Shown here piece after piece: positions 1 to 51,764 of a stretch of 51,764 nucleotides of DNA; the stretch's first letter is position 1; every line of letters begins with the position of its first letter. The position numbers and the translations under genes were made by a program. Source of the DNA: an uncultured Leptolyngbyaceae cyanobacterium (GTDB lineage: Bacteria > Cyanobacteriota > Cyanobacteriia > Leptolyngbyales > Leptolyngbyaceae); contig CALIDI010000046.1 of the NCBI GenBank assembly GCA_938023035.1, positions 1 to 51,764 on the forward strand. Direction: 5' to 3'. The notes under the pieces were generated by a model. It searched no databases and was not told the origin of the DNA. It worked only from the letters and a program-made list of their open reading frames with translations.

Positions 1-466
1 CATCTGTAGGCGCGGCTTCCAGCCGCCAGCGAAAAAGTTTCGTCAATCAACGAGGGAGAGGGGGTTAGACTAGCACCCGTTTAACCAAACAATGCAGCGA
101 ACCAACCATCCAGTCATGGTTTAAACTTCCATGCCAATCATTAAATTCCGCACAAAAACGATGGCTCATAGATTCAGTTCAATGCCAGTTGTTGTTCTTA
201 ACATTGCCGATGAATGGGAGACATTCTGGTGGGCAAAAGGATGGGAACTGTAAGAATGTTTTTAAAGCTTTTTCTACGACTTCTGGAATAAGTGTTAGTC
301 AACGGCTCGAGATACTCACTTCTAGAATCAGCCATGGATTTGAGCCGCCAGTCGCCTCTTTCTTTGGGCAGACCAGACAAGTTTTAGTCTCTCTCAATTG
401 AGAGTTGGGCAATTTTAACAACGGCATTACTCTAGGCCTTAGAGCATCAATTAACGTTTAACTGTA
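1..466. other. Gene-free left edge
   Basis: I see no supportable gene here. Two short opposed open frames overlap around 190-400, but neither has a ribosome binding site, a recognisable motif or a cyanobacterial-looking protein sequence. The first bases (about 5-28) are rich in GGC/GCC and could be the tail of a hairpin belonging to a gene outside the window. The promoter of the gene at 467 should lie in this stretch, but I cannot place it. Confidence 0.5.
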
Positions 467-1765
467 ATGGATACCCTGCTGCGGCGAGCCATAGAATTAA
501 GACAGGCACTACTCGACTATATCAACCGTGCCGAAGGTGAACTTGCGATCGCCCTAGAGCGCTACTCTGCCGATCAACTGGCCCAGCCTACAAAGTTTCA
601 GTTTCAGGGGCAAGCGCGAACCGACTGGATTGTTCATCGGTTTTTGACAGAAGCGCAGATCTCAGGCAAAACCCCAATTGCTTACTTTTTAGAGAATGCA
701 TCAGAGTTGACCGATGGCGATCGCGCTCTAGTTCACCATTGGGAAAACAGTTTCATTGGTTTATTTGAAGTAACAGAGCCACTAGCCACTGGCTTTAACG
801 GGATGAATTGGTTAACCAACCAGCGTTACCAGATTCAGGTGCCTCCAGAGCAGATGCCAACCCAGTTGGGCCAGAAAGAAATTCTGCTCAGTCACATCGC
901 GCCTCTGGGTAAGGGTTGGATAGTATTTGGCCCGCAGATGCGGTTAGGTAAGTTAGGTAAACCAAAGCTAGCTGCGGCGATCGGTCATTTTAAGCACGAC
1001 TTTCCGACTCACCTTTATGGGGATGCCCCTGAGTTGCTCGAAGCAGCCTGGCAATCTGTGGAGCAATACCATAGGGAATTTGTCGATTTTTTTGGGCAAG
1101 ACCAAGTGACGTTGCCAGGTGACCAAATGAGTCAGCAACTCCAAGAACTCCAGGCCGCGATCGTGCAAAAGCGGATGGATGCGGTAAAGCAGGAACCAGA
1201 AATCTCTGAAGCCGAGTTTCTAGAACGAGCAGCCACATTAGGGATCGCTCCACAAGCCGCTAAACAATTATTCAGTCAAGGATCGCCGCTAGACCGGCTG
1301 ACCGCTAGACCAGTCAGCCTCCCCAATCACCTAAAGCAGGCTGCAACCCTGACCATGCTTGTGCATCCTCGCTGGGGGCAAGTATTTTTGCCCGATTATT
1401 GCCAGTTGCTGGGCTATTTAAGGGAAGCCAATCCTGAAGAAGCACCCACTGCTAAAACATTGCTTCAAACTTATCTCGCTAATCCAGAGGTGAAACCCTT
1501 TATCTGGCAACGGCTAGCTCAGGAGTATCCTGTCCCCCTAGAAACCCTGCTGCGGAGTATCCTGCATCGTCCTGACTGGCAGCTCAAGCAAGATCTACCT
1601 GCACTCTTACAGGAATTCCATCATCCTCCCGCACCGGCCCTGCCTGAAACAGCCAGTGTGCCCTTGCATCTCCACCAATTGTTTGAGGCTGCCCTGCTAG
1701 AAGTACAAAAACAGAAAAAGAAACCGAAAGAGAAAGCAACTGCAACAAAGGGATTTGGTCGCTAA
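467..1765 (+). CDS. Conserved cyanobacterial protein of unknown function
   Basis: This 432-residue protein starts at an ATG at 467. It looks soluble: there is no signal peptide or membrane segment. It opens with a helical, charged stretch (LLRRAIELRQALLDYINRAE) and is rich in Gln, Leu and Pro. The tail is very basic (KQKKKPKEK) and could bind nucleic acid or a ribosome, which is inference only. HIP1-type GCGATCGC sites inside the gene match neighbouring genes, so nothing suggests transfer. I do not recognise a catalytic motif. It stands alone, with 430 bases of non-coding DNA before the next gene. That it is a real gene rests on length, codon use and start context. Its function is unknown to me. 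Confidence 0.8.
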   Translation: MDTLLRRAIELRQALLDYINRAEGELAIALERYSADQLAQPTKFQFQGQARTDWIVHRFLTEAQISGKTPIAYFLENASELTDGDRALVHHWENSFIGLFEVTEPLATGFNGMNWLTNQRYQIQVPPEQMPTQLGQKEILLSHIAPLGKGWIVFGPQMRLGKLGKPKLAAAIGHFKHDFPTHLYGDAPELLEAAWQSVEQYHREFVDFFGQDQVTLPGDQMSQQLQELQAAIVQKRMDAVKQEPEISEAEFLERAATLGIAPQAAKQLFSQGSPLDRLTARPVSLPNHLKQAATLTMLVHPRWGQVFLPDYCQLLGYLREANPEEAPTAKTLLQTYLANPEVKPFIWQRLAQEYPVPLETLLRSILHRPDWQLKQDLPALLQEFHHPPAPALPETASVPLHLHQLFEAALLEVQKQKKKPKEKATATKGFGR

Positions 1766-2195
1766 GCCACGCAATTTAATGGGTTTAGAAATCGAAGAAA
1801 TGAATCGCCCGCCCCCCCTTTCTTAAATGCCCGTCAGGGCGGTACCCTGCCCCCAAGGGAAAAAGGGAGCGAGAGAGCCTGTTCTGTCTCTCTTGGGGAA
1901 AGAGCCAGGGTGAGAGCAAACTGGGTGATCTCTACCTAGATTCAGCACTATCAAATTCAATGGGTTTGAAAAACGCAGGAATACCCGTCCAGGAAACAGG
2001 GGGCTAATCCCGTATGGCAGGACAAACACAGGCTAGGACAGGGTTAGGGGGTAGAACTTATGGCTGGAGGTGAAGCGATCCTAGCTATTATCCAAGTGTT
2101 CTAATGCTATTTGGGATTTCAGAATTGCTCCACTGCCATATGAGTGCCCTGGTCGTGGCGTAGAATGATCTCTCACTCCTTTTTACGAACCTTCC
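1766..2195. other. Intergenic region with long stem-loop
   Basis: No gene is seen. An imperfect hairpin pairs CCCCAAG (1851-1857) with CTTGGGG (1892-1898), with an inner stem AGAGA (1872-1876) against TCTCT (1887-1891). Read on the minus strand the area has the C-rich, GAGA-rich look of the small dispersed repeats found elsewhere in the window. The phrase AATGGGTTT followed by an A-rich stretch occurs twice, near 1778 and 1958. The hairpin could end transcription of the upstream gene, but no clear T-run follows it. Confidence 0.4.
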
Positions 2196-3707
2196 ATGTA
2201 CTGCGACTATCTTGTCCAGATTTTGACCGCGCGTGTCTACGATGTGGCCCAAGAAACGCCTTTAGAATTAGCCCCCAACCTATCGGCTCGATTAAACAAT
2301 CGACTCCTGCTAAAGCGGGAAGATATGCAACCCGTTTTTTCGTTTAAGTTACGGGGAGCTTATAACAAAATGGTGAACTTGCCCCCCGAAAAGTTGGCTC
2401 AGGGGGTAATCGCTGCATCTGCTGGGAATCACGCTCAGGGGGTAGCGTTAGGAGCGCAACAGTTGAATACCCAAGCCATTATTGTGATGCCGGTGACAAC
2501 CCCCCAGGTTAAGGTGAATGCGGTGAAAGCGCGGGGGGCAATGGTGCTATTGCATGGGGATACCTACGATGATGCGTATGCCTATGCCCGTCAGCTTGAG
2601 GTCGAAAAGGGGCTAACGTTTATTCATCCCTTCGATGATCCTTATGTGATTGCCGGTCAGGGCACGATTGGTATGGAGATTTTACGGCAGCAGCAACAAC
2701 CGATTCATGCCATTTTTGTGGCGATCGGTGGCGGGGGGCTAATTTCGGGGGTGGCGGCTTATGTCAAGCGACTTCATCCAGAGATTAAAATCATTGGCGT
2801 TGAACCTGTAGATTCTGATGCCATGGCCCAATCCCTGAAGGCTGGAGAGCGAGTACGTTTACCCCAGGTCGGGTTATTTGCCGATGGGGTGGCGGTGCGG
2901 CAGGTGGGAGAAGAAACCTTTCGCCTGTGTCAGCAGTATGTAGATGAGATTATTTTGGTCAGCACGGATGACATTTGCGCGGCGATTAAGGATGTATTTG
3001 AAGATACCCGCTCTATTATGGAGCCGGCTGGGGCGTTGGCGATCGCTGGGGCAAAGGCTTATGTAGAGCGGGAACAGATTCAGGGCGAAACGCTGGTAGC
3101 GATCGCCTGCGGTGCCAACATGAATTTTGATCGGCTCCGATTTGTGGCAGAACGGGCCGAGGTGGGCGAACGGCGAGAAGCCATTTTTGCGGTGACGATC
3201 CCAGAGGAACGCGGGAGTCTGCGTAAGTTTTGTGAGTGCATTGGTAAACGCAATCTCACCGAGTTTAATTACCGCATTGCCGATGACCGGGATGCCCATA
3301 TTTTTGTCGGCTTACAGGTCGAAAACCGGGCCGATGCCGCGCAAATGGCAGCCAACTTTGTTCACTGTGGCTTTGCCACCATCGACCTGACTGATGATGA
3401 ACTGGCAAAACTGCACTTGCGCCATCTGGTGGGTGGGCGATCGCCCCTAGCTGAGCACGAGCTGCTCTATCGGTTTGAGTTTCCTGAGCGCCCGGGTGCA
3501 CTGATGAAATTCGTCTCTTCCATGAGTCCTGATTGGAATATCAGCCTGTTTCATTACCGTAATAACGGTTCCGATTATGGGCGCATCCTTGTGGGGATGC
3601 AAGTCCCCCCTGACGAAATGGGTGCATGGCAGGCATTTCTGGATACACTAGGTTATCGCTTTTGGGATGAAAGTCAAAACCCCGCTTATCATTTGTTCTT
3701 GGGGTAA
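2196..3707 (+). CDS. ilvA: Threonine ammonia-lyase, biosynthetic (threonine deaminase)
   Basis: This PLP enzyme turns L-threonine into 2-oxobutanoate and ammonia, the first committed step of isoleucine synthesis, in the cytosol. The 503-residue length is that of the long, biosynthetic form. The PLP-binding lysine lies in SFKLRGAYNKM (K51), the substrate loop is SAGNHAQG (about 75-82), and the phosphate-binding glycine loop is GGGGLISG (178-185). Residues from about 330 on form the two ACT-like regulatory repeats that in this family sense isoleucine and valine. The ATG at 2196 gives the usual cyanobacterial N-terminus (MYCDYLVQIL), although no strong Shine-Dalgarno precedes it. The gene is monocistronic and faces a gene on the other strand. 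Confidence 0.96.
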   Translation: MYCDYLVQILTARVYDVAQETPLELAPNLSARLNNRLLLKREDMQPVFSFKLRGAYNKMVNLPPEKLAQGVIAASAGNHAQGVALGAQQLNTQAIIVMPVTTPQVKVNAVKARGAMVLLHGDTYDDAYAYARQLEVEKGLTFIHPFDDPYVIAGQGTIGMEILRQQQQPIHAIFVAIGGGGLISGVAAYVKRLHPEIKIIGVEPVDSDAMAQSLKAGERVRLPQVGLFADGVAVRQVGEETFRLCQQYVDEIILVSTDDICAAIKDVFEDTRSIMEPAGALAIAGAKAYVEREQIQGETLVAIACGANMNFDRLRFVAERAEVGERREAIFAVTIPEERGSLRKFCECIGKRNLTEFNYRIADDRDAHIFVGLQVENRADAAQMAANFVHCGFATIDLTDDELAKLHLRHLVGGRSPLAEHELLYRFEFPERPGALMKFVSSMSPDWNISLFHYRNNGSDYGRILVGMQVPPDEMGAWQAFLDTLGYRFWDESQNPAYHLFLG

Positions 3708-3734
3708 CCTTAGAGGGCGTTTGAAACGTGTTTG

Positions 3735-3748
3735 GCGGTTAAAACCGC
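3735..3748. terminator. Hairpin between convergent genes
   Basis: GCGGTT and AACCGC pair perfectly across two bases, 27 bases after the ilvA stop and before the convergent DUF3143 gene. It is a candidate transcription stop, but there is no good T-run on either strand, so the call is weak. Confidence 0.35.
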
Positions 3749-3833
3749 AACGACACCAGTCAACGCTTATACAGATTTGAGCCAACAGAAGCCCGCCCTA
3801 ATACCTCCGCAGGTTTTGTCTGTGGCTATCACT

Positions 3834-4106
3834 CTATGGCCCCGCAAAGATGGCGTCTTCAATATCCTGACGGCTGAGAGAATACTTAAAGGAACGGCGC
3901 ACATTGCGATCGCCCTCGCCATAGTCGTAGTATCGCACCACAATTTGTTCAATATCCAGACACAATTCTGCTTTCCAGTCAGGGCGAGCTAGTAACCAGC
4001 AGTGAATATCCGCCTCACTTTGCTCAAAACCCTGATTACTCAGCCAGCGCTCAATTTCGGGTAAAGGATGGTTATAGAGAGGAGTACTCGAAGGAGGAAG
4101 TGCCAT
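3834..4106 (-). CDS. DUF3143 family protein
   Basis: This 90-residue soluble protein matches the small cyanobacterial DUF3143 family. It has the conserved opening PLYNHPLPEIERWL, a central WKAELCLDIEQIVVRY stretch and the closing signature RSFKYSLSRQDIEDAIFAGP. Length is normal for the family. The ATG at 4106 follows an AGGAG-like Shine-Dalgarno. It lies 70 bases downstream of a J-domain gene on the same strand, and the two are likely co-transcribed. The function of the family is unknown. The neighbouring J-domain protein hints at a link with protein folding, but that is context only. Confidence 0.88.
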   Translation of the reverse strand: MALPPSSTPLYNHPLPEIERWLSNQGFEQSEADIHCWLLARPDWKAELCLDIEQIVVRYYDYGEGDRNVRRSFKYSLSRQDIEDAIFAGP

Positions 4107-4176
4107 GATCCTTAAAACTGCTCACCACTTCATTTATTATCAGCGATCGCACCGACCTAAACCACGTCAGGTTTCA

Positions 4177-4881
4177 TCACTCGGTGACTCCCAACGCCTG
4201 GGGCGACGTTGCGCCGACCATCTCCTGGGTCTGGGCTTCTGATTTCTCTGAATCGACAACAAGAGGAAACGAGGAAGAAGACTCAGTCGGGAGCAAGGGG
4301 TTGAGGACTGGATCAGGGGCGGGTGCCAATGTCGCCGATTGTTCAGATCCAGAGTTGAGTCGCACAATCGGTGCTTGACGATAGCTTTGGGCAACCGTTT
4401 GCATAATTGACTCGCCCCGACTGACCCCAATCGCGATCGCCAGCACCAGACAAGCCACAAAGGTTAACCCTAAGATAAACAGAGCAAACAACTCGCCAGG
4501 AGAAAGAGGCCGATCCGTTGGGTCTAAATAAGACGAAGACGAAGACACCGGACTAAAGACCCTAGAATTTTGGAGAGAGGGTAGCGAATGCACAACCGCC
4601 ACACGGGAATAGCCAATTTTTTGATCGTAAATAGCCCGCCGCTCAGGGCTACTGAGGGTGGCATAGGCTTCATTAAGCTGTTGAAACTTTCGAGTAGCCA
4701 CTGCCGGAGTCAGGGTTGTCGTATCTGGATGATAAAGCTTACTCAAATCCCGATAGGATTGGCGAATTTCGCGGGCTGAGGCAGAAGGGTGTAAACCCAG
4801 CAACCCATAATAAGTTGCCGCAAATCGGCTTTGGGGCGAGGGTGGCGTCTTTTCGGTCGGGGAGGCCCAATCTTGCGTCAC
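4177..4881 (-). CDS. J-domain (DnaJ-like) protein with C-terminal membrane anchor
   Basis: The N-terminal J domain (about residues 23-92) carries the HPD motif (51-53, in KLYHPDT) needed to stimulate Hsp70 ATPase. There are no zinc-finger or substrate-binding DnaJ domains, so this is a type III co-chaperone. A hydrophobic span at about 131-152 (LFALFILGLTFVACLVLAIA) should anchor it in a membrane, followed by a Ser/Pro-rich tail of about 80 residues that looks disordered. The start is a GTG at 4881. It lies upstream of the DUF3143 gene. The likely role is to recruit DnaK to a membrane site. The client is unknown. Confidence 0.88.
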   Translation of the reverse strand: MTQDWASPTEKTPPSPQSRFAATYYGLLGLHPSASAREIRQSYRDLSKLYHPDTTTLTPAVATRKFQQLNEAYATLSSPERRAIYDQKIGYSRVAVVHSLPSLQNSRVFSPVSSSSSYLDPTDRPLSPGELFALFILGLTFVACLVLAIAIGVSRGESIMQTVAQSYRQAPIVRLNSGSEQSATLAPAPDPVLNPLLPTESSSSFPLVVDSEKSEAQTQEMVGATSPQALGVTE

Positions 4882-4950
4882 GGTAGATTCCTAAGATCGC
4901 GGGGTCGTTTATCTAACTATAGCTATCGCCAGGTTGCTGAGTCCATTGGT

Positions 4951-4980
4951 GCTAGGGGTGATAGGGGAGCCAACCCTAGC
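4951..4980 (-). other. Stem-loop in leader of the J-domain gene
   Basis: GCTAGGG (4951-4957) pairs with CCCTAGC (4974-4980) around a 16-base loop. It sits between the stop of the upstream O-antigen-ligase-like gene and the GTG of the J-domain gene on the same strand. It may be a terminator or leader structure, or part of a repeat: bases 4918-4942 resemble 14014-14038 (GCTATYGCCAGGTTRCTGAG). Confidence 0.3.
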
Positions 4981-5050
4981 CAGGGGGTTCACTTTTACAC
5001 CCCATCCTCAATCAGGTGCCTATGCCTAGATCTCAGATACTTCGATTATT

Positions 5051-6478
5051 TTAACCAGCTTCGTTTCTTCTCAACGTTCCTGCATCACAATTTTGTCGAG
5101 TGACGACTCCAGCGATCGCCCCAATTAACAGCCAACCCAGGAGGTTAATGCGCACATCAAACAGGGTGACATCTAATAAATGAAACAGGGCATAGGCCGC
5201 GATCGCCACCAACCAGGTAAAAAGAATCAGGCGATTTTCTCTGACACCCGGCATGGTTTGGGCCACATCCCCCCGCCAGCACTGCAACAGGCCCACCGCC
5301 TGCACCATTAACCCAATCACCAAACCCAGCAATAGCACCATCGCAGGGATTCCAGCTTCGCTGGCCAGCATCAATGGCAAATTATGGGGATGCCCAATAT
5401 ACACCCCCATCGTATCTCGATAAATCTGGCTGAAGCTGCGTAAACCCCAGCCCCAGACCGGACGCTGCTGGATCAAATCAAGAGCAAAGCGCCACTGAGT
5501 CACCCGTAAATCGGCCACCGGTCGGTTGGGATAGAGCTGATCATTAAGGCGCATCCAAATAAAAGCAGGAACCACCTGACGCAGAGGCTGACTCAAGCGA
5601 TTCGGAGCATAGGCGGCCCCCAAACACACCATCCCAACCGCCACAGCACTGGCTAGCAACCAGTGCCAACCCACATAAAGCGCAAAAATCAAAAAAACAA
5701 ACAGGGCAATCCCCCAGGCGTTGCGCGAGTCGGTCATCACTAGAGAAAGCGTATTACCTAGCACAATCACCCCTAAACCAATACGGTGCAGCCAAGATAA
5801 TTGGTTGGGTGAATCCTGGTCAGGAGTCAGAGTCGATTCCCTGTTTCCCATCGGGTGATTGAATTGGCGGTTTCCCTGCTGCATCCAGCCGAGCGCCTCA
5901 ACCCACAGCCCCAAGCTCATCACCAGGGTGATGCAAAAATAGCTGGCCAGTACATTGGCATAGAAAAATACAGACGACATTCGCCCCGGCGGACTTCCCC
6001 CCGCTGGTATCACCCAATGCACCACCCCCCAGTTGAATCCTCCACCCAGATTTAACCCCTGTTGTGCCAAACCAATCAGCATGACTGGAATCGAAGTCAC
6101 AACTAAAATCCAGCTCAGTCGGCGCAACTGCAAAGGGGTCTGGATCAGTTCGCTGAGGGCGGCACACAACCAGAAAAAGGGTAAGAAGTTAAATAACCCT
6201 AGAACGGCGTCTACCTTGCGCTCAGCAAAAGCGGTACTCAGCAGAAATAACAAAGCGACCAAAAGTAAGCCGCGATTCAGCCAGTGTTTGCCAAACTGTC
6301 GCCATCGCTGCCCCGTGATGCCCAGCAGCCCCAGAGAGAGGCTCACAATCCCAAAGACTGGAAACAGGGGTAACAATAGAAACCCCCATTGAACAAAGAA
6401 CCACTCTTGCCCCAGAGCGCGATCGCACGGAGCCGGTGGAAGAAAGGACAGGCTGATCAGGCGCTTAAGCAACTTCAA
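5051..6478 (-). CDS. O-antigen ligase / Wzy-family membrane protein
   Basis: This is a 475-residue polytopic protein with about ten to twelve hydrophobic spans. It carries the Wzy_C-type periplasmic loop, here with WGWGLRSFSQIYRDTMG and the histidine pair in GHPHNLPLMLASEAGIP. In this superfamily such loops carry the residues that transfer lipid-linked sugar chains. In cyanobacteria the superfamily also includes IctB, once proposed to act in inorganic carbon uptake, so the substrate cannot be fixed from sequence. The reading frame has only a TTG at 6478 (or TTG 6472) near its beginning, and it overlaps the upstream YaaW-like gene by 14 bases, which suggests translational coupling. The glycosylation locus is 20 kb away, so a direct link is unproven. 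Confidence 0.8.
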   Translation of the reverse strand: MKLLKRLISLSFLPPAPCDRALGQEWFFVQWGFLLLPLFPVFGIVSLSLGLLGITGQRWRQFGKHWLNRGLLLVALLFLLSTAFAERKVDAVLGLFNFLPFFWLCAALSELIQTPLQLRRLSWILVVTSIPVMLIGLAQQGLNLGGGFNWGVVHWVIPAGGSPPGRMSSVFFYANVLASYFCITLVMSLGLWVEALGWMQQGNRQFNHPMGNRESTLTPDQDSPNQLSWLHRIGLGVIVLGNTLSLVMTDSRNAWGIALFVFLIFALYVGWHWLLASAVAVGMVCLGAAYAPNRLSQPLRQVVPAFIWMRLNDQLYPNRPVADLRVTQWRFALDLIQQRPVWGWGLRSFSQIYRDTMGVYIGHPHNLPLMLASEAGIPAMVLLLGLVIGLMVQAVGLLQCWRGDVAQTMPGVRENRLILFTWLVAIAAYALFHLLDVTLFDVRINLLGWLLIGAIAGVVTRQNCDAGTLRRNEAG

Positions 6479-7307
6479 AACACTCGGTACGAGTTAAGCG
6501 AATTTGAGCGAGGGCATAGATTGCAGGAATAATGCGCCCATAATTGGTCGCGATCGCCCGCCAGCCTAAATCAGCCAGAAACAGAGTCCACAGAGCCGGG
6601 CCTAACACGGCAAAAACGCTCCGGGCTGCTGCGTAGCGTGCCGCACTCAGAGCCATGCCCCGCTTCGCCAGATGCAACGCCACCTGCCGCTGAATCTGAT
6701 TTGCCGCCACTCCGCCCCCTAGGGCCAATGCTTGTTGAGCTGCCTGGTAACTGGCAAAATGCAGAGCAAACTGGTGAGCGATGTGCTTTAAGAAGAGCGG
6801 TCGAATCACAGAGCTAACCGCTAACGCCCCCCCTCCCTTAACCAAAAGAGCGATCGGCTCCTGCTGAAACGGTATCGGCAACTCTGGCAAAATCTGAGCC
6901 TGGGTTAAGGACTTTTTCAATCGCACCTGCAACGCTCCCTGCTCAGCCTTGGGTAGTTGTTTGCAGGCACGACTCAGCAGGTTTAAGAAAACCTCGGCTT
7001 CCAAATCCTCCACAGACATTGAAGCTTTGTAGGGCAGCTTAAGATAGCGGCAAACCTGCACTAGCACCTGCCTGTAGGTTAACCCATGGGTGCGCCGACT
7101 CAAAACCGTCAGACCATCAGCAGCTAAAAAGCAAAACCGCGCCTCGATCGCATCAAGCCATGCTTCCCGCTCCAGGCTTTGCACATCTAGTGGGTCAGGA
7201 GTACTGACATAATCCAAAGGATTAAATTTGCGTCGAAACAAAATCTCTGTGAGGTCACGCAATTCATCATCAGTCGCCAACTCCAGCACTGACCTTATTT
7301 CGTTCAC
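6465..7307 (-). CDS. YaaW / UPF0174-like protein
   Basis: This 280-residue protein begins with an N-terminal helical domain (VLELATDDELRDLTEILF) typical of the YaaW/UPF0174 group. It ends in an Ala-rich, weakly hydrophobic region with AIATNYGRIIPAIYALAQIR, matching the family's C-terminal pattern. A GTG at 7307 is the start: GGAGG lies six bases upstream, the best Shine-Dalgarno in this part of the window. It is the first gene of a two-gene unit and its end overlaps the ligase-like gene by 14 bases. The biochemical role of the family is not known. The hydrophobic C-terminal half suggests membrane association. Confidence 0.78.
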   Translation of the reverse strand: MNEIRSVLELATDDELRDLTEILFRRKFNPLDYVSTPDPLDVQSLEREAWLDAIEARFCFLAADGLTVLSRRTHGLTYRQVLVQVCRYLKLPYKASMSVEDLEAEVFLNLLSRACKQLPKAEQGALQVRLKKSLTQAQILPELPIPFQQEPIALLVKGGGALAVSSVIRPLFLKHIAHQFALHFASYQAAQQALALGGGVAANQIQRQVALHLAKRGMALSAARYAAARSVFAVLGPALWTLFLADLGWRAIATNYGRIIPAIYALAQIRLTRTECFEVA

Positions 7308-7713
7308 TGCAAACCTCCACTAGATGAGGGGATATTTTCATGCCCTATTCTACAAAATGCTTGTCTTTCCCAACCAAAAGATAGTTTACCCTGGCCAACA
7401 GGCTCTCGGCATAAGCCCACTTTAGGATATTTAGACACGGGGGAAATGTGGGGATTCAATCCTAGCAAGGGATCTTGTCCCTATGCGCCATCTTGGCTTG
7501 AGGCTGTCATTCTATGACTGCCAGCTTCAGGCTCAATTGATTGAGAGAGGAGTGAAGTTCAGCCCTCCTTTTTTCAAAAGCCTACACTAGATCTTAAGAT
7601 CTTAGGGGTGTTACCGTCATATCTCCTAAACGGTCATCAAGTTTGAGTCATCGCGACGGTGATCACAAACGGCTACTCGAGTTTTCTGTAGACTATCCTT
7701 TCTTAGAGACTTT
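7308..7713. other. Divergent promoter region with palindromes
   Basis: This is the 406-base gap between the divergent yaaW-like and carboxypeptidase genes. It holds a small hairpin AGGGA-TCTTG-TCCCT near 7468-7483, a weak stem AGGAG/CTCCT near 7546-7572 followed by a T-run, and a perfect 14-base palindrome, AGATCTTAAGATCT, at 7589-7602. The last is 112 bases before the carboxypeptidase start and could be an operator. I see no coding potential or known RNA. Confidence 0.4.
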
Positions 7714-9309
7714 ATGCCAAATCAGGCTAGAGCAGATGACCGATGTATGCTGTCTACCATTGCTATGCAAACCTTAGAGAAAACTCACCCCAAGCTGACG
7801 GAACTCAAAAAACGTCTGGCTGAAATTGATGATATTAATTGTGCGGCCTCCTTGCTGTATTGGGATCAGGCTACCTACATGCCCCTTGGTGGAGCCACAG
7901 CCAGAGGGCGGCAATTGGCAACCCTGCGACAATTAGCCCATGCCAAACTAACCGATGGGGCGATCGCCCAATTGCTCGAAGACCTGTCAACCGACGCGGC
8001 AGATTTACCCTACGATTCTGACACGGCTGCCCTGCTTCGAATTACCCGGCGCCAGGTAGAGCGGGCGACAAAGGTGCCAAATTCATTTATGGCAGAGCTA
8101 TCAAAGCACCGTGCCGAGACTTACCAGGTTTGGGCAAAGGCGCGGGAGAGTAATTCCTTTGCCCTAGTGCAGCCCTACCTAGAAAAGACCCTGGAACTCA
8201 GCCGCGAGTGGGCCAATTTTTTTCCGGGGTATGACCACATTGCAGATCCCCTGATCGACGCCTCCGACCATGGCATGAAAGCCGCCACCATTCAGGCGAT
8301 TTTTGCTGAATTGCGATCCCAACTTGTGCCAGTCGTGCAGGCGATTACTGAGCAACCTCCGATCGCCGATCACTGCCTCAAGCAGTTTTTTCCAGAGGCG
8401 GATCAACTTGCTTTTAGCCTGAAGCTGATTCAGCAGATGGGGTTTAGCCTAGATCGGGGACGGCAAGATAAAACCCTGCATCCGTTTATGACCAATTTCT
8501 CGATTAATGATGTGCGAATTACGACGCGGGTGCAGGAACAGAATTTCAGCGAATGCCTGTTTAGCACCCTACATGAAATGGGTCATGCCTTTTACGAGCT
8601 AGGTAATGCGCCAGCACTTGAAAATACCCCTCTAGCCGGTGGCATTTCCTCTGGGGTTCATGAAAGTCAATCCCGTCTTTGGGAAAATATGGTAGGGCGA
8701 TCGCGACCTTTTTGGCGCTATGCCTATCCCCAACTTCAGGCAGCTTTTCCGGCTCAGCTTCAATCTGTACCACTAGAAACCTTCTACCGGGCGATCAATA
8801 AAGTATCACCCTCGTTGATTCGCACCGACGCTGATGAGGTTACCTACAACCTCCATGTCATGATTCGCTTTGATCTAGAACTAGCCCTGCTCGAAGGCTC
8901 CCTGTCGATACGTGAGCTGCCCGATGCCTGGAATGAACGCTACCGTTCTGACCTGGGTCTCGTACCCGACAGCGATAGCAACGGGGTATTGCAGGATGTG
9001 CACTGGTATAGCGGGTGTATTGGAGGCGCTTTCCAGGGCTATACCCTGGGTAACTTGATGAGTGCTCAGTTCTTTGAAGCAGCCCTCAAAGCCCACCCTA
9101 ACATTCCACAGCAGTTAGAGCAGGGCGATTTTGAGAGCTTATCCCACTGGTTGCAAACCAATCTTTATCAGCATGGCCGCAAATTTACCGCTGAGGAAAT
9201 CATGGTGCGGGTGACCGGGCAACCCCTCGGCACTAAACCTCTAATGCGCTATATCCACAAAAAATTTGGTGAACTCTATGACTTACCCTTAACGGCGATC
9301 GCCGCCTAA
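7714..9309 (+). CDS. M32 family metallocarboxypeptidase (Taq-type)
   Basis: This is a cytosolic zinc carboxypeptidase that trims amino acids from peptide C-termini. The zinc motif HEMGH lies at residues 287-291 and the downstream family block HESQSRLWENMVGRS supplies the next ligand region. DKTLHPFMTNFSINDVRITT and the N-terminal LLYWDQATYMP are also typical of M32. At 531 residues it is slightly longer than the usual 500-510. The excess is at the N-terminus, and the ATG at 7765 (MQTLEKTHPKL) would give a standard-length protein. I see no Shine-Dalgarno that decides between the two. It is a single gene, followed by a terminator hairpin. It probably acts in peptide recycling. Confidence 0.94.
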   Translation: MPNQARADDRCMLSTIAMQTLEKTHPKLTELKKRLAEIDDINCAASLLYWDQATYMPLGGATARGRQLATLRQLAHAKLTDGAIAQLLEDLSTDAADLPYDSDTAALLRITRRQVERATKVPNSFMAELSKHRAETYQVWAKARESNSFALVQPYLEKTLELSREWANFFPGYDHIADPLIDASDHGMKAATIQAIFAELRSQLVPVVQAITEQPPIADHCLKQFFPEADQLAFSLKLIQQMGFSLDRGRQDKTLHPFMTNFSINDVRITTRVQEQNFSECLFSTLHEMGHAFYELGNAPALENTPLAGGISSGVHESQSRLWENMVGRSRPFWRYAYPQLQAAFPAQLQSVPLETFYRAINKVSPSLIRTDADEVTYNLHVMIRFDLELALLEGSLSIRELPDAWNERYRSDLGLVPDSDSNGVLQDVHWYSGCIGGAFQGYTLGNLMSAQFFEAALKAHPNIPQQLEQGDFESLSHWLQTNLYQHGRKFTAEEIMVRVTGQPLGTKPLMRYIHKKFGELYDLPLTAIAA

Positions 9310-9344
9310 GTAGCGAGTCCTAATGATCCTTAAAAAGAGAAGAC

Positions 9345-9361
9345 TGGGGGCATTGCCCCCA
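9345..9361. terminator. GC-rich hairpin between convergent genes
   Basis: TGGGGGCA and TGCCCCCA pair around a single T, in practice a GGGGGC stem with an ATT loop. It sits 36 bases after the carboxypeptidase stop and 37 before the stop of the convergent cupin gene. It probably serves as a two-way transcription stop. There is an A-rich run on the left and a short T-containing run on the right. Confidence 0.6.
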
Positions 9362-9397
9362 CCGAGGGCTTCATTTCTGCACATTGTCCTAAATCAG

Positions 9398-9868
9398 TTA
9401 ATAGGTGCGACCATCTTTGTGCGTGAAAGCCCATTCACCATTTGGCAACTGGGTTGACTTGAAATCATCATTTGGATATTCGACCTCATCTCCCTCCGTG
9501 CAATCACCAACCTCAAGATAGGTGACGGTTTCTTCAGATCGATTAATCAGTTGATGGGCGATGCCTGTGCCTGCCTTAAAACCATAACAGTCACCGGGCT
9601 GCCAAACGAATTCTGCTTCCCCTAATACCAACGTTGGGCTACCTTCCAATATTAGGATAAATTCTTCCTGTTTTGAGTGGCTGTGAGCAAGAGCAGAAAC
9701 GGCACCAGGTGAAAGATGGGTCAAATTAACTCCAAAATAAGTCAACCCAAAACACTCACCCAATTTTCGCTTTCGTCGGCCCTGCAACAGAGACGCATAG
9801 GGTTCTGGATATATCGTCTTACCGAGCGGTGCTGAAATCGATTCCGATGAAATGGGGAATGGCTTCAC
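9398..9868 (-). CDS. Cupin-domain protein
   Basis: This 156-residue protein has one cupin barrel. Its first conserved motif is in LAHSHSKQEEFILILEGSPTL (two His and a Glu that usually bind a metal). The second is in PGDCYGFKAGTGIAHQLINR, with a His in the expected place. These small cupins include sugar isomerases, dioxygenases and small-molecule binding proteins, and the substrate is not evident. The GTG start at 9868 overlaps the TGA of the upstream SnoaL-like gene by four bases (GTGA), a sign of translational coupling. The pair is divergent from a MarR regulator, which probably controls it. Confidence 0.86.
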   Translation of the reverse strand: MKPFPISSESISAPLGKTIYPEPYASLLQGRRKRKLGECFGLTYFGVNLTHLSPGAVSALAHSHSKQEEFILILEGSPTLVLGEAEFVWQPGDCYGFKAGTGIAHQLINRSEETVTYLEVGDCTEGDEVEYPNDDFKSTQLPNGEWAFTHKDGRTY

Positions 9869-10269
9869 AACTCATCCTTCCTCGCCATGTTAACAGCGTA
9901 GCAAACGCTAGCTTGCTTCACCTTGCCAGCACCGTCAAACCATAGCACCTCAGCCACCGTGCCTCCATGCCCTCGGTAATAGAGCGTGAGACAATCTACA
10001 CCCGTCATAACTTCTTTCAGGTCAAAATGCAGCTCAGGGATGCGCGCGAGGCTCTGCTGCCAGTAAGCTCTCACATCCGTCTTCCCCCGTAAAACACCGC
10101 TAGGCTCTCCAGCAATGGATGAAATCAAAGGAGACGTTAGCTCGAAGTCATCTGCGTAGTGGCTCAGGACAGCATCGATGTCATGCTGATTCCAGCTCTC
10201 GACCCAACTGCGGGCAAAGCTTAAGGCAAAATCTGCGTTAAGGATCGGCATGGGGGCAAAATAGGTCAT
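9865..10269 (-). CDS. SnoaL-like / NTF2-fold protein
   Basis: This protein of about 134 residues has the SnoaL-like polyketide-cyclase fold pattern: W-x2-WNQHDIDAVLSHYADDFELTSP near the start, LRGKTDVRAYW in the middle and a closing beta-strand region. Family members are small-ligand binding proteins or enzymes; no substrate can be named. I place the start at the ATG at 10269 rather than the TTG at 10287, because the TTG would lie inside the likely -10 element. It is first in a coupled pair with the cupin gene and is transcribed away from the marR-like gene. Confidence 0.82.
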   Translation of the reverse strand: MTYFAPMPILNADFALSFARSWVESWNQHDIDAVLSHYADDFELTSPLISSIAGEPSGVLRGKTDVRAYWQQSLARIPELHFDLKEVMTGVDCLTLYYRGHGGTVAEVLWFDGAGKVKQASVCYAVNMARKDEL

Positions 10270-10285
10270 ATAGGTTGACGTACTC

Positions 10286-10315
10286 AAATTAGCTGAACAT
10301 CGATTAATATGTCAA
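10286..10315 (-). promoter_or_regulatory. Likely promoter of the SnoaL-cupin pair
   Basis: On the minus strand TTGACA (10310-10315) and TAATTT (10286-10291) are 18 bases apart, a good sigma-70-type promoter. The -35 box ends two bases before the start codon of the divergent MarR gene. A MarR dimer bound here would block both directions. TTGAC also occurs on the plus strand at 10274, giving a widely spaced inverted pair. Confidence 0.5.
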
Positions 10316-10316
10316 T

Positions 10317-10778
10317 ATGACTGACCTAAATAGTCCGCCAAGCGATCGAGAAAAAGAACTGAACGAGGCTCTGGAAGCAATGTACTTTGCTTTTTGCGCA
10401 GTTGTTGCAAAGCCAGATGCTATTCTTGCCGAGCGTGGTCTATCGCGTGTCCATCATCGGATTCTCTATTTTATTGGTCGCAAGCCAGGATTAAGCGTGA
10501 ACGAATTACTGGCGACTCTTGGAATTAGTAAACAGGCTTTGAACAGTCCATTACGGCAACTGACCCAATTGGGGCTAGTTGAGTCTCGTGTTGACACTAC
10601 TGATCGCCGGATCAAACGCCTAACCCTTACATCGTCAGGCGCATGTTTAGAGCGTCAGCTATCTGGCGATCAACGACAACGGTTTGCACGGGTGTTTGAA
10701 GCAGTTGGGCCAGAAGGGGAGATTGCATGGCGTAGGGTGATGAACCTACTCGCAGAGGATGTATTCGCCGGGGAATAA
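10317..10778 (+). CDS. MarR-family transcriptional regulator
   Basis: This 153-residue protein has the MarR winged helix: an N-terminal dimerisation helix, HHRILYFIGRKPGLSVNELLA leading into the helix-turn-helix, LGISKQALNSPLRQLTQLGLVE as recognition helix, and the wing with VDTTDRRIKRLTLTSSG (DxRxR signature). MarR proteins usually repress an adjacent divergent operon and release it on binding a small, often phenolic, ligand. Here the divergent target would be the SnoaL-like/cupin pair, with a promoter that almost touches this gene's start. The ATG at 10317 is the first in frame. The leader is very short, so the mRNA may be nearly leaderless. Confidence 0.92.
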   Translation: MTDLNSPPSDREKELNEALEAMYFAFCAVVAKPDAILAERGLSRVHHRILYFIGRKPGLSVNELLATLGISKQALNSPLRQLTQLGLVESRVDTTDRRIKRLTLTSSGACLERQLSGDQRQRFARVFEAVGPEGEIAWRRVMNLLAEDVFAGE

Positions 10779-10808
10779 ACTCAGCCGCTTAACCACCCTT
10801 CGCCTGAT

Positions 10809-10940
10809 CAGTAGCTCGGCGCAATTCTATTGAAGCTGATTTCAGGGGGGGAGGGGGTGGTTCCTCCTGCCTAGGGGACGCGCATTACCCATGCCTCCCT
10901 GCTAACAGTTAATTAGGATTACCTACCGACTCACCTATTT
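10809..10940 (+). repeat. Dispersed repeat C, copy 1
   Basis: This stretch aligns with 25356-25470. CAGTAGCT-GG-GCAATT, TTGAAG-TGAT-TCAGGGG and CTGCTRACAGTTARTTAG are shared, with divergence in between. A third, inverted copy is at 50545-50618. It has no coding potential. The family looks like an old non-autonomous intergenic element. Confidence 0.65.
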
Positions 10941-10952
10941 GCAAGAGTTTGT

Positions 10953-10971
10953 GATTTTGAGAATCATCCTC
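10953..10971. promoter_or_regulatory. FUR/Zur-like box before the metal permease gene
   Basis: GATTTTGAGAATCATCCTC matches the classic 19-base Fur box at 14 of 19 positions by hand alignment. The inner TGAGAATCATCCTCA matches the cyanobacterial Zur 7-1-7 pattern TGATAATNATTATCA at 11 of 14 defined positions. It lies 48 bases upstream of the permease start. The sequence alone does not tell Zur from Fur. Confidence 0.5.
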
Positions 10972-11018
10972 AGCCTTCTCAGCGTATCCTGGAAAAGTCG
11001 CGTTTAGATCGTTACAAA

Positions 11019-11861
11019 ATGGATTGGTTAACGGAACCGCTGGCGTATGAGTTTATGCGAAATGCGATCGCGGTGGGTGCGCTAGTCGGCATTCTTTGCC
11101 CGGTGGTTGGCAGCTACTTAATTGTTCAGCGGATGGCGCTTTTAGGCGACGTGATCGCCCACTGTGTATTGCCGGGGCTATCCATTTCCTTTTTTCTGGG
11201 AATTGATATTTTAATCGGGGCCTTCACTTCTGGAATTTTTGGCTCTGTCTTGATTGCGTGGATTCGATCCCAATCGCGCATCAAGGCTGATGCCGCCATG
11301 GCACTGATTTTTTCCAGTTTCTTTTCTGTCGGCGTCATCCTGATCACCTTACTCAGAAATACGTTGGATCTGGATAGTTTTCTATTTGGCGATATTCTTG
11401 GGGTCTCATCCCAGGATATTCAACGTACGCTGGTGATTGCGGTACTGATTTTAGGGCTGGTGCGCCTGCTATATAAAGAGCTTTTGTTTTATACCTTTGA
11501 TCAGGTAGGGGCACAGGCAATCGGATTGCCAATCCAAACCATCTACTATGGCTTTATGGCTGCGGTTACGCTCACGATTATTGCCAGTATGCAAGCAGTC
11601 GGTGTGATTCTGGTGATTTCTTTACTGGTGGGGCCAGCCTTGACAGCCTATCTGTTGACCAAAGAATTGCATCAGATGATGCTGATGGGGATGGTAATCG
11701 GGGTGTTTTCCAGTGTTTCAGGAATCTATCTCAGCTACTACTACAATCTGCCATCTGGCCCGGCGATTGTCTTGGTTTCTTCAGCCCTATTTTTACTCGT
11801 ACTGCTGTTTAGCCCCAGCCAAGGAATTATCCCCAGACGCTATCGTCGCAAAAAGAGCTGA
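11019..11861 (+). CDS. Metal ABC transporter permease (ZnuB/MntB type)
   Basis: This is a 280-residue integral membrane subunit of a zinc or manganese uptake ABC transporter, of the ABC-3 family. It has eight or nine hydrophobic spans. The opening LAYEFMRNAIAVGALVGILCPVVG and the core MALLGDVIAHCVLPGLSISF are the family signatures, and MQAVGVILVISLLVGPALTAYLL is the conserved late block. The ATPase and substrate-binding genes that normally flank it are absent: a MarR gene with a repeat is upstream and an unrelated region downstream. It must therefore partner with subunits encoded elsewhere or be a leftover copy. A FUR/Zur-like box 48 bases upstream favours a metal-regulated gene, with zinc somewhat preferred over manganese on that basis. 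Confidence 0.9.
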   Translation: MDWLTEPLAYEFMRNAIAVGALVGILCPVVGSYLIVQRMALLGDVIAHCVLPGLSISFFLGIDILIGAFTSGIFGSVLIAWIRSQSRIKADAAMALIFSSFFSVGVILITLLRNTLDLDSFLFGDILGVSSQDIQRTLVIAVLILGLVRLLYKELLFYTFDQVGAQAIGLPIQTIYYGFMAAVTLTIIASMQAVGVILVISLLVGPALTAYLLTKELHQMMLMGMVIGVFSSVSGIYLSYYYNLPSGPAIVLVSSALFLLVLLFSPSQGIIPRRYRRKKS

Positions 11862-12045
11862 GGGAGCGGCCTGTTGCGATTCCTGCAAAGCTAGTGGCTA
11901 TCTCTGGCAGCCTGCTGGTGAGTTTCTAGGGTAGCAGAGGTACGAGTCAAGGTGTAGGTATAAAAGCCTTTGCCTGAGATAAATTTGCCCAAGATAAAAG
12001 AGCTGGCGCGATGAAAGCCTCTATAAACAACATTGCGACAGGCCA

Positions 12046-12246
12046 TCAAAAAGCCAAATCAGCTTGAATCGCTAAGCACTGGGTTTTATCCTCAGCACGA
12101 TTGCCTTTAAAGGGTGCAGCCGCTGCCGAGGCTACTCCAACCGTACTGTAGAAAACCGCGATCGCTACCATCAAGCCCACGAGGCATTTGCAGCGTTGCC
12201 AAAGGAATAGGAGTCTCTGCATAGACCCATCTTCTTGGCGAGGCAT
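12046..12246 (-). CDS. Possible small secreted or membrane protein
   Basis: This open frame of 66 codons (58 if the ATG at 12222 is used) has a signal-peptide pattern. A positively charged start (QRLLFLWQRCKC) is followed by a hydrophobic core LVGLMVAIAVFYSTV and an Ala-rich cleavage-like region GVASAAAAPF. The short mature part contains one Cys. I do not recognise a family, and the Shine-Dalgarno for either start is weak. It could equally be a chance frame. The signal-peptide shape is the only positive evidence. Confidence 0.4.
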   Translation of the reverse strand: MPRQEDGSMQRLLFLWQRCKCLVGLMVAIAVFYSTVGVASAAAAPFKGNRAEDKTQCLAIQADLAF

Positions 12247-12388
12247 CGTGACGAAATCTATCTCTAGAAAGATTAGAGAAAGATTAGAGTCAAACTCCCA
12301 ACAAAAGGTGTAGTGGTATCGATCTTTTTTAGATTTTTTAGAAAATGTTTACTGAAGACCAGAGAACAAATGACAGCGATATGAAAGG

Positions 12389-12414
12389 ATTGGTTTTCTG
12401 GCCAGAAAACCAAT
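12389..12414. promoter_or_regulatory. Perfect 26-bp palindrome
   Basis: The arms ATTGGTTTTCTGG and their exact complement meet with no spacer, giving 13 paired bases. It lies 82 bases before the start of the downstream membrane protein gene and about 140 from the small minus-strand frame. No T-run follows, so a terminator is less likely than a protein-binding site. Confidence 0.6.
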
Positions 12415-12439
12415 TGATAACTTCTGGATGACACGAATA

Positions 12440-12459
12440 AGAATTTAAAATTCTATACT
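12440..12459 (+). promoter_or_regulatory. Palindrome overlapping a -10-like box
   Basis: AGAATTT-A-AAATTCT (12440-12454) is a perfect inverted repeat that runs directly into TATACT (12454-12459), a good -10 hexamer 36 bases before the ATG at 12496. No convincing -35 box is seen, which would fit activator dependence. Confidence 0.4.
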
Positions 12460-12495
12460 AAAGAAGAGATTCTAAAAGTGGATTGGTGAAAACAG

Positions 12496-13815
12496 ATGAC
12501 TCCAAATCCAGCGATTATGCAAGCAGTTGAGCACCTTGGCTATCGCGTCACGCCAGGAGATATCGCTGCCCAAGTAGGTATGGATATCAAATTTGCAGAG
12601 CAGGGGCTTTTAGCACTTGCATCCGATGCCGGTGGGCATTTGCAAGTGTCTGAAACGGGAGAAATTGCTTATCTCTTTCCCCAAAATTTTCGTGGAATTT
12701 TGCGCAATAAGTTTCTCCGCCTGCGTTTACAAGACTGGGGTCGTAAGATCTGGAATGTGCTCTTTTATCTCATCCGGATTTCCTTTGCAATTCTCTTAAT
12801 TGCCTCAATCGTTCTGATTGTGGTAACGATCGCCCTCCTTTTGATCGCCCTGAGTTCTAGCAGTAGTGACGACAATCGACGCAGCGATTCACGGGGTAGC
12901 GCAATTGTGATTCCCAGGCTTTGGTTGCCCTACGACTGGTATGAAGTCTTTTCGCCTGGTTATCGTCAGCACCAGCGCCCGTCCAAAAGCCAGCATGATC
13001 GCGCTGCCTCAAAGACAGAGAGTCATCAAATGAACTTTTTTGAGGCGGTTTTCTCCTTTCTGTTTGGGGATGGTAACCCCAACGCCGATCTAGAAGATCG
13101 CCGTTGGCAGGCGATCGCTACCGTTATTCGGAATCATCGGGGCGCGATCGTGGCGGAACAAGTCACCCCCTACCTGGACGACATCGACCAAGGAGACCGT
13201 GAGGAATTTGAAGCCTACATGCTGCCCGTCCTCACACGCTTTAATGGCAGACCCGAAGTCAGTCCCGAAGGGCACTTGGTTTATCATTTTCCAGAATTAC
13301 AGGTGACGGCTGCCGAGAATCGACCCCAACCGGTAGCCGCGTATCTGAAAGAGTCCCTATGGCAATTTAGTCAGGCGACTTCTGGGCAGATAATGTTGGC
13401 GGCTGGGCTGGGTTTGGTCAACTTGGTGGGGGCGATCTGGCTGGGGATTCTACTGGCTGATGGGGCGATCGCGGCTCAAATAGGTGGTCTAGTTGCCTTT
13501 GTGAGTGGCATCTACGGCGTACTATTGGCCTATGGCATTGGCTTTCTGGCAGTTCCCTTAATCCGCTACAGTTGGCTAAAGTTACGAAATGCCAGAGTGT
13601 CTGCTCGCAATCTCGCCCGTCAGGAAAGGGCCGAAGCCTTTAACCAAGGTGGGGAAGCATTGCAGCAAAAGCTGGCCTATGCCCGTCAATTTGCCCTAGA
13701 AGTTGTCGTTGATCGAGAAAGTATTGCCTACACCACCGAGACCGATCTGGCTGAGCAGGAGTATCTCAATGCTAACCGGGTTGATGCAGAATGGCAGCAA
13801 CGATTAGAACGCTAA
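12496..13815 (+). CDS. Conserved membrane protein with two winged-helix-like repeats
   Basis: This 439-residue protein is built from a repeat. Residues about 5-70 (LGYRVTPGDIAAQVGMDIKFAEQGL... IAYLFP) and about 205-275 (IRNHRGAIVAEQVTPYLDD... LVYHFPE) have the same pattern, each resembling a small winged-helix domain ending in an aromatic-Pro strand. Between and after them are hydrophobic segments (about 90-120, then several at 315-375). Similar proteins occur across cyanobacteria and in plastids, where an Arabidopsis relative is annotated as Fe-S cluster biosynthesis-like. I recall this from memory, and the function should be treated as unknown. Upstream lie a 26-bp palindrome and an AT-rich palindrome abutting a -10 box, so expression is probably regulated. 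Confidence 0.8.
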   Translation: MTPNPAIMQAVEHLGYRVTPGDIAAQVGMDIKFAEQGLLALASDAGGHLQVSETGEIAYLFPQNFRGILRNKFLRLRLQDWGRKIWNVLFYLIRISFAILLIASIVLIVVTIALLLIALSSSSSDDNRRSDSRGSAIVIPRLWLPYDWYEVFSPGYRQHQRPSKSQHDRAASKTESHQMNFFEAVFSFLFGDGNPNADLEDRRWQAIATVIRNHRGAIVAEQVTPYLDDIDQGDREEFEAYMLPVLTRFNGRPEVSPEGHLVYHFPELQVTAAENRPQPVAAYLKESLWQFSQATSGQIMLAAGLGLVNLVGAIWLGILLADGAIAAQIGGLVAFVSGIYGVLLAYGIGFLAVPLIRYSWLKLRNARVSARNLARQERAEAFNQGGEALQQKLAYARQFALEVVVDRESIAYTTETDLAEQEYLNANRVDAEWQQRLER

Positions 13816-14111
13816 GAAAAAACTCAAATCCGGAAAACGTAATCAAGAATTGCCTCAGTTACATTGCTGGAGTTGAAATAGCATCTTACAAGTCAGTGCA
13901 AAATCCGCTGTAGCTTTGGCCAGAGAGCTTAGGCCAGAACCAAGTGCTCAACCGCCCATGTTGGGTAGGCTTTTTGATTCCCTATTGAAATGAGCAATCC
14001 AGCGACAGCTATATGGCTGCTATTGCCAGGTTACTGAGTTCACCAGGGGGTTAGAGACCCTGCACTTCATTATCAATCAAGCGGCTATCGCTATCCTGAT
14101 TCACTCACTTA
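13816..14111. other. Intergenic region, left of repeat A copy 1
   Basis: No gene is seen. AACCAAGTGCTCAACC at about 13939 recurs exactly at about 25224, and 14014-14038 resembles 4918-4942. These are probably worn fragments of dispersed elements. Confidence 0.4.
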
Positions 14112-14268
14112 GGTGCATGTCACTTTTGCCCTCGCCCTTTTCTGGTATGCCCGGATTGCTCTAATCCCGCTCCTAATTTGGAGTGGGACTTTGAGTTGGC
14201 TCGGCTCTCCTTCTCCCAGGTTGGGAGAAGGGCTGGGGGATGAGGGCCTGCAACGGTGAAATGCTCTC
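14112..14268 (+). repeat. Dispersed repeat A, copy 1
   Basis: This 157-base stretch aligns almost end to end with 20719-20877. Shared blocks include TTTTCTGGTATGCCCGGATT, CCCGCTCCTAATTTGG, GAGTGGGACTTTGAG and the GGGAGAAGGG...GGGGGATGAGGG module, which forms a short hairpin with CTTCTCCC. The module alone recurs at 15716-15761. It encodes nothing obvious. It is probably a non-autonomous element or a MITE relic, to judge from its intergenic placement. Confidence 0.75.
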
Positions 14269-14408
14269 ACTCACTCCTTTGATTGTCGTTTTCCATTGAC
14301 GATTTTGGTCGTTAGCTTGGATGCGACAAACCTGCTGTAATTAGGTGAAAAGATTCTCACTAAACTTGTATCGAGACTCGCCTTAGATGATCGTGAGGTA
14401 CTCTAGGC

Positions 14409-15059
14409 TCACTTCTCCTTTAACTCAAACTCATCGAGATCAAAAACGGCTCGGCGTTTGGCGTGTATACTTTTCATATGCTTTTTCACTGTATTCAGGG
14501 TGATATAGAGCTTATCGGCAATTTGCTGATAAGTATGGTTAGCCCGATAAAGTAGCCATACCTCAACCTCGCGGGCCGTAAACTTACATTGCTGCGCCTC
14601 AGATAGGGCTTTCTCCTTGAGCGATCGCTCAGACTCTAAAAACAGCAGCAGTCGATAGGGGTGATCACAGTCTGCAAGCTGTAGCCAGCGCCCCTGTACG
14701 TGTAGAATCGTTGACAGATCTACAATCAATCGCGACTCAATCCGCCAATCACTTTCGGGAAATAGCGATTGGTTCTCAACCAAGGCCTGAGCAACACACC
14801 AAACCTCCACAGGCAAAGGGTCTGCTTGATCTCTATGTTGATTGAGGCGTCCTAAAATTTTCTGGGCACCCGCATCGATATAGACAATGGTGTGGTTTTC
14901 AGTCAAAACAAGTGCACCAGAAACGTTCGCCTCAAGCAAGAGTAACGTTTGCAAATCATAAATAGCTTTGTCTGGTAAGGAAATGTGGGGTTGTAAAGAA
15001 TTGAATTTTTGTTGCGGCTTACGGCTGCAATAGTCCATTCCGGGGGCCTGGATGAACAT
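14409..15059 (-). CDS. LuxR-type regulator with N-terminal sensory domain
   Basis: The C-terminal helix-turn-helix (about residues 160-205) has the LuxR/NarL pattern: FTAREVEVWLLYRANHTYQQ, then IADKLYITLNTVKKHMKSIH. The first 150 residues look like a PAS-type fold (SGALVLTENHTIVYIDAGAQKI...) without a receiver aspartate, so activation is probably by ligand or protein contact rather than phosphorylation. I place the start at the ATG at 15059, eight bases after GGAG; the ATG at 15065 is only two bases from it. The protein has 216 residues. It stands alone between long gene-free regions, and its target is unknown. Single-domain regulators of this type are common in cyanobacteria. Confidence 0.85.
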   Translation of the reverse strand: MFIQAPGMDYCSRKPQQKFNSLQPHISLPDKAIYDLQTLLLLEANVSGALVLTENHTIVYIDAGAQKILGRLNQHRDQADPLPVEVWCVAQALVENQSLFPESDWRIESRLIVDLSTILHVQGRWLQLADCDHPYRLLLFLESERSLKEKALSEAQQCKFTAREVEVWLLYRANHTYQQIADKLYITLNTVKKHMKSIHAKRRAVFDLDEFELKEK

Positions 15060-15570
15060 AATCATTTCTCCAAAAATGCTTTCACATGGGGTTGTGATTC
15101 AGCCCAGCGCGCGGCTTAGTAAAGTCTCAATCGCTTCAGGAAGGCAGCTTTGGATCAGGCTGCCCTTTCAGGTGCCTGGCCAGATCCATCAGATCGGTAC
15201 CGTTGGTTTACCGGATTTTGCAACGGTATGATTCTGTGTAATTGGCTAAACCACTCATAGATCTGAAGGCTAAACCCATCAACATCACCGAGTCACAAAC
15301 CCCAGATTAAATTTGTCAAAAGGTGGAATTGGCTGAAAATTAACAACTTGTCCTTCAAAGTAGGTTCAGATTACACATTTAACGCATGGTTTCATTGAGT
15401 CTTGATTATTAGCCACCTCTGATAGGGGAACCTTCATAGGAGTAAAAACTTGTTCCGGAAGATCTCACCCAAAAGTCTGATTTCGACATTGCTATTGAAA
15501 AAGTTAGGTTCTAGTAACAACCTGTTGATAGAGTTGCCCGCAATTGAGGGAATGGGCAACCCTGACTAGG

Positions 15571-15639
15571 CGACTAAGGCATCCGTCTGTTGGCCCTCAC
15601 CCCTACTCCTCTCTAAAAGCAGGTAGGAGAGGGGCTTCG
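15571..15639 (+). repeat. Dispersed repeat D, copy 1
   Basis: GACTAAGGCATC-GTCTGT followed by GCCCTCACCC and a CTCTCTAAAAGCAG-like block is found reversed at 18332-18392. It shares the pyrimidine-rich, hairpin-forming style of repeat A but not its sequence. Confidence 0.6.
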
Positions 15640-15715
15640 ATCTTCCCTTCTGCCTCTATGAGAGCAGGGGCTAGGGCAGAGCATCTAGATACATCCAATA
15701 GATAAAAAGAAGTGG

Positions 15716-15761
15716 TTCCCCTTCTCCCATCAAGGGAGAAGGGGCTAGGGGATGAGGGTGG
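15716..15761 (+). repeat. Repeat A hairpin module, solo copy
   Basis: CCCTTCTCCC and GGGAGAAGGG form a strong hairpin followed by GCTAGGGGATGAGGGT. This is the right-hand module of repeat A without the rest of the element. Such solo modules are frequent in filamentous cyanobacterial genomes, as far as I recall. Confidence 0.6.
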
Positions 15762-16311
15762 CTTAGATGAGTCTAGAAATTTCCGCCTTGCTGCGCTGCT
15801 GCAGCGCAGAGCCGATTCACAAGCCTAAACAGCACCAACCTCATTACTTGATCGCATTCCTGATTCGCAGAGGAGGCCTTAAAAGCCGATTCTCTGGTAG
15901 CCCTGATGACTCAAGTCGCGGCCAAACAGTGCGGCTAGACAGACAAAACCCACTGCCACAGCCTATGGTAGGTTCCGGTTGGGTTTAAGTCCACTGGTGT
16001 TAACTTGATGCATGTCAGTGTGGTTTTAACCACTGGACACGGTTCAAACACACCCTGAGGAATCGTGTCCCATCCCCCCACCCAAGTTGTTCCAAGTCTT
16101 CGGCTGATTTTACTGCTCCGCGTTAGCAATGCGGCTGATTTCAAGGGTAGACTAAGGGTCAAAGAATTCTTACCGCCTTAAGCGTATACGGACAAAGAAT
16201 GGGACAGATACCCGACTGAACGCCTGGTGTTGCGGGGCTACTGCTAGCCAAAACCGCAAATTGTTCAACAGGCTCACCCTACGTCCAAAATCTAAAATCG
16301 TACAAGTACCC

Positions 16312-17232
16312 ATGCCGCTGATTATTCGTCGCCTAACGCCCTTCTTTCGCTGGCTCATTTTGGGGGGAACTCTATTTTTTTTAGCCAAGGTGTTGAAAGA
16401 CCATTGGCAAGAAGTTGCTGCGATTAGAGTAACGGCAGCCGGTTGGGCCTATCTCGAGATCGCCCTGGGGCTGACCCTATTTGCCCACATTTCCGGTGGA
16501 TGGGTCTGGAGTCGCACCCTGTACGAGTTAAAGCAGCCGGTAAACTCGATCTGGGTGATGCAAGCTTACCTTAAAACCAATATCGCCAAGTATTTACCAG
16601 GAAATGTCTGGCACTATTACGGGCGGGTGAATGCGGCTAAGAAGGCAGGCGCATCCCTCAAGGTAGCGGCTCTGAGTGTGCTACTAGAACCCCTGCTGAT
16701 GCTGGCGGCGGCTCTGTTGGTGACATTGCTATGCAGTCAACAAATTTTGGCTCAATATGGCGCGATCGCCTTGGTATGGCAGACCAGTACCCTATTTTTC
16801 ATTTTGGCAGCAGTGCATCCCCGCTGTTTGAACCCCCTCTTGCAATTTGCTAGCAAACTCAAACAAAGGGGAGAAGAAGCCCCAACTCCTGACCAGATTA
16901 TTGATCACTATCCACTGGTGCCTTTACTAGGAGAGTTAGGTTTTGTTTTACTGCGGGCCAGCGGCTTTCTAGCAACCTTTTTAGCGATTAGCGCGATCGC
17001 CCCCGCAGATATCCCCCTGTTGATCAGCGTCTTTAGCCTAGCCTGGTTACTGGGTCTGGTTGTACCCGGTGCACCTGGCGGAGTTGGAGTGTTTGAGGCA
17101 ACGGCGATCGCCCTGCTAGGTAAGCAGTACTCCCCGGCAATTTTGCTGAGCGTCGTAGCCCTTTATCGCTTAGTGAGTGTGCTAGCCGAAATCGCAGGGG
17201 CAGGACTAGCCTGGTTGGATGAGCAAGGATAA
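16312..17232 (+). CDS. UPF0104 / lysylphosphatidylglycerol-synthase-like flippase-fold membrane protein
   Basis: This 306-residue polytopic protein (about seven or eight spans) belongs to the family related to the membrane half of MprF. Signatures are WVMQAYLKTNIAKYLPGNVW near residue 80 and PGAPGGVGVFEATAIALLG near the C-terminus. In MprF this half moves modified lipids across the membrane. Free-standing members often sit with glycosyltransferases and are thought to handle lipid-linked substrates. I use the ATG at 16312; the frame extends upstream to a TTG at 16261 that would add a poorly conserved, charged leader. A small unknown gene follows after 78 bases and may be co-transcribed. Confidence 0.82.
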   Translation: MPLIIRRLTPFFRWLILGGTLFFLAKVLKDHWQEVAAIRVTAAGWAYLEIALGLTLFAHISGGWVWSRTLYELKQPVNSIWVMQAYLKTNIAKYLPGNVWHYYGRVNAAKKAGASLKVAALSVLLEPLLMLAAALLVTLLCSQQILAQYGAIALVWQTSTLFFILAAVHPRCLNPLLQFASKLKQRGEEAPTPDQIIDHYPLVPLLGELGFVLLRASGFLATFLAISAIAPADIPLLISVFSLAWLLGLVVPGAPGGVGVFEATAIALLGKQYSPAILLSVVALYRLVSVLAEIAGAGLAWLDEQG

Positions 17233-17310
17233 TCGACCAAATCCTTTTTTGGGGCTACTCAAAACTGTTGCGGCAGCCCCCTACAATAAAAGAAAGTACG
17301 ATAAAGCACG

Positions 17311-17706
17311 ATGACTTTTCCAAGCCAGCAGGGAAACATTGCCAGCGCAACTAAATTTACCCCCCATCAGATTGTTTACCTTGAGGTATCTGGCGATCGC
17401 CTCTATGCAGAAGTGGTTCAAATGGCAGAAAAGCGACAAACTTGTTGGGTTCGACCTATACTTTTAGTCTTGGCCTATCAAGAAAATGTATTCGCTGAGA
17501 CAACATCCCAATGGCAAGACTTACGCCACTGTTCCGATCTGCTTTGTCCCGCCCAGCTTTTGCAACTGGCCCTTGATACAGAAATCATTCCATTCTTAGG
17601 GCAATTGCAGCCAGCGCATAGCCATCTCCAGGGCAATCCGGCAGGGCAGCAAAAGCTGCATCAGTTTATAGGAAAGTTATGGCAAGCACACTCATCCACC
17701 TTCTAG
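17311..17706 (+). CDS. Conserved cyanobacterial hypothetical protein
   Basis: This 131-residue soluble protein opens with a beta-rich segment (IVYLEVSGDRLYAEVVQMAEKRQTCWVRPILL) that resembles a small barrel. A helical C-terminal half follows, containing PAQLLQLALDTEIIPFLGQL. It has no signal peptide, membrane span or catalytic motif that I recognise. The start ATG at 17311 follows an A-rich leader. It lies 78 bases after the UPF0104 gene in the same direction. Codon use fits the window, and HIP1 (GGCGATCGCC) is present inside. Function is unknown. Confidence 0.72.
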   Translation: MTFPSQQGNIASATKFTPHQIVYLEVSGDRLYAEVVQMAEKRQTCWVRPILLVLAYQENVFAETTSQWQDLRHCSDLLCPAQLLQLALDTEIIPFLGQLQPAHSHLQGNPAGQQKLHQFIGKLWQAHSSTF

Positions 17707-18929
17707 ATGACAGCATCGGCTACCTAACAGGAAACTACGCAGGAATTACGCCCCCTTTTGATATTGTTGAGTAACAGTATGAATCCAGCAAAGACAGGAA
17801 CAGCACAGAATTTAAAGTAGTGAGCAAGACATTTACATTTAAATTTTTTCAAGCTTAATAGAGTGCTTGACCATCAGTAAATGAATATCTATATTCAATA
17901 CAAATTAAATTCTATTTGTCTTTTCGATGATTTTTCTTGCAAGATTTATACCCTGGGAATCACAGATCAACAGAGAAAAACCGCCTCGAGCTGGCAAATA
18001 TTTGCTGAAAAGCTTTTGAAAGCACCTAATTATTCTCTATCTTTTAAGAAATAAAACTATCAGCACGTCTGAGATGGTTTGTTGCCAGCTTTAGTGGTGA
18101 TCCGTCACTCGGGAGTAAAGGCTAAGAGAGTAAGAACTTTCTCATGGAAACTTCACATTGGTATCATCTGGCTTGAGTAATGTTTTCTACAGCGGGTGCT
18201 CATAGTAGCTTATGCATCTATTTGAACAGTATAAGCTGCATACTTTGATTTTTCTTGGAGGCATTACTCGTAGACAACCTGTTGTGATGCTAGGTACTGA
18301 GGGGGTGCCTATGAGGGAGCAGGCGAACCGGATAGAGGCTCCTCTTCTGCTTTGAGAGAAGGGTGAGGGCAGACAGACTGATGCCTTAGTCTATTAGTAC
18401 CAAGCTCTTCATCAGAGGAACTGACCTGTCTTGTGCTGCTTTATGCTTCTGCCTATCAGCTGAATGGCCTTATAGTACTTTTCTTTTATCGATCTAGCAG
18501 TCAGTGATTTTAACATTTTTTCATATTCTCCCCTTTGAGAGATGTTATGTGTTTCAAGTTACTTTCTGAGATAGCTCTGTTCAGTATAGAGCAGGCTAGG
18601 GGTTATAAAAGTCATTGAAGTATACTTGCTAGGCCAAGGCGGCGATCGCCAAGCTAGCACCATACAGCTAAATTTGGTGGGTTTTATTAGTTGAGTAATG
18701 CATCCAGTATCAATGGATCTGTAAACATCGATGCAAGCTAGAGCTAGCTCCCAACCATTCGTCTGGGATGCATTTATACCTAGTCGATTGATTCACCAAA
18801 ACGACAAAGGTCACGTGATTGCGGATCTTACCTCGTTGTCTCTACACACTTGCAAGGTGCAGCGCATCGGCATAGGCCTGCTTTGCAGGCTAGTGCAACT
18901 TTGACCAGATTAGAAAGGTTAAACCACCT
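17707..18929. other. Long AT-rich gene-free region upstream of the signalling block
   Basis: These 1.2 kb contain no supportable open frame on either strand and only one HIP1 site. 17860-18060 is clearly more AT-rich than the flanking genes. 18332-18392 is repeat D in inverted orientation. TTTCTCATGGAA near 18141 resembles the TCTCAT half sites found before the sugar locus. An unannotated RNA or a long regulated leader is possible, but I see no known motif. Confidence 0.5.
18332..18392 (-). repeat. Dispersed repeat D, copy 2 (inverted)
   Basis: Its reverse complement aligns with 15571-15639, with about three-quarters of bases identical by eye. The block GACTAAGGCATC-GTCTGT is nearly perfect. 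The two copies flank the UPF0104 gene and its neighbour in opposite orientation. Confidence 0.6.
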
Positions 18930-19355
18930 ATGAATGGACTGATGAATGGATCGAACACTTCTTATTCTTGCCCGGAAGAGATTCTAATTGTTGATGATCT
19001 CCCAGAAAATTTGAAAATTCTTGCGGCTCTATTACGTCGGGAAGGATATGGTGTACGCTGTGCAACGAGCGGGGCAATGGCCTTGAGATCGGCGCAGTTG
19101 TTTCCTCCTCGTTTGATTTTGCTAGATATTATGATGCCAGAGATGGATGGCTACGAGGTTTGCCGTCAACTAAAGGGTAACCCGGCGACAGCCAAGGTTC
19201 CCGTCATTTTTGTCAGCGCCTTAGATACTGCATCACAAAATGAGAGAGTTTCTGCAATAGGCGGTATAGGTTATATTACAAAGCCTTACCAACTTCAAGA
19301 CTTGCTTATCAAAGTGCAGAGGACGTTGACTCAAGCTGTTCAGTGCAGGGCATAG
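18930..19355 (+). CDS. Single-domain response regulator (CheY-like receiver)
   Basis: This 141-residue receiver has all key residues: the acidic pair in ILIVDDLPEN (22-23), the phospho-acceptor D66 in LLDIMMPEMDGYE, S96 in FVSALD and K118 in YITKPY. There is no output domain, so it must act by protein contact or relay. The sequence is of the type found next to or within cyanobacterial hybrid kinases. The ATG at 18930 is preceded by GAAAGG; a second ATG lies four codons in. The DICT-GAF gene starts 47 bases downstream and is probably co-transcribed. Confidence 0.92.
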   Translation: MNGLMNGSNTSYSCPEEILIVDDLPENLKILAALLRREGYGVRCATSGAMALRSAQLFPPRLILLDIMMPEMDGYEVCRQLKGNPATAKVPVIFVSALDTASQNERVSAIGGIGYITKPYQLQDLLIKVQRTLTQAVQCRA

Positions 19356-19402
19356 AGCCAACTTTTTATTGCCTTGGGTGTATTCTCATTATTATCTTAG
19401 TT

Positions 19403-20506
19403 ATGTCTATCTCGCTATTTCGCTCTATTGCCAATCAATATCAAAATCTTCGGCAAATCAATTCTGTCTCAATGATGAATGTGATCAGTCATCAAATTGA
19501 AGATCAGGTTGTGCAGCGTCATCTGGCCGTTGATTTCTATGCCGGCTTTCAAAAATTCTCAAATTTCCCCGATCAACTACGCCGCTACAGTCGCTTGGGG
19601 GGAGTTTGCCGCAGAGTTTATGTGTTTGGCACTGCCGATTACCGACCAGAACGGTTGCCAGGGGTAGAGTTTGTAGAGATTTCTCCAACTTCTCCTTTGA
19701 CACGTGAATGGTTTCTGTTAGTCGATACGCCAAATTTTTGGACAACTCTGGTGGCTCAAGAAGTAGAAGGGCAAGATGCGATTACGGGGGGACGCTGCTT
19801 TGATGGGCTATGGTCTTTTGATGAGACTGTCGTTGACCGGATCTCATTGTTGGTTTCTCAGGTGATGGAAACGAGCTACGAACCGGTGCAAGTGCGGAAG
19901 CACAGTCAGCAAAACATCCATATCAGTGAAATTCACCGGCGGCTACTGGGGATGCACGAACAGTGTGAGTTAACGAGTCAGCGTCGCTGGGCACAATTGC
20001 GGACTTTGCAGAGTGTTTCAGAATTGACCAGTCGTAATCCACTCGAGCTGTTGCAGGGAGTGGCTCGAATTCTACATACCATTTTTGGTGCAGAGGGAGT
20101 TGTAATTGCTCTAAGGGTTGCAGACGACCAGTTGAAAATACTTGTTGTTGAAGGAAACGCTATTGGTCAGGGTTGGAAGTTGCCACTTTCCCATGGTTTA
20201 AGTGGAAAAGCGCTGCACCAGAAACGGGCAGTACAAATTCTGGATGCGACCCGACGACAGGTGGGTGAACCCCTACTACCTGCGGCGAAGGCTTTGATTG
20301 CCGTACCAATTATGCATCGCTGGGTGCATGGGGCTATTACCATTGGGCATTTGCAGCCCGGTCGTTGGAGCGAGGAAGAAGCTCAGGCACTCATGACCTT
20401 AGGCAGAAGCGTTGCGGTTCACTTGGAACTGTTTCTCAGCCGAAATGCTACGATGAAGAAAAGTTCTGGTTCTAGTAGTGTACCGATTAGCGGCATTCGC
20501 TGCTAA
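19403..20506 (+). CDS. DICT sensory domain - GAF domain protein
   Basis: The N-terminal half has the DICT pattern: a helix with VSMMNVISHQIEDQVV, then VDFYAGFQKFSNFPDQLRRY, a VYVFGTADY strand, REWFLLVDTPNFWTTLVAQE and GRCFDGLWSFD. DICT domains occur with diguanylate cyclases and two-component proteins and are predicted to sense signals; in cyanobacteria some are linked to light or photoreceptor genes. The second half (about residues 215-345) is a GAF domain with AVPIMHRWVHGAITIG. There is no kinase or cyclase. I take the ATG at 19403 (MSISLFRSIAN). The frame reaches back to a GTG at 19343, which overlaps the receiver gene and adds a hydrophobic, unlikely leader. It probably passes a signal to the receiver upstream or the kinase system downstream. 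Confidence 0.85.
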   Translation: MSISLFRSIANQYQNLRQINSVSMMNVISHQIEDQVVQRHLAVDFYAGFQKFSNFPDQLRRYSRLGGVCRRVYVFGTADYRPERLPGVEFVEISPTSPLTREWFLLVDTPNFWTTLVAQEVEGQDAITGGRCFDGLWSFDETVVDRISLLVSQVMETSYEPVQVRKHSQQNIHISEIHRRLLGMHEQCELTSQRRWAQLRTLQSVSELTSRNPLELLQGVARILHTIFGAEGVVIALRVADDQLKILVVEGNAIGQGWKLPLSHGLSGKALHQKRAVQILDATRRQVGEPLLPAAKALIAVPIMHRWVHGAITIGHLQPGRWSEEEAQALMTLGRSVAVHLELFLSRNATMKKSSGSSSVPISGIRC

Positions 20507-20718
20507 CCCTTGGAAATGGGCGATCGTTTCGAGGCATTGGCTCTCAGACGATGGCTATCTCCAGTTGGGCTAGCCGTAGCCACCTCACTAAGGGCGGGGT
20601 TCAGGGGGAGAGCCTTCGACCAGGGGTAGTGCCCCTAGCCTCGCTTACCCCAATGTACTAAGAGGTTTAGATCAACTAAGATATTATCCTAGAACAGAAT
20701 CACAAGACACCAAGAGTG
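20507..20718. other. Intergenic region left of repeat A copy 2
   Basis: No gene is seen. The segment 20580-20640 (GGGGTTCAGGGGGAG, then CAGGGGTAGTGCCCCTA) forms a short GGGG/CCCC hairpin and resembles part of repeat C without being a clear copy. Confidence 0.35.
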
Positions 20719-20877
20719 GGTGCACGTCACTTTTGCCCTCCCCCTTTTCTGGTATGCCCGGATTGCTTTCATCCCGCTCCTAATTTGGGAGTGGGACTTT
20801 GAGATCGCTCGGCCCCCCTTCTCCCAAATTGGGAGAAGGGGCGGGGGGATGAGGGTCTGTAAAGGTGACATGCTCTC
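20719..20877 (+). repeat. Dispersed repeat A, copy 2
   Basis: This is 159 bases in the same orientation as 14112-14268, with few mismatches outside the hairpin. The hairpin here is CTTCTCCCAAATTGGGAGAAG, whose arm pairing is perfect whereas copy 1 has changes. Two short overlapping frames on opposite strands are by-products of the element, not genes. Confidence 0.75.
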
Positions 20878-20959
20878 CCAAGAGTTTACTTTGTGTCTGT
20901 GTAGCGCGTTTTGCAGGTGATTACATTCTCGCTTCTAAGCAACTTGGAGATAGTGATAA

Positions 20960-20979
20960 CTGAGTGATTCATTACTCAG
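20960..20979. promoter_or_regulatory. Inverted repeat upstream of kinase gene
   Basis: CTGAGT (20960-20965) and ACTCAG (20974-20979) are separated by eight bases, 141 bases before the kinase start. A dimeric regulator could bind here, perhaps the OmpR-type protein of the same operon. This is untested. Confidence 0.35.
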
Positions 20980-21120
20980 CTTTGTTTAATTGGTATTCGC
21001 TTTAAGCTTTATCCAGGTTCAGGCTAAGCGGTTTAGTTAGAAGTAAATAAACGCTTTCATACCGGACTTTGGTTTAGACTCAAGTTAGAGGTAGCATCCA
21101 GGTTCGGAGAGCGGTAAACG

Positions 21121-22722
21121 ATGACTTTGACTAAAGGGCAAACCCCTTCTGCAACATCTATGCCAGTACCGTCTCTTGAGGTTCAGTCCTTTACATCTAT
21201 TCGACGAGGTTGGCAGTACCTCTGGGGAGAAGCGCGCACTCGCGTGTTGTTATGGTATGTACTGATTTTGGGGTTGGTGTTTCTGGCCGGTGTTCCCGCC
21301 TTTCGGTACCTGCTGTTTCAACGAATTGATGAACGTGTGCGCCGGGATATGGCTACAGAGATAGAAATCTTTCGAGATTTGCTAACCTCCAATGAGCCAT
21401 TTCTGTAATCACTAGAGGATTCGGAAACAGAGGGTTTAGAGCGCTTGCAAGAAGACCTCCGGGCAATTAAGACACTGGTTCCACTCAGTTCTAGAGAGAG
21501 CTTAGAAATCTTTTTTAGAAAGTACTTACTCCACCGCATCCCTAAAGATGACACCTTTTTAATCACGTTTATTGATGGCCAGTTCTTTAAATCTAGTCCC
21601 AGGGCGCGGCCTCAACCCCTTCATCGCGAGAGTCTGTTGATGCAGCAGTGGGCCAAACAAACCCAGTCTCGTGCGGGAGAAGTGGAGGTTAACATCCCTG
21701 AGATTGGTAAGGTGATTTATCGAGTTGAGCCGGTGTCGGTCAATGGCAGGCCACGCGGAGTGTTTGTCATTGCCCACGCTACGGCTGGTGAACGCGCAGA
21801 GGTGTTAGATGCCTTAAGTGTGATTTTAGAAGTGTCTTTCGTTTTGTTTTTGATTTCTTTGGTGCTAGCTTGGTTTGCAGCGGGGCGGGTGCTGGCACCC
21901 CTGAGAACGGTAACAATGACGGCTCAAACAATCAGCGAAACGGATCTCTCGCGGCGTTTGCCTGTGCAAGGTAAAGGGGAACTATCAGAACTAGCAGCAA
22001 CGTTTAACGGCATGATGGATCGGTTGGAAACAGCTTTTAGCACCCAGCGAGAGTTTATTAACGATGCGGGCCATGAGTTAAGAACCCCGATTACGATTAT
22101 TCGAGGACATTTGGAACTGATGGAGGACGATCCAGAAGAACAACAAGAAACGTTAGCGCTGGTCAATAGTGAGCTAGAGCGAATGAGTCGGTTAGTGGAT
22201 GACATGATTTTGCTAGCAAAGGCCGAACGCAGTGATTTTTTACGTCTCGCTTTGGTTGATGCTGCTGCGCTGACAACCGATCTGTTTAATAAAGCGATGG
22301 CTCTGGCCGATCGTGACTGGCAGTTGGATGAAGTGGCTCAGGGCTGGATTGTGGTAGACCGCGAGCGGATTACAGAGGCAGTTATGAATCTGGCACAAAA
22401 CGCTACCCAGCATACTAAACCACAAAACGCTACCCAGCATACTAAACCAGAGGATACAATCTCGATCGGATCTACTATTGCTAAGGGTAAGGTTCGTTTT
22501 TGGGTGCGGGATACGGGAGAGGGGATTCCGCTACCGGATCAAAAGCGGATCTTTGAGCGGTTTGCTCGGGCTGCTAATAGTCGTCGCCGCTCTGAAGGGG
22601 CTGGCTTGGGCTTGTCGATTGTCAAGGCGATCGCTGAGGCTCACCATGGGCAGGTACTTCTCCGCAGCAAGCTTGGTGTTGGCTCCATGTTTACCCTGGT
22701 TTTACCATTGGATGTGATGTAG
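21121..22722 (+). pseudogene. Sensor histidine kinase, broken by an in-frame TAA
   Basis: Read through the stop, the frame gives a full kinase of 533 codons. It has a first span VLLWYVLILGLVFLAGVPAF (about 40-60), a periplasmic domain, a second span near 230-250, HAMP (VLAPLRTV...), and the H box FINDAGHELRTPIT with H318. The N box is EAVMNLAQNATQHT, followed by the G boxes DTGEGIP and GAGLGLSIVKAIAEAHHG. The break is the TAA at 21406-21408 (codon 96, in the periplasmic part). The frame is unchanged on both sides, so one substitution in a CAA- or GAA-like codon would explain it. The second part could restart only at a TTG (21445) or later codons and would lack the first span. A perfect 27-base tandem duplication at 22394-22447 adds NATQHTKPQ just after the N box. 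The OmpR-type gene follows after 12 bases. Confidence 0.88.
22394..22447 (+). repeat. Perfect 27-bp tandem duplication inside the kinase gene
   Basis: Two identical 27-base units, 22394-22420 and 22421-22447, repeat nine codons (about QNATQHTKP) in frame. The first copy completes the ATP-binding N box. The second inserts nine residues into the loop before the next strand. Zero divergence implies a recent slippage event. Confidence 0.92.
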
Positions 22723-22734
22723 GATACGCTGCCA

Positions 22735-23403
22735 ATGTCTCATATCCTGATTGCTGAAGATGAACCCCGCATTGCTGCTTTTATTGAAAAGGGGCTGCGT
22801 TCTAACGGCTTTACCACAACTGTTTCTGGTAATGGCCTGGAGACCTTAAGTTTGGTTCAAGGAAAGCCATTTGACTTGCTTATTTTAGACCTGGGTTTAC
22901 CTGCAAAGGATGGCTTAGAAGTACTGGAAGAACTGCGAGGACAAGGTCAAACCTTGCCGGTTATCATCCTCACGGCAAGAGATGGTATTCACGATAAGGT
23001 AACAGGCCTAGAGGGTGGTGCCGATGATTATGTGACTAAGCCATTTCGCTTTGAAGAGCTATTAGCACGGATAAGAGTGCGCTTGCGTAACCTATCCACC
23101 GTTAAGGGCAAAGATCAAGACATTTTGCAGTCAGGAGATGTTTTACTCAACTTGCGTACGCGTCAGGCGATTGTCAGGGGGAATGTGGTTGAGTTGCCTG
23201 TGCGGGAATTTGCCATGGCTGAAGTGTTTTTCCGACATCCCGGGCAAGTGCTGAGTCGAGAGCAGCTGCTCGATAGAGTTTGGGGCTACAACTATGATCC
23301 TGGCTCCAATGTTGTCGATGTTTATGTTGGCTATCTCCGCAAAAAGCTTGGCAGTCAGTTGATTGAAACCGTACGCGGGATGGGTTATCGGCTCAAAACT
23401 TAA
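22735..23403 (+). CDS. OmpR/PhoB-family response regulator
   Basis: This 222-residue protein has an N-terminal receiver (acidic pair in IAEDE, D52 in LILDLGLPAKDG, T80, K102 in TKPFRF) and a C-terminal winged helix. The latter includes REFAMAEVFFRHPGQVLSREQLLDRVWG and the closing NVVDVYVGYLRKKL...VRGMGYRL. It starts 12 bases after the kinase gene and would be its cognate transcription factor. As the kinase is interrupted, this regulator may now be unphosphorylated or served by another kinase. The next receiver gene is 122 bases away. Likely targets include its own operon and the sugar locus downstream, by position only. Confidence 0.95.
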   Translation: MSHILIAEDEPRIAAFIEKGLRSNGFTTTVSGNGLETLSLVQGKPFDLLILDLGLPAKDGLEVLEELRGQGQTLPVIILTARDGIHDKVTGLEGGADDYVTKPFRFEELLARIRVRLRNLSTVKGKDQDILQSGDVLLNLRTRQAIVRGNVVELPVREFAMAEVFFRHPGQVLSREQLLDRVWGYNYDPGSNVVDVYVGYLRKKLGSQLIETVRGMGYRLKT

Positions 23404-23525
23404 TAAATTTCTCATCTTTTTCTTATAGGTTGTTTATTTGGGTGATTTACTATAGAGGGGAGTTTAGTAGGTGCCTGTTCATTGTGGTAGCACAGCCCAT
23501 TTTATAACGCCAACTTTATCTGGAC

Positions 23526-23888
23526 ATGACTCAGATTCTGATTGTGGAAGACGAAGCTCGTCTGGCAGCCTTTATTGATAAGGGTTTGAGGAAGCATGGG
23601 TTTGACACGGCGATCGCTGAGGATGGTGAGCAAGCTCTGCAAATGGCTGACCAGCCTGGCTTTGACTTGTTGTTGCTTGATTTGGGTCTGCCCTTGATCG
23701 ATGGCTGGACGGTCTTGAAAGAGTTGCGTAGCCGGGGTGAGATGAAGCCAATTATTGTGGTGACCGCGCGAACTGAAGACTATGAGAAGGAATTTGTAAT
23801 GCGGAATGGGGCTACGGATTATGTATCCAAGCCCTTTCGGTTTAGTGATTTGCTCGAACGGATACAGACTCATCTCGCCGCCCAATGA
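23526..23888 (+). CDS. Single-domain response regulator, paralogue of the OmpR receiver
   Basis: This 120-residue receiver is very like the first half of the preceding OmpR-type protein: ILIVEDEARLAAFIDKGLRKHGF against ILIAEDEPRIAAFIEKGLRSNGF, with D52, T80 and K102 at the same positions. The similarity ends where the linker would begin, so it looks like a receiver duplicated without its DNA-binding domain. Its stop overlaps the next gene's start as ATGA (23885-23888), meaning tight translational coupling to the HAMP sensor. The output is unknown; it may compete for phosphate or bind a partner kinase. Confidence 0.9.
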   Translation: MTQILIVEDEARLAAFIDKGLRKHGFDTAIAEDGEQALQMADQPGFDLLLLDLGLPLIDGWTVLKELRSRGEMKPIIVVTARTEDYEKEFVMRNGATDYVSKPFRFSDLLERIQTHLAAQ

Positions 23889-25021
23889 AGCAGCGTTCCC
23901 ATTATTTGAGTCAGATTTCTGCCGATGTCGCTGGTCAAGGCATTCTCAACACCCCTGATCAGAGGTTTGTAGCCTCAAGAACCGGTTGGTTAGGGCGACT
24001 GAAAGTTGGACAAAAGATTTCTTTAGGGTACGCCCTAGTTTTGGGTGTTGCCGTTATTGGTACAGCTATTGGCTTTACAGTGGCTGACCATTATCAAAAA
24101 GAAGCCCAAGAAAAAGAAGAGGATGCGATTGAGGAACTGTATCAGGTTTACCGGCTCAAGAGTGCGGTTTTTCGAGTGCGCACGAAGCAGCACAAGTTGA
24201 TTTTATACATGGATCAGCCCAAAATTTGGCAGGAGAAGTACCAAAAATTTCTTAGCCAGATCGCTCAAGCGCAACAGACTTGGGTAGATTTTAGGGCAAC
24301 CTTTCGTAATCCGGCTCGACGCTTAAAAGATACTCCAGAGGAGAAGCGCGCCTATGAACGGATTATGCGCACAAAGAGTGGTTTTGATAATTATTTAGAG
24401 CAGTCTGAGATACTGTTTCGAGCTAGCGACCCCAGTCATCTTTCCCCAGAATCAGTTGCCTCAGCTCAGGCGAAGTCGTTTAACTTTATGCATAACTCTA
24501 GAGTATTTACCTTAGATGAGTTTTTAACAGATATTGCTCATTTGGTAGAGGTAACGGCCGTTGAATATAATCAGGCAAAGTTAGACTTAAGAAATGCGGA
24601 AAGGCTTCGACTTCAGGTAATTACCGTGAGTATGATATTGTCACTTGTGGTAGCGGCATTGTTAGCACTTTATATGAATCGGGCGATCGCGCGCCCCATT
24701 CAAGCTGTAACCCATGTAGCACAACAGGTGACGGAAGAGTCTAACTTTGATCTGCAAGCACCGATTATGACCAACGATGAAATCGGTATTCTCGCCGTTT
24801 CATTGAATCGACTGATTCAGGAGGTCCAACAATTGCTGGCAGCGCAACGGGAAGCAAATGATCAATTAGAAGTTTACAGTCAGGTCTTAGAAAAAAAAGT
24901 CAAGGAGCGCACTCAAGAACTGAGGGAGAAGAATCAATCCCTTCTGAACGCGCTTGAGGAGCTACACCGTGCCCAAGCCAAACTCGAGCCAGATGAGTCC
25001 GAATTAACCTCAGAAACCTGA
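23885..25021 (+). CDS. HAMP-domain membrane sensor lacking a kinase domain
   Basis: This 378-residue protein has a cytosolic leader of about 40 residues and a first span ISLGYALVLGVAVIGTAIGF (about 45-66). A large helical periplasmic domain follows (about 67-235), then a second span LQVITVSMILSLVVAALLAL. A HAMP domain (AIARPIQAVTHVAQQV... NDEIGILAVSLNRLI) leads to a coiled coil VLEKKVKERTQELREKN. In many cyanobacterial kinases this coiled coil runs straight into the H box. Here the protein ends at LEELHRAQAKLEPDESELTSET, just where that would begin. No H, N or G box follows in any frame of the next 750 bases that I could find. It is coupled to the receiver gene by ATGA overlap. Confidence 0.85.
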   Translation: MKQRSHYLSQISADVAGQGILNTPDQRFVASRTGWLGRLKVGQKISLGYALVLGVAVIGTAIGFTVADHYQKEAQEKEEDAIEELYQVYRLKSAVFRVRTKQHKLILYMDQPKIWQEKYQKFLSQIAQAQQTWVDFRATFRNPARRLKDTPEEKRAYERIMRTKSGFDNYLEQSEILFRASDPSHLSPESVASAQAKSFNFMHNSRVFTLDEFLTDIAHLVEVTAVEYNQAKLDLRNAERLRLQVITVSMILSLVVAALLALYMNRAIARPIQAVTHVAQQVTEESNFDLQAPIMTNDEIGILAVSLNRLIQEVQQLLAAQREANDQLEVYSQVLEKKVKERTQELREKNQSLLNALEELHRAQAKLEPDESELTSET

Positions 25022-25355
25022 GGCACTGGCTAAACCGGCAGTTCAATTTTTATCGCAAGGGAATTTTTCAGGGCAATGCGATGGGTTGCCTGTGGCTCTG
25101 CGAAATGATGCCTTCAACCCACGTCAGATCACTCTGGTGGCATCATTCAAAGCATCCTGATAGCAGGGTTGAGGCTTTCATGGTTTTGGTGATATGTCGC
25201 TTTAGTCAAAAGACTTCGGACAAAACCAAGTGCTCAACCTTCTACCTACGGTGCATGGCTTTGAGCTGAACAATCGGGAGGGCAATGTATCCTACTGGAT
25301 CGGGCTTTCCAGAAAAATCCCCTGCAAATTTCATCAAAGCACTTAGTAAAGCACT

Positions 25356-25470
25356 CAGTAGCTGGGTGCAATTAAGTTGAAGATGATGTCAGGGGTAGAA
25401 CCCCTTGCTTGGAAACGTAGCCCCACTCTTCTCTGCTGACAGTTAGTTAGAACGACTGACTTATGAATAT
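25356..25470 (+). repeat. Dispersed repeat C, copy 2
   Basis: It aligns with 10809-10940 in the same orientation and with the reverse complement of 50545-50618. The shared landmarks are CAGGGGTAGA, a GCYTGG block, CCCTGC-like CTCTGCTGACAGTTAGTTAG and a GACT-GAC end. Confidence 0.65.
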
Positions 25471-25473
25471 CTG

Positions 25474-25489
25474 ATGAGAGAGTTCTCAC
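25474..25489. promoter_or_regulatory. Inverted repeat ATGAGA-N4-TCTCAC
   Basis: ATGAGA and TCTCAC are separated by GAGT. The same architecture and spacing recur at 25655-25670, nearer the dehydrogenase gene. It is possibly one of a pair of operators. Confidence 0.45.
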
Positions 25490-25654
25490 ACTATCCAAAT
25501 TTGGGAACTTTTTTTGATTGACTGGTTGCCGCTCTCAATCAAGTATTCAATGGTTTTTGCGTATCTGTGTTTACTTTTTTGTGTGGTTATCACGTTATTG
25601 GTTGAGCAGAGATCGATGACTCTTCTCATGGGAAGTCCGTATTTTTACGTCTTA

Positions 25655-25670
25655 ATGAGAGCCTTCTCAT
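25655..25670. promoter_or_regulatory. Inverted repeat ATGAGA-N4-TCTCAT
   Basis: ATGAGA and TCTCAT form a perfect six-base inverted repeat around GCCT, 119 bases before the first sugar-locus gene. A lone half site, TTCTCATGGGAAG, is at about 25622. The spacing is short for an OmpR direct-repeat site and suits a symmetric dimer. Confidence 0.45.
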
Positions 25671-25788
25671 AAACTCTTCATGCAGTTGTTGTAGAGAACT
25701 GCGAATCTATCAAATGTAGAGCCTAGTCAAAACTAGTTGGTGCGTCAAACCCTAAAGCAATACGGTCGTCTTGAATGAGGTCAGCTTT

Positions 25789-27227
25789 ATGCGAGTCACA
25801 GTAATTGGAACGGGATACGTTGGATTAGTGACCGGTGTGTGTTTGGCAAAAATTGGGCACTCGGTTCTGTGTGTTGATAATAATGCTGAGAAGGTTGATG
25901 TAATGAAATCGGGGCGATCGCCCATTTTTGAACCCGGTCTCGACACTCTGATGCAAGCTGCAATGCAGGCAGGGCACCTGGATTTCACCACTGATTTAGG
26001 GGCGGGTGTCGCTCACGGTGAAATCTTGTTTATTGCTGTCGGTACACCCGCTTTACCCACGGGTGAAAGTGATACACGCTATGTGGAGGCTGTCGCCCGT
26101 GGCATTGGCACGCACCTGAATGGGGGGTATAAAGTTATTGTGAATAAGTCTACAGTGCCCATTGGTTCAGGTGATTGGGTACAGCGGATTGTAATGGATG
26201 GGGTTGCTGATCGGGGGCAGGATATTACAGAGTTTGATGTGGTCAGCAATCCTGAATTTTTGCGCGAGGGTTCTGCCGTTTACGATACCTTAATCCCGAT
26301 CGTATCGTCTTGGGCAGTCACAGCCAGCGGGCGATCGCGCTGATGCAACAGCTCTATGCCCCAATTGTCGAGCGTCAGTATGCCGAAGATCCTTCCCTAC
26401 CCCCTGTGCCAGTAGTGGTGACAGATTTGACTTCGGCAGAGATGATTAAATATGCCGCTAATGCTTTTTTAGCCACTAAAATTAGCTTTATTAATGAAGT
26501 CGCGAATATCTGCGATCGCGTCGGTGCAGATGTTACCCAGGTTGCCAACGGTATTGGTTTAGACTCTCGCATTGGGCATAAATTCTTGCAAGCTGGGATT
26601 GGCTGGGGCGGCTCTTGTTTTCCCAAGGATGTCTCTGCCCTAGTGCATACAGCAAATGACTATGGTTATGAACCAAAGCTATTGCAGTCTGTTATTGAAA
26701 CCAATCGCCAACAACGTTTGCTTGTGATTGAAAAGCTGCAACAAGTCTTAAAAGTGCTCAAGGGTAAAACGATTGGGCTATTGGGGTTGACTTTCAAGCC
26801 CAATACGGACGATTTGCGAGATGCGCCTTCTCTAGATCTCATTGAGGCACTCCATCATTTGGGGGCTAAGGTGCGCGTCCATGATCCACTGATTCACCAA
26901 CCCCACGGACAGGCTGCCCTCGAAGTGGTCACCTTTGTTGAAGTTGCGGAACAATTGGCCAATGGTTGTGATGCCCTGGTATTGGTAACAGATTGGCCAC
27001 AATTTCGTCATCTGAATTACGCCCAGCTTTCCAGTCAGATGGTGACTCCTATTTTCATTGATGGACGCAACTTCCTAGATCCGCTGCTGTTAGCGCAAGC
27101 CGGCTTCTACTACATTGGCATTGGCCGCTCTCAGGGAATCAATGCGCGGCTTACCCGTTGCCTTGCACCAGTAATATCCCAAGCGACTTCTGTAGAGACT
27201 TCTGAACCAGTTTTAGTCAGTGCTTGA
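25789..27227 (+). pseudogene. UDP-glucose 6-dehydrogenase, frameshifted
   Basis: The enzyme oxidises UDP-glucose to UDP-glucuronate with two NAD+. The N-terminal part begins at the ATG at 25789 with the Rossmann loop VIGTGYVGLVTGVCLAKIGH. It stays intact to EGSAVYDT, then shifts frame and stops at 26341. The other frame continues perfectly with NPDRIVLGSHSQRAIAL and runs to 27227, including the catalytic-cysteine motif GWGGSCFPKD and the C-terminal UDP-binding domain. The expected codons are TTY-AAT-CCC where the sequence has TT-AAT-CCC, so one base is missing after 26291. All active-site residues survive, so a single-base repair, or a sequencing error, would restore about 480 residues. It is first in the sugar locus, and the glycosyltransferase follows after 54 bases. 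Confidence 0.92.
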
Positions 27228-27281
27228 TTCTCACTTTGATGCTTGTTCGTTTGCTTATCTCACCGAGAGGATCTTCTTACC

Positions 27282-28577
27282 ATGAGACTGATGGTTTATT
27301 CCCATGATGGATTCGGTCTCGGCAATATTCGTCGAATGCTGGCGATTTGTACGCATCTTTTGCATTCAATCCCTGACCTTTCCATTCTGCTGTTGTCTGG
27401 TTCGCCCATGTTGCACAGTTTTCGCTTGCCTCAGGGCTTAGACTACATTAAGCTTCCTTGCTTGAATCGAGGTACCTCTGGAGAGCTAGCGGCAAAGTAC
27501 CTACGGACTGAGACAGAAGAAACGGTGGCGCTGCGATCGCAATTGATGCTATCCGCGATCGCGAGCTTCAAACCAAACGTCTTTCTAGTCGATAAAAAGC
27601 CCTATGGGATGCGCAATGAGTTGCAGGTATCGATGGAATATCTTAAAGCAGAATTACCGGATACTCAGCGGGTGCTATTACTGCGCGATATTTTAGATCA
27701 TCCTGACATCACAATCCAGGAATGGCAAAAGCATGGCTACTATGAAGCGATTGAGACGTTTTATCAGTGCATTCTAGTGGTTGGCAGTGCTGATTTTTTT
27801 AACCTATGTGAGGAGTACCAGTTTCCTGAAACAGTTGCTGAAAAAGTTCAATTTTGTGGATATATTCGCAAAGAGCCAGGATACCAAAATCCTGAATTGC
27901 TGCGTCAGACTTTGCAACTTCAGCCCGATGAGTCGCTTGTGTTGGTTACCCCCGGTGGCGGTGAGGATGGTTACCACTTAATTGATACCTATCTCTCCAG
28001 CTTGGCTGAATTGCCGTCAAACCGGAAGCTGCGGAGCTTAATTATCTGCGGCCCAGAGATGCCCCCAGAGCAGCAGGCTATTTTGAGCAAAAAAGCAGAA
28101 GCCTATGCTCATGTGCAGATGGGTGAGTTTACCGATGATTTGATGAGTTATATGGCGGCAGCAGATGCTGTTGTGGCAATGGCAGGCTATAACACGACCT
28201 GTGAGATTTTATCCGCAGGGAAGCGGGCAGTCGTCGTCCCTCGAATTAAACCCTCGCAAGAGCAATGGTTGCGGGCTGAACGATTGGCAAAGCGGGGGCT
28301 GCTAGCAGCCATTCATCCTAATCAGCTTACACCAGGGCATTTAATGCGAACGCTATTGCAACAGTTGGATGCATCTGGTCAAGCCTTTTCTACCACTGAC
28401 CTGGATCTGTTTGCATTACCCAGAATTGCGCAATATATTCGTTCAATTTTGGCTCAAAGCGGATATTCGTCTCATCACTGTGCGGCCATGTTGTCCCACC
28501 GATTACCGCAATTGAGCGATTCTCATACCTGGATTCACCCTTGTTTACTCCGTACAGCTCAGGCTCGAACTGTTTAA
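27282..28577 (+). CDS. MurG-like (GT-B) predicted glycosyltransferase, first of a pair
   Basis: This 431-residue protein resembles the COG4671 predicted glycosyltransferases. The glycine-rich N-terminal loop is in MVYSHDGFGLGNIRRMLAIC, a second glycine loop TPGGGEDGYHL starts the C-terminal Rossmann domain, and the nucleotide-sugar region is MAGYNTTCEILSAGKRAVVV. I choose the ATG at 27282, with GAGAGG 11 bases upstream; a TTG at 27243 would add 13 unlikely residues. The next gene encodes a shorter relative with the same landmarks, indicating tandem duplication and specialisation. Donor and acceptor are unknown. UDP-glucuronate or UDP-galacturonate are candidates from context. Confidence 0.85.
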   Translation: MRLMVYSHDGFGLGNIRRMLAICTHLLHSIPDLSILLLSGSPMLHSFRLPQGLDYIKLPCLNRGTSGELAAKYLRTETEETVALRSQLMLSAIASFKPNVFLVDKKPYGMRNELQVSMEYLKAELPDTQRVLLLRDILDHPDITIQEWQKHGYYEAIETFYQCILVVGSADFFNLCEEYQFPETVAEKVQFCGYIRKEPGYQNPELLRQTLQLQPDESLVLVTPGGGEDGYHLIDTYLSSLAELPSNRKLRSLIICGPEMPPEQQAILSKKAEAYAHVQMGEFTDDLMSYMAAADAVVAMAGYNTTCEILSAGKRAVVVPRIKPSQEQWLRAERLAKRGLLAAIHPNQLTPGHLMRTLLQQLDASGQAFSTTDLDLFALPRIAQYIRSILAQSGYSSHHCAAMLSHRLPQLSDSHTWIHPCLLRTAQARTV

Positions 28578-28623
28578 GCGTATTGAGCCAATTCTCAGAA
28601 TTTTCGTCCTAAGGAAGTTTGTC

Positions 28624-29796
28624 ATGAAACGGTTATTGTTTTACTGCCAACATATTTTAGGCATGGGGCATCTGGTTCGTAGCATGGAGATTGTACGCGG
28701 ATTGGTTCACGAGTTTCAGATCTGCTTCATCAATGGTGGGGAAATCGTGGAAGGGTTCACAATTCCAGCGGGGGTGGAAGTAGTGAATCTACCAGCCATC
28801 AAAACCGATGCCGAGTTCCAAACTTTGCAGCCTGTCAATACCTCTCTGACACTGGCTGAAGTGCAAGAACAGCGCAAAAATCAGTTGCTAGAAGTGTGCG
28901 ATCGCTTTCAACCCGATGTGCTGATGATTGAGCTTTTTCCCTTCGGGCGGGGTAAATTTTCCTTTGAACTGATTCCGCTATTAGAAGCGGCGCGATCGCT
29001 CCCATCTCCGGCCAAGGTCGTTTGTAGCCTGCGAGATATTGTTGTGACGAAACGCGATCAGGCCAAGTACGAAGACAAAGTTTGTCGGTTGATGAATCAG
29101 TATTTTGACCTTCTCCTTGTTCATGGTGACCCCCGCTTTCAGACTTTGGAAGATACCTTTTCGCGGGTTTATGATTTGCAGTGCCCCGTGTGCTACACCG
29201 GTTATGTTGTACAACCCCAGCCGCAACCAGCCGTGCTTGAGCACGCCAATTCTCCGCTGATATTAGTCAGCGTGGGAGGTGGGCGGTTTGGCCACGAGTT
29301 GCTAGAGTGTGTTGCGAAGACAGCGCCTCTGTTAGCAACGCAATTGCCTCACACGATTCAAATGTTTACTGGCCCCTTTATGCCAGAGAGCGGATTTGCC
29401 AAGCTACAGGCAATGGCGATCGATAGCCCTAACTTGAAGGTTAATCGATTTACCCCTAATCTTTTGACTTACATGCAGCAAGCTGATTTGTCGATCAGCA
29501 TGTCTGGTTACAACACAACGATGAATGTGCTGACGACTGGGGTAAGAGCGATGATTTTGCCCTTTACGGGCAACGACGACCAAGAGCAAACCATTCGGGC
29601 TGCCAAGCTTGCGAAATTAGGCGTGGTGGAAATGATCCGCCCAGAGGATTTACACCCCAAGGTCTTCGCAGAAAAAGTGATCGCAAGCTTGCAACGGCAG
29701 CCGCACCAGGTTCGGTTTGATTTTAACGGGGTTGCCCAAACCACCTATTTTCTAAAGGAACTGGTTGCAGCAAAACAGGTCGCTTTCGTGGGTTAA
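28624..29796 (+). CDS. MurG-like (GT-B) predicted glycosyltransferase, second of a pair
   Basis: This 390-residue paralogue of the preceding enzyme has the opening LLFYCQHILGMGHLVRSMEIVRG, the second Rossmann loop VSVGGGRFGHEL and the donor-site block MSGYNTTMNVLTTGVRAMIL. The two share the SGYNTT/AGYNTT core but differ strongly elsewhere, so they likely add different sugars. AAGGAAG precedes the ATG at 28624 at a good distance. It is 46 bases after the first enzyme and clearly in the same transcription unit. It is probably cytoplasmic and works at the inner face of the membrane, as MurG does. Confidence 0.86.
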   Translation: MKRLLFYCQHILGMGHLVRSMEIVRGLVHEFQICFINGGEIVEGFTIPAGVEVVNLPAIKTDAEFQTLQPVNTSLTLAEVQEQRKNQLLEVCDRFQPDVLMIELFPFGRGKFSFELIPLLEAARSLPSPAKVVCSLRDIVVTKRDQAKYEDKVCRLMNQYFDLLLVHGDPRFQTLEDTFSRVYDLQCPVCYTGYVVQPQPQPAVLEHANSPLILVSVGGGRFGHELLECVAKTAPLLATQLPHTIQMFTGPFMPESGFAKLQAMAIDSPNLKVNRFTPNLLTYMQQADLSISMSGYNTTMNVLTTGVRAMILPFTGNDDQEQTIRAAKLAKLGVVEMIRPEDLHPKVFAEKVIASLQRQPHQVRFDFNGVAQTTYFLKELVAAKQVAFVG

Positions 29797-29933
29797 TCAG
29801 CCAGCCAAAAATCTGTAGATTTCTAACCTGTCCAATCTAAGCCATGCCCCTATTTTTTGGGCAAACGGTGAGTTGCGAATTGGATGGGGCTAAAAAGTCA
29901 ACCATTTCATGTAAATAGTAGCGAGTAAAACCA

Positions 29934-31145
29934 ATGGAAAAGCAGAAAGTTTGTCTAACAACTCTGGAATATCCACCAGATATCGGTGGTGTTGGGGAAT
30001 CGGTACAACGCATTTCCCAGATGTTGATTCAGTCGGGATATGAGGTTCATGTGGTTGTTTTTCGTTCTAAGCAACGGCTTGTTTCAGACAATAGCCGACG
30101 TCGGGCGAGCTGTAAAACAACGCTACAGGAAGGTGTGTTTGTTCATCGCATTAAGTCAGCTATTCGGCTAGACAATACAGAAATCCAAGACTTCTACAGT
30201 GATGTCTATTTTCATCTGAAGTTGTTGCATCAACAATACCACTTTGATCTCTTCCATGCCTTTTTCATTAATGAAACAGGTTATGTCACCACGCTCTTGG
30301 CGAAGGAAGAAAATGTACCTGTCGTTAATAGTGTGCGTGGTAGTGATTTGCATAAGCACATTTTCAACCCGAAGAACCATGCACCCCTAACTTGGGTGTT
30401 GGATAACTCTGATTGGGTAACTTTTGTCAGCCGAGATTTGAAACATCGGGCTGAGGTCTTGGTTCCCAGTGTTGCCGCTAAGTCTTCTGCTTTTTGGAAT
30501 TCAATTGTGCCAATTGACTTTAGCCAGATTACGGTTGGCTTGCCAGGGCGGCCAATGTCTGGGATTGTTGTGGGGGCTTCTGGACGATTACGGGATAAAA
30601 AGGGAATTGAGTTTTTGCTTGATGCCTGTGCCCAGTTACAAGCGGAGATGGACCTGACGCTCCTGCTGATTGGTGATTTTGTTGAGAAAGAGCGTGCTTA
30701 CTGGGAGCAGGAGGTCGCGACCTGTGGTTTAGGCGATCGCCTGCACATTACAGGCATTCTCAGTCGGCAGCAGGCGCTATCTTACTTGCCAGTTTTGGAT
30801 ATTTTTGTGATTCCTTCTATTAATGATGGCTGTCCTAATGCTTTGCTAGAAGCCATGATGGCAGAGCGGGCAATTATTGGTTCTCGGGTCGATGCAATCG
30901 GTGAAATCCTGGAACATGGCATCGATGGCTGGTTAGTTAACCCCGGCAGACCCGATGAATTAGCCACGGCCATTCATCATTTAGCCCTATATCCAGACTT
31001 GCGACGATCGCTCGGTGTTGCTGCCCGGCAGAAGGTGCAGACACAACTGGCCCCTACCGTAGAGTTTCAAAATTGGCTAACGGTTTACCAGACCGTTCTG
31101 GGAACCCCAACAACAGAACTCTTGCCTGAGTTTAGTCTGGCCTGA
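29934..31145 (+). CDS. GT4-family glycosyltransferase
   Basis: This 403-residue GT-B enzyme has the N-terminal acceptor loop EYPPDIGGVGESVQRI, typical of GT4 proteins that build exopolysaccharide or glycolipid. The C-terminal donor domain holds VVGASGRLRDKKGIEFLLDA, HITGILSRQQALSYLPVLDI and the E-x7-E region SINDGCPNALLEAMMAERAI. GT4 enzymes retain anomeric configuration and use nucleotide sugars. Length is normal. The gap to the previous gene is 137 bases, so a separate promoter is possible. The acceptor is unknown. The order GT-B, GT-B, GT4, GT2, ABC suggests stepwise assembly of one glycan. Confidence 0.9.
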   Translation: MEKQKVCLTTLEYPPDIGGVGESVQRISQMLIQSGYEVHVVVFRSKQRLVSDNSRRRASCKTTLQEGVFVHRIKSAIRLDNTEIQDFYSDVYFHLKLLHQQYHFDLFHAFFINETGYVTTLLAKEENVPVVNSVRGSDLHKHIFNPKNHAPLTWVLDNSDWVTFVSRDLKHRAEVLVPSVAAKSSAFWNSIVPIDFSQITVGLPGRPMSGIVVGASGRLRDKKGIEFLLDACAQLQAEMDLTLLLIGDFVEKERAYWEQEVATCGLGDRLHITGILSRQQALSYLPVLDIFVIPSINDGCPNALLEAMMAERAIIGSRVDAIGEILEHGIDGWLVNPGRPDELATAIHHLALYPDLRRSLGVAARQKVQTQLAPTVEFQNWLTVYQTVLGTPTTELLPEFSLA

Positions 31146-31213
31146 GTACTAATTCAACTGCAACCGTCTGTCAATATTCCTTGAAAACTGTCTAAGTATC
31201 TTTGGAGCAAATC

Positions 31214-32290
31214 ATGATGAAGCCAACAGTAACGATTGTCGTATCTCCACGGGAGCGCTTTAGTTTTACCCAGCGTAACCTAGAAAGCATTTACGAACAC
31301 ACTCCCCAGCCGTTCTCATTGATTTATGTAGATGGGGGTTCTCCGAAGCACATCCAGTCTTACCTAGAAGCTCAGGCTCGTCTGCAAGATTTTCAATTAA
31401 TTCGGACTGACTGTTATCTATCGCCCAACCAGGCACGGAATCTGGCGATTCCTCATGTGAGCACCGACTATGTTGTTTTCATTGATAATGATGTTGTTGT
31501 TGGCCCGCAGTGGCTAGATTATCTTGTGCAATGTGCTGAAGAAGAACAAGCTACTGTCGTTTGCCCCCTCACCTGTATTGGCAAAAACTTGAATGAAATC
31601 ATTCACCTAGCAGGTGGAGAAGCCCGCATTGTGGAAGAACTCACAGAGGAAGGCATTCGACGCAAAGTTCACGAAAAACATTACTTTGTCAATCGTCCGG
31701 TTGCTGAGGTAAAAGATCAACTGCATCGCCAGCAGTGTGAATTTGCTGAGTTTCATTGCATGTTAGTTCGCACCCAGATCTTTGACCAGATTGGTCTGCT
31801 AGATGAAGCATTACTCAATACCCGTGAGCACATTGATTTTTGTATGAATGTTACCCAGGCTGGGGGGACGATTTTCTGTGAACCGGCCTCAGTTGTTACC
31901 TATGTGCCAGAGCTGCCACTGAATTGGGCGGATGTCTCCTTCTTTTTATTACGTTGGAGCGATGCCTGGGAAGTCTCTAGCCTGGAGCATTTCTCGCAAA
32001 AATGGGATTTACCCAAAAAAGATAAGTACTTCAAGAAGCGCTATAAGCGCTTGGGTCACCGGCGTCATAATGCCTTTCTGAGGCCGCTGGTGCGTCGCCT
32101 TCCCTTCGGCAAGGATAATCTGTGGTTAGAGCAGCAGGCGATCGCCCTAGAGCGTGTCATCAACCACTGGATTACAAACCGCTACAGCCAAAAGTATGCT
32201 AATCGTGCAGTTGCCTGCCGTTTGTTGAATTTTCCTACAGAGACTACTACAGCTACACCTCAGCGGGAGCTGGTTGCACCAACTCGATAA
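31214..32290 (+). CDS. GT2-family glycosyltransferase
   Basis: This 358-residue GT-A enzyme begins MMKPTVTIVVSPRERFSF. It keeps the LIYVDGGS strand and the metal-binding DxD-type motif in YVVFIDNDVVVGP, with NQARNLAI before it. A later acidic region, TREHIDFCMNVTQAGG, is where the catalytic base would be. The C-terminal third is basic and may associate with the membrane. The ATG at 31214 is right: GGAG lies six bases before it, whereas the TTG at 31202 would overlap that signal. The gap from the GT4 gene is 68 bases. The sugar donor is not evident. Confidence 0.9.
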   Translation: MMKPTVTIVVSPRERFSFTQRNLESIYEHTPQPFSLIYVDGGSPKHIQSYLEAQARLQDFQLIRTDCYLSPNQARNLAIPHVSTDYVVFIDNDVVVGPQWLDYLVQCAEEEQATVVCPLTCIGKNLNEIIHLAGGEARIVEELTEEGIRRKVHEKHYFVNRPVAEVKDQLHRQQCEFAEFHCMLVRTQIFDQIGLLDEALLNTREHIDFCMNVTQAGGTIFCEPASVVTYVPELPLNWADVSFFLLRWSDAWEVSSLEHFSQKWDLPKKDKYFKKRYKRLGHRRHNAFLRPLVRRLPFGKDNLWLEQQAIALERVINHWITNRYSQKYANRAVACRLLNFPTETTTATPQRELVAPTR

Positions 32291-32427
32291 GGCGTAGAAA
32301 AGTTAACCGTTGGGGGCATAGAGAAGTCAGACATTGAAGGCTTTAAGCTGACAACGCGGCCCTCTATCCCCCCCTTATTTCCTTTTCTGTTCTGCTTCCG
32401 TCTCCCCTTTCTCTGCGCTCTCTAACT

Positions 32428-34290
32428 ATGAACAGTTTAAAGTCTCCGAAAGATTCTAAAAGTATTCGTGCAGCGTTACCAGGAATTCAGCGCATTCTTA
32501 CCCAATTTGCGCCCCAAATTCGCCGACAAAAGTGGCTCTTGATTCTGGCTTTTGGGGCACTGATGGCAGAAATTATTCTGCACTTGCTTGAGCCATGGTT
32601 TTTGAAGTTTATTTTTGACTACGTTTTGCTGCGGGATGTGACGCTCCAATCCCATGGTTTACCCTTTTTGACGGGGTTAAGTCCGGTGATGCTGCTGGCG
32701 GGGTTAACCGCCGCCATGGTGACGGTGACGGGGCTGCGATCGCTTGCTGCCTATTTCAGTATTGTAGGGATGGCTCTGGCCGCAACGAATATCTTGACTG
32801 AGGTGCGTGCTGACCTTTACAGCCATCTGCAGCGGCTCTCTCTCAACTTTCACCATAAGGCCAAAACGGGGGATTTGATTACCCGTGTTACCGCAGATGT
32901 GGAGCGCCTGCGAGAAGTCACTGTGATGGCGGTCATGCCGCTATTGGCCCATTCGCTTACCCTAGCTGGGATGCTGCTGGTGATGTTCTGGATCAATTGG
33001 GAACTGGCCCTGGTGGCGATCGCAGTTGTGCCTTTCTTCCTTTTTTCAATGATGCGGCTGACCCACCAGATCCGCAGGGTTGTGAAGACCCAGCGGCAGC
33101 GCGAGGGGGCGATCGCCGCCAACACAGCCGAGGCGATCGGGGCCATCAAAGTCGTACAGGCCCTATCCCTGCATGACATGCTAGAGCGTGACTTTTCTGC
33201 TCACAACTACCACAGCCTGCGGGCAACCAACCAAGCTCAGCAGCTTTCGGCAGGCTTAGAGCGGATGGTAGAACTGCTCGTAGGAATAGCAACGGCCCTG
33301 GTGTTATGGCGTGGGGTCTATTTGGTATTGGGTAAAACATTGACACCTGGAGACTTGCTGGTGTTCACTAACTACCTGCGGATTGCCTTTAAGCCCATGC
33401 GGCAGTTGGCGAAATACACCGGACAAATTGCCAAAGCGACTGCATCGGGTGAACGAATTTTAGATGTGCTGGATACGGTGCCCGATATTCGCGATACCCG
33501 TGGGGCGATCGCGGCTCCCCCCTTTCGCGGATTGGTACAGTTTGAGCAGGTGAGTTTTGCCTATGAGACGGGCAAACCGATTCTCCGCAATCTCAGCTTT
33601 ACGGCCCAACCAGGGCAACACATCGCTCTCGTCGGGCCTTCTGGGGGGGGCAAATCTACCTTGGTGAGCTTGTTACTGCGATTGTATGACCCATTGACAG
33701 GAAGCATTTCCATTGATGGGCTGGATCTGCGCTCTTACCAACTGCGATCGCTGCGTCAGCAGATTAGTGTCGTACTCCAGGACAGTGTCTTATTTGCGGC
33801 CAGTGTCAGTGACAACATCGCCTACGGACGCCTAGGAGCCACTCAAGCTGAAATTGAGCAAGCGGCCAAACTCGCCAACGCCCATGATTTTATTGTCAAC
33901 TTGCCTCAGGAGTACGCCACCATTTTAGGCGAGCGCGGTGCTACCCTTTCTGGCGGACAACGGCAACGCATCGCGATCGCCCGTGCGGCAGTGCGCCAGG
34001 CCCCCATTGTCATTTTGGATGAACCGACTACTGGCCTAGATAACGAAAACGAGCGCGCTGTCAACGAAGCCTTAGAGCGCTTGACCCAGGGATGTACCAC
34101 CTTCTGGATCTCCCATAACTTGAGAACTACTGAGACCGCTGATCGCATCCTCTACATTGAGGCGGGTCAAGTTTTAGAGCAGGGAACTCACACCGAGCTG
34201 ATGCGCCTGGGAGGACGCTATGCCGCACTCTATGCCATTCAATCGGCACTGGATGAAGGTCATTCTGCCCTGAAATTGGGAGAGGGGTGA
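32428..34290 (+). CDS. MsbA-type ABC exporter (fused membrane and ATPase domains)
   Basis: This is a 620-residue half-transporter. The N-terminal 330 residues hold six predicted spans (from WLLILAFGALMAEIILHL on). The ATPase domain has Walker A GPSGGGKST, a Q-loop region, the signature LSGGQRQRIAIARA, Walker B IVILDEPT and an H-loop in WISHNLRTT. It would act as a homodimer in the inner membrane. Family members export lipid A, lipid-linked sugars, peptides or drugs. Its place between glycosyltransferases and sugar-nucleotide genes favours a glycolipid or lipid-linked glycan. The start is an ATG at 32428 with no strong Shine-Dalgarno. Confidence 0.93.
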   Translation: MNSLKSPKDSKSIRAALPGIQRILTQFAPQIRRQKWLLILAFGALMAEIILHLLEPWFLKFIFDYVLLRDVTLQSHGLPFLTGLSPVMLLAGLTAAMVTVTGLRSLAAYFSIVGMALAATNILTEVRADLYSHLQRLSLNFHHKAKTGDLITRVTADVERLREVTVMAVMPLLAHSLTLAGMLLVMFWINWELALVAIAVVPFFLFSMMRLTHQIRRVVKTQRQREGAIAANTAEAIGAIKVVQALSLHDMLERDFSAHNYHSLRATNQAQQLSAGLERMVELLVGIATALVLWRGVYLVLGKTLTPGDLLVFTNYLRIAFKPMRQLAKYTGQIAKATASGERILDVLDTVPDIRDTRGAIAAPPFRGLVQFEQVSFAYETGKPILRNLSFTAQPGQHIALVGPSGGGKSTLVSLLLRLYDPLTGSISIDGLDLRSYQLRSLRQQISVVLQDSVLFAASVSDNIAYGRLGATQAEIEQAAKLANAHDFIVNLPQEYATILGERGATLSGGQRQRIAIARAAVRQAPIVILDEPTTGLDNENERAVNEALERLTQGCTTFWISHNLRTTETADRILYIEAGQVLEQGTHTELMRLGGRYAALYAIQSALDEGHSALKLGEG

Positions 34291-34386
34291 AGGCCGCATC
34301 AAAGAAAACCTTTCGAGTTTTGAATTTGTAACTTTAGGTTCCCCATTCTCCTACGTCTCTATTCCCTCGCATTTCAAGGAACGATT

Positions 34387-35589
34387 ATGTCTCTCTTATC
34401 CTCACAGTTCTCCCAATGTTCTTTTTCCTCATATACTCGTGTAATTCTAATGCGCCATGGACAGAGCACCTACAATGCTGAAAAACGTCACCAGGGCAGC
34501 AGTGATGATTCTGTATTAACAGAACAAGGACGTATTGCTGCGTATCAAACTGGCCTGGCATTAAGAGAATCAGCGATTGACGCAGTTTATAGCAGCCCGT
34601 TACAACGGGCTCAGGAAACAGCCCGGGAAGTGATAGCCGCGATCGCAACGGCAGTAGATACACCGCCTGACCTATTGACCCACAAGGCTTTGAAAGAAAT
34701 TTCTCTCCCACTTTGGGAGGGCCTACCTTACCAGGTGGTGCGGGAGCAATTTGCCAAAGAATATCGCTGCTGGAAAGAGCGCCCCGACCAGTTTCAAATG
34801 GCCGCCCGCGCAGAGGATGTTTTATATTATCGCGGTACCCTTACCCTCACCCATCTCGCTAAACCTTGCTACCCAGTATTAGAACTCTACGATCGCGCCC
34901 AACAATTTTGGCAAGAGGTTTTAGTGCGTCATCGCGGTGAAACCTTACTGGTGGTCGCCCATGCCGGCACAAACCGTGCCCTCCTCAGTACAGCAATTGG
35001 GCTTCCTCCCCATCGGTTTCATAGCCTGCAACAATCCAATTGTGGAGTCAGCGTCCTAAACTTTTCGCACTCCTCAAAACAGTTAGCCTGTCTAGAACAG
35101 CTCAACTCAACCCATCATTTGGGGGAGACATTACCCAAATTAAAGGAAGGCAAGCAGGGGTTACGGTTGCTGATCATTCCGGCCAGTGGTGAGAATCTTC
35201 ATCCGATTCAAGCATTGGCCAATCGATTAGCAAATGTCTCGATCGACTTTAGCATTAGTAACGATCTCGATGCCTGTCAACCAGTGATTGATCAACTGTT
35301 GCAACATCATTCCAATACCGTACAGCTTCAGGTGCTACGGGAAGACTTTCCTCAGGCCTGGCAGCAAATGTTAGCCGCTCGCCATTGGCAAAAAGCATCC
35401 ACAGAAGTTCATCAGCATCGACCATTGACAGCGCTGGTTGTTGTTCGAGAGGCGATCGCGCTACAGCTCCTGAGTCAATTGTTGGATATTCAGCCTCAAT
35501 CTTTGCAGTTGATTCCTGACACACTCAGCATCATCTATTACCCATCTAGCTTAAACACAACAGTCTTACAAGCTATGAATCTTGCTTAA
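34387..35589 (+). CDS. Histidine phosphatase (phosphoglycerate-mutase-like) with degenerate second domain
   Basis: The first half (about residues 17-230) is a complete histidine phosphatase: the RHG motif in VILMRHGQSTYN (R23, H24), YSSPLQRAQETA, EISLPLWEG, and the second catalytic His in VVAHAGTNRALL. In cyanobacteria close relatives have two such domains, or act as sugar-phosphate, phosphoserine or carboxyarabinitol phosphatases. Here residues about 255-400 align in shape (LRLLIIPASGENLHPIQAL...) but have lost RHG, so the second domain is not catalytic. The AAGGA before the ATG at 34387 fits. Placement in the locus suggests it removes a phosphate from a sugar intermediate, though that is inference. 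Confidence 0.87.
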   Translation: MSLLSSQFSQCSFSSYTRVILMRHGQSTYNAEKRHQGSSDDSVLTEQGRIAAYQTGLALRESAIDAVYSSPLQRAQETAREVIAAIATAVDTPPDLLTHKALKEISLPLWEGLPYQVVREQFAKEYRCWKERPDQFQMAARAEDVLYYRGTLTLTHLAKPCYPVLELYDRAQQFWQEVLVRHRGETLLVVAHAGTNRALLSTAIGLPPHRFHSLQQSNCGVSVLNFSHSSKQLACLEQLNSTHHLGETLPKLKEGKQGLRLLIIPASGENLHPIQALANRLANVSIDFSISNDLDACQPVIDQLLQHHSNTVQLQVLREDFPQAWQQMLAARHWQKASTEVHQHRPLTALVVVREAIALQLLSQLLDIQPQSLQLIPDTLSIIYYPSSLNTTVLQAMNLA

Positions 35590-35722
35590 ACAGAACAAGT
35601 TGCTGGAACACTCATCTGTACCACCTACCTTTTCACTAATTACTCAACATTACGAATAACTAACTTACGAACAACTGACGCCGACGTTGAATTGAAAAAA
35701 TTACCCATCGGAGAAGAGAGAC

Positions 35723-36748
35723 ATGAATGTTCTTGTCACTGGAGTTGCCGGATTTATTGGCTATCATTTTGCTAAACGATTATTAGAAGATGATATCACT
35801 GTTTACGGGGTTGATAACCTCAATGACTACTATGATGTGACCCTCAAACAAGCGCGCTTAAGTCACCTCTACCCCTACAAAAACTTTACGTTTCAGTACC
35901 TGGAGTTGGGCGATCGCGCCAGTGTTGCCCAACTCTTTCAGGAACACTCCTTTGATTATGTGGTGCATCTAGCAGCTCAGGCAGGTGTTCGTTACTCCCT
36001 GCAAAATCCTTGGGCTTACATCGACAGTAACATCACTGGCTTTGTCAATCTGCTAGAAGGGTGTCGCCAATCCCAGACTCAGCATTTTGTTTTTGCTTCT
36101 TCCAGTTCAGTCTACGGAGCCAATACAAAAACCCCCTTTGCAATTACGGATAATGTCGATCACCCCATCTCTCTTTATGCGGCAACTAAAAAATCAAATG
36201 AACTCATTGCCCATACTTACAGCCATCTGTATGGATTACCCGTCACGGGCTTGCGTTTCTTCACAGTGTACGGGCCTTGGGGCCGCCCTGATATGGCCTA
36301 TTTCAAATTTGTCAAAGCTATTGCAGAAGGCAAACCCATTCAGGTTTACAACTATGGCTTGATGCAACGAGACTTTACTTACATTGATGATGTCGTTGAG
36401 GGGGTTGTACGAGTCATGCATCAGCCTCCAGAATCATTATTATCAAATGTCAATCCTATGATTAATAGTCAGGCTCGGTATCAGCTTTATAACATCGGAA
36501 ACCATCGCCCCGTCGAACTGATGCAGTTTATTCGAGTGATTGAACAGGCGATTGGCAAGCCGGCCCATCTCAATTTCTTGCCGATGCAACCCGGAGATGT
36601 ACCTACGACCTATGCTGATGTTGAGGATCTGATGCAGGCTGTTGGGTTTAAACCCAGTATTACGATTGAGGAAGGCATGCATCGATTTGTCCGATGGTAT
36701 CAAGATTACTATCAACCTCAGGTATCTCATCTGCCTCTTTGTTGTTAG
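35723..36748 (+). CDS. NAD-dependent epimerase, probably UDP-glucuronate 4-epimerase
   Basis: This 341-residue short-chain epimerase has the NAD loop TGVAGFIGYHFAKRL, VDNLNDYYDVTLKQARL (a signature of UDP-glucuronate epimerases), HLAAQAGVRYSLQNPWAYIDSN, the serine in FASSSSVYG and the YxxxK pair in LYAATKKSNEL. RFFTVYGPWGRPDMA is also typical of the glucuronate branch. It would make UDP-galacturonate from the product of the dehydrogenase that opens this locus, so the frameshift there matters for this enzyme's substrate. GGAGAAGAGAG lies just before the ATG at 35723. The porin gene starts 26 bases after its stop. Confidence 0.9.
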   Translation: MNVLVTGVAGFIGYHFAKRLLEDDITVYGVDNLNDYYDVTLKQARLSHLYPYKNFTFQYLELGDRASVAQLFQEHSFDYVVHLAAQAGVRYSLQNPWAYIDSNITGFVNLLEGCRQSQTQHFVFASSSSVYGANTKTPFAITDNVDHPISLYAATKKSNELIAHTYSHLYGLPVTGLRFFTVYGPWGRPDMAYFKFVKAIAEGKPIQVYNYGLMQRDFTYIDDVVEGVVRVMHQPPESLLSNVNPMINSQARYQLYNIGNHRPVELMQFIRVIEQAIGKPAHLNFLPMQPGDVPTTYADVEDLMQAVGFKPSITIEEGMHRFVRWYQDYYQPQVSHLPLCC

Positions 36749-36774
36749 CTCAGTCGTTATTTACTGTGGTTTTC

Positions 36775-38505
36775 ATGAAAAGAACTGGCTTGAGTTTAGG
36801 GCTGTACCTATTGCTTGGGTTTGGCTTATCTACAAGTCGCGTGTATGGGGCTGAAGCGCTGCCGTTATCGTCACCAGATGATGATTCTGATACCTTGAGC
36901 ATACCTGCGGCAGAGTCTGGCTCGCTGCAGGCACCCTCTCCCATCTCTCCACCCGAGACCACTGATGATTCAAAGCTGTTGGCCCCTACATCCCCACCTG
37001 CTGCTACCGACAGGCCAAACCAACCGGTTCCTGTTATGCCTTCAGAGACTCCTCTGCAACCTTTATTGGATTTGGATGACACATCCGATAGCCCGATGGA
37101 TCGCGTTACCAGCGTCGCCGAGTTAGCAGATGTTAACCCCAATGACTGGGCTTATCAAGCGCTGCAATCTTTGATTGAGCGCTATGGTGTCATTGCAGGC
37201 TACCCAGATAAGACCTTTCGGGGCGATCGCCCGCTCACTCGCTCTGAGTTTGCGGCTGCACTGAGGGCAGCGATTCCTAAAGTTGACCTTTCTAGCTTTG
37301 CTACCAAAAAGGATTTGGAAGATTTGCAACGCTTGCAGGCAGAATTTTCCAAAGAACTAGAGGCAGTGAACGATAAGGTGACTCGTCTGGAGCGCGTGCT
37401 TCGCCCTGTTTCAGAAACAACAAAATTAACGGGGGAGGTGATTTTTGCGCCGATTTTTGTCAGCAATTCACAAAAAGCAGGTAGAAATGACGCTACTGAC
37501 AATGAGGTTACGATGAGCAGCCGGGTTAAGTTAACCTTTTTAACTAACCTAAGTGGCAAAAATCTTCTCCGCACAACTTTGAAAGCCAATAACATTGTGG
37601 GCCTGCAACGAGCGACAGGTACTGACATGGCCCGTCTCAGCTTTCAGGGAGATAACCGCAACCGCTTTGAACTGGATGAATTAAGTTTGCGTTCACGCTT
37701 GAGTCAACGGATCACTCTGTCGGCTTTTGCCGCAGGTGGTAGCTTAAACAAATTTACGGAACCCCTGAATCCGTTTTTAGCAGGTAGCAGCCAAGGCAGT
37801 ATTTCGCGCTTTGGTCAACGCAACCCCATTTATCGCCAGGGCGGTGAGGTGGGTTTAGGGTTTAACGTTCAACTCAGCAAAGCGGTTAAGTTGGATATTG
37901 GCTATTTAGCCGATCGGGTCAACGATCCCGATGAGGGCTTTCAGAAAGGAGCCTATGGCGCGATCGCCCAACTCACCTTCAGACTCAGCAAAACTGCGGG
38001 AATTGGGTTAACCTATGTGCGCTCATTTAATGCGCTGGATACCAACGCCGGGAGTAGCCGCGCTGATGATCCGTTTAATAACCGGAGCAATGCAATTACA
38101 GCAGACTCCTTTGGCCTGGAAACCACCGTTGGCATCAATAAAAACTTGGCCTTATCGGGTTGGGTTGGGTTTTCACGGGCAACGGCTAAGGATCTGCCAA
38201 GAAACCCATCCGCCAGTATCTTTAACTGGGCTGTTACCATCGCCTTCCCTAATTTAGGACAGGAGGGTAACCTGTTGGGCTTTATGATTGGTCAACCCCC
38301 CAAAGTTATCGCGAATGACTTTCAGCGTCGGGGAGAATCCTTTCGCGATCGCGATACGTCTTGGCACTTGGAAGCGTTCTACCGCATTCGTGTTAACAAG
38401 GGGGTCAGCATTACACCAGGTTTCGTAGTGATCCTGAATCCAGAACACAATCAGAGCAACGATCCTATTTTTATTGGTACCCTGCGTACCACATTTAGCT
38501 TCTAA
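36775..38505 (+). CDS. SLH-domain OprB-type outer membrane porin
   Basis: This 576-residue protein has a signal peptide (KRTGLSLGLYLLLGFGLSTS, cut near VYGAEA) and a Ser/Pro/Asp-rich spacer. One SLH domain follows (about 118-165: DWAYQALQSLIERYGVIAGY ... GDRPLTRSEFAAAL), then a coiled coil (DLEDLQRLQAEFSKELEAVN) and a beta-barrel of about 350 residues ending in TLRTTFSF with a terminal Phe. This is the standard cyanobacterial porin, in which SLH binds peptidoglycan-linked polymer; relatives have been tied to iron or solute passage. The ATG at 36775 is chosen because it begins the signal peptide. The frame extends to 36694 inside the epimerase gene. It may be the outer membrane exit or merely a co-located porin. 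Confidence 0.9.
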   Translation: MKRTGLSLGLYLLLGFGLSTSRVYGAEALPLSSPDDDSDTLSIPAAESGSLQAPSPISPPETTDDSKLLAPTSPPAATDRPNQPVPVMPSETPLQPLLDLDDTSDSPMDRVTSVAELADVNPNDWAYQALQSLIERYGVIAGYPDKTFRGDRPLTRSEFAAALRAAIPKVDLSSFATKKDLEDLQRLQAEFSKELEAVNDKVTRLERVLRPVSETTKLTGEVIFAPIFVSNSQKAGRNDATDNEVTMSSRVKLTFLTNLSGKNLLRTTLKANNIVGLQRATGTDMARLSFQGDNRNRFELDELSLRSRLSQRITLSAFAAGGSLNKFTEPLNPFLAGSSQGSISRFGQRNPIYRQGGEVGLGFNVQLSKAVKLDIGYLADRVNDPDEGFQKGAYGAIAQLTFRLSKTAGIGLTYVRSFNALDTNAGSSRADDPFNNRSNAITADSFGLETTVGINKNLALSGWVGFSRATAKDLPRNPSASIFNWAVTIAFPNLGQEGNLLGFMIGQPPKVIANDFQRRGESFRDRDTSWHLEAFYRIRVNKGVSITPGFVVILNPEHNQSNDPIFIGTLRTTFSF

Positions 38506-38618
38506 AACTTAGTTTCTTGCTCGGGTTGGTGCGTTTATTCGCGTATCACGGTTCATCCTTGCTTGCTTAAATTATGACTGAATTTGAAACTAAGACTGAG
38601 TTTGGAGTGCGTCTATCA

Positions 38619-39173
38619 ATGAAAACTTTTTTTCAATACACCCTCGGTGCTTTTTTAAGTGCTAGTGCACTTTTGATCAATAGTTTATCCACCGATGCGA
38701 TCGAGTTAGCTGACGGCGTGACCTATTTCCTTCATCCTCCTCGCTTCCTAGGGGCCACCTCTAGCCAGGATGGTACTTACATCTGGGGGGCGACCTACTA
38801 CTTCACATTAGCGGTGCCTGAAAATGCCGGGGAGCCACTGCAAAAAGTTGCGATCGTGCAGGAAGGCGGTTTGGGCCGGCCCTTATTTGATTCGAGCAGT
38901 ACCGAAGCCTTTGAAGGCACACGCAATCGTCGTGGCAAACCCCTGGCTATTCAAAATATCAACCTTGAACCAGAAATCCCAGCCTTGATGATCGAATTTG
39001 ACCCACCCATTTCCCCAGGGAAAACAGTCACCATTCGACTCTATCCCGTCAGAAATCCTGGTGTTGCAGGCACCTACTTCTATGGTATTACCGCCTTTCC
39101 AGCGGGGAAAAAGCCCTATGGACAGTATATTGGAGTTGGCCAAATCCAAATTTATGACAGCAATCAGGATTAG
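38619..39173 (+). CDS. DUF2808 secreted protein
   Basis: This protein of about 184 residues has a signal peptide (KTFFQYTLGAFLSASALLIN, cleavage near STDAIEL). A beta-rich domain of the cyanobacterial DUF2808 family follows: VTYFLHPPRFLGATSS, TYYFTLAVPENAGEPLQKVA, IEFDPPISPGKTVTIRLYPV and a closing GTYFYGITAFPAG. I take the ATG at 38619 over 38574 because it starts the signal peptide and follows GGAG. The protein should be periplasmic or surface-exposed. The family's role is unknown; some members are reported in cell-envelope or exoproteome fractions. It is last in the plus-strand run and converges on the hydrolase gene. Confidence 0.85.
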   Translation: MKTFFQYTLGAFLSASALLINSLSTDAIELADGVTYFLHPPRFLGATSSQDGTYIWGATYYFTLAVPENAGEPLQKVAIVQEGGLGRPLFDSSSTEAFEGTRNRRGKPLAIQNINLEPEIPALMIEFDPPISPGKTVTIRLYPVRNPGVAGTYFYGITAFPAGKKPYGQYIGVGQIQIYDSNQD

Positions 39174-39296
39174 ATTCTGCGACTCAATCGGCTGGATCCA
39201 ATCACTGATATATACGCAACCGCCTATTTCATGTGCAGGGGTGGGGGATAAGGGCACATTTGCGAAACTTGGGGTGCATTTTATCAAGTCTTGTCT

Positions 39297-40352
39297 CTAA
39301 GCGGCTTTTTCGATAGGAAATCCTGGCCAGGTATGGAGATCAGCGGTTGAGCGCACAACTTGCATGCCCGCAGCGGCAAAGCGTTGAAAGGCAGCATCTG
39401 CCTGATCCGTAAAATCCACTACATCAGGAATGACGACGGGGGACGTGCAATCTTCTAGGAGATAGATTTTGCTGGCAAGTGCCCGATTCTGTTGCGGAAT
39501 TGCACTCAGTAAATCATCGATTGTCCAGGCGACGCAATGGCTTTTTGCCTGCCCAGCAATTATCACAGCATCAAAGGTCAGCAGTTTTTGAATCAGAGCC
39601 TGATTTTTTTGAGCGATGGGTTGCTGATCAACCCCATCTAAGACTTCAGGACTGAGCACCGAGTAATTTTCAGTAAGGGGGTTGTTGCCTTTTACTTCAA
39701 AGGCGGTCTGGCTTTGACGGGCGATCGCGTGGAAAAAGCAGGCTTCTTCTACAGCAGAAACTAGCGCATGACCAATGCCGCCCAGCATCGAGTGATAGGG
39801 CCAGATGGTCAGGGGATATTTGCCCGCGCTGCTAAGGCGTTGAGTGTAATGCAGTGCGTAGCGCTGTAGGTCTTCGTAGGGTTGTTGGAGGGTATGGGCG
39901 ATCGCTGGGTTTACGCGCCATTGCCCCGACTGAACCTCCTCTAAGGCAATTATTGTCATCGGGGGTGGATTATCTCCCTGATTATTGACCCAAAAAATGG
40001 GATGAAAGATTTGCATGGCGGTGTGGGTGTCTAAAGTCGGGATGATGGTTGTGAGCCGACCCAGGTTGCGATAGATGAATTCGCACAGTCGAATGTTGTC
40101 TTCTACTGCGCCCCGTTGCGATCGCCCGCCTACAAACAACTCAAACCCAGGAATACAAAACGTATTTTGCGCATCAATAATCAACAAACAGATGTGAGTT
40201 GAATCTTGATCGGCAGGAGGAATGGCCTGCTGATTGGCCCACACTTTTGCTTGACTGGCCCGTTCTTGATAGGGAACTCGCCAGACCTCGCCGACCCGTT
40301 GAGGTTCAAAGAAGCTCGGAATGGGTAATGGGGAAGGGGCTTGAGCACTCAC
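39297..40352 (-). CDS. Isochorismatase-like cysteine hydrolase (nicotinamidase-type)
   Basis: This 351-residue protein of the isochorismatase-like superfamily has the catalytic Asp in CLLIIDAQNTFCIPG, metal-site residues in TLDTHTAMQIFHP and the nucleophilic Cys in IIAGQAKSHCVAWTIDDLL. The triad partner Lys is probably in WPYHSMLGG or a nearby region but is not certain. It is much longer than a standard nicotinamidase (about 200 residues), with a long insertion between the first and second motifs. The start is a GTG at 40352, eight bases after AGGAG. It lies 114 bases downstream of the PBP gene on the same strand. The substrate could be nicotinamide or another amide. Confidence 0.85.
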   Translation of the reverse strand: MSAQAPSPLPIPSFFEPQRVGEVWRVPYQERASQAKVWANQQAIPPADQDSTHICLLIIDAQNTFCIPGFELFVGGRSQRGAVEDNIRLCEFIYRNLGRLTTIIPTLDTHTAMQIFHPIFWVNNQGDNPPPMTIIALEEVQSGQWRVNPAIAHTLQQPYEDLQRYALHYTQRLSSAGKYPLTIWPYHSMLGGIGHALVSAVEEACFFHAIARQSQTAFEVKGNNPLTENYSVLSPEVLDGVDQQPIAQKNQALIQKLLTFDAVIIAGQAKSHCVAWTIDDLLSAIPQQNRALASKIYLLEDCTSPVVIPDVVDFTDQADAAFQRFAAAGMQVVRSTADLHTWPGFPIEKAA

Positions 40353-40466
40353 GCAGAATTCTCCTGTAACCGACTAAAATCAAAATTCAACCACCTTTTC
40401 TCGATCGCAAGCAGTACAAACAACCCAGCGCCCGCAACCCTCTACCCATCAGCATCTGGCCTGGTC

Positions 40467-42749
40467 TTAGCGCAAAGCGCGGCTCATATATCGCCCCCAC
40501 AGGTCGGCGGCCATTGCACTGGTGCCCCCTGTTGCAGCATATTCATCGTTTCCCAGCCAAACGCCGGTCACCAACCCACCGGGGATATAACCAACAAACC
40601 ACAGATCGACGTTGTCGTTGTTGGTGCCAGTTTTGCCAGCTTCGCCTTTGCCAATTGCAGCAGCACGCCCTGTGCCGCTGCGCACAACTCCCTGAAGTAA
40701 TTGGGTCACGGTGTTGGCGATCGCGGCATCTAAAACGGGGCGATCGCGCTCAGAGTCCTGATCCCGCGAGAAAATGAGCCGACAGGTCTGATAGTTAGCA
40801 CGATCTTTGCAGTCTCCCCCATCAAAGATTCGGCGAATTAAGCGCGGCGGATTATATATTCCCTGATTGGCCAAAACGCTGTAAGCCGCCGTTAGCTCCA
40901 ACGGTGTGACTTCACTCTGGCCCAGTACTAGGCCGGGGTTGGCCGCGAGCTCAGCACGAATTCCCATTTTGCGAGCAGTGTCTATGACCCGATTTAACCC
41001 GACTTCTTGAGCAACTCGCAGAGCCACAACGTTTTCTGACTGGGCCATCCCCGTGTACATATCTACCGCACCAGCCCCCGTGCGACAACCATCAAAGCGT
41101 TGTCCCTGCCAGGTAAGAGCCGTGCAGGCAAACGCTTTAGTGGGAGCGATGCCCCGCTCTAGGGCAGCAATATAGGCAAACACCTTAAAGGTAGACCCCG
41201 GCTGACGATAGGCTTGGGTTGCCCGGTTAAACTCACTTTTGCTGTAGTCAGTGCCCCCAACTAGGGCCATCACTTCCCCGTTACGGGAGTCGAGGGTCAC
41301 AACGGCTCCCTGAGAAAACCCTGCCTGTGCCCCAGCCGTACTGATCGTTTCCTTTAGGGCCTGCTCTGCTTCTGCCTGTAGCCGTAGGTCTACCCCAGTT
41401 TCAACAAAAAAGTTGCCTTCTTTGGCCAGGTCTTCCCCCAAGATTTGGGCTAGCTCATCAAAGACATAGCTGTAAACATAGGGGGCACGAATGCTACTGA
41501 TTTCTGCCTCTGCTTTCGGATTGACCTCCAGGCGCGATCGCCGAGCACGGCTGGCCTCCTCCTGGGAAACCATCCCCAACTCCACCATCCGTTGTAAAAC
41601 GCCATCGCGCTGTTTAATTGCTTTTTCGCGATCGCGCACCGGGTTAAAAATATTGGGGCCAGGAAGCATACCCACCAGCGTGGCGGCCTCTGAAAGAGAA
41701 AGCTGACTGGCTGATTTGCCAAAGTAAAATTGGGCCGCATCCTCAAATCCATAGATGCCATAACCGAGATAAACCCGGTTCATATAGAGCAATAGCAAAT
41801 CATCTTTGCTGTAGTAAGTTTCTAACTTCAGGGCAGCGGCGGCCTCCCGCAATTTGCGCGCAGCAGAATCCTCAGTGCCAACATAATCCCGAAATAGACT
41901 GCGAGCCAACTGCTGCGTTAGGCCGCTACCGCCTTCGCGTAAACGCCCGCCGCGAATATTCACCACCAGTGCCCTGAGCGTACCGATAGGGTCAACCCCA
42001 AAGTGCCAGAAAAAGCGCGAGTCCTCTGAGGCAATCAGAGCATTGCGCAGATTCTTGGGATATTCTGACAGGGTCCGAAATTCCGTATGGGGGCGTGTAA
42101 TTGTGGAATTAAGTGCTTCTCCCTCGCGAGAATAAACAATCACTGGCCCCTGGGTTGCAGGTGGCAACGGTTTTACCGAAAATTTTTGCCACTCAATCAA
42201 AACGGCTAGCACTGTCAGGGCAGTTATTCCTCCTAGCCCATACATGCCGTACTGAAAGGCCCGCACATACCAGGGCGGTGGATCAACATACTTCACCCGC
42301 ACGGAGGCAGCTAATTCTGCTGGGCCAAGGGTATAGACCATACCATGGCGTAAACGTTCCTGCTGAATGCGTCGTTTGCCGCGGTAGATCCCATTGGTCG
42401 AGTTTTCATCCCGTAGCCAAAAGGGTGGCCGCACAAAGTAAGACAGCTTTCCCTGGGGGCGGCTATCTCGATTAAGGGAAAGATGTACCTGGCTCACTAC
42501 CGGGTTGCGCACTACAATGTCACAGGATTGGGAACTTCGTCCTAACAGGTAGCGATCGCCCAACAAAGGATAAACCTCAGCCTTGCTAGACTCCGCCGTT
42601 TGTACCCACAATTCAGGCACCCGAGCGTTGGGCTTTAGCTTTAGCTTCGAGAAATTGATCTTGGCCTGTACCGTCCGCACAGCTTGGGTCACGCTTCCCA
42701 GCAGGGTTTGCGGTTTTTGGGGTGGTGGTGTGGGGGTCATTGGCAGCAT
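40467..42749 (-). CDS. Class A penicillin-binding protein with N-terminal FHA domain
   Basis: This is a bifunctional peptidoglycan synthase. From the ATG at 42749 it has 760 residues. An FHA domain comes first (about 60-135; YLLGRSSQSCDIVVRNPVVS), a phosphothreonine reader. A single span follows (GLGGITALTVLAVLIEW), then the GT51 glycosyltransferase with the catalytic Glu in ASEDSRFFWHFGVDP and GGSGLTQQLARSLF. The transpeptidase has STFK (serine about 519), SEN and KTG motifs. The enzymatic part faces the periplasm and FHA the cytosol. GAGGGG lies four bases before this ATG; a GTG at 42785 would add 12 residues. The FHA fusion suggests control by Ser/Thr kinases. Confidence 0.94.
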   Translation of the reverse strand: MLPMTPTPPPQKPQTLLGSVTQAVRTVQAKINFSKLKLKPNARVPELWVQTAESSKAEVYPLLGDRYLLGRSSQSCDIVVRNPVVSQVHLSLNRDSRPQGKLSYFVRPPFWLRDENSTNGIYRGKRRIQQERLRHGMVYTLGPAELAASVRVKYVDPPPWYVRAFQYGMYGLGGITALTVLAVLIEWQKFSVKPLPPATQGPVIVYSREGEALNSTITRPHTEFRTLSEYPKNLRNALIASEDSRFFWHFGVDPIGTLRALVVNIRGGRLREGGSGLTQQLARSLFRDYVGTEDSAARKLREAAAALKLETYYSKDDLLLLYMNRVYLGYGIYGFEDAAQFYFGKSASQLSLSEAATLVGMLPGPNIFNPVRDREKAIKQRDGVLQRMVELGMVSQEEASRARRSRLEVNPKAEAEISSIRAPYVYSYVFDELAQILGEDLAKEGNFFVETGVDLRLQAEAEQALKETISTAGAQAGFSQGAVVTLDSRNGEVMALVGGTDYSKSEFNRATQAYRQPGSTFKVFAYIAALERGIAPTKAFACTALTWQGQRFDGCRTGAGAVDMYTGMAQSENVVALRVAQEVGLNRVIDTARKMGIRAELAANPGLVLGQSEVTPLELTAAYSVLANQGIYNPPRLIRRIFDGGDCKDRANYQTCRLIFSRDQDSERDRPVLDAAIANTVTQLLQGVVRSGTGRAAAIGKGEAGKTGTNNDNVDLWFVGYIPGGLVTGVWLGNDEYAATGGTSAMAADLWGRYMSRALR

Positions 42750-43001
42750 CTTGCCCCTCAATCGGAGCACCAAATCAGACAACACAGAAACAAGGTCTAC
42801 GCTGCTCTATTCTAAACAACGATGCCACAATCACAAGTAGGTATGGCCTGATCAGCAACTGGATCATTTATACCCGAGCTTTTAGGGTAGTGACGGCCTA
42901 TCCCCCTCTTGGGTGGTTTGGTAAATCACTGACAATCCGCGCGATCGCCCAATCAACAAAGCTTCCAATTTTATTAAACGACTTTTGCTCTAGGGTCTTG
43001 A

Positions 43002-43007
43002 TATAAT
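43002..43007 (+). promoter_or_regulatory. -10 element of the Nif11-like gene
   Basis: A consensus TATAAT lies 35 bases before the ATG at 43043. No good -35 hexamer is found at 16-18 bases, so an activator or an extended -10 may be used. Confidence 0.4.
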
Positions 43008-43042
43008 CCTGGCGATTCTAGAGAAACAAGGCATTGTGTGGT

Positions 43043-43417
43043 ATGGCTACAGCAAGCGTTCTCCAGTTTATGCAGAAAACCGCCGAAGATGACGTGTTGC
43101 GTCAGCAATTAGAAGCGCTCTTAGGCGTTGGCGATGGCAACATTAGCTCTGAAGCAGAGTTAGACCCTGACGAGGCAGCCGCCCTGAAAGGGGAACGAGC
43201 ACCGATTGTAACTGATTTTGCCGCCCAAAACGGTTACACTTTTTCGGTTGAAGAGTTAATTACTGTGGTCGATGCGTTTGCCAAGCATCAAGCGGGTGAA
43301 ATCTCCGATGAAGCACTAGCTAAAATTACGGGTGGGGCACTCAGTGCGTCTGAAAACCCGCTTAAACGGCTCACCCGCTACATGAGTAAAACCTATTTGG
43401 GGATTGACTTGAAGTAA
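43043..43417 (+). CDS. Nif11-like small protein with double-glycine motif
   Basis: This 124-residue protein's first 90 residues match the Nif11-domain pattern: short helices with SVLQFMQKTAEDDVLRQQLE, then DFAAQNGYTFSVEELI. After GEISDEALAKITGG (Gly-Gly at 97-98) comes a 26-residue basic tail containing NPLKRLTRYMSKTYLG. Nif11-type leaders precede ribosomal natural-product cores in many cyanobacteria and are cut after GG by peptidase-transporters. The tail here has no Cys and there is no modifying enzyme or C39 transporter nearby, so it may instead be a stand-alone conserved protein. I use the ATG at 43043; a TTG at 43034 is less likely. A TATAAT box is 35 bases upstream. Confidence 0.8.
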   Translation: MATASVLQFMQKTAEDDVLRQQLEALLGVGDGNISSEAELDPDEAAALKGERAPIVTDFAAQNGYTFSVEELITVVDAFAKHQAGEISDEALAKITGGALSASENPLKRLTRYMSKTYLGIDLK

Positions 43418-43516
43418 CGACAGAATTAAGCACAGCGATTCACTCGGGTGAAAATGGTCAGGTTGCTCGGCTATTTTGCGAATGCTGAATGTTTAAGGCG
43501 CCATTGAAACCACTAA

Positions 43517-43585
43517 GCAACATCTAGCCAGCAAAATTGCAACATCTAGCCAGCAAAATTTAAGCAACATCTAGCCAGCAAAATT
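43517..43585 (-). repeat. Triplicated 22-bp unit at the 3' end of the CPP1-like gene
   Basis: Three identical 22-base units (43517-43538, 43539-43560, 43564-43585) share the core ACATCTAGCCAGCAAAATT. The rightmost unit contains the last codons and stop of the minus-strand gene, encoding about SNFAG-stop. The other two are extra copies just beyond the stop. The perfect identity points to recent slippage. Confidence 0.92.
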
Positions 43586-44194
43586 ACTGAGCAACCACAG
43601 GAAAAATATCACCAACAGCGAGTCTAGCAAACTTGTCTGGAGCCCCATCCCCATTAACTGCGTCTTGAACAACGTCCAGATTAAACCACCCGCCAAAAAA
43701 CCGATGAAGAAACCGGCCAGTCCTAGTAGCATGGCCTTGCCCATCCGCCGCTCGCGCTTATAGATAAAGTAGATGGCAACAACAACCCCTGCCATTAGAG
43801 CCAACTGCTGGAGCATGGGATAAAACAAGGCCAAGGCTCCAAGCCCGACAAAAATAACGGTGGGCAGAGCAAACTCCTGCCATGTTGTAGGTGTGCTCAC
43901 CCACTGGCTCAACCAGTTGGGTGGCTGGGGCGGCGGTGGAGGCGTAAAGCTAGGAGCCTGGGCAGGCGTCTTCTCAGGGAAGCGAATCCGATCTGGAACT
44001 TTAATTTTGCCTTCTTGACGCAGCCGCAGTCGATCCATCAAAACGGCATCGTAGGCCGCTTCAATTTGATCTCGCTGCTGGCGATCGCCGACCAAATCAG
44101 CTTCCGACAACAGGCGATTACGAGTTTCGAGAATTTCTTCTGTGCTGGCATCTTCACGAATGCCTAACTGCTCATAAGGACTTAGCTGACTCAT
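43571..44194 (-). CDS. CPP1-like protein (J-like domain, DUF3353)
   Basis: This 207-residue protein has an N-terminal J-like fold (SPYEQLGIREDASTEEILET ... RDQIEAAYDAVLMDRLRLRQ) that lacks the HPD tripeptide. A Pro-rich linker follows (FTPPPPPQPPNWL), then a C-terminal membrane domain of about four spans (LPTVIFVGLGALALFYPML, LALMAGVVVAIYFIYK, AMLLGLAGFFIGFLAGGL, LLDSLLVIFFLWLL). Plant CPP1 (chaperone-like protein of POR1) has this design and stabilises protochlorophyllide reductase. The start of por lies about 7 kb downstream in this same window. The start ATG is at 44194. The last codons lie in a triplicated 22-bp repeat. Confidence 0.86.
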   Translation of the reverse strand: MSQLSPYEQLGIREDASTEEILETRNRLLSEADLVGDRQQRDQIEAAYDAVLMDRLRLRQEGKIKVPDRIRFPEKTPAQAPSFTPPPPPQPPNWLSQWVSTPTTWQEFALPTVIFVGLGALALFYPMLQQLALMAGVVVAIYFIYKRERRMGKAMLLGLAGFFIGFLAGGLIWTLFKTQLMGMGLQTSLLDSLLVIFFLWLLSNFAG

Positions 44195-44610
44195 TGTGCG
44201 CCCAGTGTTGCTTTTTCTTCAAAACTAACCTAGCCTAGCCTGGTTCACAAGTTTAATCCCTCAGGGATTTGAGAAACGTTACGTAAACCTTTTACCTTGC
44301 GGCTGACTCTCCCCAGGGTAACGGCTGGTCTATCGACGAGTCTATCAAACCCAACCATTGCCCCCTGGAGTTGGATAGGTATTGTCCTTCCTCAAGCGAT
44401 GTTGCTTTTCCTCTTCATGATGCTCATCTAAACCAGCTAGAAGAACTCAGAAGAAATGGGTCAAGCCTCACGCCACGAGAATCTATGTCTATTGTAGAAA
44501 ACCTCTACCCATTTCTTGCGGATTTAGTCAGTTTAATTTTTAGAATCAATGGATCGGGGGCGATTAGACGTAGGATGGGTGAAGGGCCGATAACCTTGGA
44601 CTCGTTTGAG
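44195..44610. other. Intergenic region with possible gene remnant
   Basis: From about 44371 to 44600 one plus frame reads like a helical protein (HLNQLEELRRNGSSLTPRES, then SIVENLYPFLADLVSLIFRI), but it has only a TTG start and runs into repeat B. It may be a gene truncated by the element or a chance frame. The remainder is non-coding leader of the CPP1-like gene. Confidence 0.35.
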
Positions 44611-44764
44611 CAGCGCCCGCCCCCAGAGTGCATCCCAGTTTCGTTACCCACCCTGCGGGAAGCAGGTTACACCCTAAATCCCTCTCCCTCCTCTCTGTTT
44701 GTGGGGGCCAGGGAGGTAGGAAGCGGGACTTTCAATCCAGCTCTCCTTTGCTCATTTTGGATGA
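44611..44764 (+). repeat. Dispersed repeat B, copy 1
   Basis: It aligns with 50767-50916 in the same orientation. The best block is CCAGTTTCGTTACCCACCCT, followed by GCGRGAAGCARGYTACACCC and a CTCTCCT end after GACTTT-A-TCCA. There is no gene inside, although frames are open across it and encode similar peptides in the two copies. Confidence 0.75.
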
Positions 44765-44932
44765 AGGGGGTATGGCCCTGACAGGTATTCAAGTAAGGGG
44801 GATGGAGCACTCCGCGCTTCGCGCAGGGTAGAGCAACTCGCCAAAGTGGATGCCCCTGCCTACAGATCAGGAGGCTAGGGTTTGGCCCCCCTATCGGTAT
44901 CGGTGGAAAACCAGCAACGCAAAGAGACAACA

Positions 44933-45418
44933 ATGAGTGCAATTCGAATTGGCAATGGTTATGACATCCATCGTCTGGTACCCGAACGCCCCTTAATTTT
45001 AGGTGGAGTCAAAATTCCCCACGATTTGGGGTTATTAGGACATAGCGATGCCGACGTTCTCACCCATGCCATTATGGATGCCATGCTAGGGGCACTTAGC
45101 TTGGGTGATATTGGGCATTACTTTCCCCCCAGTGATCCCCAATGGGCAGGGGCAGATAGTTTAAAGTTGCTAAGGCAGGTAAACCAACTGGTGCATGACC
45201 AGGGTTGGCATATTGGCAATATTGACTCTGTAATTGTGGCCGAGCGCCCTAAACTTAAACCCCACATTGTTGCCATGCGCGATCGCCTGGCGGAGGTGCT
45301 CAACCTTCAGGTCAACCAAGTTGGAATTAAGGCCACAACAAACGAAAAACTCGATGCCACTGGGCGGGAAGAGGGGATTGCTGCCTACGCGGTTGTGTTA
45401 CTTACCACAGCCCCCTGA
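44933..45418 (+). CDS. ispF: 2-C-methyl-D-erythritol 2,4-cyclodiphosphate synthase
   Basis: It catalyses the cyclisation step of the MEP isoprenoid pathway, releasing CMP, and supplies precursors for carotenoids, phytol and quinones. The 161 residues match the family length. Metal ligands are in GNGYDIHRL (Asp, His) and [20 protein letters not shown] (His), with [11 protein letters not shown] and [17 protein letters not shown] completing the trimer active site. The ATG at 44933 gives [15 protein letters not shown], the normal N-terminus. The frame opens at 44882 but the extra residues are not family-like. It converges on the DUF3084 gene with only 16 bases between stops, leaving little room for a terminator. 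Confidence 0.96.
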
Positions 45419-45434
45419 AAAATGACTCGTTTGG

Positions 45435-46874
45435 TTATTCACTCCGGAATAGAATTTGCCCATCGTGTTCGGCAAGAAACTCAATCTTGAGGGGGCCTGC
45501 CGCAAAGATAGGTTTAGCCGCAATCGCCTTCACTTGCAGTGACGTTTGGGATTGCCGCACTTGTTCTAGAAACCGGCTTAAATCTTGAATCGAGCCAATA
45601 TCAATCGCATCACTCACAACGCCTAGTAACTGTGCCCGTAAGCCCACCGCCAATAAAAGCTGGTCAAAGCTTTGGCGAATGCCCTCCGAGTTTTGTTTGG
45701 TTGGGTCAATCGTGATTGAGGTAATGACATCTCCCACCTTAAAAACCTGACGGTTTTCCACAGCATCAATGCGAACAATTACAGGAACTTCCTCATTTTC
45801 CAGATAGTTCGCAATGGAAACAACGCGCAATACATATTCGCGCCCATCTCCAATTTGCTGAATCAAGCGGTTAACCTCACTGCGAGCCGGCAAAATCCGC
45901 TGGTTGCGATCAACCTGATCGCCGTTACTAAAGCGCAACAGTCGAGAGGTTTGGCGATTTGCCTCTTGTAAGAGCCGGTCGATGGCCTGATTGGCCGCCC
46001 GGGGCTGAATCACCCGCACAACAGCAGAAGCTAAAACCTGCCCCCGCTGAATCGCAAAGCTGCGACTGCGTAGATCAATATTCTTTTGGGCGAGCGCTTC
46101 TGCTTCTTCCTGGAGCTTCTGCACCTGCCCTTCTAAGCTTTTTTGCTCGTCTTCCAGGTTTCCCAGTCTTGCCTGTAACTGTTGAAGACGGCTTTCTCGC
46201 TCTTGAATCGCCAGTTCTTTACTGCGAATTTCACTCGCTTTCTGAGCAATCAATTGATTCTTTTCCCGTTCTAGCGCGGTGATTTCTGATCGGAGCACCG
46301 CCGTTTGCCGCGAAACGGTGTCTAGCTGGCTACGGGTGCGACTGAGCTCCCCTACGACTCGATCTGCTTCGGCGCGAGCACTTGCTTGTTCCGAGAGGGC
46401 CGTTGCTAGGGAGCGATCAGTTTCAACCAACCGCTGCTCCTTTTGAGCTAGTTGGGTTTGAGCATCGCCTAACTGATTCGTCAGTTCTGAAAGCTGTTGT
46501 CTGACCTTAGCTTGCTCATTTTTAGCGGCTGAAAGGGCTGCTTCTGTTTGGGCTTTTTGGCTTTCGGCAGCGATTAAATCTTTGCTGGTTTGCTCCAATG
46601 CAGCCCGCGTCTGACGAAGCCGTTTTTGATTTTTCTCATATTCAAACACCCCTTTGCGTAGTTCGCCGCTCAGGGCAAATAACAAACCAAAGGTCAGAGC
46701 GGAAATCGTTGCACCCGTCAGAATGGTAACAAGTGTTGCTGTTTTGCGCGGACGCAGATTAAAAAGGCTCAGACGGGCTTTGCCAACCTTTGTTCCGAGG
46801 CGATCGCCAACCACTGCAACCACACCGCCAAGCAGCAAAATGGCCAAAATTAGGATGGCTTGTGCAGTACTCAT
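45435..46874 (-). CDS. DUF3084 coiled-coil membrane protein
   Basis: This 479-residue protein has two N-terminal spans (AQAILILAILLLGGVVAVVG and TLVTILTGATISALTFGLLF) flanking the conserved DRLGTKVGKARLSLFNLRPRKTA. A long coiled coil follows (about 85-275, rich in Gln, Glu and Ala), then a C-terminal domain with VDRNQRILPARSEVNRLIQQ. This is the standard DUF3084 architecture, found mainly in cyanobacteria. The ATG at 46874 follows GGGGAG; the frame begins 16 codons earlier. Function is unknown, and the shape suggests an envelope scaffold. Confidence 0.88.
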   Translation of the reverse strand: MSTAQAILILAILLLGGVVAVVGDRLGTKVGKARLSLFNLRPRKTATLVTILTGATISALTFGLLFALSGELRKGVFEYEKNQKRLRQTRAALEQTSKDLIAAESQKAQTEAALSAAKNEQAKVRQQLSELTNQLGDAQTQLAQKEQRLVETDRSLATALSEQASARAEADRVVGELSRTRSQLDTVSRQTAVLRSEITALEREKNQLIAQKASEIRSKELAIQERESRLQQLQARLGNLEDEQKSLEGQVQKLQEEAEALAQKNIDLRSRSFAIQRGQVLASAVVRVIQPRAANQAIDRLLQEANRQTSRLLRFSNGDQVDRNQRILPARSEVNRLIQQIGDGREYVLRVVSIANYLENEEVPVIVRIDAVENRQVFKVGDVITSITIDPTKQNSEGIRQSFDQLLLAVGLRAQLLGVVSDAIDIGSIQDLSRFLEQVRQSQTSLQVKAIAAKPIFAAGPLKIEFLAEHDGQILFRSE

Positions 46875-47292
46875 CAACTCCCCACAGTTTTTCCGCAATT
46901 CGATGAAACGGAGAAAACCCAACTACAGCCTAATCTAATTGGATAAATTTTTCCGTGGAATCCATCCTGGATGCTGGTTAAGCTCAGATCAGAATTTCAG
47001 AATTATTTATTTTTTCATAGAAAAAACTGTGTCACTGGCAACTCAAGTCGTGGTGATACTGACCAAACCTCGCCTTCACAGTTTTTGTTAACTTGTTAAA
47101 TGGTTCTGACAATGACCCCACACCCTCCTAACCCCCGACAGAATCGGCAACCTGGCGATCGCCATCTATTGACTAGAGTCCATGCAGGCGAAATGTTGCT
47201 AGGGCAGTTGCTATTGTAATAGCCAAACCCTTTTCAGGCGCTGTCTTTATCTGGAATGAGCTAAATTCTGACCAAGAGCCAGATTGGCGAGC
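46875..47292. other. Intergenic region
   Basis: These 418 bases lie between two minus-strand genes. I see a HIP1 site at about 47156 and an AT-rich part around 47000-47060 that could hold the DUF3084 promoter, but no clear hexamers, repeat or RNA. Confidence 0.4.
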
Positions 47293-47739
47293 CTACGATT
47301 GAAGCGACTCGGCAACGCGCTTTAGTCGTTGGAGTTGCATTTGCATATCTGCCTGAGTCCAGCTTGCTGCAAAGGTGCGAAAACCGAAGCGCACAATTGG
47401 GTTGGGTACTGTAAAGTCAAACTGGTTGAGTAGAAGGGTGCCCGTTGAATTGGGTTGGCATTCCCAGCGATCGCGCCCCTGAAAAAACCCCTCAAACTGC
47501 CACACGATCAACCCTGGCTCCCGCTCGACAACAACGCTGCTGAGACTGGGCTGTAACAACGGAAGCTGAATAACAAAGCGACTTTGACTGCCCAGTTCTG
47601 TAGACCAACGGCCAACGGGTTTACAGCGCAACGCCGGGTTTAACCAACGGTGCATCAGCTCCAGGTCGGTCAAACAGCGCTCCACTAGCGTGGCACTTGC
47701 ACGAATCTGAATCGATTGCGAAAACGTCTGAGACTCCAT
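47293..47739 (-). CDS. SRPBCC-fold (START-like) protein
   Basis: This 148-residue protein has the SRPBCC pattern: IQIRASATLVERCLTDLELMHRWLNP at the start, beta strands with FVIQLPLLQP and LIVWQFEGFFQGRDRWECQP, and a long C-terminal helix ADMQMQLQRLKRVAESL. The fold makes a deep hydrophobic pocket for lipids, pigments or quinones. In cyanobacteria many small ones are polyketide-cyclase-like proteins of unknown ligand. I choose the ATG at 47739, with GAGGT just upstream; a GTG at 47751 would include that signal. It is transcribed alone. Confidence 0.83.
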   Translation of the reverse strand: MESQTFSQSIQIRASATLVERCLTDLELMHRWLNPALRCKPVGRWSTELGSQSRFVIQLPLLQPSLSSVVVEREPGLIVWQFEGFFQGRDRWECQPNSTGTLLLNQFDFTVPNPIVRFGFRTFAASWTQADMQMQLQRLKRVAESLQS

Positions 47740-47884
47740 GACTAACCTCACCCTATGCCCAGAGCTTATTGAAGCGGCTCAGCTCACAGGGCATGCATCT
47801 ATCATAAGCTGACACGCCTACAAAATGACGGCCTTGCGGAGCACTAAGGGCTGCATCCTTAGAGTTGGAGAGCCCAGTCGAACT

Positions 47885-48304
47885 CTAGGCGCACTCACTC
47901 TTGTCGGGATAAAACCCAAGCTCTAGTAGCGCTTTACGAATTTTTTCCTTAGAAGGAGGCGTTGCAGGAGCCGCTAAACCCAGTTCTCTCGCCGTTTCAA
48001 ATAAATCTCGCATCAGCTGATCCAGAGAAACCGCCGTCGCTTCTCCGGGCAAATTTTCGATTCGACCTTCGTAGGCCAACGTGTACAGCTCTAGATGATG
48101 CTTGCCCATGGCCCGTGCCAGCTTCCTCAACGTTTCAGGGGTAGGGCAGGTACCCTTGAAGCAGGCCCCCCTCAGGCGAGGTTGAGGCACCCCAGACAAC
48201 TCTGCCAGACGATTCATACTGATATTTCGCTCTTCCAGGTACTGAAGAATAAAACGACCTAAGGGCGAACAATCATCAGGTTTGATCTGCAACCGTGCTG
48301 GCAT
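47885..48304 (-). CDS. XRE-family (Cro/CI-type) regulator
   Basis: In this 139-residue protein, residues 14-70 form a helix-turn-helix: LGRFILQYLEERNISMNRLA, ELSGVPQPRLRGACFKGTCP, ETLRKLARAMGKHHLELYTL. The C-terminal half (SLDQLMRDLFETARELGLAA... KIRKALLELGFYPDKSE) is helical and may bind a ligand or dimerise. The turn contains Cys twice (GACFKGTC), which is unusual at this spot and could sense redox. A perfect palindrome, ATACTACAAGTAGTAT, lies 111 bases upstream and is a natural candidate for self-regulation. There is no other gene in the unit. Confidence 0.82.
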   Translation of the reverse strand: MPARLQIKPDDCSPLGRFILQYLEERNISMNRLAELSGVPQPRLRGACFKGTCPTPETLRKLARAMGKHHLELYTLAYEGRIENLPGEATAVSLDQLMRDLFETARELGLAAPATPPSKEKIRKALLELGFYPDKSECA

Positions 48305-48652
48305 TGGAGAACACAGATAGAAATCGACAGCAGCAGAGCGACATTGCTCGAGGCAACTGCTCTTAAGTTTTTCCTGTAGAACAATTGAAATGATAAATCA
48401 CTGAAAAACCGTAAATACTACAAGTAGTATGTTATGAAGTATAGCTCAGTTTAGCATCTACTACATGGAAAGGGAAATGCGATCGCCCCCGTACACTGCA
48501 GCAGAAGTAACTCACCGATTCAAGCATCTAGCAACGCGGAGACACTCAGCATTGTTACGTTGAATTTTGTCATTTTGAATTTCGCCGAGTGACACTAGTG
48601 CAGCAGGGGCTAATTTCTCGGTGGTTTAGAGTATTCGCCATCTTGCTTTCGA
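48305..48652. other. Leader region of XRE gene
   Basis: This gap is very AT-rich around 48360-48460 and contains the palindrome listed separately plus a CTACTAC half site near 48459. At 48540-48600 an inverted CACTC/GAGTG pair and a repeated TTGAATTT lie just beyond the stop of the metallophosphoesterase gene and may end its transcript. Confidence 0.4.
48415..48430. promoter_or_regulatory. Palindrome, probable operator of the XRE regulator
   Basis: ATACTAC and GTAGTAT are exact complements around AA. It sits 111 bases before the start of the XRE gene in an AT-rich stretch where a promoter would be expected. A further half site, CTACTAC, is about 30 bases to the right. Confidence 0.5.
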
Positions 48653-49483
48653 CTATTGCCGTGTCAGCGTAATCACCGTCACTTCTGGGGGGCAGAATAA
48701 GCGTCCGGGAGGATAACTCCCCAGGCCTCGATTCACATAGAGAGCGTTTTTCCCCACCCGGTGAAACCCCTGTGCCCAGGCCCAAGTTTGCACAGTGCGA
48801 TAGCAAGTACGCAAAATTGGAACATAACGCCGCAAAGGATGAGGCAATTGGGGATAAAGTTCAGCCAGCTTAGCAGGCAAGAGACCAATACCAGGAAGAA
48901 AAATTTGCCCCCCGTGGCTGTGGCCAGAAAGTTGCAGGTCTACTCGCCAGGAGTGCAGCGCAGTGGCACTATCCGGATTATGGGAAAGGACAATGCGGGG
49001 CGTACTAGGAGCTAACTGTTGCATCACTGGGCCGGGTTGAAAGCCGGGAGTCCAATAGTCAGAGAGGCCGACTAAGGGTAAATCGGTGCCAAAAGGATAG
49101 GCGATCTGGTTCCAAAGGACGTGAATCCCGGCATTGGTCAGTGCGTGCGTGATTGTGTGCCGCGATCGCCGCTGGTAGTTATCGTGATTGCCCAGCACAG
49201 CATAAACCCCGTGACGACTCTGTAGCCGCTTCAGCCAGGGAACCAGGGCATGAATCCATTCTGGGGCGTCGGTCACATAGTCTCCTGTAAGCACAACCAA
49301 GTCGGGGTTGGCGGCATTACTCGCTGCGATCGCTTCTTGCAAAAGCCAATCAGACAGGCAAAGACCATCGTAGTGAAAATCGGTTAACTGAGTTAAACGG
49401 ACTCCACTGAGATGCACCGGCAGGTCTGGAATCGAAACCGTCAGTTGCTCAACCGAAAGGGGGCCGGTCAGCCATTGATGCAT
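48653..49483 (-). CDS. Calcineurin-like metallophosphoesterase (YkuE/LpxG-like)
   Basis: This 276-residue protein has the full metal-site set: DFHYDG (D-x-H), GDYVTD, GNHDN, SHNPD and GHSHGGQ. The order and spacing match the YkuE-like branch, whose members cleave phosphodiesters or UDP-diacylglucosamine-type substrates near membranes. The hydrophobic start in such proteins is often a membrane anchor, but here it is short. I take the ATG at 49483 (five bases after GGGAG); ATG 49501 and TTG 49540 are also in frame. A role in envelope lipid metabolism is plausible. The exact substrate is unknown. Confidence 0.88.
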   Translation of the reverse strand: MHQWLTGPLSVEQLTVSIPDLPVHLSGVRLTQLTDFHYDGLCLSDWLLQEAIAASNAANPDLVVLTGDYVTDAPEWIHALVPWLKRLQSRHGVYAVLGNHDNYQRRSRHTITHALTNAGIHVLWNQIAYPFGTDLPLVGLSDYWTPGFQPGPVMQQLAPSTPRIVLSHNPDSATALHSWRVDLQLSGHSHGGQIFLPGIGLLPAKLAELYPQLPHPLRRYVPILRTCYRTVQTWAWAQGFHRVGKNALYVNRGLGSYPPGRLFCPPEVTVITLTRQ

Positions 49484-49724
49484 GATTGCTCCCGATAGCA
49501 TGCTTAACGATAGGTTTCTGCAAACGATAGGCCTCTGCAATCGACTCGAAAGATATAGCTTTGGGCAGAAAGTTGAGGTTATCCCCTCTCACTGTAACGA
49601 AACAAGATACAGGTTCGGTTAACCAAACCCCTTAAGGCATCGAGAATGGCCTCCTTGTCCTGTGAAGGAATGCGAAAACTCTGTGCGTCTTAGGTCTTTT
49701 ATGCTCTAATGTGTCATCATTCCA

Positions 49725-50483
49725 ATGATGTTGTTATCGGTTATGGCACCGGCGATCGCTCCTCTTCCTCTAATGGGTTTAGAAAACCCACAAACGATCC
49801 CCAGAGTAACGACTCCCACCGTTATTAGTCTTCAGAATGTTAGTAAAACCTATTCCAACAATGCCAAGGCCCTAGTTGGAGTCAATCTGGAGATTCGGCG
49901 GGGAGATTTTTTGTTTATTACTGGCCCCTCTGGTTCAGGCAAATCAACCCTACTCAAGTTACTGTATGGCGAAGAGCGAGCAAGCGAGGGCAAGGTTCTG
50001 GTCGATAACTTAGATGTAGGTCAGCTAAAGGGCGATCGCCTCTCTCGCCTGCGCCGCCGGATTGGCGTCATATTTCAAGATTACAAGCTGATTCCTCGCC
50101 GCACTGTTTATGAGAATGTAGCCTTTTCTCTTTGGGCACAGGGCTTCTCCCGTAAAGAAGTGCAGCGTCGCCTGCATCCGGCTCTAAAAATGGTCGGGCT
50201 TCACCACAAAGTCAACTGTTTCCCAGAACAGTTGTCAGGCGGTGAGCAGCAGCGGGTCAGTATTGCTAGAGCGATTGTGGGCACCCCTCCGATTTTGCTA
50301 GCCGATGAGCCAACGGGCAACCTTGACCCAGATAACTCCCTACAGGTGATGAAGATTTTAAAGAAGTTGAATGGGGCAGGTATCACTGTTGTTGTGACAA
50401 CCCATGATGATGGTTTAATTCGCCAGATCAATCAGCCCACTATGCAGCTTTTCAACGGTTACCTGCTGCGTCCTCGCCAGTAA
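49725..50483 (+). CDS. ftsE: FtsE-like cell-division ABC ATPase
   Basis: This 252-residue ATPase has Walker A GPSGSGKSTLLKLLYG, a Q-loop in GVIFQDYKLIPRRTVYENVA (the RRTVYENVA phrase is typical of FtsE), the signature LSGGEQQRVSIARA, Walker B ILLADEPTGNLD and the H-loop TTHDD. FtsE partners with membrane FtsX to control peptidoglycan hydrolysis at the septum. It is about 30 residues longer at the N-terminus than usual; ATGs at 49743 and 49773 are alternative starts. ftsX does not follow, which is the usual order in other bacteria; the next gene is por after 800 bases. The last bases of the gene are duplicated 61 bases downstream. Confidence 0.88.
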   Translation: MMLLSVMAPAIAPLPLMGLENPQTIPRVTTPTVISLQNVSKTYSNNAKALVGVNLEIRRGDFLFITGPSGSGKSTLLKLLYGEERASEGKVLVDNLDVGQLKGDRLSRLRRRIGVIFQDYKLIPRRTVYENVAFSLWAQGFSRKEVQRRLHPALKMVGLHHKVNCFPEQLSGGEQQRVSIARAIVGTPPILLADEPTGNLDPDNSLQVMKILKKLNGAGITVVVTTHDDGLIRQINQPTMQLFNGYLLRPRQ

Positions 50484-50553
50484 GTAGGGAGTGCGCAGTT
50501 GGCCCATGAGTCTGCCGGATTCAACAGTGCGTCTTCGCCAGTCAGTAGGGAGT
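50467..50553 (+). repeat. Duplicated 26-bp segment covering the ftsE stop
   Basis: 50467-50492 and 50528-50553 match at 24 of 26 bases. The first contains the last codons and TAA of ftsE. In the second the stop has become TCA. The second copy runs into repeat C copy 3, so insertion of that element next to the gene end may have produced the duplication. Confidence 0.75.
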
Positions 50554-50618
50554 CCTAGTTCACTGTAAGCAGGGAAGAGTAGGGGCTGTGCGCCCAGGCA
50601 AGGGTATCTACCCCTGGA
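50545..50618 (-). repeat. Dispersed repeat C, copy 3 (inverted)
   Basis: Its reverse complement carries CAGGGGTAGATACCCTTGCC, then GCCCCTACTCTTCCCTGC and TTACAGTGAACTAGGA, which align with 25395-25450 and more loosely with 10850-10920. Confidence 0.65.
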
Positions 50619-50766
50619 GGTGTCTTTATAAACAGGAAATAGAGGACAAGAAACAAAGTCAAAAGGAAAGCGTACACCGGTCTGTGAATGCTAAGGCGTT
50701 TTAACTTGCATGGCGAGTGCTATAGCCGATCGCAGGGGCAGGGTGTGGCAACATCCTATCGCTATT

Positions 50767-50916
50767 CAGCAACGCCCAAGAGCATTCCAGTTTCGTTACC
50801 CACCCTGCGAGAAGCAAGCTACACCCTAAATCCCTTTTCCCTTTTCCCTGTTTGCGGGGGGCCAAGGGGTGGGGAGAGAGACTTTGAGTCCAACTCTCCT
50901 GCGTCTACTTTGGGAG
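50767..50916 (+). repeat. Dispersed repeat B, copy 2
   Basis: It aligns with 44611-44764. The left half (to TACACCCTAAATCCC) is about 90% identical by eye. The right half has small insertions and deletions. Confidence 0.75.
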
Positions 50917-51148
50917 CAGCGATTATCTTGAAAGTCAAGCCGTTGATGCTGGTAGATCCAGAAATTTCTGCCTTGTTGTACTAAGGGGATACCGCTGACA
51001 GCGTTCTTACTCGTTTAGCGGGCACGCATACAACTTGTCTGGAGTAAGGATTGAGCAGAGTCTATGTTTTGAACATTCAGTTTTGCCAAGGACGGTCGTT
51101 AACCATCGCAACAGTCGTATTCGCGCGATTTTCTGTCAATAAGATTCT

Positions 51149-51178
51149 ATGAATTGAAATTCATGGAATGGCCATTCC
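51149..51178. promoter_or_regulatory. Two abutting palindromes upstream of por
   Basis: ATGAATT-GA-AATTCAT (51149-51164) is followed with no gap by the perfect palindrome GGAATGGCCATTCC (51165-51178). They lie about 115-145 bases before the por start. Symmetry of both arms suggests protein binding or a strong structure in the leader. Confidence 0.5.
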
Positions 51179-51278
51179 CCGCTGCGATCGCTCCAAAAAA
51201 CTTAAAGAATAAGCCGCTTAACATTCCATTCGGGTGTTCAGTGCCATGAGATTCTAAAAGAATGAATGACGCAGTTAA

Positions 51279-51764
<486 letters not shown>

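Follow-up and report, generated by a model that had tools for sequence, protein, structure and literature searches.

In the window, by which we mean the whole 51,764-nucleotide stretch analyzed here (contig CALIDI010000046.1, from an uncultured Leptolyngbyaceae cyanobacterium), we identified a membrane sensor, KL, that appears to derive from a histidine kinase, to have shed the kinase part, and to persist as a membrane receptor that tunes the HK-OmpR system encoded beside it. We assign this reading a probability of roughly 0.55. The features of the locus are collected in Table 1.

Table 1. Features of the KL locus in the window
Feature	Positions	Strand	Basis
Neighboring histidine kinase (HK), conserved partner, apparently damaged here	21121..22722	+	Domain and sequence comparison
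OmpR-family response regulator, conserved partner	22735..23403	+	Domain search; receiver is sister of REC by tree
Lone receiver (REC), 120 aa	23526..23888	+	Pfam Response_reg 1.9e-26, no other domain
Kinase-less sensor (KL), 378 aa	23885..25021	+	ORF; Pfam; structure model
KL TM1, residues 49-67	24029..24085	+	Hydropathy
KL extracytoplasmic helical-bundle sensor, residues 68-244	24086..24616	+	AlphaFold2 model, Foldseek
KL TM2, residues 245-263	24617..24673	+	Hydropathy
KL HAMP domain, residues 264-316	24674..24832	+	Pfam PF00672 3.8e-9; PDB matches to Af1503 HAMP
KL coiled coil, residues 317-371	24833..24997	+	Alignment; single helix in model

A first-pass annotation of this DNA had described a lone receiver coupled through an ATGA overlap to a two-span sensor without a kinase, and open reading frames, Pfam, and hydropathy confirmed this description; the REC and KL frames share 4 nt (positions 23885 to 23888). 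REC carries an acidic pocket (E8/D9) and the phosphorylation residues D52, T80, and K102 without an output domain, making it a stand-alone, single-domain response regulator. In the window KL, Pfam detected neither HisKA nor HATPase_c, and the HAMP domain is not followed by an MCP signaling (MA) domain, the protein ending at residue 378. The marks of a sensor histidine kinase, a DHp/HisKA domain with a phospho-accepting histidine and an HATPase_c domain, were therefore not found in KL. The same annotation had placed the end of the sensor exactly at the H box; alignment with full-length relatives showed that the coil ends in line with the DHp helix start, slightly ahead of the H box rather than at it. 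Residues 38 to 170 matched 4HB_MCP_1 at 2.3e-6, just above the cut-off. The AlphaFold2 model of KL, built from 16 sequences, had a mean pLDDT of 73 and a pTM of 0.50; ten-residue pLDDT means were 79 to 94 in the sensor, the HAMP was poorly modeled, and one long helix (residues 299 to 372) ran from the HAMP into the coil. When the sensor was searched with Foldseek, the ligand-binding domains of NarQ, Tsr, Tar, and Vc1313 and designed bundles were among the best rows, all of them weak, and none of these best rows reached E<=0.001. By sequence, the HAMP of Af1503 was among the nearest solved relatives of the KL HAMP; we know of no two-component operon for Af1503. A promoter and terminator scan gave scores near the shuffle level.

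Next, whole genomes were queried with the 378-aa window protein. A clear score gap separated kinase-less matches (347 to 506 bits) from full-length kinases (229 bits and lower), and 44 orthologous KL loci were recovered across three cyanobacterial families: f1 (the window and G026; 2 of 42 genomes), f24 (G117 and G249; 2 of 36), and f32 (40 of 217). No orthologue was seen outside these families in samples of 388 genomes of the class and 388 of the f32 order, nor in viral contigs; the plasmid search returned a single record, annotated as a kinase (37%), and a peptide-pattern scan of contigs gave 8 loci with no full-length orthologue. The first-pass annotation had allowed that this copy might be simply truncated, its orthologues all continuing into a kinase; none of the 44 loci does so. 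Forty-two of the proteins stop 46 to 60 residues past a conserved LE[VI]Y motif, and the two f24 proteins stop at 138. The arrangement goes beyond chance: 42 of 44 orthologues share this C-terminal end, and where the receiver is intact its stop and the KL start lie close together in 11 of 12 loci (see below). Two of the loci have an incomplete KL: in L152 it is interrupted by a contig end, and in L153 (G522, 5574-6527, reversed coordinates) it lacks the first ~85 residues, lying mid-contig among unrelated neighbors with HK on another contig, possibly due to a contig misjoin.

To the same effect, a DHp-CA profile built from 21 kinases, and tested on 27 fetched kinases and the 44 KL proteins, recovered 27 of 27 kinases at E<1e-10 and scored 9.8 bits or less in 42 of the KL proteins, the two f24 proteins reaching 30.5 bits (L084) and 27.9 bits (L085). 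All 27 kinases extend 263 to 317 residues beyond the DHp start and have the H-box histidine (25 by motif, L157 and L163 by reading). Among 16 aligned KL members, in which the L084 row is incomplete, Pfam found HAMP in 16, 4HB_MCP_1 in 9, and HisKA or HATPase_c in none; HATPase_c was also absent from L085. No kinase remnant was seen downstream on the KL strand at any of the 44 loci within the 3 kb scanned (776 nt in L139 and 1473 nt in L153), the only downstream kinase matches, at L087, lying on the opposite strand within a separate kinase gene. Gene fission, with the kinase half now elsewhere, was rejected: a relative's DHp-CA has 13 matches in the window genome at E<=1e-30, in frames of 428 to 1922 aa, and none is a free kinase half.

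The origin of KL was evident from comparison with these kinases. Cyanobacterial sensor-HAMP-coil-HisKA-HATPase kinases (e.g., L155 and L045) resemble KL in sensor, HAMP, and coil but run on into DHp and CA, where KL does not. KL is 31 to 41% identical to full-length kinases over the three shared segments; in 4 of the 27 fetched kinases (L052, L169-L171), the match is confined to HAMP and coil, at 53 to 55%. In a tree of 42 KL rows and 26 kinase rows, KL formed one clade with support of 100/100. Moreover, both f24 proteins bear a 94-residue tail that matches a DHp profile at 37.5 and 34.9 bits for L084 and L085, respectively, while the best of 1000 shuffled tails scored 7.1 bits. The alignment shows S or A in place of the phospho-accepting histidine, and the tails do not continue into an ATPase. 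Overall, the identity, the tree, and the DHp-derived tails show, at the level of homology, that KL descends from sensor-HAMP-coil-DHp-CA kinases, and on the same alignments the His-less, DHp-bearing f24 KL is a surviving intermediate of kinase loss. Because the f24 KL groups with the f1 KL (support 100/99), the DHp remnant was probably trimmed independently in f1 and f32, ending at nearly the same position in both.

Pairwise Nei-Gojobori estimates gave dN/dS ratios of 0.07 to 0.35 for KL in 22 pairs, the window-L044 pair being saturated. For the last 60 aligned codons, the ratio was 0.40 or less in 20 of the 22 pairs; the other two, at 0.82 and 1.03, have dS under 0.03 and are hence little informative. 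Judged by these ratios, KL is under purifying selection. The 44 orthologous loci, the dN/dS values, and the common end point rule out KL as a truncation artifact. A related idea, that KL is a degenerate leftover of a kinase truncated by chance and still decaying, would fit its derivation from a kinase as well as its loss in G495, G503, and G509, its reduction in G498, and its N-terminal cut in G522; however, loci in three families that form one clade, with low dN/dS and a shared C-terminal end, make such a leftover very improbable.

The first-pass annotation had also linked the pair to the neighboring kinase, and this link was borne out by the distribution of KL. In 39 of 44 loci, OmpR is encoded no more than 5 kb upstream of KL; the five others comprise two at contig ends (L122 and L152), the locus with the cut KL (L153), and two with HK/OmpR elsewhere in the genome (L132 and L139). 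For f32, HK orthologues were defined by at least 72% identity and 746 bits (the next match having 661 bits), a threshold chosen after seeing the gap. Orthologous HK was found in 44 of 217 f32 genomes, and KL occurred in 40 of these 44 versus 0 of the 173 HK-negative genomes (Fisher 1.8e-39, a statistic that ignores shared ancestry). The co-occurrence also holds where HK and KL are unlinked (G482 and G497); the f32 pattern may come partly from shared ancestry and joint cassette transfer. Of the 42 f1 genomes, 3 carry HK (73%) and 2 carry KL; KL was not seen in the HK-positive G010, where the OmpR frame is cut and little of the contig is left past HK. Four of the 44 HK-positive f32 genomes have no full KL: none was seen in G495, G503, and G509, and in G498 (L226, 4500-4997) it is reduced to residues 208 to 373, the HAMP and coil part, with up to 94% identity. 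Therefore, HK does not need KL, which is dispensable in a few lineages. KL shows the linkage and co-occurrence expected of an accessory regulator of a two-component system. At two loci (L126 and L133), OmpR and a full-length KL are ~4 kb apart, with an opposite-strand ORF and a long ORF, which we take to encode an oxidoreductase, between them.

In the window itself, HK looks damaged. Codon 96 (21406-21408) is an in-frame stop, and 27 bp of the N box, encoding NATQHTKPQ, are exactly duplicated in tandem (22394-22449). The motif was located in 33 HK orthologues, of which 32 have the unduplicated length and the window is the exception. Among 37 loci with HK matches, a stop within the body of the match was seen in the window only. 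In G488 (L203) and G249 (L085), HK matches as two overlapping pieces, which suggests frame breaks at other places in the gene. The apparent damage in the window reflects either an assembly error or a system failing in this genome; in the second case, KL and REC may have persisted here beyond the function of their partner.

In the HK of L086, the HAMP (245-296) is directly followed by HisKA (301-361; Pfam) with no matching coil, so coil-to-coil pairing between KL and HK is not obvious. KL could instead pair in trans through its coil with other HAMP-coil kinases, as the non-catalytic subunit of mixed dimers. Its coil is conserved and closely resembles kinase coils, and one frame of the window genome is 42% identical to KL residues 255 to 370 directly before a DHp-CA match. 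However, the window genome has no full-length sensor-level paralogue (next match, 32.8 bits), and such pairing leaves the co-occurrence of KL with HK-OmpR unexplained; we regard it as unlikely.

The lone receiver has a history of its own. REC is 50% identical to the adjoining OmpR receiver, which scores highest against it in the genome (117 bits, the second match having 84), and is its sister in the tree, in agreement with the paralogy that the first-pass annotation had proposed. Lone receivers have a single origin (100/99) and are sister to the neighboring OmpR receivers (51 rows together, 100/99, on 118 columns only), with 47 to 55% identity between the two groups; alpha-4 is the segment that they share least (2 of 14 positions). 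The phosphorylation residues are kept in 12 of 12 intact lone receivers. A motif scan found no receiver gene within 4 kb of the 27 full-length kinase relatives, which speaks against an ancestral REC-kinase pair; duplication of the OmpR receiver is the more probable source of the lone receiver.

Twelve of the 44 loci have an intact receiver, 23 retain it as a remnant or scar (21 loci plus L132 and L139), and in 6 it was not seen; L122, L152, and L153 were not classed. Only the last 32 to 40 nt are left in 12 of the 23 remnants, at 82 to 91% identity and directly before the KL start codon, as would be expected if this stretch held KL translation start signals. The KL tree needs about four receiver changes, three of them forced by well-supported branches; the scars point to losses in f32, and f24 shows no scar. 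The combination of receiver and KL is thus probably ancient and has since been abandoned in many lineages.

These losses bear directly on the first-pass proposal that receiver and sensor may form a signaling unit, taken here as an obligate pairing of two proteins. Where the receiver is intact, its stop lies -31 to +3 nt from the KL start in 11 of 12 loci (+108 in the 12th) and its dN/dS is 0.08 to 0.41, indicating purifying selection; DivK-DivL, as described in PMC4211667, would be a precedent for a receiver working with a pseudo-kinase. Nevertheless, an obligate unit is hard to reconcile with a receiver that is so often reduced or lost through repeated changes in the tree while KL is kept under purifying selection, and 42 of 44 KL proteins have no DHp on which a receiver could dock. 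The proposal did not hold up in this form, and we consider it rather improbable.

The reading that we favor, KL as a receptor tuning HK-OmpR, can be put as follows. KL would sense its own stimulus through the extracytoplasmic domain and pass the signal via TM2, HAMP, and coil. By hetero-associating with HK, in the membrane or in the HAMP/coil region, it would bias the kinase/phosphatase balance and thereby add a second input to the OmpR output, perhaps on the adjoining glycosyltransferase genes. REC would be an optional extra target of the same kinase, either a phosphate sink or a second output, lost in many lineages. The association of KL with the HK-OmpR pair is seen directly in the genomes; the contact with HK and the direction of the effect are what we infer.

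Parts of this scheme resemble known systems. RocA of group A Streptococcus, according to PMC6635533, is a membrane protein and accessory of a separate HK-RR pair, has a histidine-kinase-like ATPase motif, and binds CsrS through its membrane region. In contrast to KL, which has two spans, a HAMP, and a coil and is encoded beside HK, RocA crosses the membrane seven times and retains an ATPase-like domain in the cytoplasm. DivL of Caulobacter is, according to PMC4211667, a pseudo-histidine kinase that acts without kinase activity and is functionally tied to the response regulator DivK; its catalytic domains are retained and repurposed to bind DivK~P, whereas 42 of 44 KL proteins lack both DHp and CA, and KL outlives its receiver. 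Both precedents show that kinase-like proteins can act as accessories. Af1503 of Archaeoglobus shares with KL a transmembrane architecture with a C-terminal HAMP and no output domain; according to PMC3585426, it is archaeal and has no periplasmic input domain, whereas KL, a descendant of kinases, also has a sensor and a coil of 55 residues.

Degenerate accessory kinases, output-less HAMP proteins, and single-domain receivers are each already known. Our search of open-licence PMC papers found no description of a conserved sensor-HAMP-coil family with a His-less DHp intermediate tied to one HK-OmpR pair, which is no proof of absence. More tentatively than for the tuning of HK, we suggest that KL represents a receptor family with HAMP and coil as its sole cytoplasmic output, reached by stepwise loss of CA, phospho-accepting histidine, and DHp and fixed as an input subunit that relays its signal, one receptor to another, into a separate kinase. 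The lone receiver would then be a transitional partner that is being discarded. If true, the family would provide a naturally occurring example of HAMP or coil signaling in trans. The evolutionary series runs from full kinases through a His-less DHp remnant without ATPase to a form with only HAMP and coil; these last two forms belong to a single clade. If KL tunes HK, it would offer a minimal natural system for asking whether HAMP/coiled-coil segments pass signals between receptors. There is also a warning for annotation, as proteins like KL need not be broken kinases.

The neighborhood provides a hint about the output. The window's three glycosyltransferases belong to the Pfam Glyco_tran_28_C and Glyco_trans_1 families, and glycosyltransferases 61 to 83% identical to them lie near KL, placed after it, in 16 of the other 43 loci. 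Since these genes adjoin KL, control of polysaccharide is a plausible output. A different mechanism would be an output outside two-component signaling, in which KL acts directly on the polysaccharide machinery encoded next door. Besides the gene neighborhood, it could draw on Myxococcus, where, according to PMC12802240, a single-domain receiver activates EPS synthesis. However, no glycosyltransferase neighbor is in view in the other 27 loci, whose views are limited, and HK-OmpR is nearly constant, so direct action of this kind seems quite unlikely.

Further genes around the locus are of note. In the window, 25771-26343 and 26310-27227 are one gene split into two overlapping frames, which is a single 478-aa ORF in G026 (L044, 2205-3641); the gene at 25771-27227 presumably encodes UDP-glucose dehydrogenase. 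Between KL and this gene, G026 carries ORFs at L044 4120-5256, which we take to be transposase pieces. Finally, another lone receiver, of 141 aa, overlaps a DICT-GAF protein at 18930-20506 of the window, and a receiver 65% identical to it lies upstream of HK in G026.
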